From Rahnella victoriana (GTDB lineage Bacteria; Pseudomonadota; Gammaproteobacteria; Enterobacterales; Enterobacteriaceae): 64,000 bases of DNA. The DNA lies in NCBI RefSeq assembly GCF_004330295.1, contig NZ_SJOJ01000018.1:1-64000 (forward strand). Direction: 5' to 3'. Under the pieces are notes generated by a model that saw only the letters and a program-made list of their open reading frames with translations, was not told where the DNA came from and did no database searches. Positions 1 to 64,000 of the stretch are shown here, piece by piece. The stretch's first letter is position 1. The number at the start of each line of letters is the position of its first letter. The translations under genes and the position numbers were made by a program.

Positions 1-110
1 GATATTTTTTGCCACCGAAGTGGCTGATATCGTCTTGTGAGTGCCCACACAGATTGTCTGATAAATTGTTAAAGAGCAGTGAGTTACGCGCTTTCGCTTG
101 CTAACTCGAG
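1..110 (-). other. 5' leader of a ribosomal RNA operon (boxB/boxA antitermination region)
   Basis: Read on the minus strand this is the transcribed leader just upstream of a 16S rRNA gene that lies beyond the left edge. A hairpin at about 80-107 (GAGTTA stem closing a GCGAAAGC-type loop) matches the boxB element. The motif TGCTCTTTAACAATT just downstream (about 64-78) is the boxA element bound by NusB/NusE. The conserved stretch CTGTGTGGGCACTC follows near 46-59. No mature rRNA is inside the window. In E. coli an rRNA operon also lies just downstream of gmhB, in the same relation. Confidence 0.85.
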
Positions 111-117
111 GTGGCGT

Positions 118-145
118 ATATTACGCTTTCCTCATTCAGTGTCAA
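118..145 (-). promoter_or_regulatory. rRNA operon promoter P2
   Basis: On the minus strand a -35 TTGACA (140-145) and -10 TAATAT (118-123) are separated by 16 bp, followed by a GC-containing discriminator. This matches the proximal P2 promoter of enterobacterial rRNA operons. Confidence 0.85.
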
Positions 146-237
146 CCGTTTATTTCATCCGGTCATCACTGTTTTTAATCTTTCCGACCCGGTTACTTCG
201 TGATGTTGTTCACGTTGTTCCCTGTCGATGGAGCGGC

Positions 238-310
238 ATTATAGGGAGTTGGATTTTAATGGCAAGCGAATAAATACAGTTTTATTTCGTTTGCCGTTTT
301 TTTATCCAAA
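238..310 (-). promoter_or_regulatory. rRNA operon promoter P1 with A/T-rich UP element
   Basis: On the minus strand a -35 TTGCCA (260-265) and a perfect -10 TATAAT (238-243) are spaced 16 bp, preceded by the ACTCCC stretch typical of rrn P1. The roughly 40 bp upstream (266-310) is rich in A/T and fits an UP element bound by the RNA polymerase alpha subunit. Distal P1 promoters of this kind are the growth-rate and ppGpp controlled ones; that regulation is inferred from the family. Confidence 0.85.
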
Positions 311-315
311 GGCTG

Positions 316-882
316 CTATTTCTGCCCTTTTGCTATAAAGGAAGGCAATGCAGCAAGGCTTTCCAGTACCATGTCCGCCGCACTTTCACTTTCTGCGGTC
401 ACAGGCTTACCGGTACGAACTAAAATCTTATGTCCTACGCCTGCGGCGGCAGCGGCCTGCATATCTTCAAGCTTATCGCCCACCATATAAGAAGAGGCCA
501 TATCAATGTTTAGCTCTTCTTTGGCCGTCAAAAACATACCCGGTTGCGGCTTACGGCAATCACAGACCTGAGTAAACGCTTTCACGGCACCTTCCGGATG
601 ATGCGGGCAGAAGTAGATACCATCCAGATCCACACCGCGGTCGGCCAGTGACCAGTCCATCCACTCTGTGAGCGTCATAAACTGCTCTTCAGTAAATTTA
701 CCCCGCGCGATACCGGACTGATTGGTGACCAGCACCAGTAAAAAGCCCATTTCCTTTAATTTAAGGCAGGCATCAATGACACCGTCGATAAACTGGAAAT
801 CATCGATTTCATGTACATAACCGTGATCGACATTCAAAGTGCCATCACGGTCGAGAAAGATTGCTGAAACAGGTTGTGCCAC
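316..882 (-). CDS. gmhB: D-glycero-beta-D-manno-heptose 1,7-bisphosphate 7-phosphatase
   Basis: GmhB removes the 7-phosphate in the cytosolic pathway to ADP-heptose, the precursor of the lipopolysaccharide inner core. The 188-residue protein is full length. It shows HAD motif I DRDGT at residues 11-15 (Asp11 nucleophile, Asp13 acid/base), a TNQSG motif near 53-57, a zinc loop with Cys92, His94, Cys107 and Cys109, and GDKLED near 135-140. The start codon is GTG, chosen because a strong AGGAG site sits seven bases upstream and the N-terminus matches relatives. It is divergent from metN and lies upstream of the rRNA operon. Confidence 0.96.
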
Positions 883-955
883 GAATTTGCTCCTGATGGC
901 TGATTAACGGCGCCAGTATCGCATGTTTTCAATGTCCGTGAGAATGCTAACCTGG

Positions 956-984
956 TTGACTTAGACGTCTAGACGCCTTAGCAT
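956..984 (+). promoter_or_regulatory. metNIQ promoter with two tandem MetJ boxes
   Basis: A -35 TTGACT (956-961) and -10 TAGCAT (979-984) are spaced 17 bp. Two adjacent 8-bp met boxes fill the spacer: AGACGTCT (963-970), a perfect consensus, and AGACGCCT (971-978), one mismatch. MetJ with S-adenosylmethionine bound here would block RNA polymerase, so the transporter should be repressed when methionine is plentiful. Confidence 0.93.
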
Positions 985-997
985 CCACGACATGCTA

Positions 998-1012
998 CGG
1001 GGGAGAGCCCCG
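998..1012 (+). other. Hairpin in the metN leader
   Basis: A perfect 5-bp GC stem (cgggg / ccccg) around a gagag loop lies in the untranslated leader between the MetJ-controlled promoter and the metN start. No run of T follows, so it is not an obvious terminator. Its role is unknown; it may only stabilise the transcript's 5' end. Confidence 0.4.
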
Positions 1013-1060
1013 CAGAGTTAATTTCACCACGTCACGGCAAAAAGACAGAATAAAAAAAAT

Positions 1061-2092
1061 ATGATTAAACTTTCAAACATCACCAAGGTTTTCCAGCAGG
1101 GTTCGCGCCAGATTGTCGCGCTCTCTGACGTGAGTCTTCACGTCCCTGCCGGACAAATTTATGGCGTTATCGGCTCTTCCGGCGCGGGGAAAAGTACGTT
1201 AATCCGCTGCGTCAATTTGCTGGAACGTCCGACGGAAGGCCAGGTCTTGGTCGATGGTCAGGATCTGATGTCTTTCTCAGAGAAAGCGCTGACCCGTGCA
1301 CGTCGCCAGATTGGCATGATTTTCCAGCATTTTAATCTGCTGTCGTCACGTACCGTGTATGGCAACGTAGCATTGCCACTGGAACTCGATAATCTCTCTT
1401 CCGCAGACATTAAGACGCGCGTCTCCGAACTTCTTAAGCTGGTCGGTCTGGAAGATAAGCATGACGCTTATCCGGCTAATCTTTCCGGCGGACAAAAACA
1501 ACGTGTGGCGATTGCCCGTGCGCTGGCCAGTAATCCTAAAGTATTGCTGTGTGATGAAGCCACCAGTGCATTGGATCCGGCAACCACCCGCGCCATTCTG
1601 GAACTGCTGAAAGATATCAACCGTCGTCTGGGACTGACCATTCTGCTGATCACTCATGAGATGGATGTTGTAAAACGCATTTGCGACCAGGTTGCCGTGA
1701 TCAGCGATGGCAAACTGATTGAGCAGGATAAAGTGAGCGAAATGTTCTCTCATCCTAAAACGCCGCTGGCTCAGCAGTTCATTCAGTCGACCTTACATCT
1801 GGATATCCCGGAAGATTACGCCGTGCGCATGATCCCCACAGCGGAAGAAGGTCGTGTGCCTTTACTGCGGCTGGAATTTACAGGTCAGTCAGTGGATGCT
1901 CCGCTGCTGTCAGAAGCTGTACGTCGCTTTGACATTAACAACAATATTATCAGTGCTCAGATGGATTATGCCGGCGGTGTGAAGTTCGGGATTATGCTGA
2001 CGGAAATGCACGGTTCAGAAGAAAACACTCAGGCGGCTATTCAGTTCCTGCATGAGAATCAGGTGAAAGTAGAGGTGCTCGGTTATGTCTGA
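1061..2092 (+). CDS. metN: D- and L-methionine ABC transporter, ATP-binding protein MetN
   Basis: MetN hydrolyses ATP to drive methionine uptake through MetI. The 343-residue protein has a Walker A motif GSSGAGKST (38-46), the ABC signature LSGGQ (141-145), and Walker B with DEATSALD (165-172). A C-terminal regulatory (NIL/C2) domain occupies roughly residues 265-343; in E. coli this domain binds methionine and causes trans-inhibition. The stop overlaps the metI start by 8 bp, so the two are translationally coupled. Transcription starts from the MetJ-box promoter just upstream. Confidence 0.97.
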
Positions 2093-2738
2093 GGCAATGA
2101 TGTGGTTAATGGGCCGGGGTATCTGGGAAACGGTCATCATGACGCTGACCTCTGGTTTCTTTGGTTTTGTGTTGGGTCTGCCTTTTGGCGTGCTGCTGTA
2201 TGTCACCCGTCCGGGCCAGATTGCAGAGAATAAAAATGTCTACCGCGTGATGTCGGCGTTGGTGAACATTTTCCGTTCCATTCCTTTTATTATCCTGCTG
2301 GTGTGGATGATTCCGTTCACCCGCATGATTGTGGGTACCTCTATCGGTCTACAGGCGGCAATTGTCCCGCTGACTGTGGGTGCCGCACCCTTTATTGCCC
2401 GTATGGTTGAAAACGCCCTGCTGGAGATCCCAAGCGGTCTGGTGGAAGCTTCCCGCGCAATGGGCGCAACGCCGATGCAGATCATCCGTAAAATCCTGTT
2501 ACCGGAAGCCCTGCCAGGTCTGGTCAATGCCGCCACCATCACATTGATCACTCTCGTAGGCTATTCTGCTATGGGTGGTGCTGTCGGTGCCGGTGGTCTG
2601 GGGCAAATCGGTTATCAGTACGGTTATATCGGTTATGACGCCACGGTGATGAATACGGTATTAGTCCTGTTAGTGGTTTTGGTGTATTTAATTCAGTTTT
2701 GTGGCGACCGCATCGTAAAAGCAGTCACACATAAATAA
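2085..2738 (+). CDS. metI: Methionine ABC transporter permease MetI
   Basis: MetI is the inner-membrane channel of the MetNIQ importer. The 217-residue protein is strongly hydrophobic with about five membrane segments. It carries the EAA loop typical of binding-protein-dependent permeases ([20 protein letters not shown] region, about residues 123-142), which contacts MetN. Length equals the E. coli protein. It overlaps metN and precedes metQ by 62 bp. Confidence 0.97.
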
Positions 2739-2800
2739 CGAAACAACAGCGGTAATAGCTACCCTGTGAATGATTTTTATCCGCTTATTGAGGAAAGGAC

Positions 2801-3616
2801 ATGTCTAACAAATTCAAATCCATTGCAGTTGTCGGCGCGCTTCTGGGATCGCTGGCTTTAGTTGGCTGCGGGCCAAAAGAACAAGATCCAAACCACATCA
2901 AAGTGGGTGTGATTGTCGGTTCTGAACAGCAGGTTGCTGAAGTTGCACAGAAAGTGGCAAAAGAAAAATACGGTCTTGATGTTGAGCTGGTGACATTCAA
3001 CGATTACGTATTGCCTAACGAAGCGTTGAGCAAAGGCGATATTGATGTTAACGCTTTCCAGCACAAACCTTACCTTGATCAGCAGATTAAAGATCGTGGC
3101 TATAAGCTGGTGCCGGTCGGCAACACCTTCGTCTACCCTATCGCGGGTTACTCTAAGAAAATCAAATCAATTGATGAACTGAAAGATGGCGATCAGGTTG
3201 CACTGCCAAACGATCCGACTAACCTCGGCCGTTCTTTACTGTTGCTGCAAAAACAAGGTCTGATCAAACTGAAAGACGGTGTTGGCCTGCTGCCGACCGT
3301 TCTGGATGTGACTGAGAATCCTAAAAACCTGAAACTGGTCGAGCTGGAAGCTCCGCAACTGCCACGTTCACTGGATGATGCGAAAATCGCACTGGCAGTT
3401 ATCAACACCACTTACGCCAGCCAGATCAACCTGACGCCGGAAAAAGACGGTATCTTCGTAGAAGATAAAGATTCTCCATACGTAAACCTGATCGTTGCAC
3501 GCGAAGATAACAAAGACGCAGAAAACGTGAAGAAATTCGTTCAGGCGTATCAGTCTGACGAAGTGAACGCTGCTGCGAACAAAATCTTCAACGGCGGCGC
3601 TGTAAAAGGCTGGTAA
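2801..3616 (+). CDS. metQ: Methionine-binding lipoprotein MetQ
   Basis: MetQ captures methionine in the periplasm and delivers it to MetI. The 271-residue protein starts with a lipoprotein signal and lipobox LVGC (Cys23), followed by the NlpA/MetQ solute-binding fold. The AGGAAAGGAC site just before the ATG is a strong ribosome binding site. It is the last gene of metNIQ; a strong terminator follows at 3701. Confidence 0.97.
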   Translation: MSNKFKSIAVVGALLGSLALVGCGPKEQDPNHIKVGVIVGSEQQVAEVAQKVAKEKYGLDVELVTFNDYVLPNEALSKGDIDVNAFQHKPYLDQQIKDRGYKLVPVGNTFVYPIAGYSKKIKSIDELKDGDQVALPNDPTNLGRSLLLLQKQGLIKLKDGVGLLPTVLDVTENPKNLKLVELEAPQLPRSLDDAKIALAVINTTYASQINLTPEKDGIFVEDKDSPYVNLIVAREDNKDAENVKKFVQAYQSDEVNAAANKIFNGGAVKGW

Positions 3617-3700
3617 TGACGTGAAATGAGCCGCTGAGGATTTCTCCGGGCGATTCATTTCTCAAATATTACTTTCTCAAAGACCTTTTTCAGAAATAAA

Positions 3701-3735
3701 TAACAAGGCGGGCAGTTGCCCGCCTTGTTATTTTC
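3701..3735 (+). terminator. Rho-independent terminator after metQ
   Basis: A long perfect stem (taacaaggcgggca / tgcccgccttgtta, 3701-3730) is followed by TTTT. It ends the metNIQ operon before rcsF. Confidence 0.9.
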
Positions 3736-3801
3736 TCAATACCTTGGTTCAATAACGCCACATTCTTTCCTGTAAACATATTAAAAAGCAGAGGATATAC
3801 C

Positions 3802-4209
3802 ATGCGTGCTTTACCTCTCTGTTTGTCGGCACTTTTGCTGGCGGGTTGTTCCCTGACTCAACACACACAGCCAACACCTCCTGCGCCTGTTGTTAAAGAA
3901 GAACCAAAACCAGTCAAACCAAAGCCGGCTCCAGTGCGCCCTGCTCCTGTAAAACTGTATAAAGATGCAGAAGCTTTAGTCGGAACGCCGTTCCGTGATC
4001 TGGGTGAAGTCTCCGGAGAGTCCTGCCAGAGCGCTCAAAACGATACGCCGCCAAGTCTGGCAACGGCGCGTAAGAGAATGCTGACCCGCGCATCTTATAT
4101 GAAAGCCAATGCCGTGTTGCTGCATCAGTGCCAGATCATCAGCGGTGTGCCAGGCTGCTTCCAGCAGGCAATTTGTCAGGGTTCTGCCCTGAACGTCACG
4201 TTTAAATGA
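3802..4209 (+). CDS. rcsF: Rcs stress sensor, outer-membrane lipoprotein RcsF
   Basis: RcsF senses envelope damage and activates the Rcs phosphorelay by acting on IgaA. The 135-residue protein has lipobox LAGC (Cys16), a proline/lysine-rich linker (about 23-50), and a folded domain with four cysteines (75, 110, 119, 125). In E. coli these form two nonconsecutive disulfides. Its stop overlaps the trmO start in an ATGA, so the two genes are coupled, as in E. coli. Confidence 0.96.
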   Translation: MRALPLCLSALLLAGCSLTQHTQPTPPAPVVKEEPKPVKPKPAPVRPAPVKLYKDAEALVGTPFRDLGEVSGESCQSAQNDTPPSLATARKRMLTRASYMKANAVLLHQCQIISGVPGCFQQAICQGSALNVTFK

Positions 4210-4913
4210 CCTCTTTTGCTTTTGAACAAATAGGGACAATTCACTCGCCCTATAAAGAGAAGTTTGCTGTCCCGCGTCAGCCTGGTTTGATTCAGGATGG
4301 CGGCGGTGAATTACATCTGCATGCGCCTTACAACCAGCCTGAAGCCGTTCGCGGGCTGGAAGAGTTCAGCCATTTATGGGTGATGTTCATTTTTCATCAG
4401 ACGATGGAGGGAGGATGGCGCCCGACGGTTCGCCCGCCACGCCTTGGTGGCAATGCACGCACCGGTGTTTTTGCCACACGGTCCACTTTTCGGCCTAACC
4501 CGCTCGGCATGTCTCTGGTTGAACTGAAAGGGATCCGCTGTCAGGGACAGAATGTCGTTCTGCAACTTGGCAGTCTGGATTTAGTGGATGGCACGCCGGT
4601 TGTCGATATCAAACCCTATCTGCCTTTTGCGGAAAGCCATCCTGATGCGCGCGCCGGGTTTGCCCAGCACGCGCCGGATGCCGATATGCCGGTCGAGTTT
4701 TTACCTCAGGCTGAACAACAGCTGGCGGAACAAGCGCGGCGCTACCCACATCTGCGCCGTTTCATCACGCAGGTTTTAGGTCAGGATCCGCGTCCTGCTT
4801 ACCGCAAAGGGGAATCCGCAGAACGCGATTACGCTGTTCGCCTGCTGGAATTTAATGTCCGCTGGCGGGTTGTGGGTTCTCTGAATCAGGTATTGTCCCT
4901 CGACAAAAACTAA
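4206..4913 (+). CDS. trmO: tRNA (N6-threonylcarbamoyl-A37) methyltransferase TrmO
   Basis: TrmO (also TsaA, YaeB) uses S-adenosylmethionine to methylate the N6 of t6A37 in threonine tRNA. The 235-residue product contains the family block GVFATRSTFRPNPLGMS near residues 87-103 within a beta-barrel domain, and a C-terminal extension including DPRPAY. Length matches E. coli TrmO. It is coupled to rcsF by a 4-bp overlap and sits 118 bp before proS. Confidence 0.95.
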   Translation: MTSFAFEQIGTIHSPYKEKFAVPRQPGLIQDGGGELHLHAPYNQPEAVRGLEEFSHLWVMFIFHQTMEGGWRPTVRPPRLGGNARTGVFATRSTFRPNPLGMSLVELKGIRCQGQNVVLQLGSLDLVDGTPVVDIKPYLPFAESHPDARAGFAQHAPDADMPVEFLPQAEQQLAEQARRYPHLRRFITQVLGQDPRPAYRKGESAERDYAVRLLEFNVRWRVVGSLNQVLSLDKN

Positions 4914-5031
4914 ATTTCCTCTGCGTCTCTTTTGGCAACAGCAACTCGCTGGTAAACTAAGCCACTTTTCACGTTTTGGCTGCCTATGGCAGCCCGATTG
5001 CAATTTGCAGTGCTAACGGAACCAACACATC

Positions 5032-6750
5032 ATGCGTACTACTCAATATCTGCTCTCTACACTGAAAGAGACGCCAGCCGACGCGGAAGTTATCAGCCAC
5101 CAGCTGATGCTGCGCGCGGGGATGATCCGTAAACTGGCCTCGGGCCTGTATACCTGGCTGCCGACCGGCTTACGTGTTCTCAAAAAAGTTGAAAACATCG
5201 TACGCGAAGAAATGAACAACGCGAACGCTATTGAAGTGTCGATGCCGGTAGTTCAGCCCGCCGACTTATGGCAGGAGAGCGGACGTTGGGAACAATATGG
5301 TCCGGAATTATTACGTTTCGTTGATCGCGGCGAGCGTCCTTTCGTTCTGGGTCCAACCCACGAAGAAGTGATTACCGATCTGATCCGTAATGAAGTCAGC
5401 TCGTACAAACAGCTGCCACTGAACTTCTTCCAGATCCAGACCAAATTCCGTGACGAAGTTCGCCCGCGTTTTGGTGTGATGCGCTCCCGTGAATTCCTGA
5501 TGAAAGATGCCTACTCGTTCCACACGACGCAGGAATCTTTGCAGGAAACCTATGACGCGATGTACGCGGCCTACAGCCAGATTTTCAACCGCATGGGTCT
5601 GGATTTCCGTGCCGTGCTGGCGGATACCGGTTCTATCGGCGGCAGCGCCTCCCATGAGTTCCAGGTACTAGCACAAAGCGGCGAAGATGATGTGGTGTTC
5701 TCTGACTCTTCTGAGTTTGCCGCCAACATTGAGTTTGCTGAAGCACTGGCACCAAGTACGCCACGTGCTGCTGCAACCGAAGAGATGCGTGTTGTTGAAA
5801 CGCCGGACGCAAAAACCATTGCTGAACTGACTGAACAGTTCCAGGTTCCGGTTGAGAAAACCGTGAAAACCCTGATGGTTCACGCAACAGAGGAAAGCGG
5901 CCATAAGCTGGTCGCCCTGCTGGTTCGCGGTGATCATGAGCTGAACGAAATCAAAGCCGAAAAACTGCCGCAAGTGGCGTCACCACTGACCTTTGCAACA
6001 GAAGCTGAAATTCGTGAAATCGTTGCGGCTGGCCCGGGTTCACTCGGCCCGGTAAATCTGCCAATGCCAATTGTTGCCGACCGCACTGTTGCCGCCATGA
6101 GCGATTTCAGCGCAGGCGCAAACATCGACGGTAAACACTATTTCGGTATTAACTGGGATCGCGATACTGCGCTGCCAGAAGTCGCCGATATCCGTAACGT
6201 GGTCGCAGGCGATCCAAGCCCGGATGGTCAGGGTACGCTGGTGATCAAACGCGGGATTGAAGTCGGTCATATCTTCCAGCTGGGGACAAAATACTCAGAA
6301 GCGATGAACGCGACCGTTCAGGGCGAAGATGGCAAAAACCAGGTGATGACCATGGGTTGTTACGGTATCGGCGTGACCCGTGTGGTCGCTGCGGCGATTG
6401 AGCAGAACCATGACGATCGCGGCATTATCTGGCCGGATGCTATCGCACCATTCCAGGTCGCTATTCTGCCAATGAACATGCATAAATCTTTCCGCGTGAA
6501 AGATGCCGCAGAAGCGTTGTACAAAGAACTGCGCTCACACGGTATTGATGTGATCCTCGACGATCGCAAAGAACGTCCGGGCGTCATGTTCGCGGATATG
6601 GAACTGATCGGTGTGCCGCATCACGTGGTGATTGGTGATCGTAATCTGGATGCTGAAGAGCTGGAATACAAAAACCGTCGCACTGGCGAAAAACAGATGA
6701 TCAAACAAAGTGATATCGTTGAGTATCTGCTGAGCCAGATCCCGCGTTAA
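5032..6750 (+). CDS. proS: Prolyl-tRNA synthetase (bacterial type with editing domain)
   Basis: ProS charges tRNA-Pro with proline. At 572 residues it is the bacterial-type enzyme. Class II motif 2 appears near residues 137-157 ([20 protein letters not shown]), motif 3 near 444 (GCYGIGVTR), and the inserted editing domain, which deacylates Ala-tRNA-Pro, lies between them at about 225-400. The C-terminal anticodon-binding domain follows. A terminator hairpin begins 26 bp after the stop. Confidence 0.98.
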
Positions 6751-6775
6751 GATCAGCTGACGATCATTTGCCTGT

Positions 6776-6808
6776 AAAAATGCCCGCATAATGCGGGCAT
6801 TTTTCTTT
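6776..6808. terminator. Bidirectional terminator between proS and nlpE
   Basis: The stem aaaaatgcccgca / tgcgggcattttt (6776-6804) has T-rich flanks on both strands. It serves the convergent genes proS (+) and nlpE (-). Confidence 0.88.
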
Positions 6809-6828
6809 GTGTAGTTCAGTGAGCGTCA

Positions 6829-7506
6829 TTACGGACAGGATTTGGTGGCATCAAACCTGACATTTTTATCTGCCACTACAGCCTTCTGCATCTGCCCTTC
6901 TTCCATTGACGGTTCTGTCATGAAATGTCCGTCCATTGAAAGAAAGACCAGCTGATTCGGGGTTTTCCGCGCTGCAAGATACCCTTCTTCCAGCGATTTA
7001 TTGGCTGACATCGGGAATACATTGCCGGTCGCGCAATCCTTAAAGGATGCCGCATCGGCGCTGTATTGCATCATTCCGGTCAATGCCATCGGCGTCTTCG
7101 GCAAATTCTGCTGCACCGGCTTCAACGTGTAATTGAATGTGGAGGTGATCGGCTCCCCGCTTTGATCCAGCATTTCCAGATTTTCATCTTTCGGATGGAA
7201 GTAGCGTTTCTCACCATCGTTTCCAGTCAGTACCAGTTTATCAGCCGTCCGTGCCCAACTTCCGTAACTGGCGAACGCCTGATCGCCGTCTTTACTTCCC
7301 TGATAAATTTCCTGCAGGATATAGGTTCCGTCCTGTTGAAGGAAAAGTGACGTCTTCAGGCCACTGCAGTCGGCACAAGGCAATACGCCGCTGTAACTTT
7401 GCTGCATCGCCTGCAAGGGTTTTTCATGATTAAACGCGGCGGTATGACAGCCAAACAGTGACAGCGCCCCGAGCGCCAGCACTGCACTAATAATGATTTT
7501 TTTCAC
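6829..7506 (-). CDS. nlpE: Outer-membrane lipoprotein NlpE (CutF), Cpx activator
   Basis: NlpE reports lipoprotein trafficking, surface contact and redox stress to the Cpx system. The 225-residue protein has lipobox LFGC and the N-terminal domain motif PCADCSG (a CxxC) typical of the family. A second domain carries further cysteines, including one three residues from the end. The start is GTG with a GGGGAG site five bases upstream. It is slightly shorter than the E. coli protein (236). Confidence 0.93.
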   Translation of the reverse strand: MKKIIISAVLALGALSLFGCHTAAFNHEKPLQAMQQSYSGVLPCADCSGLKTSLFLQQDGTYILQEIYQGSKDGDQAFASYGSWARTADKLVLTGNDGEKRYFHPKDENLEMLDQSGEPITSTFNYTLKPVQQNLPKTPMALTGMMQYSADAASFKDCATGNVFPMSANKSLEEGYLAARKTPNQLVFLSMDGHFMTEPSMEEGQMQKAVVADKNVRFDATKSCP

Positions 7507-7572
7507 AGTTTCTCCCCTACTGCTTTTATCCCGGTGCTGCGATAAAAAATGTCCTGCAGCACGAATTTAGGG

Positions 7573-7983
7573 CTAACGAATCTTGCCCCGCAATGCTTTC
7601 GTCGCACCTTTGCGAACCTTACTTTCTACCCGACGAATTTTCGATCCCCGGGTCGGTTTTGTTGCCCGGCGCGGTTTTTCAATAACCATCGCCTGCGAAA
7701 TCAATGAGCTCAAGCGGGCAAGAGCCGCTTCACGATTCATCTCCTGACTCCGGTATTCCTGAGCCTTGATAATCACCCAGCCGTCAGCGGTCACAGAATG
7801 ATGATTAAACGCCAGTAACCGCTCTTTATAATATTCTGGCAAACTCGACGCTTTAATATCAAAGCGTAAATGGATAGCCGTTGAGGTTTTATTGACGTTC
7901 TGACCGCCGTTACCCTGCGCACGGATCGCCGTTAATTCGATCTCGCTGTCGGGTATTTCCAGTTTTTCAGAAAGGATTAGCAC
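7573..7983 (-). CDS. arfB: Alternative ribosome-rescue factor ArfB
   Basis: ArfB (YaeJ) hydrolyses peptidyl-tRNA on ribosomes stalled at the 3' end of broken mRNA. The catalytic GGQ motif is at residues 26-28, and the basic C-terminal tail (rich in Arg/Lys), which inserts into the mRNA channel, is present. I chose the GTG at 7983, giving 136 residues. It aligns with the start of relatives, lies five bases after the yaeQ stop and has an AGG-type site upstream. An upstream start at 8022 would overlap yaeQ and add residues with no counterpart. Confidence 0.92.
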
Positions 7984-7988
7984 GCTGA

Positions 7989-8549
7989 TTACCTGGTTTC
8001 TTTTACAACAGACTCTTTCCATTCAGAAAAATGAATTTCCAAATTACTCTGAGCATCAGAAAGCCAGATAGTTCCGTCCTGCAACGTCGCCTGTAGATTC
8101 ATGGTCCGGCTGCCAAAAGCAGTCAGCTGATTCAACAACTCATCTTCTAAATAACGGATGCGCAGGTTCTCAAAACCTCTGACTTTCCCTTCGATTTGCG
8201 ACCACCAGACTTTCGCCGCACGCTCACCATACGCGTAAAGGACGACTTCACGCGATTGGTTACAGGCCTTTTTCAGACGCTTCTCATCAGGTAAACCCAG
8301 TTCGACCCATAACTCGATGCCATTGTGGTCATTCTTACGCCAGATTTCAGGCTCGTCTTCGGCACTCAGTCCGCGGGTAAAAGTCAGTCGTTCGTCGGCA
8401 TGGTAAATCCATGCCAGCAGACGCAGCATCATGCGTTGTTCTGTTTCTGAAGGATGCTGTGCCAGAGTCAGGCTGGCGTCATGAAAGAAATTACGATCCA
8501 TATCAGCGATATTGACCGCTGCTTTATAAATGGTTGCTTTTAACGCCAT
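7989..8549 (-). CDS. yaeQ: YaeQ family protein
   Basis: YaeQ is a conserved protein with a fold related to PD-(D/E)XK nucleases and no settled biochemical role; a copy was reported as a suppressor of rfaH loss. The 186-residue form starts at the ATG beginning MALKAT, preceded by an AGGGG site. A longer reading from 8630 adds 27 residues unlike the family. Family blocks such as [16 protein letters not shown] and [11 protein letters not shown] are visible. It is cotranscribed with arfB. Confidence 0.9.
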
Positions 8550-8689
8550 GGTAAACCCCTTGATAATAGACGCACAGTGTACTTGAAAGCATCCTGCCGC
8601 GACCAGTTTTCCCCCGATGGTTATCCTCAATAATGGCTTTACGCAAACGATTTACCTTTACAGGGCTGCTAATAACTCACACTCTCCTG

Positions 8690-8698
8690 TGCTATAGT
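8690..8698 (+). promoter_or_regulatory. Probable extended -10 promoter for yaeP-rof
   Basis: The motif TG-N-TATAGT (8690-8698) lies about 67 bp before yaeP. No good -35 hexamer is present at 16-18 bp, which fits an extended -10 promoter. Confidence 0.5.
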
Positions 8699-8764
8699 CG
8701 TTAAATACTGAGAGCTTATCTTTCTGCGCTTTCCTCAGAGGGATACGCTTTTTAGGGAGAACTT

Positions 8765-8965
8765 ATGCAACAATACTGTGAGTTGGTACGCCGTAAATAT
8801 TCCGAAATCGCCAGTGGCGATCTTGGATATGTGCCCGATGCGTTGGGCTGTGTATTGAAAGCATTGGACGAAGTCGCAGCAAATGCTGAACTTCCGTCTT
8901 CCGTTAGGGACCAGGCGGCCTACGCCGCCGCTAACTTATTGGTGAGCGATTATGTCGATGAATGA
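8765..8965 (+). CDS. yaeP: YaeP family small protein
   Basis: A 66-residue protein of unknown function, nearly collinear with E. coli YaeP across its length, including the blocks [16 protein letters not shown] and [14 protein letters not shown]. It has an AGGGAGAA site before the ATG. Its 3' end overlaps the start of rof by 14 bp, so the two are almost certainly expressed together; a link to Rho control is only suggested by this context. Confidence 0.92.
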
Positions 8966-9212
8966 TGAGTACCAACCCATCAATTGTGATGACTACGATA
9001 ATCTCGAGCTCGCCTGCCAGCATCACCTGGTTTTGACGCTGAAGCTACGTAGTGGAGAAGTCGTTGAGGCTAAAGCGAACGATCTATTAATGCGTAAGAA
9101 AGTGGAATATCTGGTGGTAGAGGCGAACGGCGAACAACGGGATCTGCGTCTGGATCACATTGAAAGCTTTAGCCATCCGGAAATTGGCACCGTTGTCGTC
9201 AGCGCAGAATAG
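8952..9212 (+). CDS. rof: Rho-binding antiterminator Rof
   Basis: Rof (YaeO) binds the primary RNA site of the Rho hexamer and inhibits Rho-dependent termination. The 86-residue protein begins [19 protein letters not shown] and ends in the conserved [12 protein letters not shown]. It overlaps yaeP. A hairpin terminator lies about 22 bp after the stop. Confidence 0.94.
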
Positions 9213-9234
9213 CGACAACCGTCTCAGTTTACCT

Positions 9235-9263
9235 AACGGGCAATCTCAGGATTGCCCGTTTGC
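9235..9263 (+). terminator. Terminator after rof
   Basis: A perfect stem aacgggcaat / attgcccgtt (9235-9260) with a six-base loop, followed by a short T/G-rich tract. It separates rof from the convergent cytochrome gene and may work in both directions. Confidence 0.75.
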
Positions 9264-9278
9264 ATTTCTGCGACAGCC

Positions 9279-9608
9279 CTATTTCAGCGGCGTCAGACTG
9301 GCGTAATAAGCCGATAAATCACTGATATCCTGATCGGACAATGACGAACTAAAAGCCTGCATCACACCAGCCTGCCCGCCACTTCGGTCACCTTTCTTGT
9401 AAGCATGCAGCGAAAGCGCCAGATAATCTGCATTTTGCCCGGCCAGATTAGGGTAAATCGAATTAACGGCTTTTCCCGCTGCACCGTGGCATGCCGCGCA
9501 ACTGGCGGACTTAGCCTGCCCGTCAGCGATATTCCCGCCCGCCAGCGCCGGTGTACTTGCGAGCACAAGTCCCGCGATTCCTGCCATGAGTTTTGCCATT
9601 ACCTGCAT
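9279..9608 (-). CDS. Small periplasmic class I cytochrome c
   Basis: A 109-residue protein with a Sec signal peptide (hydrophobic core about residues 8-20, ending ALAG) and one heme attachment motif CAACH near residues 36-40. The conserved GVMQAF region supplies a likely distal Met ligand. This is the cytochrome c553/c554-like architecture of a soluble electron carrier. Its partner oxidase or reductase is not nearby. E. coli K-12 has no gene at this position between rof and tilS, so it is lineage specific. Export through Sec and heme attachment by the Ccm system are inferred. Confidence 0.9.
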   Translation of the reverse strand: MQVMAKLMAGIAGLVLASTPALAGGNIADGQAKSASCAACHGAAGKAVNSIYPNLAGQNADYLALSLHAYKKGDRSGGQAGVMQAFSSSLSDQDISDLSAYYASLTPLK

Positions 9609-9655
9609 TACGCCTCCGCGGACGAATCACCTTCGCCCAACTAAATCTTTCATTT

Positions 9656-11002
9656 TTATGACGCAACCGACCAGATAACCTGCCATTGCGCTTCATTATT
9701 TTCGGCCAGAGCCTGGCGGGTAATAAACCACCCCGGCGCAGCCATCAGTTGTTCATTGTAATAAATCAACGGGATACGATCCCGCTGCCAGGGAGGTATC
9801 CCCAACTCTGACCACAATTTTTTAGCCTGACGCGCGCGATCCCTCCCGACTTTTTCGATCATTCCCTGCGCCTGAAACCGCACAGTGATCGTTTCATCAG
9901 CACGTGGCTGTCGAATCGCACAGCCATTCACCTCTGCGGTGAGATCAGGATCGACAGCAAGAAAGCCCAGCCCGTCCGGCAGCATCAGTTTTTCCGCCGG
10001 ATCCCAGCGGATAACCAGTTCCCTCAGGGACTGAAATTCTGGCAATAAATACAGACGCTGACGAAAACGCCGGACGACCCGTTTACCCAGCACTAACTGC
10101 GCCTGCGCATCTTCGCGGCTGAGTGCCACTTCATCCCATATTCTCTGCAATTGTTCACGCGAGGGCATTTTTGCGCCACAGGTTGCCAGCCAGCGGCGTA
10201 TTAACGCCGGGCGTCTCACTGCCGAAACTTGACTCAGGCCATCGACGGACAAGCTCCCCTGCCGATCGGTGAGGGTTTCCAGAGATTCACTGAGTAACTC
10301 ATCAAGCAATGCTTCCTGCTCTGCGCAAAGCAAGGCGCTGCGGGCGGTAGCCTGAGCAAAGTGCGGCCAGCGTTCATAGAGATCGGGCAGAATTTGCAGG
10401 CGCAAAAAATTACGATCGAAACGGTCATCGCGGTTACTGTCATCTTCAATCCAGTTCAGCTGATGCTGCGCCGCGTATGCCTCAAGCTGTTCTCGGCTGA
10501 GATCAAGCAACGGCCGCAATAAACGATAGCCGTGAGCGGAGCTGTCGGCGCTCATCGCCGAGAGACCGGCTGGCCCGCTGCCACGCTTAAGCGCCAGCAT
10601 GAAGGTTTCGCATTGGTCATTCAGATGCTGCGCAGTCAGTAATACTTCGCCGTCAGTCAGATTTTCAGAAAATGCCAGATAACGTGCCGTTCGCGCCGCC
10701 GCTTCAATCCCACCTTCCTGCGCATTGACCTGCACTTTTACTACGGAGAAGGGAATATTGCGTTGCTGACAAAACGTCTGGCAGTGAACGACCCAGTCAT
10801 CCGCAAAACGGCTTAATCCATGATGGATATGCAGCGCGCGCAATTCGATATCAGGCTGTGTACTGTCGCGCAACCTGGCCACCCCGGCCAGCAGAACCGA
10901 GGAATCCAGGCCGCCACTGAACGCCACGCACAGCTTTCGCGCGTTGCCGATCTTCGTGCGCAGATGTTCAGCAAGGAATGTTGCGGCTGTTTTTGAGTTC
11001 AT
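9656..11002 (-). CDS. tilS: tRNA(Ile)-lysidine synthase TilS
   Basis: TilS changes C34 of the CAU-anticodon isoleucine tRNA to lysidine, so that it reads AUA and is charged with isoleucine. The N-type ATP pyrophosphatase PP-loop SGGLDS is at residues 29-34. The rest shows the TilS-specific middle and C-terminal domains. I start it at the ATG 8 bp after the yaeR stop (448 residues). An in-frame upstream start at 11041 would overlap yaeR by 32 bp. No strong ribosome site is visible, so coupling to yaeR is likely. Confidence 0.94.
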   Translation of the reverse strand: MNSKTAATFLAEHLRTKIGNARKLCVAFSGGLDSSVLLAGVARLRDSTQPDIELRALHIHHGLSRFADDWVVHCQTFCQQRNIPFSVVKVQVNAQEGGIEAAARTARYLAFSENLTDGEVLLTAQHLNDQCETFMLALKRGSGPAGLSAMSADSSAHGYRLLRPLLDLSREQLEAYAAQHQLNWIEDDSNRDDRFDRNFLRLQILPDLYERWPHFAQATARSALLCAEQEALLDELLSESLETLTDRQGSLSVDGLSQVSAVRRPALIRRWLATCGAKMPSREQLQRIWDEVALSREDAQAQLVLGKRVVRRFRQRLYLLPEFQSLRELVIRWDPAEKLMLPDGLGFLAVDPDLTAEVNGCAIRQPRADETITVRFQAQGMIEKVGRDRARQAKKLWSELGIPPWQRDRIPLIYYNEQLMAAPGWFITRQALAENNEAQWQVIWSVAS

Positions 11003-11009
11003 AGAATTA

Positions 11010-11399
11010 TCAGGATTCGTACAGTTCCAGGGGTAATCCATCAGGATCGTTGAAGAATGTGAATTTTTTCCCGGTATAAGGATCGGTTCTTACCGGTTCA
11101 CAGATAACTCCCGCGTCCGTCAGCGCGGAAACAGACTGTCCGATATCTTCCACACTGAACGCCAGATGGCGCAATCCGCAGGCTTCAGGACGGCTTGGCC
11201 GGGCCGGGGGATGCGGAAAACTAAAGAGTTCAATGGTGTACTGACCGTTCAGCGCCAGATCGGCTTTCCAGGAATCGCGTTCTTCGCGGTAAAACTCGCC
11301 CAGCAACGTGAACCCGAGAATGTCACAGTAAAAACGTTTGCTAGTCTGATAATCAGTACCGATGATGGCGATGTGATGGATCTGGCGAAGATTTAGCAT
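11010..11399 (-). CDS. yaeR: VOC (glyoxalase/bleomycin resistance) superfamily protein YaeR
   Basis: A 129-residue single-domain protein of the vicinal oxygen chelate fold. Candidate metal ligands are His and Glu residues in HHIAIIGTDY, TIELFSF, RHLAFSVEDI and GLPLELYES. Substrate is unknown; relatives are annotated as lactoylglutathione-lyase-like. The start is the ATG at 11399, with AGGA seven bases upstream and a length equal to E. coli YaeR. It lies between ldcC and tilS as in E. coli. Confidence 0.9.
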   Translation of the reverse strand: MLNLRQIHHIAIIGTDYQTSKRFYCDILGFTLLGEFYREERDSWKADLALNGQYTIELFSFPHPPARPSRPEACGLRHLAFSVEDIGQSVSALTDAGVICEPVRTDPYTGKKFTFFNDPDGLPLELYES

Positions 11400-11456
11400 T
11401 GTCATGTCCTGTTGATTTCTGATGTGCACGTTACTCAGGGCGTCTGAACTCGTCAA

Positions 11457-11482
11457 TAAAAAGCCCTCATGAAGAGGGCGGT
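11457..11482 (-). terminator. Terminator after ldcC
   Basis: On the minus strand the stem GCCCTC / GAGGGC (11463-11479) is followed by TTTTTATT. It ends the ldcC transcript ahead of yaeR. Confidence 0.85.
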
Positions 11483-11485
11483 TTG

Positions 11486-13633
11486 TTAGCTGGCTTCCGG
11501 AAGTTTTAAGACTTTCACCAGATAGCGCCCGTCTTCTGTGAGACGGGTTCCATGAATATCCGTATCAAATCCCGGGTAACGTTCGCCGATCGAGCAAAGC
11601 ATAATCAGGAAATCGAGTACCGCGCGGCTTTCCTCCGTGATCATCTCACCCGGCATCACCACCGGCACGCCAGGAGGATAAGGCAGGATCATGTTGGCTG
11701 ATACTTTGCCCACCAGTTCATCAATGTCGCATTCATCAATATGACCACGAACCTGATGCTGGAACATTTCATATGGCGTCATTTTCATTTCCGGCAACAC
11801 ATCGAACGCTTCCAGCATTAAACGCGGCAGGTCATGGCGGACGATCAGTTTGTGGATCCCTTGTGCCAGATCCTGGATACGCATATTGCGATAAAAATCA
11901 GGATCTTCTGCGTACAGGTCCGGCAGCATATTTTTGATGCGCAGATTGAGATCGTAACTGCGTTTGAAATCGGTCAACCCGCGCATCAGGCTCATGGATT
12001 TGGTTTTATCAATGCCGATGCTGAACAGGAAAAGCAGATTATACGGCCCGGTTTTTTCCACCACCACGCCGCGTTCATCGAGGAATTTCGCCACTAATGC
12101 GGCCGGGATCCCCTCTTCTTCCAGTTTGCCTGTTTCATCCATACCGGGTGTCAGGATCGTCACCTTGATCGGATCCAGATACATATGATCCGTATCTGCA
12201 TTCGCGAAACCATGCCAGTTTTGATCCGGATTCAGCGGCCAGCATTCGGCTTCATCAATATGTTCGGGCTGCCAGATATCAAAGAACCAGCCCTCGGTTT
12301 CTTCACGCAGCCGCTGGATCTCTTTACGAAAATGCAGCGCACGTTCCACCGAGCGGTTGATCAGGCGACGCCCGGGATTGCCCCGCAACATTGCTGCGGC
12401 AGTTTCTGCGGAAGCCACAATGCCGTAGTTCGGCGATGTGGTGGTGTGCATCATATAAGCTTCATTAAAGGTGCTTTCATCGTAATCCCCTTTAATGTGG
12501 ATCATCGAAGCCTGTGAGAAAGCCGCCAGTAACTTATGCGTGGATTGCGTTTCGTAGATGACTTTTCCCGGAATTCGTTCGCCACTCATCCCGCTTTTAC
12601 CGTCATAAATCGGGTGGAAATTGGTGTATGGCACCCAGGCGGAATCGAAATGAATCGACGGCACATCCAGCGTACTTTTGATGTAATCCGTGTTGTACAG
12701 CAAGCCATCGTACGTGGAATTGGTGATCACCGCATGGACGGGCCAGGTGGCATTCTCAGTCTGTGCGATTTTCGCCTCGATACTTTCGCGGGTGAATTCC
12801 CGCTTAGGAATTCCGCCGAGAATGCCATAGGCATTACGGTTCGGCCGCAAATAGACCGGCACGATATTGGTCATCATCATCAGGTGAGCCAGCGATTTAT
12901 GGCAGTTGCGGTCAATCAATACCGTACTGCCCGCCGGTGCGGCATACATTCCGACAATTTTATTGGCTGTCGAGGTCCCGTTGGTGACGATATAACTTTG
13001 CTCGGAGCCAAATGTGCGGGCGATATACTCTTCCGCTTCGAGGTGCGGTCCGGTGTGATCCAGTAAGGAACCCAGTTCCGTCACCGAAATCGACACATCG
13101 GCTTTCAGCGTTTTCGCGCCAAAGAAATCATAGAACAGCGTCCCGACCGGGCTTTTCAGAAATGCCGTACCGGCCATATGCCCCGGTGTACAGAAGGTAT
13201 ATTTCCCCTCTTCCACGTAGGTAAACAACGCTTTGGTGAGCGGCGGCGTGATGGTGTCGATGTATTCATCGGTGTACTGGCGGATGCGTTTGGCAATATC
13301 CTCCGCCGCACTCAGGGCATATTCAAAGAAATACAGCACCATGCGCATTTCGTTCACATCAACGTCCAGCGTCGAATGTGTATTGATGAAAGCATACAGC
13401 GGCAGATACTCATTCAGCTCGTTAATGGCTGTGCACAACTCCTCGCTGTGCTGATCCCAGTCGAAAATAGCGCCGCAAATGCGGGCGTTGTTTTCAATGA
13501 GTTTGAGCAGATCAGCCCGATCGCGCGGATAAATGATCTGAAACCCGAGAAGCGTCAGTGCGCTATCCAGTTCACGGATTGGCTCATCTTTGTAGTAGGC
13601 CCCTTCCGGGCGCATGATAGCGATAATATTCAT
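11486..13633 (-). CDS. ldcC: Lysine decarboxylase (LdcC position)
   Basis: A 715-residue PLP-dependent decarboxylase that turns lysine into cadaverine and CO2. It has the N-terminal wing domain of the Orn/Lys/Arg decarboxylase family and the PLP-lysine context STHKLLAAFSQAS near residue 367. Its place between accA and yaeR is that of the constitutive enzyme LdcC of E. coli. Sequence alone does not separate LdcC from the acid-induced LdcI (CadA), and no cadB transporter is beside it, which favours LdcC. Confidence 0.92.
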   Translation of the reverse strand: MNIIAIMRPEGAYYKDEPIRELDSALTLLGFQIIYPRDRADLLKLIENNARICGAIFDWDQHSEELCTAINELNEYLPLYAFINTHSTLDVDVNEMRMVLYFFEYALSAAEDIAKRIRQYTDEYIDTITPPLTKALFTYVEEGKYTFCTPGHMAGTAFLKSPVGTLFYDFFGAKTLKADVSISVTELGSLLDHTGPHLEAEEYIARTFGSEQSYIVTNGTSTANKIVGMYAAPAGSTVLIDRNCHKSLAHLMMMTNIVPVYLRPNRNAYGILGGIPKREFTRESIEAKIAQTENATWPVHAVITNSTYDGLLYNTDYIKSTLDVPSIHFDSAWVPYTNFHPIYDGKSGMSGERIPGKVIYETQSTHKLLAAFSQASMIHIKGDYDESTFNEAYMMHTTTSPNYGIVASAETAAAMLRGNPGRRLINRSVERALHFRKEIQRLREETEGWFFDIWQPEHIDEAECWPLNPDQNWHGFANADTDHMYLDPIKVTILTPGMDETGKLEEEGIPAALVAKFLDERGVVVEKTGPYNLLFLFSIGIDKTKSMSLMRGLTDFKRSYDLNLRIKNMLPDLYAEDPDFYRNMRIQDLAQGIHKLIVRHDLPRLMLEAFDVLPEMKMTPYEMFQHQVRGHIDECDIDELVGKVSANMILPYPPGVPVVMPGEMITEESRAVLDFLIMLCSIGERYPGFDTDIHGTRLTEDGRYLVKVLKLPEAS

Positions 13634-13773
13634 CGGACAAATCCTTCTGTTGTTAATTCTCTCAGGTAATTATAGAAACACGGTTAGTCCCTGCAGGGTA
13701 CCCTTCGCCATTGAGTTTAAGGTGAAAAGAGGGAAATTTAAGAATGCAGGAAAATTGGAGAGAGAAAACGTGC

Positions 13774-13806
13774 CATAAAAAAAGGCCACGCAGTGCGCGG
13801 CCTTTC
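13774..13806 (-). terminator. Terminator after accA
   Basis: On the minus strand the stem AAAGGCCGCGCA / TGCGTGGCCTTT (one imperfect pair, about 13781-13804) is followed by TTTT. It closes the long run of leftward envelope and replication genes. Confidence 0.88.
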
Positions 13807-13823
13807 GGAAATCACATTCAGGA

Positions 13824-14783
13824 TCAGCAGTAGCCGTACGTCATCAGACGCTGATAACGACGGTTACGCAATTCTTCCGTGCTCAGCACATCCAGATCGC
13901 TGAGGTCAGCTTCCAGTTGTGCACGCAGGGAAGCGGCCATCGCCTCTACGTTACGGTGAGCGCCGCCCAGAGGTTCCGGGATCACGGAGTCGATCAGTTT
14001 CAGCTCTTTCAGACGCGGTGCAATGATGCCCATCGCTTCCGCAGCCAGAGGGGCTTTATCCGCACTCTTCCACAGAATTGACGCACAACCTTCCGGCGAG
14101 ATCACCGAATAGGTGCTGTATTGCAGCATGTTAACTTTGTCACCCACGCCGATCGCCAGTGCGCCACCGGAGCCACCTTCACCGATAACGGTGCAGATAA
14201 CCGGAACGTTCAGACGGGACATTTCACGCAGGTTACGGGCGATCGCTTCAGACTGACCACGTTCTTCCGCGCCCACACCCGGATAAGCGCCCGGGGTGTC
14301 GATGAAGGTGATGATTGGCAGTTTAAAACGCTCAGCCATTTCCATCAGACGCAACGCTTTACGATACCCTTCTGGTGCAGGCATGCCGAAGTTACGACGA
14401 ATTTTCTCTTTCGTTTCACGGCCTTTCTGATGACCAATGATCATCACTGCACGTTCACCCAAACGAGCAATACCGCCAACGATAGCTTTATCGTCTGCGA
14501 AGGCACGATCGCCCGCCAGTTCATCAAAATCAGTAAAAATATGTTTGATGTAATCGAGCGTATAAGGGCGACGAGGATGGCGTGCCAGTTGGGCAATCTG
14601 CCAGGCACCCAGATCAGAGAAAATCTTACGGGTCAGTTCAACGCTTTTCTCGCGCAAGCGTGCAACTTCTTCGTCCAGATTAATATCTAATTTTTCGTCT
14701 TGACGGCTGACTGCAGTCAGCGAGTCAATTTTCGCTTCCAGTTCCGCAATCGGCTGTTCAAAATCAAGAAAATTCAGACTCAT
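13824..14783 (-). CDS. accA: Acetyl-CoA carboxylase carboxyltransferase subunit alpha
   Basis: AccA forms, with AccD, the carboxyltransferase that moves CO2 from biotin to acetyl-CoA, giving malonyl-CoA for fatty-acid synthesis. The 319-residue protein matches the family length. It shows the oxyanion-hole glycine stretch [17 protein letters not shown] near residues 201-217 and the block [20 protein letters not shown] near 160-179. It lies 12 bp after dnaE, as in E. coli. Confidence 0.97.
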
Positions 14784-14795
14784 AGCATTCCTATT

Positions 14796-17700
14796 TTAGT
14801 CAAATTCCAGTTCCACCTGCTCAGTACCGACCAGGCCTCGCAAATCCAGCAATAGTTTGTCCGTTGGCGTAACACGCCATGACGCCCCGAATCGTAGCCG
14901 GGCTCTTGCGTTTTCTCGTTGGTAATACAGATGCACTGGTATCGTCCCCGATCGATGTGGTTCCAACGATTGGCGGAGACGGTTCAAAAGCTGGTCATCA
15001 ATTTGCCTGTCAGTCAGCGAGATAGCAAGACCGCGAGCATATTTTTCCCGTGCTTCACTGATGTCCATTACATCGCGGGCCATCATTTTAAGCCCGCCAC
15101 TGAAGTCATCAAAGCTGACCTGTCCTGTGGCGATAAGGATACGGTCTTTTTCCAATAAATGCTGGAATTTTTCCAACGCTTCGGTGAACAACATCACTTC
15201 GAGACGACCGGAACGATCGTCAAGCGTACAGATCCCAATACGGTTACCCCGTTTGGTGACCATGACACGCGCGGCGAGAACCAGCCCCACCGCAACGGTC
15301 ATTTTGCCCCGTTCCGTCGGATGCATATCTTTTAAACGCTGGCCGCCGCCATAACGTTCAATTTCTTTCAGATACTGGGTGATCGGATGGCCGGTGAGAT
15401 ACAACCCGAGCGTTTCACGTTCACCATCGAGAACCGTTTGTTCCGGCCATGGCATCACGTTCGAGTAGGACTTTTCAACCTGCTCAGGAGCCTCTGCCAG
15501 CACACCAAACATATCCACCTGACCGATGGCTTCCGCTTTGGCATGCTGATCAGCCGCCTTGAGCGCATCACTGAGCGAGCTCATCAGCGCGGCGCGATGC
15601 GGCCCCAGCCGGTCAAATGCCCCGGACATGATCAGTTTTTCAAGAATGCGTTTATTGAGCTTTTTGACGTCGGCGCGTGCGCAGAGATCAAACAGCTCTT
15701 TGAAATAGCCGCCTTCATTACGTGCTTCAATGATGGCTTCAATCGGGCCTTCACCCACGCCTTTGATTGCGCCAATGCCGTAAACGATTTCACCTTCGTC
15801 GTTCACGTGGAAATGGTACAGGCCGCTGTTGATATCAGGCGGCAGGATTTTCAGCCCCATACGCCAGCATTCATCCACCAGCCCGACCACTTTCTCGGTG
15901 TTATCCATATCGGCGGTCATTACCGCTGCCATGAACTCCGCCGGATAGTGCGCTTTCAGCCACAGCGTCTGATACGACACTAAAGCATAGGCTGCGGAGT
16001 GGGATTTGTTAAAACCGTAACCCGCAAATTTCTCTACCAGATCGAAGATTTTAATCGCCAGTTCGCCGTCAATGCCGCGTGATTTCGCACCGTCTTCAAA
16101 ACCGCCGCGCTGCTTGGCCATTTCTACCGGGTTTTTCTTACCCATTGCACGACGCAACATGTCCGCGCCACCCAGCGAATAACCCGCCAGGACCTGCGCG
16201 ATCTGCATGACCTGTTCCTGATACAGGATGATGCCGTAGGTCGGCTCCAGAACAGGTTTCAGGGATTCATGCTGCCACTGAATATCCGGATAGGAAATCT
16301 CTTCGCGGCCGTGTTTACGGTCGATAAAGTTATCTACCATGCCTGACTGCAACGGCCCCGGACGGAACAGCGCCACCAGTGCGATCATATCTTCGAAGCT
16401 GTCGGGCTTCAGACGCTTGATCAAATCTTTCATGCCGCGGGATTCAAGCTGGAACACCGCCGTGGTTTCCGAGCGTTGCAGCATGTCGAAGCTTTTTTTG
16501 TCATCCAGCGGAATGGCAGCGATATCCAGCGGGGCTTCGCCGGATTTTGCACGACGGGCGTTAATCATCGCCAGCGCCCAGTCGATGATGGTCAGCGTAC
16601 GCAGACCGAGGAAGTCGAACTTGACCAGCCCGGCGTATTCCACGTCATTTTTATCGAACTGGGTAACCGGATGGTTGCCTTCAGCATCGCAATACAGCGG
16701 TGCGAAGTCGGTAATTTTTGTCGGTGCGATCACCACACCCCCGGCGTGTTTACCGGCGTTACGGGTGACGCCTTCCAGCTGACGCGCCATGTCAATCAGC
16801 GACTTAACTTCTTCGTCAGCCTCATAGATTTCCGGCAACTGCGGCTCAGCGGCAAACGCTTTCTCCAGCGTCATCCCCGGATCAGGCGGCACCAGTTTGG
16901 AAATACGGTCAACGAAACCATACGGATGGCCCAGAACGCGGCCCACATCGCGGATAACCGCTTTGGCTGCCATGGTACCAAACGTGATGATCTGCGAAAC
17001 GGCTTCACGGCCATACATTTCTGAAACGTGATCGATCACCCGGTCGCGTTTTTCCATGCAAAAGTCGACGTCAAAGTCGGGCATGGAAACACGTTCGGGG
17101 TTAAGGAAACGTTCGAACAGCAGGTCAAATTCGAGCGGATCCAGATCGGTAATTTTCAGGGCATACGCCACCAGAGAACCCGCACCGGACCCACGCCCCG
17201 GCCCCACCGGTACACTGTTATCTTTCGACCACTGGATGAACTCCATGACGATCAGGAAGTAGCCGGGGAAACCCATCTGGTTGATCACTTTCAGTTCGAT
17301 ATCCAGACGCTCGTCATACTCAGGACGTCGTTGTGCGCGAACTTCCGGATCAGGGAACAGAAATTCCAGACGCTCTTCCAGGCCGATTTTTGATTTCTCC
17401 ACCAGAAAATCTTCGGTGGTCATGTCACCGGTCGGGAATTGCGGCAGGAAATACTCGCCGAGACGGATAGTGACGTTACAGCGTTTGGCGATTTCCACGC
17501 TGTTTTGCAGCGCTTCCGGTACATCCTCAAACAGCTCACACATCTCATCTTCGCTGCGCATATATTGCTGTGAGGTGTAATTGCGCGGACGCTTAGGATC
17601 ATCCAGCGTGAAGCCGTCGTGGATCGCAACACGGATCTCATGGGCGTCAAAATCGGTCGGCACCATAAAGCGCACGTCATTGGTTGCCACCACCGGCAGA

Positions 17701-18278
17701 CCGCGTTCAGTCGCCAGCGCGACTGCGGCATGCAGATAGTTTTCTTCTTCCGCACGGCCGGTACGGATCAGTTCGAGATAATAACGATCGGGGAAATACT
17801 GCTGGTAGAAGTCGAGACACTGACTGACCTGTAAATCATTGCCACGGGTCAGAAACTTACCGACATCGCCCATTCTTGCGCCGGAAAGCAGGATCAGCCC
17901 TTCATTGAGTTCTGCCAGCCAGTCGAGGTCAACAATCGGCCCGGCCGCGCCGTAGCCACGCTGATAGGCGCGTGAAATCAACAGCGTCAGGTTCTGATAA
18001 CCCTGATTGTTCATCGCCAGAACAGTCAGTTGAGCCAGCTCATCACCGAGAATTTCACTTTGCACATTCAGGTCAGCACCAATGATCGGCTTAATGCCTG
18101 CACCGTGCGCCGCGCCGTAAAATTTCACCAGACCACAGAGGTTGGTAAAATCGGTAATCGCCAGAGCAGGCATGCCGAGCGACGCTGCGCATTTCACCAG
18201 CGGGCCGACTTTGGCGAGCCCATCCACCATGGAATAGTCGCTATGTACACGCAGATGAATAAAACGAGGTTCGGCCAT
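14796..18278 (-). CDS. dnaE: DNA polymerase III subunit alpha
   Basis: DnaE is the replicative DNA polymerase catalytic subunit. The 1160-residue length equals E. coli. An N-terminal PHP domain begins [13 protein letters not shown] (about 8-20). The C-family catalytic aspartates lie in PDFDVDFC near 400, and the palm, fingers, helix-hairpin-helix and OB domains follow. It lies between rnhB and accA in the usual order. Confidence 0.98.
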
Positions 18279-18349
18279 ATCCAGGATCCAGAAATGAGTG
18301 AATTAAAAGTGTATTTCTTTCACCCGGGCGGGCAGTAACACATGAGGCG

Positions 18350-18946
18350 TTATGCCAGCCCGAGTACGCGTTTCACCGGTGCAAAACTCTGACGATGATG
18401 TGCGGTTGCGCCGAGACGGGCGAGGCTTTCGAGATGCACCGGCGTCGGATAACCTTTGTGCCTGGCAAATCCATATTCAGGGAACTGTAAATCCAGTTCA
18501 ACCATTTCACGATCGCGGGTGACCTTCGCCAGAATAGATGCCGCACTGATTTCAGCCACTTTGCTGTCCCCTTTCACCACCGCCTGTGAGGCCATTGGCA
18601 GCTTCGGACAACGGTTACCGTCGATCAACACCATATCAGGCGTGATAGCCAAACCGGCAACGGCTCTCTGCATCGCCAGCATGGTGGCATGAAGAATATT
18701 CAGTTCATCGATTTCGTGCGGCTCAGCGCGCCCAAGGCTCCAGGCCAGCGCCTTCTCTTTAATTTCGATGTAGAGCGCCTCACGACGCTTTTCCGTCAGC
18801 TTCTTGGAATCCGCCAGCCCCAGGATCGGTCTTGCGGGATCAAGGATGACGGCAGCGGTGACCACGGCGCCCACCAACGGGCCACGCCCGACTTCATCCA
18901 CGCCGGCGATACACACGGCCTGCGGATAGATAAATATATCGCTCAT
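18350..18946 (-). CDS. rnhB: Ribonuclease HII
   Basis: RNase HII nicks DNA at single misincorporated ribonucleotides and degrades RNA in RNA-DNA hybrids. The 198-residue protein has the type 2 RNase H motif GVDEVGRG with catalytic Asp17 and Glu18, and a further acidic site at Asp109 (VLIDGN). Its ATG overlaps the lpxB stop by 4 bp (ATGA), so translation is coupled. Confidence 0.96.
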
Positions 18947-20091
18947 CGGTTTGCCAGCTCCATCACGGCCTGAGCAGCCTGTTCGTCTGCATCGCGGCGG
19001 ATGCTTTCATGCAGCTCAAGGAAAGTCTCGCGCAGCGCCTGACTTTTCTCACCGCCGGCCAGTAAAGGCAGCAATGCCGCAGAGAGTTTGTCCGGCACGC
19101 ATTCAGTCTGCAGGAGTTCGGTCACAATTTCCCGTCTTGCCAGCAAATTCGGCAAAGAAACATAGGGTGTTTTCACCAGACGCTCTGCCAGCCAGTAAGT
19201 GGCAGGCTTCATACGGTAACCGACAACCATCGGACATTTTGCCAGCATGCACTCCAGCGCAGCCGTGCCCGAAGCCAGCAGCGCGGCATCACTGGCGATC
19301 ATCGCTTCGCGACCCTGGCCATCCAGCAAGTGGGCCGGTAAATCAGGGGCAATTTCCGCTTTAATACGCTCAAACTGCTCGCGGCGCTTGGCATTCACCA
19401 GTGGCACAACAATGTGCAAATCAGGATAGGTCTGCCGCAACAGCAACGCGGTTTTGAGGAAATCCGCACTGAGCATTTCAACTTCAGCATGACGGCTTCC
19501 CGGCAGTAACGCCAGACAGTGCACATCATCAGGAATATTGAGAGTCTGACGCGCAGCCTGTTTATCAGGATGCAACGGCATTGCATCAGCCATCGTGTGG
19601 CCAATGAAACGGCAGGGAACATTGAATTTGTCGTAAAACGCTTTTTCGAAAGGCAGAAATGCCAGAACCAGATCCGTGGCTTTCCCGATTTTGAAAACAC
19701 GTTTTTGTCGCCAGGCCCAGACAGACGGGCTGACATAATGAATCGTGCGGATACCGCGCTGCTTTAAGCGCCCTTCCAGCGTAATGTTGAAATCAGGGGC
19801 ATCGATGCCCACAAACACATCAGGCTGCAGTTCGCTAAAACGACGGGTCAGATCTTTGCGGATTTTCAACAGGCGTGGCAGCCGTTCTAACACTTCCACC
19901 ACGCCCATCACCGCCAGTTCTTCCATTTCGTACCAGGCTTCGCATCCTTCCGCTTGCATCAGCGGACCTGCAACTCCGACAAAGCGGGCATCAGGATGAT
20001 ACTTTTTCAGCGCACGAATGAGACCCGCGCCAAGAATATCGCCGGATGTTTCACCGGCTACCAGACCAATTGTCAGAACAGGCTTTTGCAT
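18943..20091 (-). CDS. lpxB: Lipid-A-disaccharide synthase
   Basis: LpxB joins UDP-2,3-diacylglucosamine and lipid X to make the lipid A disaccharide at the inner face of the inner membrane. The 382-residue protein is of the GT-B glycosyltransferase family GT19; [13 protein letters not shown] near the N-terminus and the SVWAWR block near residue 127 are typical. It sits between lpxA (18 bp upstream) and rnhB (overlap). Confidence 0.97.
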
Positions 20092-20109
20092 TGTTTTCCG
20101 TAGCGCAGA

Positions 20110-20898
20110 TCAGCGAATAATGCCGCGTGTTGAGCGGGCAAAGAAATCGCTGAAGGGTTTAGCTTTCGGGAATTCAGCCGCGATAGCAGCGATTTCCGGT
20201 TGTGCTTCTTCCAGCGTTTTACCACTGCGATACAGCAACTTATAAGCATTGCGGATAGCGTGCAGATCGGCTTTTTCGAAACCACGACGTTTAAGCCCTT
20301 CGATATTGATACCGAATGGTGTCGCGTGGTTACCCTGCGCAATGACAAACGGAGGAACGTCCTGAGCCACGCCAGAACACCCGCCAACCATCACATGCGC
20401 GCCGATAATGCAGAACTGATGCACTGCGGTCATACCGCCAATGATCGCGAAATCATCGACTTCAACGTGGCCACCAAGGGTCGCGTTGTTCGCCAGAATA
20501 CAGCGATTCCCAATGACACAATCATGAGCGATATGCGCGTTAACCATCAACAGGTTATCGCTGCCCACTTTTGTCAGACTACCGCCCTGAACGGTACCAC
20601 GATGAATGGTGACGCTCTCACGAATATTGTTGCGATCGCCGACCTCAACGCGTGTTGGTTCACCGGCATATTTCAGATCCTGGTTAATTTCACCGATGGA
20701 AACGAACTGGAAAATGCGGTTATCGCGACCAATTTTGGTCACGCCATTAAGAACTACGTGTGATTTAAGCTCGGTACCTTCTCCGATTTCTACCTGGGAA
20801 CCCACGTAGCAGAAAGGACCGATATGCACTCCGGCGCCGATTACGGCACCGTCTTCAACAATAGCGCTTGGATGAATAAAGGCGGTTTTGTCTATCAT
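20110..20898 (-). CDS. lpxA: UDP-N-acetylglucosamine acyltransferase
   Basis: LpxA performs the first step of lipid A synthesis, transferring 3-hydroxyacyl from ACP to UDP-GlcNAc. The 262-residue protein is a left-handed beta-helix of hexapeptide repeats with the catalytic histidine in NAHIAHDC near residue 125 and a helical C-terminus. It lies 3 bp after fabZ in the conserved lpxD-fabZ-lpxA-lpxB order. Confidence 0.97.
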
Positions 20899-20901
20899 GT
20901 A

Positions 20902-21357
20902 TTAGGACTCCCGGCGACGGGCGCACATCATTGATGCCTCACAAGCGATCTCACCATCGACTTTAGCGACACCTTTAAAACGAGCAACGCCACGACGCTC
21001 TTTAATGAATTCAACTTCCAGAACCATCTGGTCACCCGGCAAGACCGGACGTTTAAAGCGTGCATCGTCAATTGCTGCAAAGTAATACAATTCACCTGGC
21101 TCCAGTTTTCCTACGCTTTTGAACGCCAGAATGCCGGTGGCCTGCGCCATCGCTTCCAGAATCAAAACACCTGGGAAAATCGGTTTGCCCGGGAAGTGGC
21201 CCTGGAAGAACGGTTCGTTAAAAGAAACGTTTTTCACAGCGCGCAAAAATTTCCCTTTCTCAAAATCCAGCACGCGGTCAACCAGTAAGAACGGGTAACG
21301 GTGTGGCAGTAAATCCAGTATCTCTTCAATACGCAGAGTATGAGTGTCAGTAGTCAA
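20902..21357 (-). CDS. fabZ: 3-hydroxyacyl-[acyl-carrier-protein] dehydratase FabZ
   Basis: FabZ dehydrates 3-hydroxyacyl-ACP in fatty-acid elongation and competes with LpxA/LpxD for substrate, so it helps balance phospholipid and lipopolysaccharide. The 151-residue hot-dog-fold protein has catalytic His54 (QGHFPGKP) and Glu68 (ILEAMAQ). The start codon is the rare TTG, preceded by AGGAAGAG. The N-terminus MTTDTHTL matches E. coli, which also starts fabZ with TTG. Confidence 0.96.
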
Positions 21358-21400
21358 AATACTCTTCCTGTCTATAAAAAACTGATGGCATCAATAACAC

Positions 21401-21438
21401 GGCCTGCCAGACCCCAAAAGAAGGTCATCAGGCAGGCC
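21401..21438 (-). other. Stem-loop in the lpxD-fabZ intergenic region
   Basis: An 8-bp inverted repeat, ggcctgcc (21401-21408) and ggcaggcc (21431-21438), with a shorter inner pairing GACC/GGTC. It lies in the unusually long gap (148 bp) between lpxD and fabZ, inside an otherwise tight operon. There is no T-run, so it is not a classical terminator. An RNA-processing or attenuation role is possible but unproven. Confidence 0.5.
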
Positions 21439-21505
21439 GCAAATAGGAACGTATGTCGCAGGTTCACTCAACGAAGGGAACACAAAGCAGCACCGTAGGT
21501 GGTAA

Positions 21506-22528
21506 TTAGTCTTTTTCGATTTTACGCTCGACAGCTTTCAAGCGCTTATTCATCTCGTCAATATTCATTACCAATGCAGCCGTCTTACGCCAAACTTTAT
21601 TCGGTTGTAACGGGATACCGGAGGAGTATACCCCAGGTTCAGTGATTGGTCTCATTACCATTCCCATTCCTGTCACAACGGCCTGGTCACAAATCTCCAT
21701 GTGACCATTGATAACACTGGCTCCGCCAATCTGGCAGTAACGACCGATTTTCAGACTACCGGCCATGATAACACCGCCCGCAACCGCCGTATTGTCTCCA
21801 ATCACGACGTTGTGTGCAATCTGGCATTGGTTATCAATGATGACACCGTTACTGATGATCGTATCATCAAGTGCACCACGGTCGATGGTGGTACAGGCTC
21901 CGATCTCAACACGATCACCGATAATCACGGTGCCCAGCTGAGGGATCTTGATCCAGTTACCCCGATCGTTGGCATAGCCAAAACCATCAGCGCCGATCAC
22001 TGTGCCGGACTGAATCAGACACATCTCACCGATTTCAACACGATGATAAATTGAAACATTGGCCCACAGACGCGTACCTGCGCCAATTTTCGCTTCTTTA
22101 CCGATAAAGCAGCCGGCACCGATGACCACATTGTCACCTAACACCACGCCGGATTCGATGACTGCATTTGCGCCAACCGAGACATTCTTACCTAAAGAAG
22201 CACTGTCAGAGATCACCGCACTCGCAGCAATATCCTGTGCAGGTGCTGGTGTCGTATCCAGCAATTGCGCCATACGCGCATAGGTCAGGTAAGGGTTTTT
22301 AACCACTAATGCCGCTGTAGGGCAAAATGGCAGATCCGCTTCCGTCAACACTACGGCACCTGCGGTACAGGAGGCCAACTGTTCACGGTAACGGCTGTTT
22401 GATAAAAACGTGATTTGCTCAGAGTGTGCGGAATGCATTGAAGCAACGCCGGTGATGGCAATTTCGCCATCACCGTGCAATTGTGCATCCAACTGCTGTG
22501 CGAGATCAGCCAGTCGAATTGAAGACAT
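21506..22528 (-). CDS. lpxD: UDP-3-O-(3-hydroxyacyl)glucosamine N-acyltransferase
   Basis: LpxD adds the second hydroxyacyl chain, to the 2-amino group, in lipid A synthesis. The 340-residue protein has an N-terminal uridine-binding domain, a long hexapeptide-repeat beta-helix and a C-terminal helix. The catalytic histidine lies in [11 protein letters not shown] near residue 239. Only 2 bp separate it from skp upstream. Confidence 0.97.
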
Positions 22529-22530
22529 GT

Positions 22531-23028
22531 TTATTTAACCTGTTTCAGCACATCAGCAGTAATATCTTTGTCATTGTCAGCATACGCGATGGCGTTTGCA
22601 TCGATAACAACATCATAACCTTCTTTGCTGGCTACAGATTTCACAGCATCCTGAATACGGCTCAGGATTTTGTTACGTTCTTCAGCCTGACGACGACGGT
22701 TATCTTGCTCGAATTGTTGCGCTTTAGCTGAGAACGCTTCGCGTTGAGCCATTACGTCTTTTTCGAGTTTAGAACGATCGCTGGCTTTCATGGTTGAGCC
22801 ATCACGTTGCAGACGTTGCATTTTGGTTTGCAGATCACGTTCCTGAGATTGCAAATCTGTCGCGCGGCTTTTGAACTCGTTTTCCAGCTGTTTTGCTACA
22901 GCTTCACGTGCAGGCATTTGTTGGAAAATGCTTGCTACGTTAACGATAGCAATTTTATCAGCAGCCTGAACGCTGGCTGAAGAAGCCATAACTAAACCGA
23001 GGCCTGCGGCATATAACCACTTTTTCAC
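22531..23028 (-). CDS. skp: Periplasmic chaperone Skp
   Basis: Skp (OmpH) is a trimeric 'jellyfish' chaperone that holds unfolded outer-membrane proteins on their way to BamA. The 165-residue product has a cleavable signal peptide (about 1-22, ending VQA) and a long charged, coiled-coil-prone middle for the tentacles. The start is GTG with a strong AAGGAG site. It follows bamA after 152 bp containing a hairpin. Confidence 0.96.
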
Positions 23029-23091
23029 TATAAACTCCTTCCATCACCCGTTGTGCCATCTGGCACAGTAAATTACACAAAACACCGGATG

Positions 23092-23123
23092 CTAAAACAA
23101 TACACGGGCCGAAACCCGTGTAT
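23092..23123 (-). terminator. Attenuator-like hairpin between bamA and skp
   Basis: On the minus strand a perfect 9-bp stem ATACACGGG / CCCGTGTAT (23100-23123, loop TTTCGG) is followed by TGTTTTAG. The interrupted T-run suggests partial termination, which would let bamA and skp differ in expression. A second small repeat CTGAACA/TGTTCAG lies at 23154-23172. Confidence 0.6.
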
Positions 23124-23180
23124 CACTTTCAGCATCAGGCCATTGCGATTCTGCTGAACAAACTCTGTTCAGGCAGGACG

Positions 23181-25601
23181 TTACCAGGTTTTACCAATGT
23201 TAAACTGGAACTGTTCTGCCTTGTCGCCTTCGTATTTCTTGATCGGTTGTGCGTAAGAGAAGACCAATGGCCCAAGTGGAGACATCCACTGCAACGCAAG
23301 ACCTGAAGAAACACGAATGTTGCCTGGTTTACTGTAATCAGGAACGCCGGCCGCAATAGTTTGCGGGGTGTTTTCCCAACCGGTATCCCAGACGGTACCG
23401 CTGTCCACGAACAGGGAAGTACGCAAGGAGTTAGCGTATTTCTCGCTAACAAACGGAGTAGGAACGATCAATTCCGCACTCAATACAGCCATTGCGTTAC
23501 CACCGACTGCATCGTCCGAGTTATCAATCGGACAACCGCTGTACGAGGTATTAGCCGTAGTACATTTGTAATATGCCGCTTTTGGACCAATGGTGTTCGA
23601 CTGGAAACCACGAACACTGCTTGAACCACCGGCATAGAAGTTATCGTAGAACGGCACTTCTTTGCCGCCGAGACCATCAGCGTAACCTGCACGCGCACGG
23701 CCCATCAGCACCCAATCACGATCCTGATTCAGTGGCAGATAACTGGTTGAATCAAAAGTGATTTTGTAATATTCGTTATCAGAGCCCGGAACAGTCACTT
23801 TACCGTTCAGGCTGGCTTTCGTCCCGGCTGTCGGGAAGTAGCCACGGTCGAGGTTGTTATAACCCCAGCCGATATTGGCGAAGAAGTCATTCGCACTGAA
23901 GTCAGCATCCGCGTTGTCACTGGTGGTCACCGCAGGTTTCAGGCCAACAGAGTTCAGATAACGGAACATGGCGATCTGAGGTTCCATATTGGACAGATCG
24001 TTATGTACGTAATCCAGACCCAGACGCAATGAGTTGTTCTCATTGATTGGGAAACCAAGGTTGCCGCCAATACCGTAACTTCTGTTGGTATAGTCAGACA
24101 GGTCCGCATCATCTGCTTTAAAGTCGTTATAGAAGATACGACCACCCAAACTTACGCCATCAACGGTGAAGTACGGGTCAGTGATAGTGAATTCGGCATA
24201 CGTCTGGTAATCGTTCTTGGTACCGCTGATGCCGACGGAGTTACCCGTACCCAGCCAGTTGTCCTGCTGGACACCCACCTGGAAGCTGACACCACTTTCA
24301 GTACCGTAGCCCACACCAAAGTTGAAGCTACCGGTGTTACGTTCTTTCACTTTGTAGACAACATCAACCTGATCCGGTGAACCCGGAACGCGCTGCGTAT
24401 CCACATCAACCGTTTCGAAGTAACCCAGACGGTTCAGACGTTCTTTACCTTTATCGACCAGATCGTTGCCTAACCAGGCACCTTCCATCTGACGCATTTC
24501 ACGGCGCAGTACGCTGTCCTTACTGGTGTCATTCCCTTCAAAGCGGATATGACGCACGTAGAAACGGTTACCCGCATCCACGTTGATATGCAGTTTAACG
24601 GTTTTGTCTGCATCGTTAATTTCTGGCTGTGTCGTCACACGTGGATAGGCATAACCATAACGCCCCAACATCTGCTTGATGTCGTTTTCCATTTTGGTGA
24701 CTTTGGCGCCGTTATACAGCTCGCCTTTATCAATTTTAGTCAGGCTTTGTACTTCTGCTGAGTGACCCGCCATGCTGCCGGTCACTTCAACGCCAGAAAG
24801 TTTGTATTGATCACCTTCTGTGATGTTCAGCGTGATGTAGATGCCTTTTTTGTCCGGCGTCAGGCTGACCTGCGTCGAATCAATATTGAAACGGGCATAA
24901 CCGCGATCCAGATAGAAACTGCGCAGGGTTTCAAGGTCACCTGCCAGTTTTTGTTTCTGGTATTTACGGTCACCGACCACGTTCCACCATGGCACTTCAT
25001 CACGCAGCTGGAAGCGTGAAATCAGGTCATCGGTCGTGAAGGCATGGTTACCAACAATGTTGATCTGCTGAATTTTTGCAGAAACACCCTCGGTGAAGAC
25101 CAGCTTCAGGTCAACACGGTTACGTGGTAAAGGGGTCACAACCGCTTTTACCGACGCACTGTATTTACCGACGCTGTAGTAGAAGTCTTCAAGACCTTTT
25201 TCGATACTGCCGATGGTTGTACGGTCAAGGGCTTCGCCAACACGGACGCCAGAGGCTTCCAGGTTTTGTTTCAGCATGTCATCTTTCACCGATTTGTTAC
25301 CGGAGAAAGTAATGCTGGCAATGGTTGGACGTTCTTTAACCTGAACAATCAGAGAATCACCATCACGCAGGACGCGAACGTCCTCAAAGTTGCCAGTGGC
25401 AAACAATGCACGAATGGTGTTACTGATATCATCTTCAGTAACCGTATCACCGACGCGAACCGGCATATTGAGTAACGCCGCACCGACGGCAACTCGCTGC
25501 AGGCCTTCGAAATGAATATCTCTCACTACGAAACCGTCTGCACCGTATACGGTGGCGCTGCCAAACAGCAGCGACGCTATGAGCAACTTTTTGATCGCCA
25601 T
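23181..25601 (-). CDS. bamA: Outer-membrane protein assembly factor BamA
   Basis: BamA is the essential channel that inserts beta-barrel proteins into the outer membrane. The 806-residue protein has a signal peptide (about 1-20, ending VYGA), five POTRA domains (about 24-424) and a 16-strand barrel. The conserved VRGF motif of loop 6 is in [14 protein letters not shown] near residue 662. The C-terminus ends in an aromatic residue (Trp). It lies between rseP and skp as usual. Confidence 0.98.
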
Positions 25602-25637
25602 CGTTGTTATGCGTTCTTCCTAACCTAATCTCCGGCC

Positions 25638-26993
25638 TTAAAGACGGGAGAAATCATTGAAAAGTGCAAGCCCCATCAACAACACCAGCAAAACTGAACC
25701 AATGCGGTAACTGAAGTCCTGAACTCGCTCGGAAACTGGCCCACCCTTGAGCTTTTCTATTAAGAGAAACAGCAGGTGTCCACCATCTAATACCGGTAAC
25801 GGGAAGAGGTTGATGATCCCCAGATTGACACTAATGAGTGCCAGGAACGTGAGGTAAGACACCAAACCATACTCAGCTGACATTCCTGCGCCCTGTGCGA
25901 TGGAAATTGGGCCACTCAGATTGTTCAGCTTTACATCCCCGGTAATTAACTTACCCAGCATGCTCACGGTGAGTTTCATCAGTTGCCAGGTTTTATCCCC
26001 GGCCTCATAAAACGCCACGAACGGACCATACTGACGGATTGTTTTATATTCATCAGGCAGCGGTATCACCTTCGGTACCACACCAGCAAAACCCTGTATC
26101 TTGCCTTTGCCTGCGGACTTCGTGTCCGGCGTCAGTGTTAACGGGACAGGATTTCCCGCCCGCTCAACTTCCAGTGCAATTGGTTTGCCCGGATTGTCAC
26201 GTACCTGTATGACAAACGACTGCCAATTTTCCAGAATCTGACCATCGACTTTAACGATCCTGTCTCCGGCTTGCAAACCCGCCTTTTGCGCGGCGGAATC
26301 TGGCTGCACTTCCTGCAGAACAGATTCTATCTGCGGCCCGCGGGGAATCATACCCAGAGAGACCACCGGATCCTGCTTTTCAGGATCAAACTGCCATTGA
26401 CGCAAATCGAGCGTTTTCTCAGTCACCTGAGTCGAGCCAAATTGCGCCACTCCCACGGTCGTTTGATCATCGCCAATTTCGCCAACTAACGCCATACGAA
26501 CTGAATCCCAATCAGGCGTTTCGATACCAGCAACAGACTTTAGTTCCATTCCTGGTGAAATATTGGATTGAGCAGCGATTGAATTTTCAGTGATATTTGC
26601 GATAACAGGACGCACGCTTGGCACGCCGATCACGAAGACCAGCCAGTATGCAAAAACGGCAAAAATGAAATTGGCAATTGGCCCGGCGCTGATGATAGCA
26701 GCACGTTGCCAGATTTTTTTGTTATTGAAAGATTGGTGACGAAATTCAGGGGCTACGGCCTCGACACGTTCGTCGAGCATTTTCACGTAGCCCCCGAGAG
26801 GAATGATAGCCAGAACATATTCCGTCCCCTGCCGGTCCGTACGACGCCACAGCGCACGCCCGAAACCGACAGAAAAACGTTCAACACGCACACCACAGCG
26901 ACGAGCAACCCAGAAATGGCCGAACTCGTGCACGGTGATAAGCACCCCCAATGCGACGATAAAGGCGGCCAGGCTCCAGAGTATGTTCATCAT
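25638..26993 (-). CDS. rseP: Site-2 intramembrane protease RseP
   Basis: RseP cuts the anti-sigma factor RseA after DegS, freeing sigma E, and also removes leftover signal peptides. The 451-residue protein has the zinc motif HEFGH at residues 22-26, two periplasmic PDZ domains in the middle, and the third ligand region LPVLDGGHL near the C-terminus. The start could be either of two consecutive Met codons. It sits between cdsA and bamA, linking it to outer-membrane biogenesis. Confidence 0.97.
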
Positions 26994-27034
26994 ATGTCTA
27001 ACTATTCCTTAGAAACTTCACCGTCTGCGACGGA

Positions 27035-27883
27035 TTAATACACTAACAGCATCAGACAGGCGAATACAGGGACCGCAGCCGTCAGGCTGTCTATACGGTC
27101 CAGGATCCCACCGTGGCCAGGGATCATATGACCACTGTCTTTGATGCCTGCCTCGCGTTTGAACATACTTTCCGTCAGGTCACCCAGCACTGAAGCCAGC
27201 GCCGCGACAACGGAACAAATCAATAAGGTGGCGGGTTGCACACTCAGCGGTGCGTAACGGCCAAACAACCAGGCGATCAGCGCCGAGGTCAGAAGCCCCC
27301 CGATCAGACCTTCCCAGGTTTTCCCCGGAGACACTTTCGGTGCCAGTTTATGCTTGCCGAACAGTTTACCAAACAGGTAAGCGCCGGAATCCGCACCCCA
27401 GACCAGTAGCATCACATATAACAACCACCATGCGCCAGTATGATGATTTTCGGTATAACCGTATTGGCGTAATGCGAGCATGCCCCAGAAAAACGGCACA
27501 ATCGTCAGCACACCGAACAAGACGCGCAATACGCGGGACTCACGCCAGAACGCGGCGGAAGCGGGATAACCCACGACCAGCACCAGCGCCACGCACCACC
27601 AGGCAAGTGCCGCCCATAACGAGCCACCGACTTGCAACAAATGTACACTTTGCTGATAAGCGGGAATGCTCAGCATCATTGCCGCCAGCAGAAAACCACA
27701 TAAAATCGCCAGCCAGATACGCTGATTACGTGTGGCGAGTCCGGCAAGTTGTCCCCACTCCCATGCCGCCAACATGCACACAACCAGTGTCACGATGGCA
27801 AAGCCGACCGGCGGCAGTAAAAAGAGTGCAGCAATAACAATCGGTATTAAAATCAGAGCTGTGATAATGCGATACTTCAGCAA
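27035..27883 (-). CDS. cdsA: Phosphatidate cytidylyltransferase
   Basis: CdsA makes CDP-diacylglycerol from phosphatidic acid and CTP, the branch point of phospholipid synthesis. The 282-residue protein has about eight membrane segments and the C-terminal family signature from SMFKR through KDSG, PGHGG to DRID (about residues 237-263). It lies 9 bp after uppS and 41 bp before rseP. Confidence 0.97.
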   Translation of the reverse strand: MLKYRIITALILIPIVIAALFLLPPVGFAIVTLVVCMLAAWEWGQLAGLATRNQRIWLAILCGFLLAAMMLSIPAYQQSVHLLQVGGSLWAALAWWCVALVLVVGYPASAAFWRESRVLRVLFGVLTIVPFFWGMLALRQYGYTENHHTGAWWLLYVMLLVWGADSGAYLFGKLFGKHKLAPKVSPGKTWEGLIGGLLTSALIAWLFGRYAPLSVQPATLLICSVVAALASVLGDLTESMFKREAGIKDSGHMIPGHGGILDRIDSLTAAVPVFACLMLLVY

Positions 27884-27892
27884 ATGTTCTCC

Positions 27893-28651
27893 CTAGGACG
27901 CATCAGCGCCGATAGGTGTAGTCCCCCCGAAGCGGCGCTCACGTTGTGCAAAAGCAGTCAGCGCACCTTCAAAGGTATTTTCATCAAAATCAGGCCAGAG
28001 GACATCGGTAAAATACAGTTCTGCATAGGCAATTTGCCATAACAGGAAGTTACTGATCCTATGTTCCCCACCGGTTCTGATCACCAAATCGACGGGTGCC
28101 AGTTCGCTCATACAGACCGCTGAATTCAGCAATTCTTCTGTAATTTGCTCTGCCCGCAGAGTACCGGCTTCGACCTGACCCGCCAGCGTCTTAACGCCTT
28201 GAATAATATCCCACCGGCCACCGTAATTTGCAGCGATGTTGAGCGTAAGACCGTCGTTATTTTGAGTAAGTGTTTCTGAACGACGAATGCGTTCCTGCAG
28301 ACGAGCACTAAAACGGCTGACATCGCCAATGATCCGCAGCCTGACATTATGTTTGTGCAAGCTTTTGACTTCACTGTCCAGTGCACGGACGAACAGCTCC
28401 ATCAATGCAGAGACTTCCTGAGCCGGACGATTCCAGTTTTCACTGCTAAAGGCATAAAGCGTGAGAGCATCTAAATGATGACTGGCAGCAAAACTGACCG
28501 CTTTGCGCACTGATTTCACTCCCGCTTTATGACCGAATACCCTCATTTTACCCTGACGTTTTGCCCAGCGTCCGTTACCGTCCATGATAATGGCAACATG
28601 GCGAGGTTGAGAACAACACATATCAGACATCTGTTGATTTTCGAGGGACAT
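27893..28651 (-). CDS. uppS: Undecaprenyl diphosphate synthase (ditrans,polycis type)
   Basis: UppS (IspU) extends farnesyl diphosphate with eight isopentenyl units to the lipid carrier used for peptidoglycan and O-antigen. The 252-residue cis-prenyltransferase shows [11 protein letters not shown] near residues 20-30, with the catalytic Asp, and [18 protein letters not shown] near 199-216. It neighbours dxr and cdsA in the conserved order. Confidence 0.97.
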
Positions 28652-28938
28652 AACGCGTACTCATTTCCTTTTATCAGAACACAACGGCTTTCCAGCGTGC
28701 CTAACTCTTTCTGGCTTACGCCGTGACGGTTAGCTTGCGCTGCGCCTGTTTATCATGATGCGACTACACGCGCAAAAAAGCCGTGTCTCCCTTGCAGGCA
28801 CGGCTTGCGCTGACAGCTCACCGATTCCACCTGTACTGTTCAGGCTGTGAAAAGCCGAATCTACTGTCAGTGTGGCGCAGACTATACCATTTCAATGTGA
28901 TGCTAACAAACTGCTGCATAAGTACTAAAACAGCGTTA
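28652..28938. other. Intergenic region between dxr and uppS
   Basis: This 287-bp gap contains the dxr terminator (28773-28806) and then about 120 bp before uppS, where a promoter for uppS-cdsA-rseP is expected. I see no convincing sigma-70 or sigma-E hexamer pair and no small reading frame with a ribosome site. Confidence 0.5.
28773..28806 (-). terminator. Terminator after dxr
   Basis: On the minus strand the stem AAGCCGTG / CACGGCTT (28778-28806) is followed by TTTTGCG. Confidence 0.85.
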
Positions 28939-30132
28939 TCACGCAAATGTACGAAGTTTTTCTCTTGCACTGGCACGCGCCTGTGTGTCGATCTCCAGCA
29001 CTTCCTCAACGGAAGTGGGTTCAGCGCTGACTAACGCTTCCATCACCTGGCGGTTAACCGACGCGATATGCGTAAAGCGGATCTCGCCATTGAGGAAAGC
29101 CGCGACTGAAATTTCGTTAGCCGCATTGAGCGCCGTCGTGGCTGCCTGCCCGGTATTGCTGGCTTCAATGGCCAGTTGCAGGCACGGATAGCGGGCATAA
29201 TCTGGCGCACTGAAGGTCATTGCGCCCATGTTACAAAAGTCCAGCGCGTCGACGTCGGTTTTCACTCTTTGCGGGTAAGCCATCGCATGCGCAATCGGCG
29301 TGCGCATATCTGGGGAACCCAGCTGAGCAAGCACACTTCCGTCGCAATATCGCACCATAGAATGGATCACCGACTGAGGATGGATAATGACTTCCATTTC
29401 CGCTGCCGATGCATTGAACAACCAGCGCGCCTCAATGTACTCCAGCCCTTTATTCATCATGGTCGCCGAATCGACGGAGATTTTCCGTCCCATCGACCAG
29501 TTCGGATGTGCACAGGCCTGATCAGGCGTGACGTCGCTGAACCTGTCGAGCGGTAATTCACGGAAAGGCCCGCCGGAGCCGGTTAACACGATACGGGAAA
29601 TCCCATGCTCTTTGAGTGAAGCATATCCCAGCTGTTTCTGAACGGATTCAGGCAAACTCTGGAAAATCGCATTATGTTCGCTGTCGATAGGCAGAAGCTG
29701 AGACTGGCTTTGACGAACGGCATCCATAAAGATACGGCCGCAGGTCACCAGCGATTCTTTGTTCGCCAGCAGTACCTGTTTGCCTGCACGAACCGCAGCC
29801 AGCGTCGGTAACAATCCCGCAGCGCCAACAATGGCTGACATCACCTGATCCACATCATCAAGGGCAGACAGTTCCATCGCCGCGTCAGGGCCGGAGAGAA
29901 CTTCAGTGCGGCTTCCCTGTTCGGTCAGGATTGCCCGCAACAGGCGGGCGGAGGATTCATCTGCCATGCAGGCATACGCAGGGCGGAACTCAAGACACTG
30001 TTGCGCCATAACGTCAACATTGCATCCTGCAACCAGTGCTTTAACAGAGAAATCGTCAGGATTAGACCGGACAACGGAAAGCGTGCTGGTGCCGACAGAC
30101 CCTGTCGAACCAAGAATAGTCATTTGTTTCAT
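28939..30132 (-). CDS. dxr: 1-deoxy-D-xylulose 5-phosphate reductoisomerase
   Basis: Dxr (IspC) is the first committed step of the methylerythritol phosphate pathway to isoprenoids and the target of fosmidomycin. The 397-residue protein has the NADPH-binding loop [10 protein letters not shown] (8-17), metal-site residues in [11 protein letters not shown] near 151-161, and [21 protein letters not shown] near 215-235. Upstream lies frr with its own terminator. Confidence 0.97.
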
Positions 30133-30235
30133 GAAAATGCCCGGGATAGCGCTCGTAAATTCGGAAAGTGCACAGTCTGAAACCTCTTATCTGGCTTGTC
30201 TATGAGATTGTGCGAACCGGTAAAAAATTAAATCT

Positions 30236-30270
30236 CCTTAAAAACAAAGCGCCGCAATTGCGGCGCTTTG
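30236..30270 (-). terminator. Terminator after frr
   Basis: On the minus strand an 11-bp perfect stem (AAAGCGCCGCA / TGCGGCGCTTT) is followed by GTTTTT. Confidence 0.9.
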
Positions 30271-30288
30271 GCAGAGATTCAGGCCGGA

Positions 30289-30846
30289 TTAAAACTCCAT
30301 TAACTCGGCTTCTTTCTCACTCAGAGCAACGTCGATTTTCTTGATGAAGATGTCAGTCAGCTTCTGGATGTCGTCCTGAGAACGACGATCTTCGTCTTCG
30401 CTGATTTCTTTATCTTTCAACAGTGCTTTGGTTTTGTCGTTCGCATCGCGGCGGACGTTACGCACAGAGACACGACCCTGCTCTGCTTCGCCACGAACGA
30501 CTTTGATCAGGTCTTTACGACGTTCTTCGGTCAGTGCTGGCAATGGAACACGGATCGTTGCGCCGGCTGAAGAGGGGTTCAGACCCAAATCAGAGGTCAT
30601 GATCGCTTTTTCAACGGCTGCGCTGATAGAACGGTCGAATACGGAAATGGCCAGAGTACGGGAATCTTCTACCGTGACCTGCGCCAGCTGACGCAAAGGC
30701 GTGGCTGAACCGTAGTATTCCACCATGATGCCATCCAGAATGCCTGGTGAAGCACGGCCGGTGCGGATTTTGCTGATATGCGTTTTGAATGATTCGACGC
30801 ATTTTTCCATACGAATTTCAGCGTCTTTTTTGATTTCGTTAATCAC
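30289..30846 (-). CDS. frr: Ribosome recycling factor
   Basis: RRF, with EF-G, splits post-termination ribosomes. The 185-residue length equals E. coli. Typical blocks are [15 protein letters not shown] and [29 protein letters not shown]. It starts at a GTG with an AAGG site eight bases upstream; the N-terminus [13 protein letters not shown] matches relatives. It follows pyrH in the rpsB-tsf-pyrH-frr order. Confidence 0.97.
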
Positions 30847-30954
30847 GTTGTTAACCTTTGAAAGCGGGTTACCTGGCAGACCATAACATCAGTATAGTCC
30901 GTGAATACTCGTGCCAGCAGAGGCTGGCTGAACGCAATGTTCAATTGTGAAGGA

Positions 30955-31686
30955 TCACTCCGCTTTAGAAATCAGCGTCCCTTCATTTTCACCCATCACC
31001 ACGCGACGCAGTGCGCCAGGCTTATTCATGTTGAAAACACGAATTGGCAGATTGTGATCGCGGGCCAAGGTAAAGGCCGCCAGATCCATCACTTTCAATT
31101 CCTGTTCCAGCACTTCCTGATAGGTCAGTCTTTCATACAGCGTCGCTTCCGGATTTTTCACCGGATCAGCAGAATAAACGCCGTCAACTTTGGTGGCTTT
31201 TAATACCACATCAGCTTCGATTTCGATACCACGCAGGCACGCTGCAGAGTCAGTGGTAAAGAAAGGATTGCCGGTACCGGCGGAGAAAATCACCACACGG
31301 TTATGACGCAGCAAGCTGATGGCTTCCGCCCAGCTGTAATTATCACAAACACCGTTCAGAGGAATTGCAGACATCAGGCGTGCGTTAACATACGCACGGT
31401 GTAATGCATCGCGCATTGCCAGGCCGTTCATGACAGTCGCCAGCATACCCATATGGTCGCCTACAACACGATTCATGCCCGCCTGTGCGAGGCCAGCGCC
31501 ACGGAACAGGTTACCGCCGCCGATCACAACGCCTACCTGAATGCCGAGTTCGACCAGCTCTTTCACTTCCTGAGCCATACGATCTAATACACTCGCGTCG
31601 ATACCAAAACCTTCACTACCCTGCAGGGCTTCGCCACTGAGTTTGAGCAGGATACGTTGATAAACGGGTTTCGCATTGGTAGCCAT
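30955..31686 (-). CDS. pyrH: UMP kinase
   Basis: PyrH phosphorylates UMP to UDP in pyrimidine synthesis. The 243-residue hexameric amino-acid-kinase-fold protein starts [11 protein letters not shown], with AGGA upstream. A longer in-frame reading from 31767 adds 27 residues not found in the family. Blocks [11 protein letters not shown] and [15 protein letters not shown] (phosphate binding) and [18 protein letters not shown] are present. Confidence 0.96.
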
Positions 31687-31791
31687 GGTGTCTGTCCTAG
31701 AAGCAATGTGTCTTAATGGATAGTCGGTCTTTACATCATAGCGCGGTCTGAATGACGATACGTACAATGTAATAGGAATATGGGGCTGGAT

Positions 31792-31821
31792 AAAACGGAA
31801 CCGCCCTTTCGCAGCGGTTCC
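31792..31821 (-). terminator. Terminator after tsf
   Basis: On the minus strand the stem GGAACCGC / GCGGTTCC (31797-31821) is followed by GTTTTAT. It separates rpsB-tsf from pyrH. Confidence 0.85.
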
Positions 31822-31844
31822 ATTTTGGGTGTATCAGGTAATGA

Positions 31845-32696
31845 TTAAGACTTGTTGGTCATTGCTGCAACTTCAGCAGCAAAGTCAGTCTCAACTTTCT
31901 CGATACCTTCGCCCACTTCAAAGCGGATGAAGTTAGTCACGTCAGCGTTGTGCTCTTTCAGAACCTGGCCCACAGTTTTGCTTGGGTCGATAACGAAAGG
32001 CTGACCAGTCAGAGAAACTTCGCCGGTGAATTTCTTCATGCGGCCTTCAACCATTTTCTCTGCGATTTCTTTTGGCTTGCCAGATTGCATCGCGATGTCC
32101 AGCTGAACCTGGTACTCTTTTTCGACTACGTCAGCAGACACATCTTCAGGCTTAACGAATTCTGGTTTGCTTGCTGCAACGTGCATCGCAACTTGTTTAA
32201 CCAGTTCTTCATCAGCGCCGGTAGCAGCAATCAGAACACCGATACGTGCGCCGTGCAGGTAGCTACCCAGTACATCGCCTTCCAGGATCGCAACGCGACG
32301 GATGTTGATGTTCTCACCGATTTTAGCAACCAGCTGAATACGCTCTTCTTCGAACTGAGCTTTCAGGACTTCAACATCAGTCACTTTGCCTGCAACAGCA
32401 GCGTCCAGCACTTTGTCAGCGAATGCCTGGAAACCACCATCTTTAGCCACGAAGTCAGTCTGGCAGTTAACTTCCAGAATCACGCCGAAGTTGCCTTCGA
32501 TTTTGGTTTTGATCACGCCGTCAGCAGCAACGTTGCCTGCTTTTTTCGCAGCTTTGATCGCGCCAGATTTACGCATGTTTTCGATTGCCAGCTCGATGTC
32601 GCCATTTGCTTCAACCAGAGCTTTCTTACAATCCATCATGCCCGCGCCAGTACGTTCGCGCAGTTCTTTTACCAGGGCAGCGGTAATATCAGCCAT
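31845..32696 (-). CDS. tsf: Translation elongation factor EF-Ts
   Basis: EF-Ts is the nucleotide exchange factor for EF-Tu. The 283-residue protein begins [21 protein letters not shown] and has the UBA-like N-terminal domain and the core motif QTDFVA (E. coli TDFVA) that reaches EF-Tu. The start at 32696 matches the family; a longer reading from 32756 is upstream noise. It is cotranscribed with rpsB across a partial terminator. Confidence 0.98.
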
Positions 32697-32762
32697 TGTA
32701 TTTTCCTCGATTATCTCAGGACAAAAAAGTATTTTGCGGTGAGATATTTCTCGCATTTAAGA

Positions 32763-32790
32763 TAAGCAAAGGGGGCCAATAAAGGCCCCC
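32763..32790 (-). terminator. Partial terminator between rpsB and tsf
   Basis: On the minus strand the perfect 7-bp stem GGGGGCC / GGCCCCC (32771-32790) is followed by only TTT then GCTTATC. This weak T-tract fits an attenuator that lets part of transcription continue into tsf. Confidence 0.75.
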
Positions 32791-32843
32791 TAACCAACAT
32801 ATTTCAATACCTGGTTAATAAGGGCTCTGCTGAGCTAGCCTTA

Positions 32844-33765
<922 letters not shown>

Positions 33766-33795
33766 TTTATACCATAAATAACGGCCCGGCAGCAA
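33766..33795 (-). promoter_or_regulatory. rpsB promoter
   Basis: On the minus strand a -35 TTGCTG (33790-33795) and -10 TATAAA (33766-33771) are spaced 18 bp, followed by a GC-rich discriminator (GCGCGCC) typical of ribosomal-protein promoters under stringent control. Confidence 0.75.
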
Positions 33796-33936
33796 CTTTT
33801 GTTCACCGGATTGCTCTCCGGGAAATGATAGTTTGGCAGCAAATATCAGGGCTGATACCATAAGCCACAGCTAATTATTGACGACATCGGTGTAGAAATA
33901 AAGCACACCTGATGCACAGAACCTGCAGGACAACAC

Positions 33937-34728
33937 ATGGCTATTTCAATCAAAACCCCTGAAGATATCGAAAAAATGCGCGTGGCGGGCCGTCTGGCCG
34001 CGGAAGTGCTGGAAATTATTGAGCCTTTCGTCAAGCCGGGCGTCAGCACCGGCGAGCTGGATCGCATTTGTGCCGATCATATCCTGAACAAACAACAGGC
34101 GGTTTCTGCCTGTCTGGATTACCACGGTTTCCCGAAATCCGTGTGTATCTCCGTTAACGAAGTGGTGTGCCACGGCATTCCGAGCGAAGATAAAATCCTT
34201 AAAGATGGCGATATCGTCAACATTGACGTGACCGTCATTAAAGACGGTTTCCACGGTGACACTTCAAAAATGTTCATCGCGGGTAAACCCACGATCCTTG
34301 GCGAACGCCTGTGCCGCATCACCCAGGAAAGTTTGTATATCGCGCTGCGCATGATCAAGCCGGGTATCCGCCTGCGCACGCTGGGTAAAGAGATCCAGAA
34401 GTTCGTGGAAGCCGAGAAATTCTCGGTGGTGCGCGAATATTGCGGTCATGGCATCGGTGAAGGTTTCCACGAAGAACCTCAGGTTCTGCATTACGATGCG
34501 GATGACGGCGGCGTGGTGTTGCAGGCGGGGATGGCGTTCACGGTTGAACCTATGGTCAACGCGGGCGATTACCGTATCCGCACCATGAAAGACGGCTGGA
34601 CAGTAAAAACTAAAGATCGCAGCTTGTCGGCTCAGTACGAGCATACTATTGTGGTGACAGATAACGGTTGTGAAATTATGACGCTGCGTAAGGATGACAC
34701 CATCCCGGCTATTCTGACGCACGACTAA
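33937..34728 (+). CDS. map: Methionine aminopeptidase, type I
   Basis: Map removes the N-terminal methionine from nascent proteins. The 263-residue protein has His79 (VCHGIP) and the metal ligands Asp97 and Asp108 (NIDVTVIKDGFHGDTS). Later come the His of GHGIGEGFHEEP (about 171) and two glutamates. It is divergent from rpsB and followed by a terminator, then glnD. Confidence 0.98.
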   Translation: MAISIKTPEDIEKMRVAGRLAAEVLEIIEPFVKPGVSTGELDRICADHILNKQQAVSACLDYHGFPKSVCISVNEVVCHGIPSEDKILKDGDIVNIDVTVIKDGFHGDTSKMFIAGKPTILGERLCRITQESLYIALRMIKPGIRLRTLGKEIQKFVEAEKFSVVREYCGHGIGEGFHEEPQVLHYDADDGGVVLQAGMAFTVEPMVNAGDYRIRTMKDGWTVKTKDRSLSAQYEHTIVVTDNGCEIMTLRKDDTIPAILTHD

Positions 34729-34769
34729 CAGTCACCCGCTCTGCGGAGAGGGTATAAATCTGTGAATCA

Positions 34770-34793
34770 AACCGGCGAAAGCCGGTTTTTTTA
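34770..34793 (+). terminator. Terminator after map
   Basis: The stem aaccggc / gccggtt with a GAAA loop is followed by TTTTTT. Confidence 0.9.
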
Positions 34794-34836
34794 TCTTTCA
34801 CGTTTATTGGTCTCTCACGTGTAGGGCTGCGCACCC

Positions 34837-37527
34837 ATGATTGAAAACTTCTCTGCTGAAAAGAACCTGCAACTGCAAACCCCGCAGGATCTCACCCGCA
34901 CTTTTCCGCCACAGCCCGCGTCCCCTTCTGTTTATCCGGATGACGATTTAAACCGTCAGAGCCTGAAACAGCATATGGAACAGTTTCAGGCGTGGCTGGC
35001 GGATGCCTTCAATGCGGGGCAACGGGCGGAAGAGCTGGTGGATGCCCGGACGCATTACATCGATCAGCTGTTGCAACGTCTGTGGACGTTCTACGGCTTC
35101 GACAATATTCCGGAAACCGCGATGGTTGCCGTGGGCGGTTACGGACGTGGTGAGCTGCATCCTTTATCTGATATCGACGTGCTGGTGCTCAGTCAGAAAC
35201 GCCTTAACGATGAACAGGCATTGCGGATTGGCGAACTGATTACCTTGCTGTGGGACCTCAAGCTGGAAGTCGGTCACAGCGTCCGTACGCTGGAAGAGTG
35301 TCTGCTGGAAGGGCTGGCCGATTTAACGGTAGCTACCAACCTGATCGAATCCCGTCTGATTTGCGGCGATGTCGCGCTGTTTCTCAGCATGCAGAAGCAC
35401 ATTTTCAGCGACGGATTCTGGCCTTCGCCAAACTTTTTCCGCGCCAAGATTGATGAACAGAATGAACGTCATCAGCGTTATCACGGTACCAGTTATAACC
35501 TTGAGCCGGACATCAAAAGCAGCCCAGGCGGCCTGCGCGACATTCACACGATTCTGTGGGTCGCCCGCCGTCATTTTGGCGCGACCTCGCTCGATGAAAT
35601 GGTAGCGTTTGGTTTTCTGACCAAAGCCGAGCGCAACGAACTGCTCGAATGCCAGAGTTTCCTGTGGCGCATCCGTTTTGCGCTGCATTTGCTGCTGCCC
35701 CGCTACGACAACCGTCTGCTGTTTGACCGTCAGCAAAGCGTGGCGCAACTGCTGCAATATCAGGGCGAAGGCAACCAGCCTGTCGAACGCATGATGAAGG
35801 ATTTCTACCGCATGACCCGCCGGGTCGGCGAGCTGAATCAGATGTTATTGCAGTTGTTCGATGAGGCGATTCTGGCCATCGGCCCGAATGAGAAACCGCG
35901 CCCGCTGGATGACGATTTCCAGTTGCGTGGTGATCTGATTGATCTGCGCGACAGCACGCTCTTTGAGCGCCGTCCGGAAACCATTATCAGCATGTTCCAT
36001 CTGATGGTGCGCCACCGTGAAATCAAAGGTATCTATTCCACCACCGTGCGCCTGCTGCGCCATGCACGCCGCCATCTCAAAGAGCCGCTGTGCATGATCC
36101 CGCAGGCGCGCGAGCTGTTTATGGCTATCCTGCGCCATCCCGGTGCCGTCTCGCGCGCGCTGGTGCCGATGCATCGCCACAGCGTGTTGTGGGCGTATAT
36201 GCCGCAATGGGGGCAAATCGTCGGGCAGATGCAGTTTGATCTGTTCCACGCCTACACCGTGGATGAACACACGATCCGCGTGCTGCAAAAACTGGAAAGT
36301 TTTGCCCATGAAGAGACGCGGCCAAAGCATCCTTTGTGCGTGGAATTGTACCCGCGCCTGCCGCAGCCTGAATTGTTGTTAATGGCGGCGTTGTTCCACG
36401 ATATCGCCAAAGGCCGTGGCGGCGATCACTCCATTCTCGGCGCGCAGGATGTGCTGGAATTTGCTGAGCTGCACGGGCTGAACTCCCGCGAAACCCAGCT
36501 GGTGTCGTGGCTGGTTCGCTGTCATTTGCTGATGTCGGTCACGGCACAGCGGCGCGATATTCAGGATCCTAACGAAATTCAGCAGTTCGCTGCCGAAATG
36601 CAAAGCGAAGTGCGTCTGCGTTATCTGGTCAGTCTGACCGTGGCGGATATCTGCGCCACCAACGAAACCTTATGGAACAGCTGGAAACAGAGCCTGATAC
36701 GCGAACTGTATTTTGCCACTGAAAAACAGCTGCGCCGCGGTATGCAAAACACGCCGGATCTGCGCGAACGTGTGCGTCATCACCGTTTGCAGGCACTGGC
36801 ATTGCTGCGCATGGATAACATTGATGAAGAAGCGCTGCACCGGATCTGGAGCCGTTGCCGGGCGGATTATTTCCTGCGTCACTCGCCGAATCAGCTGGCG
36901 TGGCACGCAAGACATCTGCTGGAACATGACTCCACCAAACCGCTGGTGCTGGTCAGCCGTCAGGCAACACGCGGAGGGACGGAGATCTTTATCTGGAGCC
37001 CCGACCGCCCGTATCTGTTTGCCACCGTTGCCGGTGAGCTCGACAGGCGCAATCTGAGCATTCATGACGCGCAAATTTTCACCAACCGCGACGGCATGGC
37101 GATGGACACCTTTATCGTGCTCGAGCCGGACGGCAGCCCGCTGGCACAGGATCGCCATGAAGCGATCCGTTATGCGCTGGAACAGTCGATGACGCAGGCT
37201 TATCAGCCGCCGCGTGCCCGACGTCCTTCGCCGAAACTGCGGCATTTCAGCGTACAGACGGAAGTGAGTTTCCTGCCAACGCATACGGATCGCCGGACGT
37301 ATATGGAACTGGTGGCGCTCGATCAGCCCGGCCTGCTGGCCCGCGTCGGGGAAGTGTTCTCTGATCTCGGGCTTTCGCTGCACGGTGCGCGAATCTCCAC
37401 CATCGGCGAACGCGTTGAGGACTTATTTATTCTGGCAAATGGCGAGCGTCGCGCGCTGGATAAGCAAACCCGCCAGGAAATCACACGCCGATTAACTGAG
37501 GCACTCAACCCTGGCGATAAAATGTGA
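34837..37527 (+). CDS. glnD: PII uridylyltransferase / uridylyl-removing enzyme GlnD
   Basis: GlnD senses glutamine and modifies PII proteins (GlnB, GlnK), setting nitrogen regulation. The 896-residue protein has the nucleotidyltransferase motif [15 protein letters not shown] at about 100-114. An HD domain for uridylyl removal ([15 protein letters not shown]) lies near 515-530, and two C-terminal ACT domains at about 705-785 and 815-890 bind glutamine. The N-terminal 40 residues diverge from E. coli, which is normal for this protein. It lies upstream of dapD. Confidence 0.97.
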
Positions 37528-37573
37528 TACAAGTACCACTATCTTTTAAAACCAATTCAGGAAAGAGAACAGG

Positions 37574-38398
37574 ATGCAGCAACTACAAACCGTTATTGAA
37601 CAAGCCTTCGAGCGCCGTGCGGACATCACCCCGGCTAACGTTGACAGCGTAACGCGCGACGCCATCACTCAGGTTATCAGCAAAATCGACAGCGGCGAAT
37701 TGCGCGTGGCTGAGAAGATTGATGGCGAATGGGTGACGCATCAGTGGCTGAAGAAAGCGGTACTGCTCTCGTTCAGAATCAATGACAACCAGGTAATGGA
37801 AGGCGGTGAAAGCCGTTACTTCGATAAAGTGCCAATGAAATTCGCTGACTACGACGAAGCGCGTTTCCAGCGTGAAGGTTTCCGCGTGGTGCCACCGGCT
37901 GCCGTGCGTAAAGGCGCATTCATTGCCCGCAACACCGTGCTCATGCCTTCCTACGTCAACATCGGCGCTTACGTTGATGAAGGCACCATGGTAGACACCT
38001 GGGCGACTGTCGGCTCTTGCGCGCAGATCGGTAAAAACGTACACCTGTCCGGCGGCGTGGGCATCGGCGGCGTGCTGGAGCCGTTGCAGGCTAACCCGAC
38101 CATCATCGAAGACAACTGCTTCATCGGCGCACGTTCAGAAATCGTTGAAGGCGTGATCGTTGAAGAAGGCTCTGTGATTTCCATGGGCGTTTACATCGGT
38201 CAGAGCACCAAAATTTATGACCGCGAAACCGGCGAAGTGCATTACGGTCGCGTGCCGGCTGGCTCGGTAGTGGTTTCCGGTAACCTGCCGTCCAAAGACG
38301 GTAAATACAGCCTGTACTGCGCGGTTATCGTCAAGAAAGTGGATGCAAAAACCCTGGGCAAAACCGGCCTGAATGAGTTATTGCGTACCATCGACTAA
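37574..38398 (+). CDS. dapD: 2,3,4,5-tetrahydropyridine-2,6-dicarboxylate N-succinyltransferase
   Basis: DapD succinylates tetrahydrodipicolinate in lysine and diaminopimelate synthesis. The 274-residue length equals E. coli. A left-handed beta-helix of hexapeptide repeats (about 105-225) includes [11 protein letters not shown] and [13 protein letters not shown]. An AGGAAAGAG site precedes the ATG. It lies 46 bp after glnD and is followed by a strong terminator. Confidence 0.98.
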
Positions 38399-38402
38399 GA
38401 TT

Positions 38403-38437
38403 AAAAATAGCGGGTATCAGTTACCCGCTATTTTTTT
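38403..38437 (+). terminator. Terminator after dapD
   Basis: A perfect stem aaaaatagcgggta / tacccgctattttt is followed by further T residues. Confidence 0.92.
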
Positions 38438-38533
38438 ATCTTGCTGATGGCAAATTGTGTCATTAATCAACGATTCGAATTCTTCTTCGGTTCATCATGA
38501 CCGTTAAATATTCTCCTAAACGAAGGTAGCGCT

Positions 38534-38923
38534 ATGTATGACAATCTGAAAAGCCTGGGCATTAATAATCCCGACGATATTGATCGTTACAGCCTGCGTC
38601 AGGAGGCCAATAACGACATTCTGAAGATCTATTTCCGCAGAGATAAAGGCGAGTTTTTTGCAAAAAGCGTGAAGTTTAAATACCCGCGCCAGCGCAAAAC
38701 CATCGTTGCCGACAACGCAGGGCAAGGCTACAAAGAAATCCATGAAATCAGCCCGAACCTGCGTTATGTCATTGATGAGCTGGATCAGATTTGTCAGCGC
38801 GATCAGGTGGAAGTGGATCTGAAACGTAAAATTCTTGATGACCTGCGTCATCTCGAATCCGTGGTGGCGAATAAAATTTCTGAGATTGAATCTGATCTGG
38901 AAAAACTCACCAACGGTCGCTGA
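38534..38923 (+). CDS. yaeH: DUF3461 family protein YaeH
   Basis: A 129-residue soluble protein of unknown function, nearly identical along its length to E. coli YaeH ([12 protein letters not shown] start, [17 protein letters not shown]). The C-terminal third is charged and probably helical or coiled coil. It follows dapD as in E. coli but has its own upstream gap and terminator. I assign no function. Confidence 0.92.
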
Positions 38924-38951
38924 TAAATTCCGCAGGGAATACGTTGAATAC

Positions 38952-38984
38952 AAAAAAGGTCAGGCATTTGCCTGACCTTTTTAA
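38952..38984. terminator. Bidirectional terminator between yaeH and yqcA
   Basis: The stem ggtcaggca / tgcctgacc has a six-A flank on the left and a T-run on the right, so it can stop both yaeH (+) and yqcA (-). Confidence 0.9.
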
Positions 38985-39012
38985 TTGCGCGAAACCGGAG
39001 AACAGCGGCTTT

Positions 39013-39462
39013 TTATTTCAGCAACTGGCCCCATTTTTCTACCCACGGGATAGCAACAGTTTCCGGCTCGGCGGTTTCCATGGCATCGATTTCCAGCATT
39101 TCGCCCACGCGTGATGCGCCCTGCTCCTGCAATAAATCATCCAGCTTATGACCACCGCCGCAGAAATGATCGTAACTGATGTCGCCCAGCGCAATCATGC
39201 CGTAACGCAGTTCCGGCTGATAACCCACGGTGTCGCGGATCGCCACATACAGCGGCGCGATGCTGTCCGGCAAATCGCCCTGACCGGTGGTGGATGTCAC
39301 GATCAGCACAAAGTGATGACGGTAATACTGCCAGGCTTCCAGCGTGCCTTCTTCAAACAGTTTCACGTCATGGCCCTGGCCTTTCAGCACGGTTTCCGCT
39401 TCTTCTGCGACGAGTAACGCATTGCCGTATACCGTACCGACAAAAATTCCGACTTCTGCCAT
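39013..39462 (-). CDS. yqcA: Flavodoxin YqcA
   Basis: A 149-residue flavodoxin-fold electron carrier binding FMN. The phosphate loop GTVYGNA is near residues 9-15, and the 50s and 90s loops ([24 protein letters not shown]) contact the flavin. The start at 39462 has an AGGAG site eight bases upstream; an alternative GTG nine bases earlier is less likely. Partners are unknown; it is the last gene of yqcC-truC-yqcA. Confidence 0.93.
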
Positions 39463-39516
39463 GAGCTTCACTCCTGTGTGATGGTCGCTCCCCCGCCAAA
39501 ATATCGTGCGGAGATC

Positions 39517-40296
39517 TTAAATTTGTTCATTATCCTGACGGCAAGTTTCAGCAAACTCAACCCTTTCAAGCCCAGGGATTTTCCCCTGCCAGCCAAACTG
39601 CGTCACCACGTTTTGCCAGCGGTGATCCCAGCGGGCGTGCAGCGATAATAATTCGCCGGTCACCGGATGCGGCAGTTGCATATGGCTGGCGTGAAGCATC
39701 AATCCTGAACAGCCGAAATGCTGCGTCATGCCGCGGTTTTGCTTTAAATCACCATGGGCGCTGTCACCGATAATCGGATGGCGCAAATGCGACATATGCC
39801 GGCGCAGTTGGTGTTTACGGCCGGTGTCCGGTTTCAGTTCCATCAGGCTGTAGCGGGCCGTGTCATAACGCCCGACCGCCACCGGCATTTCCACCTGCGC
39901 CACCACGCGATAATGCGTGACGGCGGGCTGTGGCGCTTTATCCGGGTTAGCAAACTTATCCGCGATTTTATCCAGCTCTTCGGTCAGCGCGTAATCAAGG
40001 GTGCCGTCCTGCGGCACATATCCGCGCACCACGGCGTGATACGTCTTGCTCATCTGGTTATTTTCAAACTGCTGCGACAGCAAACGCGCCACGTCGCTGG
40101 ACAGCGCCAGCAGTAAAACGCCGGATGTCGGCTTATCCAGCCGGTGAACCGTAAACACATGCTGACCAATCTGGTCACGCAATGTCTGCATCACAAACAC
40201 CGTTTCATGCCGGTCGAGCCAGCTGCGATGAACCAGCATGCCCGCAGGTTTATTCACTGCGACCAGATGTTCGTCCTGATACAAAATTTCCAGCAT
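39517..40296 (-). CDS. truC: tRNA pseudouridine(65) synthase TruC
   Basis: TruC makes pseudouridine 65 in the T stem-loop region of tRNA-Ile1 and tRNA-Asp. The 259-residue RluA-family protein has the catalytic Asp54 in HRLDKPTSGVLLLA and the block GRKHQLRRHMSHLRHPIIGD near 177-196. It starts one base after the yqcC stop. Confidence 0.95.
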   Translation of the reverse strand: MLEILYQDEHLVAVNKPAGMLVHRSWLDRHETVFVMQTLRDQIGQHVFTVHRLDKPTSGVLLLALSSDVARLLSQQFENNQMSKTYHAVVRGYVPQDGTLDYALTEELDKIADKFANPDKAPQPAVTHYRVVAQVEMPVAVGRYDTARYSLMELKPDTGRKHQLRRHMSHLRHPIIGDSAHGDLKQNRGMTQHFGCSGLMLHASHMQLPHPVTGELLSLHARWDHRWQNVVTQFGWQGKIPGLERVEFAETCRQDNEQI

Positions 40297-40297
40297 G

Positions 40298-40612
40298 TCA
40301 GTCTTCTATATTCAGCAAATCGTCGAGGCGTTGCAGCTGGGTCAGCAAACGGATTGCTTCCGGCATCGCGACTTCAAAATAGGGGGTGATAGCAAAACGG
40401 GTGGGCAGTGCCGCATCGGCTTCCAGCAAGGCGTACATGCGCGGGATCAGCACCCACTGCAACCATTGCTCAGCCGACAGGGTATCCACGGAGAACGGCT
40501 CTTTGCTTTCAAAGGCTTCCGGTTCCGGCGGCGTGGCATGCCACAATTTGTCATCGCGCATAGCCTGCTCGATGTCTTCTAAAATCTGGCGAACCTGGTT
40601 TTCTGTATTCAT
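40298..40612 (-). CDS. yqcC: YqcC family protein (DUF446)
   Basis: A 104-residue protein of unknown function with the family block FSVDTLSAEQWLQWVLIPRM. I start it at the ATG beginning MNTENQV; a longer reading from 40672 adds 20 residues with no family match. It heads the yqcC-truC-yqcA operon. In E. coli it adjoins csrB; here a transporter gene lies between. Confidence 0.88.
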   Translation of the reverse strand: MNTENQVRQILEDIEQAMRDDKLWHATPPEPEAFESKEPFSVDTLSAEQWLQWVLIPRMYALLEADAALPTRFAITPYFEVAMPEAIRLLTQLQRLDDLLNIED

Positions 40613-40801
40613 CAATGACTCTCTTCGTTCATGGCCCCGGGCAGCCTCCGCCGGGGGCGCAAAGCATAACATTGAAGGACTGATGCCCCAACTTTCTGCA
40701 TCGTATCCATTTTATCTATTCAACCATAAGATTTTCATGGTGGCGATAAACGCCCGATACGGGCAAACTACCGCCACTTTTTTCTTTACAGATGTGTCCT
40801 C

Positions 40802-42040
40802 ATGTCCGCAAAACACACTCAAAAAGCCCATGCAACCCCCGCAAAAGCCATGCTGGCGTCCGTCACCGGCTACGCCATGGACGGTTTCGATTTACTGATC
40901 CTCGGTTTCATGCTCCCGGCCATCACCAGCGAATTTGGCCTGTCATCCTCACAAAGCGGTTCACTGGTGACCTGGACGCTGATTGGCGCGGTGCTGGGCG
41001 GCGTGATTTTTGGTCCGATCAGCGACCGTTTCGGCCGTATCCGCGTCCTGACTTTCACTATCCTGATGTTCTCCCTGTTCACCGGTTTGTGTGCCTTTGC
41101 ACAAGGTTACTGGGATTTACTGATTTACCGCACGCTGGCCGGTGTCGGACTGGGCGGTGAATTTGGGATCGGCATGGCGCTGATAGCAGAAGCCTGGCCT
41201 GCCGAAAAACGCAACCGTGCCTCGGCGTACGTCGGCATGGGCTGGCAGCTCGGCGTGTTAATGGCGGCCTTCCTGACGCCACTTCTGCTCGGTATTATCG
41301 GCTGGCGCGGCATGTTCCTGGTCGGTCTGCTGCCCGCGCTGGCGTCTTTCCTGATCCGCCGGACGATGGGCGAACCGGAAGCCTTCGTAAAAAGCGCCAC
41401 CGCCAGCAATGACGGCTCTCTGTTCAGCCGCATTAAATTACTGTTCCGCGATAAAGCCACCACCAAAGCCAGCCTCGGCATTCTGATCCTCTGTTCCGTG
41501 CAGAACTTTGGCTATTACGGACTGATGATCTGGATGCCAAGTTACCTGTCGAAAAACTTTGGTTTTTCGCTGACCAAATCCGGCCTGTGGACCGCCGTAA
41601 CCGTGATCGGCATGACCTTTGGCATCTGGCTGTTCGGCATGTTGTCGGATCGTTTCCCGCGCTGGAAAATCTTCCTGATTTATCAGATTGGTGCGGTCGT
41701 GATGGTGGTGTGTTACGCACAACTGACTGACCCGACGCTGATGTTATTCGCGGGCGCGCTGATGGGCATGTTTGTGAATGGCATGATTGGCGGTTACGGC
41801 GGGCTGATTTCCGATCTCTATCCGGTGCGTGTCCGGGCGACGGCGCAAAATCTGTTATTTAACCTTGGACGCGGTGTCGGCGGTTTTGGTCCGCTGGTGA
41901 TCGGCATGCTGGTGGCGCAGGTGTCATTTACCGCGGCCATTACTTTGCTGGCGGCAATTTATCTGCTGGATATTTTCGCCACGTTATTCCTGTTACCGAA
42001 AAAGCAGGGACAGGATGATGTATTAGGGGCAATCGGCTGA
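40802..42040 (+). CDS. Major facilitator transporter, aromatic acid:H+ symporter (AAHS)-like
   Basis: A 412-residue inner-membrane protein with 12 predicted membrane segments in two halves split by a loop near 190-215. The first helix contains DGFDLLILGF, the DGFD signature of the aromatic acid:proton symporter family (PcaK and relatives). Loop 2-3 has the facilitator motif GPISDRFGRIR, and GEFGIGM fits helix 4. Substrate is unknown; no catabolic genes are near. E. coli K-12 has no gene here between yqcC and csrB, so it is an addition to this syntenic block. The ribosome site is weak. Confidence 0.9.
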   Translation: MSAKHTQKAHATPAKAMLASVTGYAMDGFDLLILGFMLPAITSEFGLSSSQSGSLVTWTLIGAVLGGVIFGPISDRFGRIRVLTFTILMFSLFTGLCAFAQGYWDLLIYRTLAGVGLGGEFGIGMALIAEAWPAEKRNRASAYVGMGWQLGVLMAAFLTPLLLGIIGWRGMFLVGLLPALASFLIRRTMGEPEAFVKSATASNDGSLFSRIKLLFRDKATTKASLGILILCSVQNFGYYGLMIWMPSYLSKNFGFSLTKSGLWTAVTVIGMTFGIWLFGMLSDRFPRWKIFLIYQIGAVVMVVCYAQLTDPTLMLFAGALMGMFVNGMIGGYGGLISDLYPVRVRATAQNLLFNLGRGVGGFGPLVIGMLVAQVSFTAAITLLAAIYLLDIFATLFLLPKKQGQDDVLGAIG

Positions 42041-42077
42041 CAGGCGGGAGTGTCCGGCGGGAAAATTTTATTGAGAC

Positions 42078-42111
42078 AAAAAGTTGGGGGCACTGTTTAC
42101 ACAGTGCCCCC
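42078..42111 (-). terminator. csrB terminator
   Basis: On the minus strand a perfect 11-bp stem GGGGGCACTGT / ACAGTGCCCCC (42086-42111) is followed by AACTTTTTGTC. It is 37 bp from the convergent transporter stop. Confidence 0.9.
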
Positions 42112-42441
42112 GGTTCGTTTTATAGCAATCCAGCTACCTAAGTGCTCCCTGCTCAATCCCTGAAAACTTTTCCTGCGGTTATCCTAACCGGCTGTCCTTC
42201 GCATCGTCCAACTTTCATCCTGACGGTCTGTCCTAAGTCATCCTGACTGAAATCCCTTGGTCATCTGTGACCCGCTCAGCTTCCTTTGTGAGCTCTCTTC
42301 TCCGTCCTGGAGGTGTCCCTGGTTTCGTCCTGAAACATCCTGGCATAATCCGATGCCGTCCTGACTCTTCCTGAGTCGTCCCCTTCTTGATGAATCAGCC
42401 ATCATCCTGATGTTCTGTTTCATGCTTCCTTTCTGCCCGAC
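42078..42441 (-). ncRNA. csrB: CsrB regulatory RNA (CsrA sponge)
   Basis: CsrB binds many copies of the translational regulator CsrA and so controls carbon storage, motility and biofilm genes. On the minus strand this stretch carries about 23 GGA motifs, many as CAGGA or TCAGGATG, the CsrA binding core. Its 3' end reads GAACCGGGGGCACTGTG and closes in a terminator, matching E. coli CsrB. The GTCG 5' end lies 28 bases before ACATCAGGATGATG, the same distance as in E. coli. Its length is about 364 nt (E. coli about 369), and it sits beside syd as in E. coli. The 5' end may be off by a few bases. A 91-residue open frame inside it is fortuitous. Confidence 0.95.
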
Positions 42442-42442
42442 T

Positions 42443-42471
42443 AGAATCGTTGATTTCGCCCTTCCGGGCAA
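42443..42471 (-). promoter_or_regulatory. Possible csrB core promoter
   Basis: On the minus strand TTGCCC (42466-42471) and GATTCT (42443-42448) are spaced 17 bp. This would start the RNA near 42435-42437, a few bases inside the end assigned by comparison with E. coli. The weak -10 fits a promoter that needs an activator. Confidence 0.5.
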
Positions 42472-42584
42472 GACAGGCTGTAAGCCATATCCAGGGCGCG
42501 TAAGCCGCCTCACACCCCGTTTAAAACCTAAAGTGTTGTTTTTAAATAGTTAACACATTTACCGCAGAAGATAATTAAGTCAAA

Positions 42585-42625
42585 TTAGCGAGATCTCTTA
42601 CAGCCTTTGTGAGAGATCTCTCACA
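42585..42625 (-). promoter_or_regulatory. Two UvrY (GacA)-type binding sites upstream of csrB
   Basis: TGTGAGAGATCTCTCACA (42608-42625) is a perfect 18-bp palindrome close to the GacA/UvrY consensus TGTAAGN6CTTACA. A second, half-degenerate copy ending AGATCTCTTACA lies at about 42585-42602. They are about 150-185 bp before the csrB start, the kind of remote activating position known for BarA-UvrY control of csrB. Binding is inferred. Confidence 0.82.
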
Positions 42626-42676
42626 CGCTTGTGAGCCATTTGTGCTCTGCGGGATGGGGTGTTCAACGGATATAAA

Positions 42677-43228
42677 TCAGGCGGGGTAAACAGCGGTCAG
42701 CATTGTAAGAAATTCTGGCAACGATGGCGAGAGTATAGTGCGTTTTTTACTGCCGAATTGTTCGAGCAGCACATTGCCGGTCACATTGCATAACGAGACC
42801 ATATCCAGATCAGAATCGGTGGTCGCCAGAAAGACTGTTGGCGTCAGTTTCAGCCGCTTTTGCGTCACCAGATGGCCGATCAGATTTTCCTGCAAGCGGG
42901 TGAAATCATCCTCGCTCCAGACCTGCAATAACGTCAGCGCATTTCCCTGCCAGCTGGCGGTCATGTCACCGGCATATTGCGTGGTGTAAAACGCATGGGC
43001 TTCGGGACGCAATTGTAATTCCAGCGCGCGCTCCACATTTTGCAGCGTTGCTTCAGGGATAAACGTCTGCGTCAGCCAGTAAACCTTATCTTCCTCCGTT
43101 TTCACCACACAAGGTGACGCCATACCCAAAAGGGCTTCGCTGGCGGGCGGCATGCCGGTTTCCTGTTGCCAGAGATCGACATAACGCTGAGTAAATTCAC
43201 GCAATGCTACAGAAACTTCAGACTCCAT
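42677..43228 (-). CDS. syd: SecY-interacting protein Syd
   Basis: Syd binds the cytosolic face of SecY and may check translocon integrity. The 183-residue protein shows the conserved block [24 protein letters not shown] near residues 106-131. It is divergent from queF and lies just upstream of csrB, as in E. coli; this supports the CsrB call. Confidence 0.95.
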
Positions 43229-43304
43229 AATTCTCTCATCTTCCGGTAAGGCTGGGGTAAACTAGGGATTATTCTTTATTGTACCTATTTCGTAAGGTGA
43301 CAGC

Positions 43305-44150
43305 ATGTCCTCATATCAGGATAACCCCGCCCTGGCGCAACTGACGCTGGGTAAAAGTACGGCTTATGTCGATCACTACGACGCGTCTTTATTACAGGCC
43401 GTGCCACGCAGCATGAACCGCGAACCCCTGGGTTTATACCCTGACAACCTGCCCTTTCATGGCGCAGATATCTGGACGCTGTATGAACTGTCGTGGCTCA
43501 ATGCTAAAGGGTTGCCGCAGGTTGCCGTGGGCGAAATCAGTCTGAATGCTAACAGCCAGAACCTGATCGAGTCCAAAAGCTTCAAGCTCTATCTGAACAG
43601 TTTCAACCAGACGGTATTCCCGGACTGGCAGTCCGTGCAGGAAACCTTAACCCGCGATTTAAGCGCCTGCGCACAAGGTGATGTTACGGTAACTGTCAGC
43701 CGCCTGTCGGAGATTGAAGGCTCACCGGTCGGGCATTTTGACGGCGTTTGCATCGATGATCAGGACATTGAAATCGACAGTTACGAATTCAGCACGGATT
43801 ATCTGGCGACGGCCAAAGGCGAGGATATCGTTGAAGAATCACTGGTCAGCCATCTGCTGAAATCCAATTGCCTGATCACCCATCAGCCTGACTGGGGTTC
43901 CGTGCAAATCCAGTATCGCGGCCCGAAAATCGACCGCGAAGCTTTGCTGCGCTATCTGGTGTCGTTCCGCCATCACAACGAATTCCACGAACAATGTGTC
44001 GAACGCATCTTCAATGATCTTCTGCGCTTCTGCCAGCCGGAAAAGCTTGCCGTCTATGCACGGTATACGCGCCGCGGCGGTCTGGACATCAACCCATGGC
44101 GATCCAACTTCCCGTTTGAACCTGCAACAGCGAGACTTGTCAGACAATAA
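43305..44150 (+). CDS. queF: NADPH-dependent 7-cyano-7-deazaguanine reductase
   Basis: QueF reduces preQ0 to preQ1 in queuosine tRNA synthesis. The 281-residue unicluster... two-domain (YqcD-type) enzyme has the active-site cysteine in [15 protein letters not shown] near residue 190 and the QueF motif [15 protein letters not shown] near 91-105. Length matches E. coli (282). It is divergent from syd. Confidence 0.95.
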
Positions 44151-44319
44151 TGCGAGACGTTGCTCAAGATCTGAGCTAACGCTCTGTCAGCATTGGTAAA
44201 AGCCTGATGACGCGGTTACTGTTAATCACAGACGGCGCAAAAAACATGATCCGAAAAATCATACGCCGTCATCAGGTAGCAGAACTAATCACTGCACCCG
44301 TTGGTGTCAAGGAGCAACT

Positions 44320-45684
44320 TTGATTACACATATCAGCCCGTTAGGCTCAATGGATTTGTTGTCGCAGCTGGAAGTGGACATGCTTAAACGCACCGCGAGC
44401 AGCGACCTGTACCGACTTTTCCGGAATTGTTCTCTGGCCGTGCTTAACAGCGGCAGCCAGACTGACAGCAGTAAAGAACTCCTCGATCGTTACGAAAGCT
44501 TTGATATCAATGTGCTGCGCAGAGAGCGTGGCGTGAAACTTGAACTGGTGAACCCGCCGGAAGATGCATTTGTTGATGGCCGGATTATCCGCTCGTTGCA
44601 GGCCAACCTGTTTGCCGTCCTGCGCGATATCCTCTTCGTCAGCGGGCAAATCGACAACGCCGGTCGCTACCAGAATCTGAATACCGAAAATTCAGCGCAT
44701 CTGACTAACCTGGTGTTTTCTATTTTACGCAACGCCCGCGCCCTGCATCTGGATGAAGATCCGAACATGGTGGTCTGCTGGGGCGGCCATTCCATCAATG
44801 AAATCGAATACCAGTACGCCCGTAACGTCGGCAGCCAGCTGGGATTGCGCGAACTGAACATTTGTACCGGCTGTGGGCCGGGTGCGATGGAAGCGCCGAT
44901 GAAAGGGGCCGCCGTGGGGCATGCGCAGCAGCGCTACAAAGCCGGACGCTTCATCGGCATGACCGAGCCTTCGATTATTGCCGCCGAGCCACCGAATCCG
45001 CTGGTTAACGAACTGATCATCATGCCGGATATCGAAAAACGGCTTGAGGCGTTCGTACGCATTGCCCACGGGATCATTATTTTCCCGGGCGGCGTGGGCA
45101 CGGCAGAAGAATTGCTGTATCTGCTGGGCATTCTGATGGATCCGGAAAACAGCGATCAGGTTTTACCGCTGATCCTCACCGGCCCGAAAGAAAGCGCCGA
45201 CTATTTCCACGTTCTCGATGCCTTCATTAAAGAGACGCTGGGTGAGGAAGCCTGTAAGTTCTACACCATCATTATCGACGATCCGACCGAAGTCGCCCGT
45301 CAGATGAAACACGCTATGCCGCTGGTGAAAGAGAACCGCCGTAACAGCGGTGATGCCTACAGCTTCAACTGGTCGATTCGTATTGCGCCTGATTTACAGC
45401 ATCCGTTCGAGCCAAATCATGAAAACATGGCGAACCTGAATCTTTATCCAAACCAGCCACCACAGGAACTGGCCGCTGCCCTGCGCCGCGCCTTCTCCGG
45501 GATTGTGGCCGGTAACGTCAAAGAATTTGGGATCCACGCCATCGAAAAACACGGGCGCTTCAAATTGCACGGTGACCCGGCCTTAATGAAAAAAATGGAC
45601 AGCCTGCTGCAAGGTTTTGTCGCACAGCACCGCATGAAATTGCCGGGCAGCGCGTACATCCCTTGTTATGAGATTTGTGCCTGA
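44320..45684 (+). CDS. ppnN: Nucleotide 5'-monophosphate nucleosidase PpnN
   Basis: PpnN (YgdH) splits purine and pyrimidine nucleotides to base and ribose 5-phosphate and is stimulated by (p)ppGpp. The 454-residue protein has a central LOG-like Rossmann domain with [12 protein letters not shown] near 247-258 and flanking domains typical of the long form. The start codon is TTG with an AAGGAG site; the N-terminus [12 protein letters not shown] matches E. coli. Confidence 0.94.
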
Positions 45685-45762
45685 CCGGCTGAATATACGA
45701 CCAGTCACACTTCTGAAGCAGATCTAAGGGCGACGCGAGTCGCCTTTATTATGGAGATTATC

Positions 45763-46515
45763 ATGGCTATACATCTGCTGATTATCGATGCCCTGAACCT
45801 GATCCGCCGGATCCATGCGGTGCAGGGCTCGCCTTGTCTGGTGACCTGCCAGAATGCTATCGGGCAACTGATCCAACATACACAACCCACTCATGCCGTC
45901 GCCGTGTTCGATGAAGACGACCGGGCCGACAGCTGGCGGCATCAGTGCCTGCCGGACTACAAAGCCGGACGTTCACCGATGCCGGACAACCTGTTCGCGG
46001 AAATGCCCAGCCTGAAAGCCGGTTTCGAAGCGCAGGGCATCGCCTGCTGGCACTCGGCGGGGAATGAAGCCGATGATCTGGCGGCGACGCTGGCAGCAAA
46101 AGTGTCGGCGGGCGGTCATCAGGTCACTATCGTTTCAACGGACAAAGGTTACTGTCAGTTACTGGCACCGAATATCCAGATCCGCGATTATTTTCAGAAA
46201 CGCTGGCTGGATATGCCTTTTGTGCAGGAAACCTTTGGTGTATTGCCGCACCAGCTGACCGACTACTGGGGACTGGCGGGGATCAGCAGCAGCAAAATTC
46301 CGGGCGTGCCGGGCATTGGCCCGAAAACAGCGGTCACCTTGCTGACGCAAACTGGCTCGCTGGATGCACTTTACGACAATCTGGAAGGCGTGCCGGAAAA
46401 ATGGCGTCATAAGCTGGAGGAGCACCGGGAACTGGCCTATGCCTGCAAACGGGTGTCGACGCTGCAAACCGACGTCGCGCTGGACGGCAACTTACAGCAA
46501 CTGCGCCTGCCATAA
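45763..46515 (+). CDS. xni: Flap endonuclease Xni (ExoIX)
   Basis: Xni is a 5' flap endonuclease homologous to the nuclease domain of DNA polymerase I. The 250-residue protein keeps acidic sites ([25 protein letters not shown]) and the helix-three-turn region [10 protein letters not shown]. It lacks some metal ligands of Pol I, as the family does. The start at 45763 has GGAG six bases upstream; an in-frame earlier start adds four residues. Confidence 0.93.
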
Positions 46516-46542
46516 AAAAAGCGCTTCTCAAAAGGAAGCGCT
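46513..46542 (-). terminator. Terminator after rlmM
   Basis: On the minus strand the stem AGCGCTTC / GAAGCGCT (46520-46542) is followed by TTTTTTT. It lies against the xni stop and is oriented for rlmM. Confidence 0.88.
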
Positions 46543-46634
46543 CAGGAAAGATACTCTGAATAATCCGAGTGGCAGGAAGGCGGCAGGGTGAACACACGCA
46601 GCCAACGCATCAGCAACCCGAAGTATGACCAGTA

Positions 46635-47741
46635 TCAGCGATCGCGCTCATCGCGACGTCCGCCAATTGCCGACCAGAAACGGCGAATGTGCACAGTGAC
46701 TTCTTCGCGATCGTGATACAGCTGCTTGGCGAAGATCTCGGCATTCACGCCATTTTCTTTAAGACGTTCGTCGATGCGCTCAAGAATGTTCGACACTTCT
46801 TCGTAACGCTTTTTCATTGGCAGCTTCAGGTTGAAAATCGCCTCACGGCACCAGCCGTTGACCAGCCAGTCACACATCAGTGCCGCCACTTTCGCCGGTT
46901 TTTCTACCATGTCACACACCAGCCAGTAGTTCTTGGTACTGGTGGATTTATAGCGGAAGCCATCTTCACGCAGATGGATCACCTGACCGGTTTCCATCAG
47001 GCTTGGTGCCATCGGGCCGTTATCGATGGCCGTTACCATCATGCTGCGTTGTGTCAGCTGATAGGTCCAGCCGCCCGGACACGCGCCCAAATCGACGGCG
47101 TACATGCCGCTTGCCAGACGCTCATCCCACTCATCGGCAGGAATAAAGACGTGGAAAGCTTCTTCCAGTTTCAGCGTTGAACGGCTTGGCGCTTCGGAAG
47201 GGAATTTCAGGCGCGGGATCCCCATATAGAACGGTGAATTGTTATTACTGTAGGAATACCCGACATAACAGCAACCCGGCGCAATGAAGAACACATGGAC
47301 GACAGGGCGCAACGCATTCTCTTTCTTGCCCAGAACCTTACGTTCACGCATCGCAGCACGCAGCGGCACCGTCAGTTTGCGACAGAACTTGGTCAGTTCT
47401 TTACTTTCATTGGTGTCCGGCACTTCCACGCGCAACTCGCCACCGTTGGTGATCACGTTCTGGACCATGCCGACGATCGGAGAAACGCGATCTTCCGGCG
47501 GTAAATCTTTCAGCAATTCACCGACCACAATTAACTGACGGGCAAAAATCAGTTCGCGGAACGGCAAATTCTTCGCAATCTTGTCAGCATCATCCGGCTG
47601 ATAACATTCAAACAGCACATATCCGCTGTTTTCTTTTACGCGGGCAAACCCGAAGATTTCCATCTTCGCGGCTTTGTCGGTAATTTCTGCTGCGCATTCT
47701 TTTTCAAAACCCTGACGGCAGTAGAGAGCAACTTTATTCAT
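46635..47741 (-). CDS. rlmM: 23S rRNA 2'-O-ribose C2498 methyltransferase
   Basis: RlmM (YgdE) methylates the ribose of C2498 in 23S rRNA. The 368-residue protein has an N-terminal THUMP-like domain and a Rossmann methyltransferase domain with [14 protein letters not shown] near 219-232 for S-adenosylmethionine. Its start overlaps the ygdD stop by 8 bp. Confidence 0.95.
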
Positions 47742-48129
47742 GGCGTTCGGCCTTTTTCTTCAGGCGCAATGCGCCGATCAACAACAAAATCCAACCGACC
47801 AGGAACAAGGTACCGCCAATCGGAGTGACAAAAACGAATAAACGGAGATGTGACAGCGCCAGACAATAGAGGCTGCCGCTGAATAAAACGGTTCCCAGCG
47901 CTAAAAAGGCGCTGCTCCAGTAGAACCACACATTGCGCTGGCGCTGCATCGCAACACCCAGAATCATCACCGCCAGCGTATGAATACTTTGATAAGTTAA
48001 CCCGGTATGGATCCATGCCATTTCCGCTTCGCCGAGCGACTGGCTCAACACGTGTGCGCCAAAGGCTCCGAAAGCGACATAAATAAAGCCGCTGATGGCG
48101 GCAAAGATCAACATTGAACGACTGGTCAT
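47734..48129 (-). CDS. ygdD: DUF423 inner-membrane protein YgdD
   Basis: A 131-residue protein with four predicted membrane helices and the DUF423 start ([20 protein letters not shown]). Function unknown. It is coupled to rlmM downstream and lies next to gcvA, as in E. coli. Confidence 0.92.
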
Positions 48130-48222
48130 TATGCGTTACCTGTTATCATTATGTGCCGATAAAACCCTGACAAAACAGTCATATCGACAGACTTACAACT
48201 TTCTATCCCCGGCGATCTGGCC

Positions 48223-49143
48223 TTATGCCTGATCGAAACGAAAACGCAGTTTTTCCTGCTCGCTGGCTGCGCGGGCGAGGATCCACTGACGAAAGGCGGC
48301 TATTTTACCCAGTTCTGCCTGACTGTCATGACAAACCAGATAAAAAGCATTTTTGCTGATCAACACTTCACTGAACGGACACACCAGACGCCCGGCCTCA
48401 ATTTCAGTCTGCGCCATAACATTATTCACCAGCGCGATGCCCTGCCCGTGAACCGCCGCCTGCACCACCATCGCACTGTGGCTGAAAATCGGCCCCTGCT
48501 GCACATTCACCTGCTGCAAACCCAGTTGCTTGGTGTAAGCCAGCCAGTCGCGGCGGGAAGCGTCATGCAGTAACGTGTGATGGCTTAAATCGGCCGGTTC
48601 CTTCAGCGGATTATCGCCCATCAGCAAAGAGGGAGAACAAACGGGCAGTAAATATTCCGCATATAAACGCTCTGCCCGTAACCCCGGCCAGTTGCCCCGT
48701 CCATGGAAAATAGCGACGTCAACATCGTCGGACAATTTGTCCTCTTCACGGTCGACAGCCTGAATGCGCACATCGATGCCCGGATAAGCTGAGTTAAAGC
48801 CAGACAATCTTGGCACCAGCCATTGAATCGCAAAGCTTGGCGGCAAACTGACGGTCAGCGCCCCTTTTGCACTGCGCGCCTGCAGTTTGCGCGTGGCTTC
48901 ATTCAGGGATGAGAATATCTCTTTAATATCCAGATAATAGCTCTGCCCTTCTTCGGTCAGTAACAAAGACCGGTTTCGCCGCCGAAACAGTTTTAGCCCT
49001 AAAAAGTCCTCAAGTGACTTAATCTGGTGGCTAACAGCGGCCTGCGTGACGAACAATTCCTCGGCAGCCTTAGTAAAACTAAGGTGGCGCGCTGCGGCAT
49101 CAAACACCCGCAGTGAATTCAAAGGCGGTAAACGTTTTGACAT
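48223..49143 (-). CDS. gcvA: Glycine cleavage system transcriptional regulator GcvA
   Basis: GcvA is a LysR-type regulator that activates gcvTHP with glycine, represses it with purines and GcvR, and activates gcvB. The 306-residue protein has the N-terminal winged helix-turn-helix (LPPLNSLRVFDAAARHLSFT onward, residues 5-65) and the periplasmic-binding-like effector domain. It is divergent from gcvB, the classic regulator/target arrangement. Confidence 0.96.
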   Translation of the reverse strand: MSKRLPPLNSLRVFDAAARHLSFTKAAEELFVTQAAVSHQIKSLEDFLGLKLFRRRNRSLLLTEEGQSYYLDIKEIFSSLNEATRKLQARSAKGALTVSLPPSFAIQWLVPRLSGFNSAYPGIDVRIQAVDREEDKLSDDVDVAIFHGRGNWPGLRAERLYAEYLLPVCSPSLLMGDNPLKEPADLSHHTLLHDASRRDWLAYTKQLGLQQVNVQQGPIFSHSAMVVQAAVHGQGIALVNNVMAQTEIEAGRLVCPFSEVLISKNAFYLVCHDSQAELGKIAAFRQWILARAASEQEKLRFRFDQA

Positions 49144-49220
49144 AGAATGGATACTTCTTATTCGCCGGTAAGCGGAACGCCTGTCCGTGGGTTTAGATAT
49201 TAGTTTTTTTAATCCGAGAC

Positions 49221-49226
49221 ATTATA
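49221..49226 (-). promoter_or_regulatory. Likely -10 element of gcvA
   Basis: A perfect TATAAT on the minus strand lies 78 bp before gcvA. The -35 region (near 49244-49249) is poor and overlaps the gcvB promoter, so the two divergent promoters share DNA. Confidence 0.55.
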
Positions 49227-49235
49227 ATTTGTCCG

Positions 49236-49264
49236 TTGAGGATGTACAGGCAAAAACCTATAGT
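49236..49264 (+). promoter_or_regulatory. gcvB promoter
   Basis: A -35 TTGAGG (49236-49241) and -10 TATAGT (49259-49264) spaced 17 bp place the start at 49271, the first base of the conserved GcvB sequence. Confidence 0.88.
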
Positions 49265-49270
49265 GGCGCC

Positions 49271-49466
49271 ACTTCCTGAGCCGGAACGAAAAGTAGATTG
49301 GTATGAGGATGCTGAAATACTTTTGGCTTGTGGTTGTGATGTTGTGTTTGCAATTGTCTGGCAATCCGGACACGTAGCTTGAATGCTACAAACTTTTCAC
49401 TTCCTGTACATTACCCTGTCTGTCCAAAGTGATTTTTTAGCACCGCAATTTGCGGTGCTTTTTTTT
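49271..49466 (+). ncRNA. gcvB: GcvB small RNA
   Basis: GcvB, with Hfq, represses many amino-acid and peptide transporter mRNAs. It begins ACTTCCTGAGCCGGAACG and carries the G/U-rich R1 seed (TTGTGATGTTGTGTTTGC, about 49333-49350). The second conserved region ACTTCCTGTACATTACCC lies near 49400, and CTGTCTGTCC follows. A terminator stem agcaccgca / tgcggtgct with a T-run ends it at 49466. About 196 nt (E. coli about 205). Divergent from gcvA as in E. coli. Confidence 0.97.
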
Positions 49467-49532
49467 ACCCTTTTTTTGCCGTTCATGCTGTGCGATGCGG
49501 GCAAAAGGGTCGTCAGGCGAGCGCATAATGTG

Positions 49533-49570
49533 ACAAAACCGGCCACATCGCAAGAGGGGCCGGTTTTGTC
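49533..49570. terminator. Bidirectional terminator between gcvB and ygdI
   Basis: A 12-bp perfect stem acaaaaccggcc / ggccggttttgt. On the minus strand it lies after ygdI; on the plus strand it backs up the gcvB terminator. Confidence 0.8.
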
Positions 49571-49626
49571 ATAAAGCACAGTGTGAGGTTACCTGAGCAT
49601 CAGACTCAAGGTGTTCACATCGGGGA

Positions 49627-49851
49627 TCAATTCCCTTCTGCCATTTCTTTGATTTCAGATTTATTGATCTGCTGCTTGTTGCCATACGCATCGGTATAAC
49701 TGATCATACCGGTATCACTGTCGGTGCTCGGTTTGCCATCCGCAACAATGGTACGGCCATCGTTGGTATGCATCACGTAGTTGCTCGAACAGGCGGCAAG
49801 TGTTGTCGTCAGCAGTGCAGCAGAAATTACGGCGGCGATCTTCTTCATCAT
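49627..49851 (-). CDS. ygdI: DUF903 family lipoprotein YgdI
   Basis: A 74-residue lipoprotein with lipobox LAAC (Cys near 21) and the small SH3-like DUF903 domain (NYVMHTNDGRTIVADGKPST). Function unknown. The start could be either of two consecutive Met codons; AGGAG precedes. It lies between gcvB and csdA as in E. coli. Confidence 0.92.
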   Translation of the reverse strand: MMKKIAAVISAALLTTTLAACSSNYVMHTNDGRTIVADGKPSTDSDTGMISYTDAYGNKQQINKSEIKEMAEGN

Positions 49852-50035
49852 AGACTCCTTGCAGATTAAAATGCTTTAAATTCCTGGTAAGACTCCAGGC
49901 TAATGCTTCTAGTCATCGTAATTCAGCATAACAAACCTCTGATAAATTTCCAGGTAACCATTCCTAAAATGAATAAGTGGCTTGTGTTACAGATACACCT
50001 GTATTTCTCACTCAGGCCGAAGGATCCGATTTCGT

Positions 50036-51241
50036 ATGACTGATTTTAATCCTGCTGATTTCCGTCAACAGTTTCCCGCGCTGTCTCAGGGGCAGTGTTA
50101 TCTCGACAGCGCCGCCACAGCACTGAAACCGCAGGCCGTGATCGACGCCACCCTGAATTTCTATTCTCAGGAAGGGGCCACCGTTCACCGCAGCCAGCAT
50201 CGTGCCGCGCAAAACCTGACTGAAACCTATGAACAGGCCAGAACGCTGACCGCACAATGGATTAACGCGCCGCGTTCTGAGGATATCGTCTGGACACGGG
50301 GGACCACAGAATCCGTCAATATGGTGGCACAAGGCTGGCTACGCCCGCGTTTACAGCCCGGCGATGAAATCATTGTCAGTCAGGCGGAACATCACGCGAA
50401 CCTGATCCCGTGGCTTATCGTGGCTGAACAGTGTCAGGCGCAGGTCATCACGCTGCCGCTGGATACTGACGGCGTACCGGATGTTCAGGCGCTCCCTGCC
50501 CTGCTGAACAGCAAAACCCGCCTGCTGGCGCTGACGCAAATGTCGAATGTCACCGGCGGCATGCCCGATATTGCCCGCGCCATCGAGCTGGCACACGCTA
50601 ACGGTACGCCGGTGATGATCGATGGCGCACAAGGTGTGGTGCATTGTCCGCCGGACGTTCAGCAGCTGGATATCGACTTTTACGCCTTTTCCGGTCATAA
50701 GCTTTACGGGCCGACCGGTATCGGCGTGCTGTACGGCAAAACGGCATTACTGGAAAGCATGGCACCGTGGCAAGGCGGGGGCAAAATGCTGACCCGGGCA
50801 TCCATGACGGGATTTATCCCTCAGGCGGTGCCGCATCGTTTCGAAGCCGGTACGCCAAATATTGCCGGAGTAATAGGAATGGCGGCCGCGCTGACCTGGC
50901 TGAAAGAGGTCGATATGCCCGCTGCCGAAGCGCATGCACAACGTCTTGCGACGCTGGCTGAACAGCAGCTTTCTGCACTTGAAGGTTTCCGCAGTTTCCG
51001 CTGTCAGAATTCATCGCTGCTGGCATTTGATATTGCCGGTGTGCATCACAGTGATCTGGTGGCGTTACTGGCAGAACAGGGGATTGCACTACGTGCCGGG
51101 CAACATTGCGCCCAGCCCCTGATGGAGGCGCTGGGCATCAGCGGAACATTGCGTGCCTCGTTCGCGCCTTATAATAATGAGCAGGACGTCACCCGGCTGG
51201 TCACGGCAGTTCACTATGCGCTCGACCTGCTGGCGGATTAA
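50036..51241 (+). CDS. csdA: Cysteine desulfurase CsdA
   Basis: CsdA takes sulfur from cysteine (and Se from selenocysteine) and passes it to CsdE. The 401-residue PLP enzyme of the SufS-like group has the PLP lysine in [11 protein letters not shown] (about Lys222) and the persulfide cysteine in RAGQHCAQP (about Cys358). I start it at the ATG at 50036, which gives exactly the E. coli length and has AAGGA upstream; an earlier reading from 49982 adds 18 unrelated residues. Confidence 0.95.
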
Positions 51242-51267
51242 CATCATTGAAGACTTCGAGGAACACC

Positions 51268-51702
51268 ATGTCAGCGCCACATCCTTTCGGCCATGAGATC
51301 ACTGAATCCTCACTGACGGAGAAATTCGCGTCATTCAGTCAGTGGGAAGATCGTTATCGTCAGTTAATCCTGCTGGCGAAATCGTTGCCACCGCTGGATC
51401 CGTCACTGAAAACACCCGACCACGAACTGTCTGGCTGTGAAAATCGCGTCTGGCTCGGTGCGGAAAAAACGGAGAACGGGACGATGCACTTCTATGGCGA
51501 CAGTGAAGGGCGGATCGTCAAAGGTTTGCTGGCGGTTCTGCTGACCGCCGTGGAAGGCAAAACACCGCAAGAAATCTTAAAGCGGGATCCGCTGGCGTTG
51601 TTTGATGTTCTAGGTTTGCGGGAACAACTCAGCACCAGCCGTTCCAGCGGACTGAACGCGCTGGCAGAAGGCGTGATCGCCCTTGCCCGTCAGGCTGCCT
51701 GA
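51268..51702 (+). CDS. csdE: Sulfur acceptor protein CsdE
   Basis: CsdE accepts the persulfide from CsdA and works with TcdA. The 144-residue SufE-like protein has its acceptor Cys57 in [10 protein letters not shown]. The start at 51268 is preceded by GAGGA; an upstream reading from 51247 adds seven residues. It is 26 bp after csdA and its 3' end overlaps the convergent tcdA by 13 bp. Confidence 0.95.
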
Positions 51703-52505
51703 GCCGCCTGACGCTGCGCTTTCGCCATCATTTTTTTCAGAACGTGAGACACGGCGACAAAACCAAAGGTGGCGGTGACCATCGTCGCCGCGCCGAACCC
51801 GGACGCGCAATCCATTCGTTTCGGGCCTTCTGCCGTTGCCCGTGAAGCGCATACTGAGCCATCCGCCTGCGGGTACATCAGCGGTTCACTGGAAAAGACA
51901 CAATCAATCCCCAGCTTCCCTTTACTGTTTTTCACCACGTTGAAATCATTTTTCAGCCGTTCGCGCAGTTTTGCCGCCAGCGGATCCTGAATGGTTTTCG
52001 CCAGATCCACGACGGAAATTTGTGTCGGGTCAATCTGTCCGCCCGCGCCGCCGGTAGTCACCACCGGGATTTTAAAACGGCGGCAATAGGCCAGCAGCGC
52101 CGCTTTTGGCCGCACACTGTCGATGGCATCAATCACATAGCTAAATCCCTGACTGAGCATCTCTACGTTGTCCGGCGTGATGAAATCGTCGATACAGGTC
52201 ACCTTGCATTCCGGGTTAATCGCCAGAATACGCTGCGCCATGATTTCCGTTTTCGCCTGCCCGACATTTTCACGTAACGCGTGGATTTGCCGGTTGGTGT
52301 TGGTCACGCAGACATCATCCATATCAATCAGCGTGATCGCGCCAATTCCCGTACGGGCCAGCGCTTCCGCCGCCCATGACCCCACTCCGCCAATACCAAT
52401 CACACAGACGTGAGCCTGTGAGAACAGCTCAAGCGATTGCTGGCCATAAAGCCGGGCAGTGCCGCCAAAGCGTTGCTGATAAGCGTCGGAGTATGTTGCT
52501 GTCAT
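51690..52505 (-). CDS. tcdA: tRNA threonylcarbamoyladenosine dehydratase TcdA
   Basis: TcdA (CsdL) uses ATP to cyclise t6A37 to ct6A37 in tRNA. The 271-residue E1-like protein has the ATP-binding GIGGVGSW (37-44) and a C-terminal membrane-associating helix. Its neighbour CsdE supplies a persulfide needed for efficient activity in E. coli. It is convergent with csdE. Confidence 0.95.
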
Positions 52506-52538
52506 GAAAAAATAAACCTCAGTACGTTATGTCGAAAT

Positions 52539-53651
52539 CTAGTTTGATGGTGCGTAAGCCGTGAACAGCGGTTTGCCGTTCTGCGCTGATTTTAACACCC
52601 AGACGCGCCCGTAGTGATTATAAAATCCTGCGGAATGTCCGGCGTCAGGGCCAATCCCCTGATACATATCGAAATGTTGTCCTTTAATCGCCCCGCCAAC
52701 ATCCAGCGCGACCATCAGGCGCATATGATATTTACCGGTGAACTTGCCTTTATCGTTAAGCTCCGGCACTTCTGCCAGCAACGTGGTGCCCGCCGGGATC
52801 AGCGAACGGTCAGACGCCACGGAGGCTTTGGCAATCAGCGGCACACCGCTGGCACCGCGCACCGGGGCGAAAGGCTCAGGTTTGAAGAACACGAAAGACG
52901 GGTTTTGCTCCAGCAGCTCGCGCACCTCTGCCGGGCTGTGGGTATCTGCCCACTGGCGGATCGCCTGCATCGACATGTTCTCGCGCGCCACTTCGCCACG
53001 GTCAATCAGCACTTTGCCGATACTGCGGTAAGCATGGCCGTTTTTACCGGCATAACCGAAGAACATAAACGGACGACCGTCGCCGTAATCGACATAGCCG
53101 CTGCCCTGCACTTCCATCATGAAGTTATCCATCAGGGAGTTGGTCCAGGCCACGACGTAGTTATCGCTCAGCGCACCGGAGTAAATAGAGGCGCGATCCG
53201 GCAGACGTCCACGTTTAGGTGGCATCCGGTAAAGCGGGTACTGGAATTCGCCCTGACGGGTATAGCGTGCCTGCACCACCGGCGTGTAATAGCCGGTCAG
53301 TTGCACGTTACCAAAATTGTCGGCCCCTTCCATCTGATAGGCACTGATGCCGTACTGGCTCAGATTGCGGGTATCCGCGCCGGAGCGCAGCCACTGCTCG
53401 ACGGCCTGAAAGGTGGTGTTATTGCGGCCATATAAAGAAGAAGAGGCGATTTGAACGGCGGCCACCTGATTGGAGTAATCCAGCGCATTCACCGGCTTGC
53501 CTGTGGCGTTCGGCTCATTCACGTATTCGAGCGCGTTATCCAGACGGCCATCCTTATATTGCTGACCCCGGTCAGTCGGTCGCGAAGAACAACCCGCCAG
53601 CACCGCCAGCACCAAACCACCCAGCAGATACTTACTCCAACGTCCTTTCAT
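52539..53651 (-). CDS. mltA: Membrane-bound lytic murein transglycosylase A
   Basis: MltA cleaves peptidoglycan glycan strands, leaving 1,6-anhydromuramic ends. The 370-residue outer-membrane lipoprotein has lipobox LAGC (Cys21), the MltA domain with FFGYAGKNGHAYRSIG, and the 3D domain with catalytic Asp in MVALDVGGAIKGQHFDMY near residue 315. It neighbours the initiator tRNA and amiC, as in E. coli. Confidence 0.96.
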   Translation of the reverse strand: MKGRWSKYLLGGLVLAVLAGCSSRPTDRGQQYKDGRLDNALEYVNEPNATGKPVNALDYSNQVAAVQIASSSLYGRNNTTFQAVEQWLRSGADTRNLSQYGISAYQMEGADNFGNVQLTGYYTPVVQARYTRQGEFQYPLYRMPPKRGRLPDRASIYSGALSDNYVVAWTNSLMDNFMMEVQGSGYVDYGDGRPFMFFGYAGKNGHAYRSIGKVLIDRGEVARENMSMQAIRQWADTHSPAEVRELLEQNPSFVFFKPEPFAPVRGASGVPLIAKASVASDRSLIPAGTTLLAEVPELNDKGKFTGKYHMRLMVALDVGGAIKGQHFDMYQGIGPDAGHSAGFYNHYGRVWVLKSAQNGKPLFTAYAPSN

Positions 53652-53829
53652 TATTGCCGCGCTCTCTTACTTTCAGGGAAATGACTGGCGAAACGATAAC
53701 AAACGGACTATCAGAAAGGAATTGCCACAGTCGAAAAAAGTGTACTGAGCCAAATTGGACCTCAAACGGCCATTTTGTGGATAAAAAGCCAGCAACTAAG
53801 TGCTTTATTTGAATAAATTCAAAAAAGGG

Positions 53830-53857
53830 TTGCACGAAATCTCATGGGGAGTATAGT
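53830..53857 (+). promoter_or_regulatory. Promoter of the initiator tRNA gene
   Basis: A -35 TTGCAC (53830-53835) and -10 TATAGT (53852-53857) spaced 16 bp, with the tRNA starting 15 bp after the -10. Confidence 0.8.
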
Positions 53858-53871
53858 TCGCCTCCATCGGA

Positions 53872-53948
<77 letters not shown>

Positions 53949-53983
53949 ACTACTAAAACAAGCAGTAAAGTAAAAACAACAAG

Positions 53984-54005
53984 CACCTTAACGGGTGTTT
54001 TTTTG
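53984..54005 (+). terminator. Terminator after the initiator tRNA
   Basis: A short stem CACC / GGTG (53984-53997) is followed by a long run of T. Confidence 0.75.
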
Positions 54006-54054
54006 TATCTGAATTCCGGCAAACCACGGGAGTCGTCGTCCCGCCCTGCCTTAC

Positions 54055-55305
54055 TCATCCCCTCGCCGACATCCCACCTTGCGCGAAGTACGCTTTGATC
54101 CCTGCCAGAATGGATTCCGCCACCTGCTGCTGAAAATGGGACGTTCGCAATTTTTTCTCTTCATTGATGTTACTGATAAACGCCGTTTCGACCAGAATGG
54201 ACGGAATATCCGGCGCTTTCAGCACGGCGAATCCAGCCTGATCCACTTTGTTTTTGTGCAGATGATTAATCTTCCCCATACGGGTCAGCACTTCTTTGCC
54301 AAATTTCAGGCTGTCGCTGATGGTCGCGGTCTGAACCAGATCAAACATCGTATGATCCAGATACCGGTCGCCGCTTTTACTGACGCCGCCTATCAGGTCA
54401 GATTCATTCTGCGTTTGTGCGAGAAAACGTGCTGCTGAACTGGTGGCACCTTTGGTCGACAAGGCAAATACCGACGAGCCTTTCGCGGCACGGCTGGTAA
54501 AGGCATCCGCATGGATAGAGATAAAAAGATCGGCCCGTAGCTTTCGCGCCTTGGCCACACGCACTTTCAGGGGAATAAACACGTCTTCATTACGCGTCAT
54601 GTGCGCTTTCATGTTGGGTTCACGCGCGATCAGTTTTTGTAACTTGCGGCCAATCTGTAGCACCACGTCTTTTTCACGGGTTTTATATTTGCCGATAGCC
54701 CCCGGATCTTCGCCGCCATGCCCGGGATCGAGCATGATCACCAGCGGACGGCTTCTGCCCGCCTGTCCGTCTTTCGGCGTTTCCGGCGGCAGGTTTTTCG
54801 CCACATCCCCGCGGTTATAATCTTCCAGCAAGGCCAGCAGCGGATCATCTTGTGCGGTGACTTCCCCCTCTTGCGGATACAGATCAACCACCAGCCGGTT
54901 ATGAAACTCCGCGACCGGTTTCAAAGTGAAAACATGCGGGTTGATGGCGCGTTTGAGTTCCAGCACCATGCGAACCGTTTTGGGATCAAACTGCCCCACC
55001 CGCGCCTGACGGATATAAGGATCGCTCTGCTGAACCTTTTCACCCAGACCTTTAAGGACGCTGTTGAGATGAACGCCTTCGATATCAATGACCACGCGCG
55101 GCGGATCGCTGAGCAAAAACTGTTTATATTTTAAGGGGGTGCTGGATTCGAGGGTGATGCGGGTATAGGTTGAAGAAGGCCAGATACGCACGGCGATCAC
55201 CTGCGAGCTGGCAGCAAAACCCACTTTACTCACACTGAGCATCCAGGAAGCAGCTACGGTTTGCAGGAGGCGTCGTCTTCCGGGATTGTGAGTATCGTCA
55301 GTCAT
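54055..55305 (-). CDS. amiC: N-acetylmuramoyl-L-alanine amidase AmiC
   Basis: AmiC removes stem peptides from peptidoglycan to split the septum between daughter cells. The 416-residue protein has a Tat signal with RRRLLQ at 10-15. It has an N-terminal AMIN domain (about 35-135) for septal targeting and an Amidase_3 catalytic domain with zinc ligands in [12 protein letters not shown] and SIHADAF. Export by Tat is inferred from the twin arginine and is known for E. coli AmiC. Confidence 0.96.
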
Positions 55306-55481
55306 GCAGTCTCAAAAAGTCTTCAAAAGTAAAAACAGAGGATAAAAAAAGCAGATTACGAATTCTAACGAATCATATCCTGCAAGTCATTCCTAAACAT
55401 TTACCCGATTAATCAGTTTGTTGACTGTTTGTCATAAGTGTTAAAACAAAAACAGAGATTTCCTACTTGCCACAGCCCCAC

Positions 55482-55521
55482 AAAAGAATAAAAATACAAA
55501 AATTACGAATAAAAATTCAAA
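55482..55521 (+). promoter_or_regulatory. Tandem ARG boxes (ArgR operator) upstream of argA
   Basis: Two copies of the ArgR half-palindromic box, cores GAATAAAAATAC (55486-55497) and GAATAAAAATTC (55507-55518), are spaced 21 bp centre to centre, the spacing needed for one ArgR hexamer. The second is close to perfect consensus. They end 13 bp before the GTG start, overlapping the leader. A TTGACT at 55421 is a candidate -35, but I see no clear -10. Confidence 0.85.
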
Positions 55522-55533
55522 CGAGGTTTTGCC

Positions 55534-56859
55534 GTGAAGGAACGTAGTACTGAACTGGTTCAGGGATTTCGCCACTCAGTTCCCTATATTAATGCTCACC
55601 GTGGCAAAACATTCGTTGTAATGCTCGGTGGAGAAGCCATTGAACATGAGAACTTCAGCAACATTGTCAATGATATCGGACTGTTACACAGTTTAGGCAT
55701 CCGTCTGGTGGTGGTGTATGGCGCCCGCCCGCAGATTGATGAGAACCTTTCTGAGCATAATTACGAACCGATTTATCATAAAAACATTCGCGTCACCGAT
55801 GCCCGTGCTCTCGAACTGGTCAAGCAGGCAGCCGGCTTGTTACAGCTCGATATCACGGCGCGGCTCTCGATGAGTCTGAATAATACGCCACTGCAAGGCG
55901 CGCACATCAACGTGGTCAGCGGTAACTTTATCATCGCTCAGCCTTTGGGCGTCGATGACGGGATTGATTACTGCCACAGTGGCCGTATCCGCCGTATCGA
56001 TGAAGAAGCCATTCACCGTCAGCTCGACAGCAACGCCATTGTGTTGCTCGGCCCGGTAGCGGTTTCTGTCACGGGTGAAAGCTTCAACCTGACGTCGGAA
56101 GAAGTGGCGACGCAACTGGCGATTAAGCTGAAAGCGGAAAAAATGATCGGCTTCTGTTCTTCGCAGGGAGTGATCAACGAGGAAGGCAACATCATTTCCG
56201 AACTGTTCCCGAATGATGCACAGCTGCGAATCGACAAGATGGAATCCAGCGGAGATTATCTTTCCGGTACCGTGCGGTTCCTGCGTGGCGCGGTAAAAGC
56301 CTGCCGCAGCGGTGTCCGCCGCAGCCACCTGATCAGTTATCAGGAAGATGGCGCGCTGGTTCAGGAACTGTTCTCCCGCGACGGCATTGGTACGCAAATC
56401 GTGATGGAAAGTGCCGAACAAGTGCGCCGCGCCACAATCAATGATATTGGCGGCATCCTTGAGCTTATCCGGCCGCTGGAACAACAAGGTATTCTGGTGC
56501 GCCGTTCCCGCGAACAGCTGGAAATGGAAATCGATAAATTCACCATTATCGAGCGGGACAACCTGACCATTGCCTGCGCGGCGCTCTACCCGTTCCATGA
56601 TGAAGGGATCGGCGAAATGGCCTGCGTGGCGGTTCACCCGGATTACCGCAGTTCCTCACGCGGTGAAATGCTGCTGCAACGTGTTGCCAGCCAGGCGAAA
56701 CTGATGGGGCTGAACCGGCTGTTTGTCCTGACAACCCGCAGCATTCACTGGTTCCAGGAGCGCGGCTTCAAACCTGCGGAAGTGGATGTTCTGCCGATTC
56801 AGAAACAGGAAATGTACAACTACCAGCGTCGTTCAAAAATCCTGATTGCTGAACTCTAG
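55534..56859 (+). CDS. argA: Amino-acid N-acetyltransferase (N-acetylglutamate synthase)
   Basis: ArgA makes N-acetylglutamate, the first step of arginine synthesis, and is feedback inhibited by arginine. The 441-residue protein has an amino-acid-kinase-like domain (about 1-280, binds arginine) and a GNAT acetyltransferase domain with acetyl-CoA motif [17 protein letters not shown] near 369-385. The start is GTG with ACGAGG upstream. In E. coli recD follows; here a terminator and ptrA follow directly. Confidence 0.97.
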
Positions 56860-56884
56860 AAACCTGCAAACCATTCTTAAGCCG

Positions 56885-56916
56885 TAAAAAAGGACGCTCA
56901 TGTGTCCTTTTGTTTT
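56885..56916. terminator. Bidirectional terminator between argA and ptrA
   Basis: The stem AAAAGGAC / GTCCTTTT has poly-A before and GTTTTT after, so it stops both convergent genes. It occupies the place where recB-recD lie in E. coli. Confidence 0.85.
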
Positions 56917-56934
56917 TCCCTGAATATCATCAGG

Positions 56935-59826
56935 TTATCTAGCGGCGTGAGGCTCAAACGCCTGTTGCAACGTTGAGGTATCCGGCCAGGTTTTAAAGCC
57001 TGCAGGCGCGGCATATTGCGGCGTCTTGCTGTCATTCCCCGAAACCTGTGACAACATCGCCAGACCATCCTGTTGAATCACGGCCTGATGGAAGTAATCC
57101 GCCAGTTGAGTTTGTGTCAGCCCCGCAATCACCCGGATGACATTCGCACGGGTATCAAACTGAGGATTCCCGCGACTGAAGTCATTGCCAAGACGATCGG
57201 CTTCTTCATCTAAGGTCTGCGGACGCTGCTGCATTTCATTTACCAGTCCCTGCTTATATTGCAGGAACTCATCATCCTTCATCTCACGCAGACGCTTTTC
57301 AGCCTGCGGATAAAACGCCAGATAACGCTGATACAGATAATCGGGTTGCTTGCTGTTGCTTTGCAGCAGGAAACCAATCCCCCACTGCTTCCCGACCGGG
57401 ATAGGGAAAGCAAACACGGCATAGCCTAACTGTTCCTGTGTGCGAAGCTGACTGTAGAACCACGGCTGAATAATCTGCCCGAGCAGCGCGCTGTAGCCCA
57501 TGCTTTGTACTTCATCGTAACCGGTAGGTACATACACCGCCGCCAGCGCGGAGTCTGAACTGGTACCGACACGCTGGATATTGGCTTTGAGCGGCTCTGT
57601 GACTTCTGCCTGCTTACCCCGCCACCACTGCGTCCCGTGCGCACCCAGCTTTTGCATGATCTGCTGAGACATCGCCTTAACCTGATCAGCCGTCATATTG
57701 CCCACGACCATCACTTCCACGGCCGCATGATGAACCAGCTGTTCACGGTAAGCATTCACATCATCCAGCGTGATGGCGGAAACCAGCTTCTCACGCTCGC
57801 TGCGCTCGGTATAAGGCACGCGGGAAAGGAGCTGAACAGGTTGCAGCGCCAGTTCAAAGGCTTTGCCTTTGTCCGCCGACGCCAGCCGTTCCAGATACCA
57901 GGACTTGGCCTGATCAAGCTGTTCCTGAGTCGGTTTAAACTCGGGATAGTTATCCACCAGCGCCGCCAGTAAATCCGGCAGGCACTCGGTAAAACCGGTG
58001 GCGGTAAATTGCAGACCGTTGTCCGGCGAGGTCCCGAACGTGATCCCACCAATGGAGGCCTGATAGCTCAGCTGATCAAATGCCACGCCGGTGAGGTAAT
58101 CCGTCAGGCCATATAACACCTGATTTTTAGCCGTGCTGAGTGCCTGCTCATTGCGGAAGGACACCGTCACATTCGCCTTAGGCTCGTCAGCAAAATAACG
58201 GCTCGGCATGTAGAACACACGCAGCCCTTTATCTTCAACCAGTAACTCAGGTTTTGTCGCTTTGGAATCTTTGGTGACAAGCGCCAGAGAGTCCGGGATG
58301 TAAGGATTGAGCGCAGGCAAAGACAGCGAAATGCCATTCTCCAGCGTAGCCCATCGCTCAAACGTTTTTGGCGGCACCTTATCTGTCTCGTAAGGGGCAT
58401 TCACAAAGTACGCCACCTTATTGTGCGGCTCGTTCGGGCTGATGATCCAGTAACGCGCATTTTGTGGCGTCATTTCCGTCAGGCGAGATTCTATCGCTTT
58501 AGGATCATACTGGTCGGTCAGATAAGGCGAGTCGAGAACGTGTTCAACAGGCACGCGCAGCATGGTATCCACCAGCCATTCGACGTAATCCATATCGCGG
58601 GTTAGCGCCGGATAGCGGAAGTCGAGCGCCATGACATGTGCGATTTCATCAAAGTAGGATTTTTTTATGCCCTGCGCGCGGATCTCATTGAGGTAATTGA
58701 AAATAGCCGCAATAACGGTATCCCGTTCCGCCAGGCCTTTATCCGTTAGGGAAACGGATATATTGAATACACCCATATTGCGGTTAACCATCGGGTCAGC
58801 ACCTGCGCTGATCCCGTCGGCATACCCCTGTTTCTGCAACCAGTCAGACAAAGTGTTCGGGCTGCGGTTACCAATCAGGTAACTGATATAGGTATCCGTT
58901 TTACTGCGGAAATCTGCACTGTTGTTATCAATGGCAAATTCCACGCGCAGTTCTTTACGCGGCTGTGCGGGAACAAAGTGTATGAACTCACCTTTCTGCG
59001 CAGCGGTTAATGTCGGTACCGTTATCGCCGGTACTACCGCGTGATGATTGGCGATCTGCCCGAACGTTTCTGAGGCCAGATCAGCAAGCTCCGGCAGGGG
59101 TTTATTACTGTAAATCACGCCCACCATCAGATTGGCAGAATAGTAACGTTGATAGAACGCGGTCAGCTGGTCATGTAATTTACTGCCCGGCTTATCTTTC
59201 AATGTATCCAGATTACCACCGGAAAAACGGGCAGCCGGATGCGCGGGGTTTAAGGTTTCAGCACGAACCTGCGCCATGCGCATGCCGTCCCGCGAACGGG
59301 CCATTGTCAGTTCGGCGTTAACAGCATTACGTTCGCGGTCACCGTTGGCAGGATCCAGCAAAGGCTCACCGATGGCATCCGAAAGACGATCGACGGCTTC
59401 CGGCAAAGCGTCATTTTCCACCTCGAGATAGAACGCGGTGCGGTAAGACGCCGTGCTGCCGTTATGGCTGCCGCCATGTTTCTTCAGGAATTCTGACAGG
59501 CTTTCCGGCTGAGGATATTTCTTCGACCCCATCAGCAACATGTGCTCAGTATAATGGGCCAGACCCAGCTGAGAATCAGGGTCTTCCAGCGAGCCGACCG
59601 GGATAGCCAGTGCGGCGAGTGACTTGGGAGCTTGAGGATCAGACACCAGCAAGACTGTCATATCATTGGCCAGTTTGATGGCCTGATACTGACGCGGGTC
59701 GTTCTGACTTTTATTGATAGCTTGTGCGTATGGCTGCCATTCGGCTGCACCAGAGACAACAGGGGCCCAAAAGGTCAATAACAACAGTAACCCGTAAATT
59801 CGGGTAACCTGTTTCAACATTGCCAC
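56935..59826 (-). CDS. ptrA: Pitrilysin (protease III)
   Basis: PtrA is a periplasmic zinc protease that cuts small peptides and insulin-like substrates. The 963-residue M16 protein has a signal peptide (about 1-27, ending VSGA) and the inverted zinc motif HYTEH at 91-95. A further Glu ligand lies downstream, and the second, inactive half follows. In E. coli it is embedded in the recC-ptrA-recB-recD operon; here neither neighbour is a rec gene. Confidence 0.97.
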   Translation of the reverse strand: MAMLKQVTRIYGLLLLLTFWAPVVSGAAEWQPYAQAINKSQNDPRQYQAIKLANDMTVLLVSDPQAPKSLAALAIPVGSLEDPDSQLGLAHYTEHMLLMGSKKYPQPESLSEFLKKHGGSHNGSTASYRTAFYLEVENDALPEAVDRLSDAIGEPLLDPANGDRERNAVNAELTMARSRDGMRMAQVRAETLNPAHPAARFSGGNLDTLKDKPGSKLHDQLTAFYQRYYSANLMVGVIYSNKPLPELADLASETFGQIANHHAVVPAITVPTLTAAQKGEFIHFVPAQPRKELRVEFAIDNNSADFRSKTDTYISYLIGNRSPNTLSDWLQKQGYADGISAGADPMVNRNMGVFNISVSLTDKGLAERDTVIAAIFNYLNEIRAQGIKKSYFDEIAHVMALDFRYPALTRDMDYVEWLVDTMLRVPVEHVLDSPYLTDQYDPKAIESRLTEMTPQNARYWIISPNEPHNKVAYFVNAPYETDKVPPKTFERWATLENGISLSLPALNPYIPDSLALVTKDSKATKPELLVEDKGLRVFYMPSRYFADEPKANVTVSFRNEQALSTAKNQVLYGLTDYLTGVAFDQLSYQASIGGITFGTSPDNGLQFTATGFTECLPDLLAALVDNYPEFKPTQEQLDQAKSWYLERLASADKGKAFELALQPVQLLSRVPYTERSEREKLVSAITLDDVNAYREQLVHHAAVEVMVVGNMTADQVKAMSQQIMQKLGAHGTQWWRGKQAEVTEPLKANIQRVGTSSDSALAAVYVPTGYDEVQSMGYSALLGQIIQPWFYSQLRTQEQLGYAVFAFPIPVGKQWGIGFLLQSNSKQPDYLYQRYLAFYPQAEKRLREMKDDEFLQYKQGLVNEMQQRPQTLDEEADRLGNDFSRGNPQFDTRANVIRVIAGLTQTQLADYFHQAVIQQDGLAMLSQVSGNDSKTPQYAAPAGFKTWPDTSTLQQAFEPHAAR

Positions 59827-60130
59827 TCTCCCTCAATCGAATAAACGTGCCACACGGGCAATAAAATAAGCGGTTCAGTTATCCATGAACCTCAACCTGC
59901 CATTTTCTGCGGTTGACTCTGTTCAGACCCCGCCGGGACAGGATAGTTGTAAAAAATCCATCGGGCTGCCCTGTCTGAGATTTCATTCAACCCATGCCAT
60001 AAAGTCAAATGCTCCCGAGAGGGAAAAATCACCCTGTTAAACCACTCTAAGCTGTTAGCCCACCATTGCAAGGGGCTTAACGCTATTTTTGCCCTACATT
60101 TAGCGGTTCACCATCTCTTATTCTGAGAAG
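59827..60130. other. Intergenic region between ptrA and ppdC (position of recC in E. coli)
   Basis: About 304 bp with no reading frame that I can relate to RecC. It contains an inverted repeat GGTTCA-N8-TGAACC at 59872-59891, 46 bp before ptrA, which could be an operator. A short repeat AGCCC/GGGCT lies near 60058-60077. The ptrA promoter should be here, but I cannot assign hexamers with confidence. Confidence 0.5.
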
Positions 60131-60481
60131 TTATCTGCAGTAAAAGCGCTGCAACCCCGCCTGATATTTTGCAGGGGTTTGGACGACTACACTGACCAGC
60201 CCGCACGATTTTCCGGCGAAAGCATCAGACAGCTGATAATCCCAGCCTTTTGCCAAAATCTCTGCGCCCTTTCCTGTTACTGAACAGGCTTCAAGCTGTG
60301 AATGTGCATCTTCCCATGCCTGCTGAACCTGCCACTGACGCATAAATCCATAGGTCAGTACCTGGTAATAATTCAGTAATCCCAGCAGCGAAACGGACAG
60401 CAATAGCATCGCGATCAATACTTCCGCCATGCTGAATCCGTGCTGCGTTGCGTTGCGATTATTCATTGCAGATTCGCTCAT
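60131..60481 (-). CDS. ppdC: Prepilin-type minor pseudopilin PpdC
   Basis: A 116-residue type IV pilin-like protein. The prepilin peptidase site lies in HGFSMAEVLIAMLLL (Gly-Phe cut, Glu at +5), followed by a hydrophobic helix and a small C-terminal domain with paired cysteines. The exact start is uncertain (60481 or 60466). It overlaps ygdB. Its homologues are minor pseudopilins that can prime assembly of pili or secretion pseudopili. Confidence 0.85.
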   Translation of the reverse strand: MSESAMNNRNATQHGFSMAEVLIAMLLLSVSLLGLLNYYQVLTYGFMRQWQVQQAWEDAHSQLEACSVTGKGAEILAKGWDYQLSDAFAGKSCGLVSVVVQTPAKYQAGLQRFYCR

Positions 60482-60959
60482 CTGCTTCAGGGCAAAAATC
60501 CAGCCATCCCTGCTTTAGCGGTAAAAAGCCCGAACTGCCGTCGGCCTGTTCCTCCCTGCTCACCTGCTGATAAAGCATGACCGGTTCGCTGTCTTCCGTC
60601 ATTCGCCCCTCGCCGCGCACCAGAAAAATGTCTTTCCGCAATGACGGCCTGACACAGGCTCTGCCTTTTCCCGTGACCACCACGCCCGATGCCACATTCA
60701 GACATTGCCATTGTGGTTCCTGCACATTTCTCCAGGGCTGACGGATGCCCCAGGATAAGGCTGACGCGGCATTTTCCCAGGCAATTACATAACGGTGCTG
60801 ATTTGATGTCAGTGCCAGCCCCGCTGAAAGCTGCTGTTGCAGGGCGTTGAGGGCAAGCAGACCCAATCCCATCATGACCATCACGCTCAATATCATGGCA
60901 CTCCCCTTTTGTCGTAGCAGGCCAACACTTTGCATGTCAGTGCGCGTTCTGCGGCTCAT
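60459..60959 (-). CDS. ygdB: DUF2509 family protein YgdB
   Basis: A 166-residue protein with one N-terminal hydrophobic helix (about 18-40, KGSAMILSVMVMMGLGLL) lacking the Glu5 of true pilins, as in PilX/GspK-like tip components. The C-terminus has LDFCPEADERIC, like E. coli YgdB. It overlaps ppdB by 4 bp and ppdC by 23 bp, so the four genes form one operon. Confidence 0.85.
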   Translation of the reverse strand: MSRRTRTDMQSVGLLRQKGSAMILSVMVMMGLGLLALNALQQQLSAGLALTSNQHRYVIAWENAASALSWGIRQPWRNVQEPQWQCLNVASGVVVTGKGRACVRPSLRKDIFLVRGEGRMTEDSEPVMLYQQVSREEQADGSSGFLPLKQGWLDFCPEADERICNE

Positions 60960-61543
60960 AAAGCATGCCCGGCCAGCACGTCGGTGACCTGCCGGTGAAT
61001 TAACGGCTCGTTGCTCCAGCTGGCTCCCAGTTGCAGGGTGTAAAGGCTACCCGGATAAATTCCCGCCGTTTCCGTCACCCTAAAGGTTGTGACTTTAACT
61101 TCTGACGTATCGAGAAGCTTTTCCCAGCCGGAACTGCTGCAGTCCCCCGCCCCGCGTTGGATTTCAATGCTCCCCTGATGCAGGCGATAGCCAAAATACT
61201 CAGACTCCGCAGTGTCTTGTTTTTCCCAGCGTCCGTTGCGGTTCAGGTCATACTGAACAATAACGCATGAACCGGTGGCTTCACCGGCAGCGTTACCGAT
61301 AATGACCGGTTTGCCGTCACAGTCGCCGTTGCAGAAACCCGCTCGCCGGAGATCTTTCGCGACGGTAAAAAGCGTCTGACGCAGCAGTTGTTCCAGCTGA
61401 TAATGCCTTCCCAGGCTCTGACTTCTCTGACGTATCAGCGGATAGAGCTGCGCAACGCTGAGCATCAGCATGCTGCCAATCCCCATCGCAATCATGACCT
61501 CTGGTAAGGTGAATCCCTGACAGCGCGAAGTCATCACTGGCAT
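60956..61543 (-). CDS. ppdB: Prepilin-type minor pseudopilin PpdB
   Basis: A 195-residue PilW-like pseudopilin. The cleavage region is QGFTLPEVMIAM with Glu at +5, and the block DLRRAGFCNGDC matches E. coli PpdB. It overlaps ppdA by 10 bp and ygdB by 4 bp. Confidence 0.88.
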   Translation of the reverse strand: MPVMTSRCQGFTLPEVMIAMGIGSMLMLSVAQLYPLIRQRSQSLGRHYQLEQLLRQTLFTVAKDLRRAGFCNGDCDGKPVIIGNAAGEATGSCVIVQYDLNRNGRWEKQDTAESEYFGYRLHQGSIEIQRGAGDCSSSGWEKLLDTSEVKVTTFRVTETAGIYPGSLYTLQLGASWSNEPLIHRQVTDVLAGHAL

Positions 61544-62028
61544 ACCCCGATACCGAGCAAAGGCTGATTTTCACTGCATATGCGCAGCCGGCCTCTGGCG
61601 GAAAGCACTACCCGCAGGCTTCCGGCTGAATTTTTCAGGGTCAGATGTCCGGCCATTGCCGCGTTACGCAGCCCGTAAAAACCCATCGATTTGTTGGTAA
61701 AATCGAGCAACTCAATATCCGGATCAGTGAGGGTAAAGATTTTACCGGTCGCATGATGACAATCAGCAGGTCGGGTTCCCGTTCCCACGCATCCGGCGCG
61801 CCCTTCGACCGCCCATAACACCGCAGAGCGATTGTAATGATTGGCTTCAGCCTGAGTGCCATACAGTGACATCCGCAACTGCTGGGCATGTTGTTCGAGC
61901 GTCAGGGCCTGCTGATAACTGCGCCAGCTGTGGATTCCCCATAATGTACACATGGCTACCAGCGCCACCACGACCATCATTTCAACCAGCGACATTCCCT
62001 GCTCTCCTGCACGCTTATCTGTTTTCAT
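61534..62028 (-). CDS. ppdA: Prepilin-type minor pseudopilin PpdA
   Basis: A 164-residue GspH/FimT-like pseudopilin with cleavage region EQGMSLVEMMVVVALVAM and Glu at +5, followed by a beta-rich domain. It is the first gene of ppdA-ppdB-ygdB-ppdC. In E. coli the same order lies between recC and thyA. Confidence 0.88.
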   Translation of the reverse strand: MKTDKRAGEQGMSLVEMMVVVALVAMCTLWGIHSWRSYQQALTLEQHAQQLRMSLYGTQAEANHYNRSAVLWAVEGRAGCVGTGTRPADCHHATGKIFTLTDPDIELLDFTNKSMGFYGLRNAAMAGHLTLKNSAGSLRVVLSARGRLRICSENQPLLGIGVCQ

Positions 62029-62234
62029 GCGGTCAAAATAGGCGTTTAGATTTTTACTGCCAGCGGCAAAAGCATTTTTTCCAGGATGTCTTCAGAGCAA
62101 TCGCTGCAACAAAACGCACGCGACAGAAAGTTTGCGTGATGCCTCGCAGGGATAACATCCGGATGAAAATCGGAGTGGGATTCGTCAGGAAAAAGAGTAA
62201 AAAGTGCAGCAGGAAACGTGAAGAGAGGTAAATC

Positions 62235-62260
62235 ACCGCCTGACGACAGGGTCAGGCGGT
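62235..62260 (-). terminator. Hairpin after thyA
   Basis: A perfect 10-bp stem ACCGCCTGAC / GTCAGGCGGT with a six-base loop lies 14 bp past the thyA stop. The following sequence on the minus strand (GATTTACC) is only weakly T-rich, so it may be a leaky terminator before ppdA. Confidence 0.65.
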
Positions 62261-62273
62261 AAACAACGGAGAA

Positions 62274-63068
62274 TCAGATCGCGACAGGCGCTTTGATCGC
62301 AGGATGCGGATCGTACCCTTCAATCTCAAAATCTTCGAAGTTGTAATCAAACAAGGAGGCAGGTTTGCGTTTAATCACCAGTTTTGGCAAGGCCCGTGGC
62401 TCACGGGTCAGTTGCAGATGGGTCTGGTCCATGTGGTTGCTGTAGAGATGCGTATCGCCACCAGTCCAGACAAAGTCACCGACTTCCAGATCACACTGTT
62501 GCGCCATCATATGCACCAGCAGCGCATAGCTGGCGATGTTAAACGGCAGGCCGAGGAAGATATCGCATGAACGCTGATACAGCTGACAGGATAATTTACC
62601 GTCGGCCACATAGAACTGGAAGAACGCATGGCATGGCGCCAGCGCCATCTGATCCAGTTCGCCCACGTTCCATGCAGACACGATAATGCGGCGCGAATCC
62701 GGGTCTTTTTTCAGCTGTTCAACCACGTTTGCCAGTTGGTCGATTTGCTTGCCATCAGCAGCGCCCCAGGCGCGCCATTGCTTACCGTAAACCGGTCCGA
62801 GATCGCCATTTTCGTCAGCCCATTCGTCCCAGATGCTGACATTGTTATCACGCAGATAGGCGATGTTGGTTTCGCCTTTCAGGAACCACAGGAGTTCATG
62901 AATGATGGAGCGCAAATGACAGCGTTTAGTCGTGACCAGCGGGAAGCCTTCCTGCAAGTTGAAACGCATCTGATGACCAAAAATCGACAACGTGCCAGTA
63001 CCGGTACGGTCGGCTTTAGGGGTGCCCTCGTCGAGCACTTTCTGCATTAAATCCAGATACTGTTTCAT
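62274..63068 (-). CDS. thyA: Thymidylate synthase
   Basis: ThyA methylates dUMP to dTMP with methylenetetrahydrofolate. The 264-residue length equals E. coli. The catalytic Cys146 is in APCHAFFQF, and substrate residues lie in [18 protein letters not shown]. It follows lgt by 6 bp. Confidence 0.98.
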
Positions 63069-63074
63069 GTTACC

Positions 63075-63944
63075 TCACGACAATTGTTTCTGCGGACGGC
63101 GATATGCCCAGACCATCATAATCAGGCCAATGACAACCATTGGAATGGACAGCACCTGTCCCATGCTGATGACCCCGTCGAACAGGCCAAGCTGTGCATC
63201 CGGCTGGCGGAAATGTTCAACGATGATGCGGAATAAGCCATAACCGATCAGGAACAAGCCTGATACCGCGCCCATCGGGCGTGATTTGCGGATAAACAGG
63301 TTCAGGATGATGAACAGTACGATGCCTTCAAGCAGCAGTTCATACAGCTGGGAAGGATGGCGCGGCAATACGCCGTACTGGTTCAGCAAAGGCTGCCATT
63401 TAGGATCCGCGGCGGCAATGGCGATATCTTCCTGACGGGAACCGGGGAACAGCATCGCCCAGGGCACATCGGTGGTCACACGGCCCCACAGTTCGCCATT
63501 GATGAAGTTACCTAAACGACCGGCACCCAGACCAAACGGGATCAGCGGCGCGATAAAATCGGCAACCTGGAAGAAGTTGCGTTTGGTACGACGGGCAAAA
63601 ATCAGCATCACCACGATCACGCCAATCAGGCCGCCGTGGAAGGACATGCCGCCATCCCAGACTTTGAACAGATATAGCGGATTTTCGAGGAACAGAGGCA
63701 GGTTGTAGAAGAAAACGTAACCGATACGCCCCCCGAGGAACACCCCGAGGAAACCGGCATAAAGCAGGTTTTCGACTTCGTCTTTGGTCCAGCCGCTGCC
63801 TGGCTTATTGGCACGGCGCACCGCCAGCCACATCGCGAAGACAAAACCGACTAAATACATCAGTCCGTACCAGTGGAGAGATACCGGTCCGATTGAGAAA
63901 ATCACCGGATCAAACTGGGGAAACGCCAGATAGCTGTTGCTCAT
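63075..63944 (-). CDS. lgt: Prolipoprotein diacylglyceryl transferase
   Basis: Lgt attaches diacylglycerol to the lipobox cysteine of prolipoproteins in the inner membrane. The 289-residue protein has seven predicted membrane segments and the family signature [16 protein letters not shown] near residues 140-155. It forms the lgt-thyA operon seen across Enterobacterales. Several lipoproteins in this window (MetQ, RcsF, NlpE, YgdI, MltA) depend on it. Confidence 0.98.
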
Positions 63945-64000
63945 CTATCACCACAAATTGTTTATCATTATTGCCCGGTCAGGGGCCAGCAGGGAGCGAA

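Follow-up and report, generated by a model that had tools for sequence, protein, structure and literature searches.

The window, the whole stretch of DNA that was analysed, comprises 64,000 nucleotides of Rahnella victoriana (assembly GCF_004330295.1, contig NZ_SJOJ01000018.1, positions 1 to 64,000). Near its right end argA, ptrA and a ppdC-like gene follow one another, separated by two short intervals that we call scars 1 and 2:

55534..56859, forward strand: argA, left flank of scar 1; 441-aa ORF with 86% identity to E. coli ArgA
56860..56934: scar 1, 75 bp, the site of recD and recB in native genomes
about 56886-56918: inverted repeat followed by T's within scar 1, terminator-like, read by eye
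56935..59826, reverse strand: ptrA (pitrilysin), 963 aa, kept between both scars
59827..60130: scar 2, 304 bp, the site of recC in native genomes
60131..60481, reverse strand: ppdC-like minor pseudopilin gene, right flank of scar 2; 116-aa ORF

The ptrA product scores 1611.9 bits against the pitrilysin family NF011681 (cut-off 765), and the ppdC-like product is a 26% match to E. coli PpdC, encoded at the same position as in E. coli. A sequence-only reading of the window had noted that recD, recB and recC are absent from these two gaps, taking as its reference an E. coli order of argA, recD, recB, ptrA, recC, ppdC. That order matches E. coli K-12 MG1655, in which recD and recB lie between argA and ptrA and recC lies between ptrA and ppdC; the absence of all three genes and the gap lengths of 75 and 304 bp were confirmed by ORFs and tblastn. 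No ORF of at least 80 aa starts within scar 2. Beyond the ppdC-like gene lie further pseudopilin-like ORFs followed by thyA-like and lgt-like genes in E. coli order, the latter two called from length, place and sequence.

The arrangement is a property of the genus. ptrA is present in all 14 Rahnella genomes searched; the argA-ptrA gap measures 67-83 bp in 13 of the 14 loci (the remaining one, L052, gave no argA match), and between ptrA and ppdC, counted up to where the PtrA alignment starts, there are 230-304 bp in all 14. Because the same gaps recur genus-wide, and because ptrA and recC lie far apart on single large contigs (approximately 185 kb in genome G003 and 150 kb in G012), a misassembly at the gaps, which the sequence-only reading had named as something that would remove its claim, is very unlikely. 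A tblastn search with five native RecC/RecB/RecD sets against the ptrA loci of 14 Rahnella and two genomes of a second genus, g125, recognised no remnant of the native genes (best E 0.059). The order recC-ptrA-recB-recD beside argA was found in E. coli and in all six native regions, but in none of the nine Rahnella or two g125 regions that contain recC.

The same reading had offered two outcomes, that RecBCD had moved elsewhere or that the cell lacks it and repairs breaks by another system such as AddAB or RecFOR. The second did not hold, as the genome of the window (5.3 Mb, 85 contigs) has a single match each for recC and recD and a single recB match above cut-off; the three lie together on contig C37 as an intact operon:

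L009:7213-16408: recC-recB-recD operon, genes overlapping by 4 bp, without ptrA

Its products of 1153 (RecC), 1228 (RecB) and 684 aa (RecD) are free of internal stops and exceed the general NCBIfam cut-offs (RecC, TIGR01450, 1099.3 bits for a cut-off of 582.9; RecB, TIGR00609, 1056.6 for 696.05; RecD, TIGR01447, 582.2 for 310.15). Each carries full-length domains: Exonuc_V_gamma and RecC_C in RecC, UvrD-helicase and PDDEXK_1 in RecB, RecD_N and AAA_19 in RecD. Against AddA models this RecB scores 113.5 and 155.4 bits, far below their respective cut-offs of 860.75 and 707.65. Apart from this gene, the recB-family search of the genome gave nine weaker matches, in frames of 693-812 aa, and nothing in a longer frame.

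In all nine Rahnella regions compared (this one and eight others), recC, recB and recD are contiguous and followed by MFS-like and LysR-like genes; in six of the nine an old-yellow-enzyme-like gene lies upstream, inside the fetched flank. The operon has a GC content of 60.5% and a GC3 of 69-70%, compared with 52.1% GC for the window and a GC3 of 59-62% for ptrA and argA; part of the region directly downstream is also approximately 60% GC. With the window genome's RecC as query in a 98-genome search, all 13 other genomes of the genus matched at 89-95% identity, and this recCBD is carried by all 14 genomes searched. Ratios of dN/dS between 0.06 and 0.13 in nine between-species comparisons indicate that the operon is maintained by purifying selection. 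Being both intact and under such selection, it most likely serves in double-strand-break repair.

The operon does not resemble that of the family to which its host belongs. RecC, RecB and RecD are 37, 41 and 44% identical to their E. coli counterparts and 63, 57 and 60% identical to those of Variovorax J22P271. RecC is 35-37% identical to that of native genera; in the 98-genome search no long match in another genus of the family exceeded 44%, with one short fragment at 52%, and nearer matches (48-54%) came from other families of the order. Among the best 80 loci of a scan of named records, four from Rahnella (90-94%) are followed by Variovorax, Azoarcus and Zoogloea (59-62%). The RecC family NF008289 (PRK11069, cut-off 1470 bits) accepts E. 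coli (2129.2 bits) and the native genomes G029 (1979.7) and G027 (1852.5), whereas the RecCs of the window's genome (856.7) and g125 (887.4) miss it.

A concatenated tree of 52 rows included 34 of the 80 named loci, those left out being mostly Pseudomonas, and 16 of 20 further regions, with four further Rahnella left out; L089, L092, L107, L118 and L143, in which recB or recD is incomplete, were also left out. Rahnella and g125 form one clade (SH-aLRT 100) that is sister to Variovorax and a Burkholderiales MAG (support 99), and all of these are nested in a betaproteobacterial-type clade (98). The seven native rows stand apart on long branches (support 100). The tree as a whole is to be read with the program's warning of long branches and unlike letter composition. 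Forcing Rahnella and g125 together with the native rows cost 135 log units (AU test on 28 of the 52 rows, p-AU 7e-58). The sequence-only reading had said that an intact recBCD operon elsewhere throughout the genus would reduce its claim to a simple relocation. Such an operon does occupy another site in 14 of 14 genomes searched, but it is a divergent xenolog of foreign origin, and the native genes were not moved.

Plasmids and phages were considered as carriers of the operon and rejected. The best plasmid match was just 54.7% (Paraburkholderia), and of six phage records matched, the sole one spanning most of RecC was 36% identical.

Of 246 genomes of the family, 192 gave a match at E <= 1e-100 and 54 did not; this RecBCD type occurs in five of the 246, namely three Rahnella and two of g125 (G145 and G253; RecC 69% identical). 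After these five the RecC score drops from 1780 to 623 bits, and the rest are 38-44% identical among the matches listed, those beyond the listing having still lower scores. Both g125 genomes have a contiguous recCBD, 67-69% identical to that of Rahnella, and in both argA adjoins ptrA. In a 31-row PtrA tree g125 joins G027 (100/100), a genome that keeps recBCD around ptrA, and a clade of Rahnella plus g125 is rejected (p 2e-8). Judged from this comparison, g125, another genus of the family and not the sister of Rahnella, has undergone the same swap, which implies, on the one gene tree of PtrA, two losses of the native genes. The family may have acquired the operon once, with one of the two genera then passing it to the other, instead of each taking it independently from betaproteobacterial-type donors, and we would put the chances of this only slightly below even: the RecCBD proteins of the two genera are sisters (support 100) whereas their hosts are not in the PtrA tree, but no intermediate is known and the neighbouring genes differ. 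One and two acquisitions are inseparable with present sampling, and the native genes were lost twice either way.

RecC reads Chi, so the new enzyme most likely does not use GCTGGTGG as its main signal. Strand polarity of this octamer was compared in 20 stretches of 20 kb from each of five genomes and in 200 kb of E. coli, representing three native genomes (G029, G022, E. coli) and three swapped ones (Rahnella G003 and G012, g125 G253). Strands were oriented by GC skew, or for E. coli by the known positions of its origin and terminus. Leading and lagging counts of GCTGGTGG were 112/30 (G029), 75/11 (G022) and 35/9 (E. coli) in the native genomes and 45/24 (G003), 48/36 (G012) and 55/34 (G253) in the swapped ones, or 222/50 versus 148/94 when pooled (p 2.7e-7). 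Gene orientation does not explain the difference: within ORFs on the lagging strand the counts were 50/34 native versus 20/65 swapped (p 2.3e-6), and 13 control octamers gave p of at least 0.12.

With gene strand controlled, GCTGGTGG is the most polar word in each native genome (1 of 4242, 1 of 2752 and 1 of 1130), the E. coli list being short because octamers below count thresholds (20 to 50) were unranked. In the two Rahnella it comes only 315th of 2892 and 1022nd of 2988, and g125 has it at rank 169 of 3364 (z 2.2). The first polar word in g125 is GCTGGCGG (z 5.6), which ranks 41, 510 and 575 in the natives, and GGTGGTGG is also polar there. When all words were contrasted between native and swapped genomes, GCTGGTGG headed the list of 6608 entries with z 3.9; the list has every word a second time as its complement. 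As an unguided scan this is little above the extreme expected of so many words, and the strength of the contrast comes from Chi having been named beforehand. GCTGGTGG was second of 6654 in the contrast with Rahnella alone and 11 of 1684 (z 2.6) in that with g125 alone; native-native and Rahnella-Rahnella control contrasts gave z of -1.1 and 0.9. The expectation of the sequence-only reading that Chi use would be changed thus finds support in the lost GCTGGTGG polarity of the sampled Rahnella and g125 genomes.

Its proposed check, over-representation, does not separate native from swapped genomes. Maximum-order Markov z-scores of GCTGGTGG were -0.5, 1.0 and -1.3 in swapped genomes and -0.4 and 1.2 in natives, and the ratio of its whole-genome count to that of the reversed pattern was 3.1-3.4 in four Rahnella, 4.1 in g125 and 3.1-5.3 in six natives. 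Among the polar octamers of the two Rahnella sampled we found no clear candidate for a new Chi. The best GCTGG word, GCTGGCGC, ranks 18 of 7884 in Rahnella, but 30 of 7434 in natives as well.

A displaced RecBCD might have retained its Chi specificity, with the weaker GCTGGTGG polarity reflecting weaker strand asymmetry or some other relaxed selection, and we regard this as a serious but less probable account. Eleven of the 12 Chi-recognition residues of RecC are as in E. coli. The exception is position 40, where the seven native rows carry T, P or H; every Rahnella and g125 row in the 52-row set, like the 30 other named ones, carries N. When the swapped genomes are pooled, GCTGGTGG is still weakly polar (z 2.4, rank 358 of 10604), as it is in g125 by itself. 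The two Rahnella also have a smaller GC skew, 0.027-0.029, than natives, at 0.034-0.053. Chi has moreover been reported to escape detection in Yersinia and in several Serratia (PMC8022716), so a fading signal can have other causes. Against unchanged specificity, AGCAGGGC and GCAGGGCG, presumably KOPS-like, are the top polar words in Rahnella and still strongly polar; the skew of g125 (0.049) is as strong as that of natives, yet GCTGGCGG and not GCTGGTGG heads its list; and GCTGGTGG leads the native-swapped contrast. With two swapped lineages set against three native genomes, the case for a Chi change is suggestive and no proof. On balance we lean slightly towards a changed Chi specificity after displacement. 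More tentatively, and with confidence just under one half, Rahnella and g125 may have dropped GCTGGTGG as Chi, g125 in favour of GCTGGCGG, which would amount to a change in a chromosome-wide recombination code.

Joint relocation of the native recBCD genes followed by divergence would explain why an intact RecBCD sits at just one other site in the genus, with function presumably unchanged, but is highly improbable given a RecC nearer to Variovorax than to native genera, the AU test, the NF008289 cut-off that three native RecCs pass, the new operon with its 4-bp overlaps and no ptrA, and a ptrA that, within the same genus, is typical of its family (69% identity to that of G029).

We are confident, from comparisons at the sequence level, that RecBCD in Rahnella underwent xenologous displacement as a whole complex. 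An ancestor of Rahnella would have gained a complete betaproteobacterial-type recC-recB-recD operon at a different chromosomal site. With it in place, the native genes on either side of ptrA, recC upstream and recB-recD downstream, would have become redundant. These would then have been deleted as two separate intervals while ptrA was retained. If the foreign enzyme follows a Chi rule of its own in processing DNA ends, selection for GCTGGTGG on the leading strand would have relaxed and the orientation bias would fade. The end states alone are observed; we infer the order of gain and loss, the donor, the activity of the enzyme and a new Chi.

RecBCD is a housekeeping complex, and its replacement in two genera, together with the lost bias, makes the coevolution of Chi and RecBCD directly testable; one may ask whether genomes need rewriting after their reader has been replaced. 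If the code did change, separate hosts with one enzyme type would form a natural experiment on how many signal sites re-evolve. Those who work on Rahnella genetics may find that E. coli Chi, or an inhibitor of the E. coli enzyme, does not behave as assumed. A survey of 117 genomes reported little horizontal transfer of recombination genes (PMC1193525), and Chi has been described as well conserved in Enterobacteriaceae (PMC8022716), in a paper whose main text leaves Rahnella unmentioned. In the openly licensed literature we found no paper joining Rahnella with recBCD or recC, and papers that link RecBCD to horizontal transfer, to ptrA or to xenologs showed, by title and opening of the abstract, nothing on such a swap.

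In some proteobacteria AddAB has replaced RecBCD, which is attributed to horizontal transfer (PMC1193525); there too a whole DNA-end-processing complex was replaced, but in Rahnella the replacement is another RecBCD. The Rahnella enzyme is like that of E. coli and other enterobacteria in its three subunits over general cut-offs, its domains and its Chi residues, and differs from it in identity and the missed NF008289 cut-off, in operon structure and locus, and in having N in place of T at RecC residue 40. RecBCD of Pseudomonas syringae Lz4W is of the same broad type, with recCBD order and GCTGGCGC reported as its Chi (PMC5959072). Six Pseudomonas rows share N at RecC residue 40 with Rahnella, whose RecC is approximately 53-54% identical to theirs. 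The closest relatives outside the family, among the matches listed, are the recCBD of Variovorax, Azoarcus and Zoogloea (RecC 58-63%), for which we know of no Chi. These belong to a different host class, the Betaproteobacteria, form the sister or surrounding clade of Rahnella plus g125, and, in the complete loci used, have recC, recB and recD adjacent as in Rahnella.

In the 52-row tree of concatenated RecC, RecB and RecD sequences, the gammaproteobacterium Thiocapsa (L085) is placed within the clade of betaproteobacterial-type recCBD operons that also holds Rahnella and g125, a second, non-sister genus of the same family, a placement suggesting that movement of this operon across classes may be more widespread. 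The surroundings of the foreign recCBD in g125 (locus L178) are very different from those of the Rahnella operon, and its flanks hold the following:

L178:3098-4471, one flank, DEAD-box-helicase-like ORF (named by eye)
L178:14672-19777, other flank, 1701-aa ORF with no assigned function

In the genome from which the window derives, the region upstream of recC (L009:1-3863, contig C37) holds an hsdS-like ORF and then, at a distance of 3.3 kb from recC, an ORF of 1082 aa. By eye the 1082-aa ORF looks like a putative hsdR-like type I restriction subunit, and no counterpart was found in the fetched flanks of 8 other Rahnella recC regions.

All twelve Chi residues of RecC are described as well conserved in P. 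syringae in PMC5959072, a wording at odds with position 40 (E. coli numbering), which in the 52-row alignment is N in 6/6 of the Pseudomonas rows used and T in E. coli. The D137 given in that paper aligns with Q137 of E. coli RecC in the same alignment.

At the old native recBCD site, the ppdC-like protein (window 60131-60481) shares just 60-67% identity with the corresponding proteins of 13 further genomes from this genus, far below ArgA (98-100%) and PtrA (92-95%) in the same comparison, which suggests a gene that is either fast-evolving or replaced.

Among octamers in pooled Rahnella stretches (L192-L231, genomes G003 and G012), the strongest strand polarity belongs to AGCAGGGC and GCAGGGCG, which we take to be KOPS-like.

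Two RNA genes lie in the window:

49271-49466, GcvB RNA
53872-53945, single tRNA (Rfam)

The latter is the one tRNA in the mltA-amiC interval, which in E. coli holds three initiator tRNA genes.
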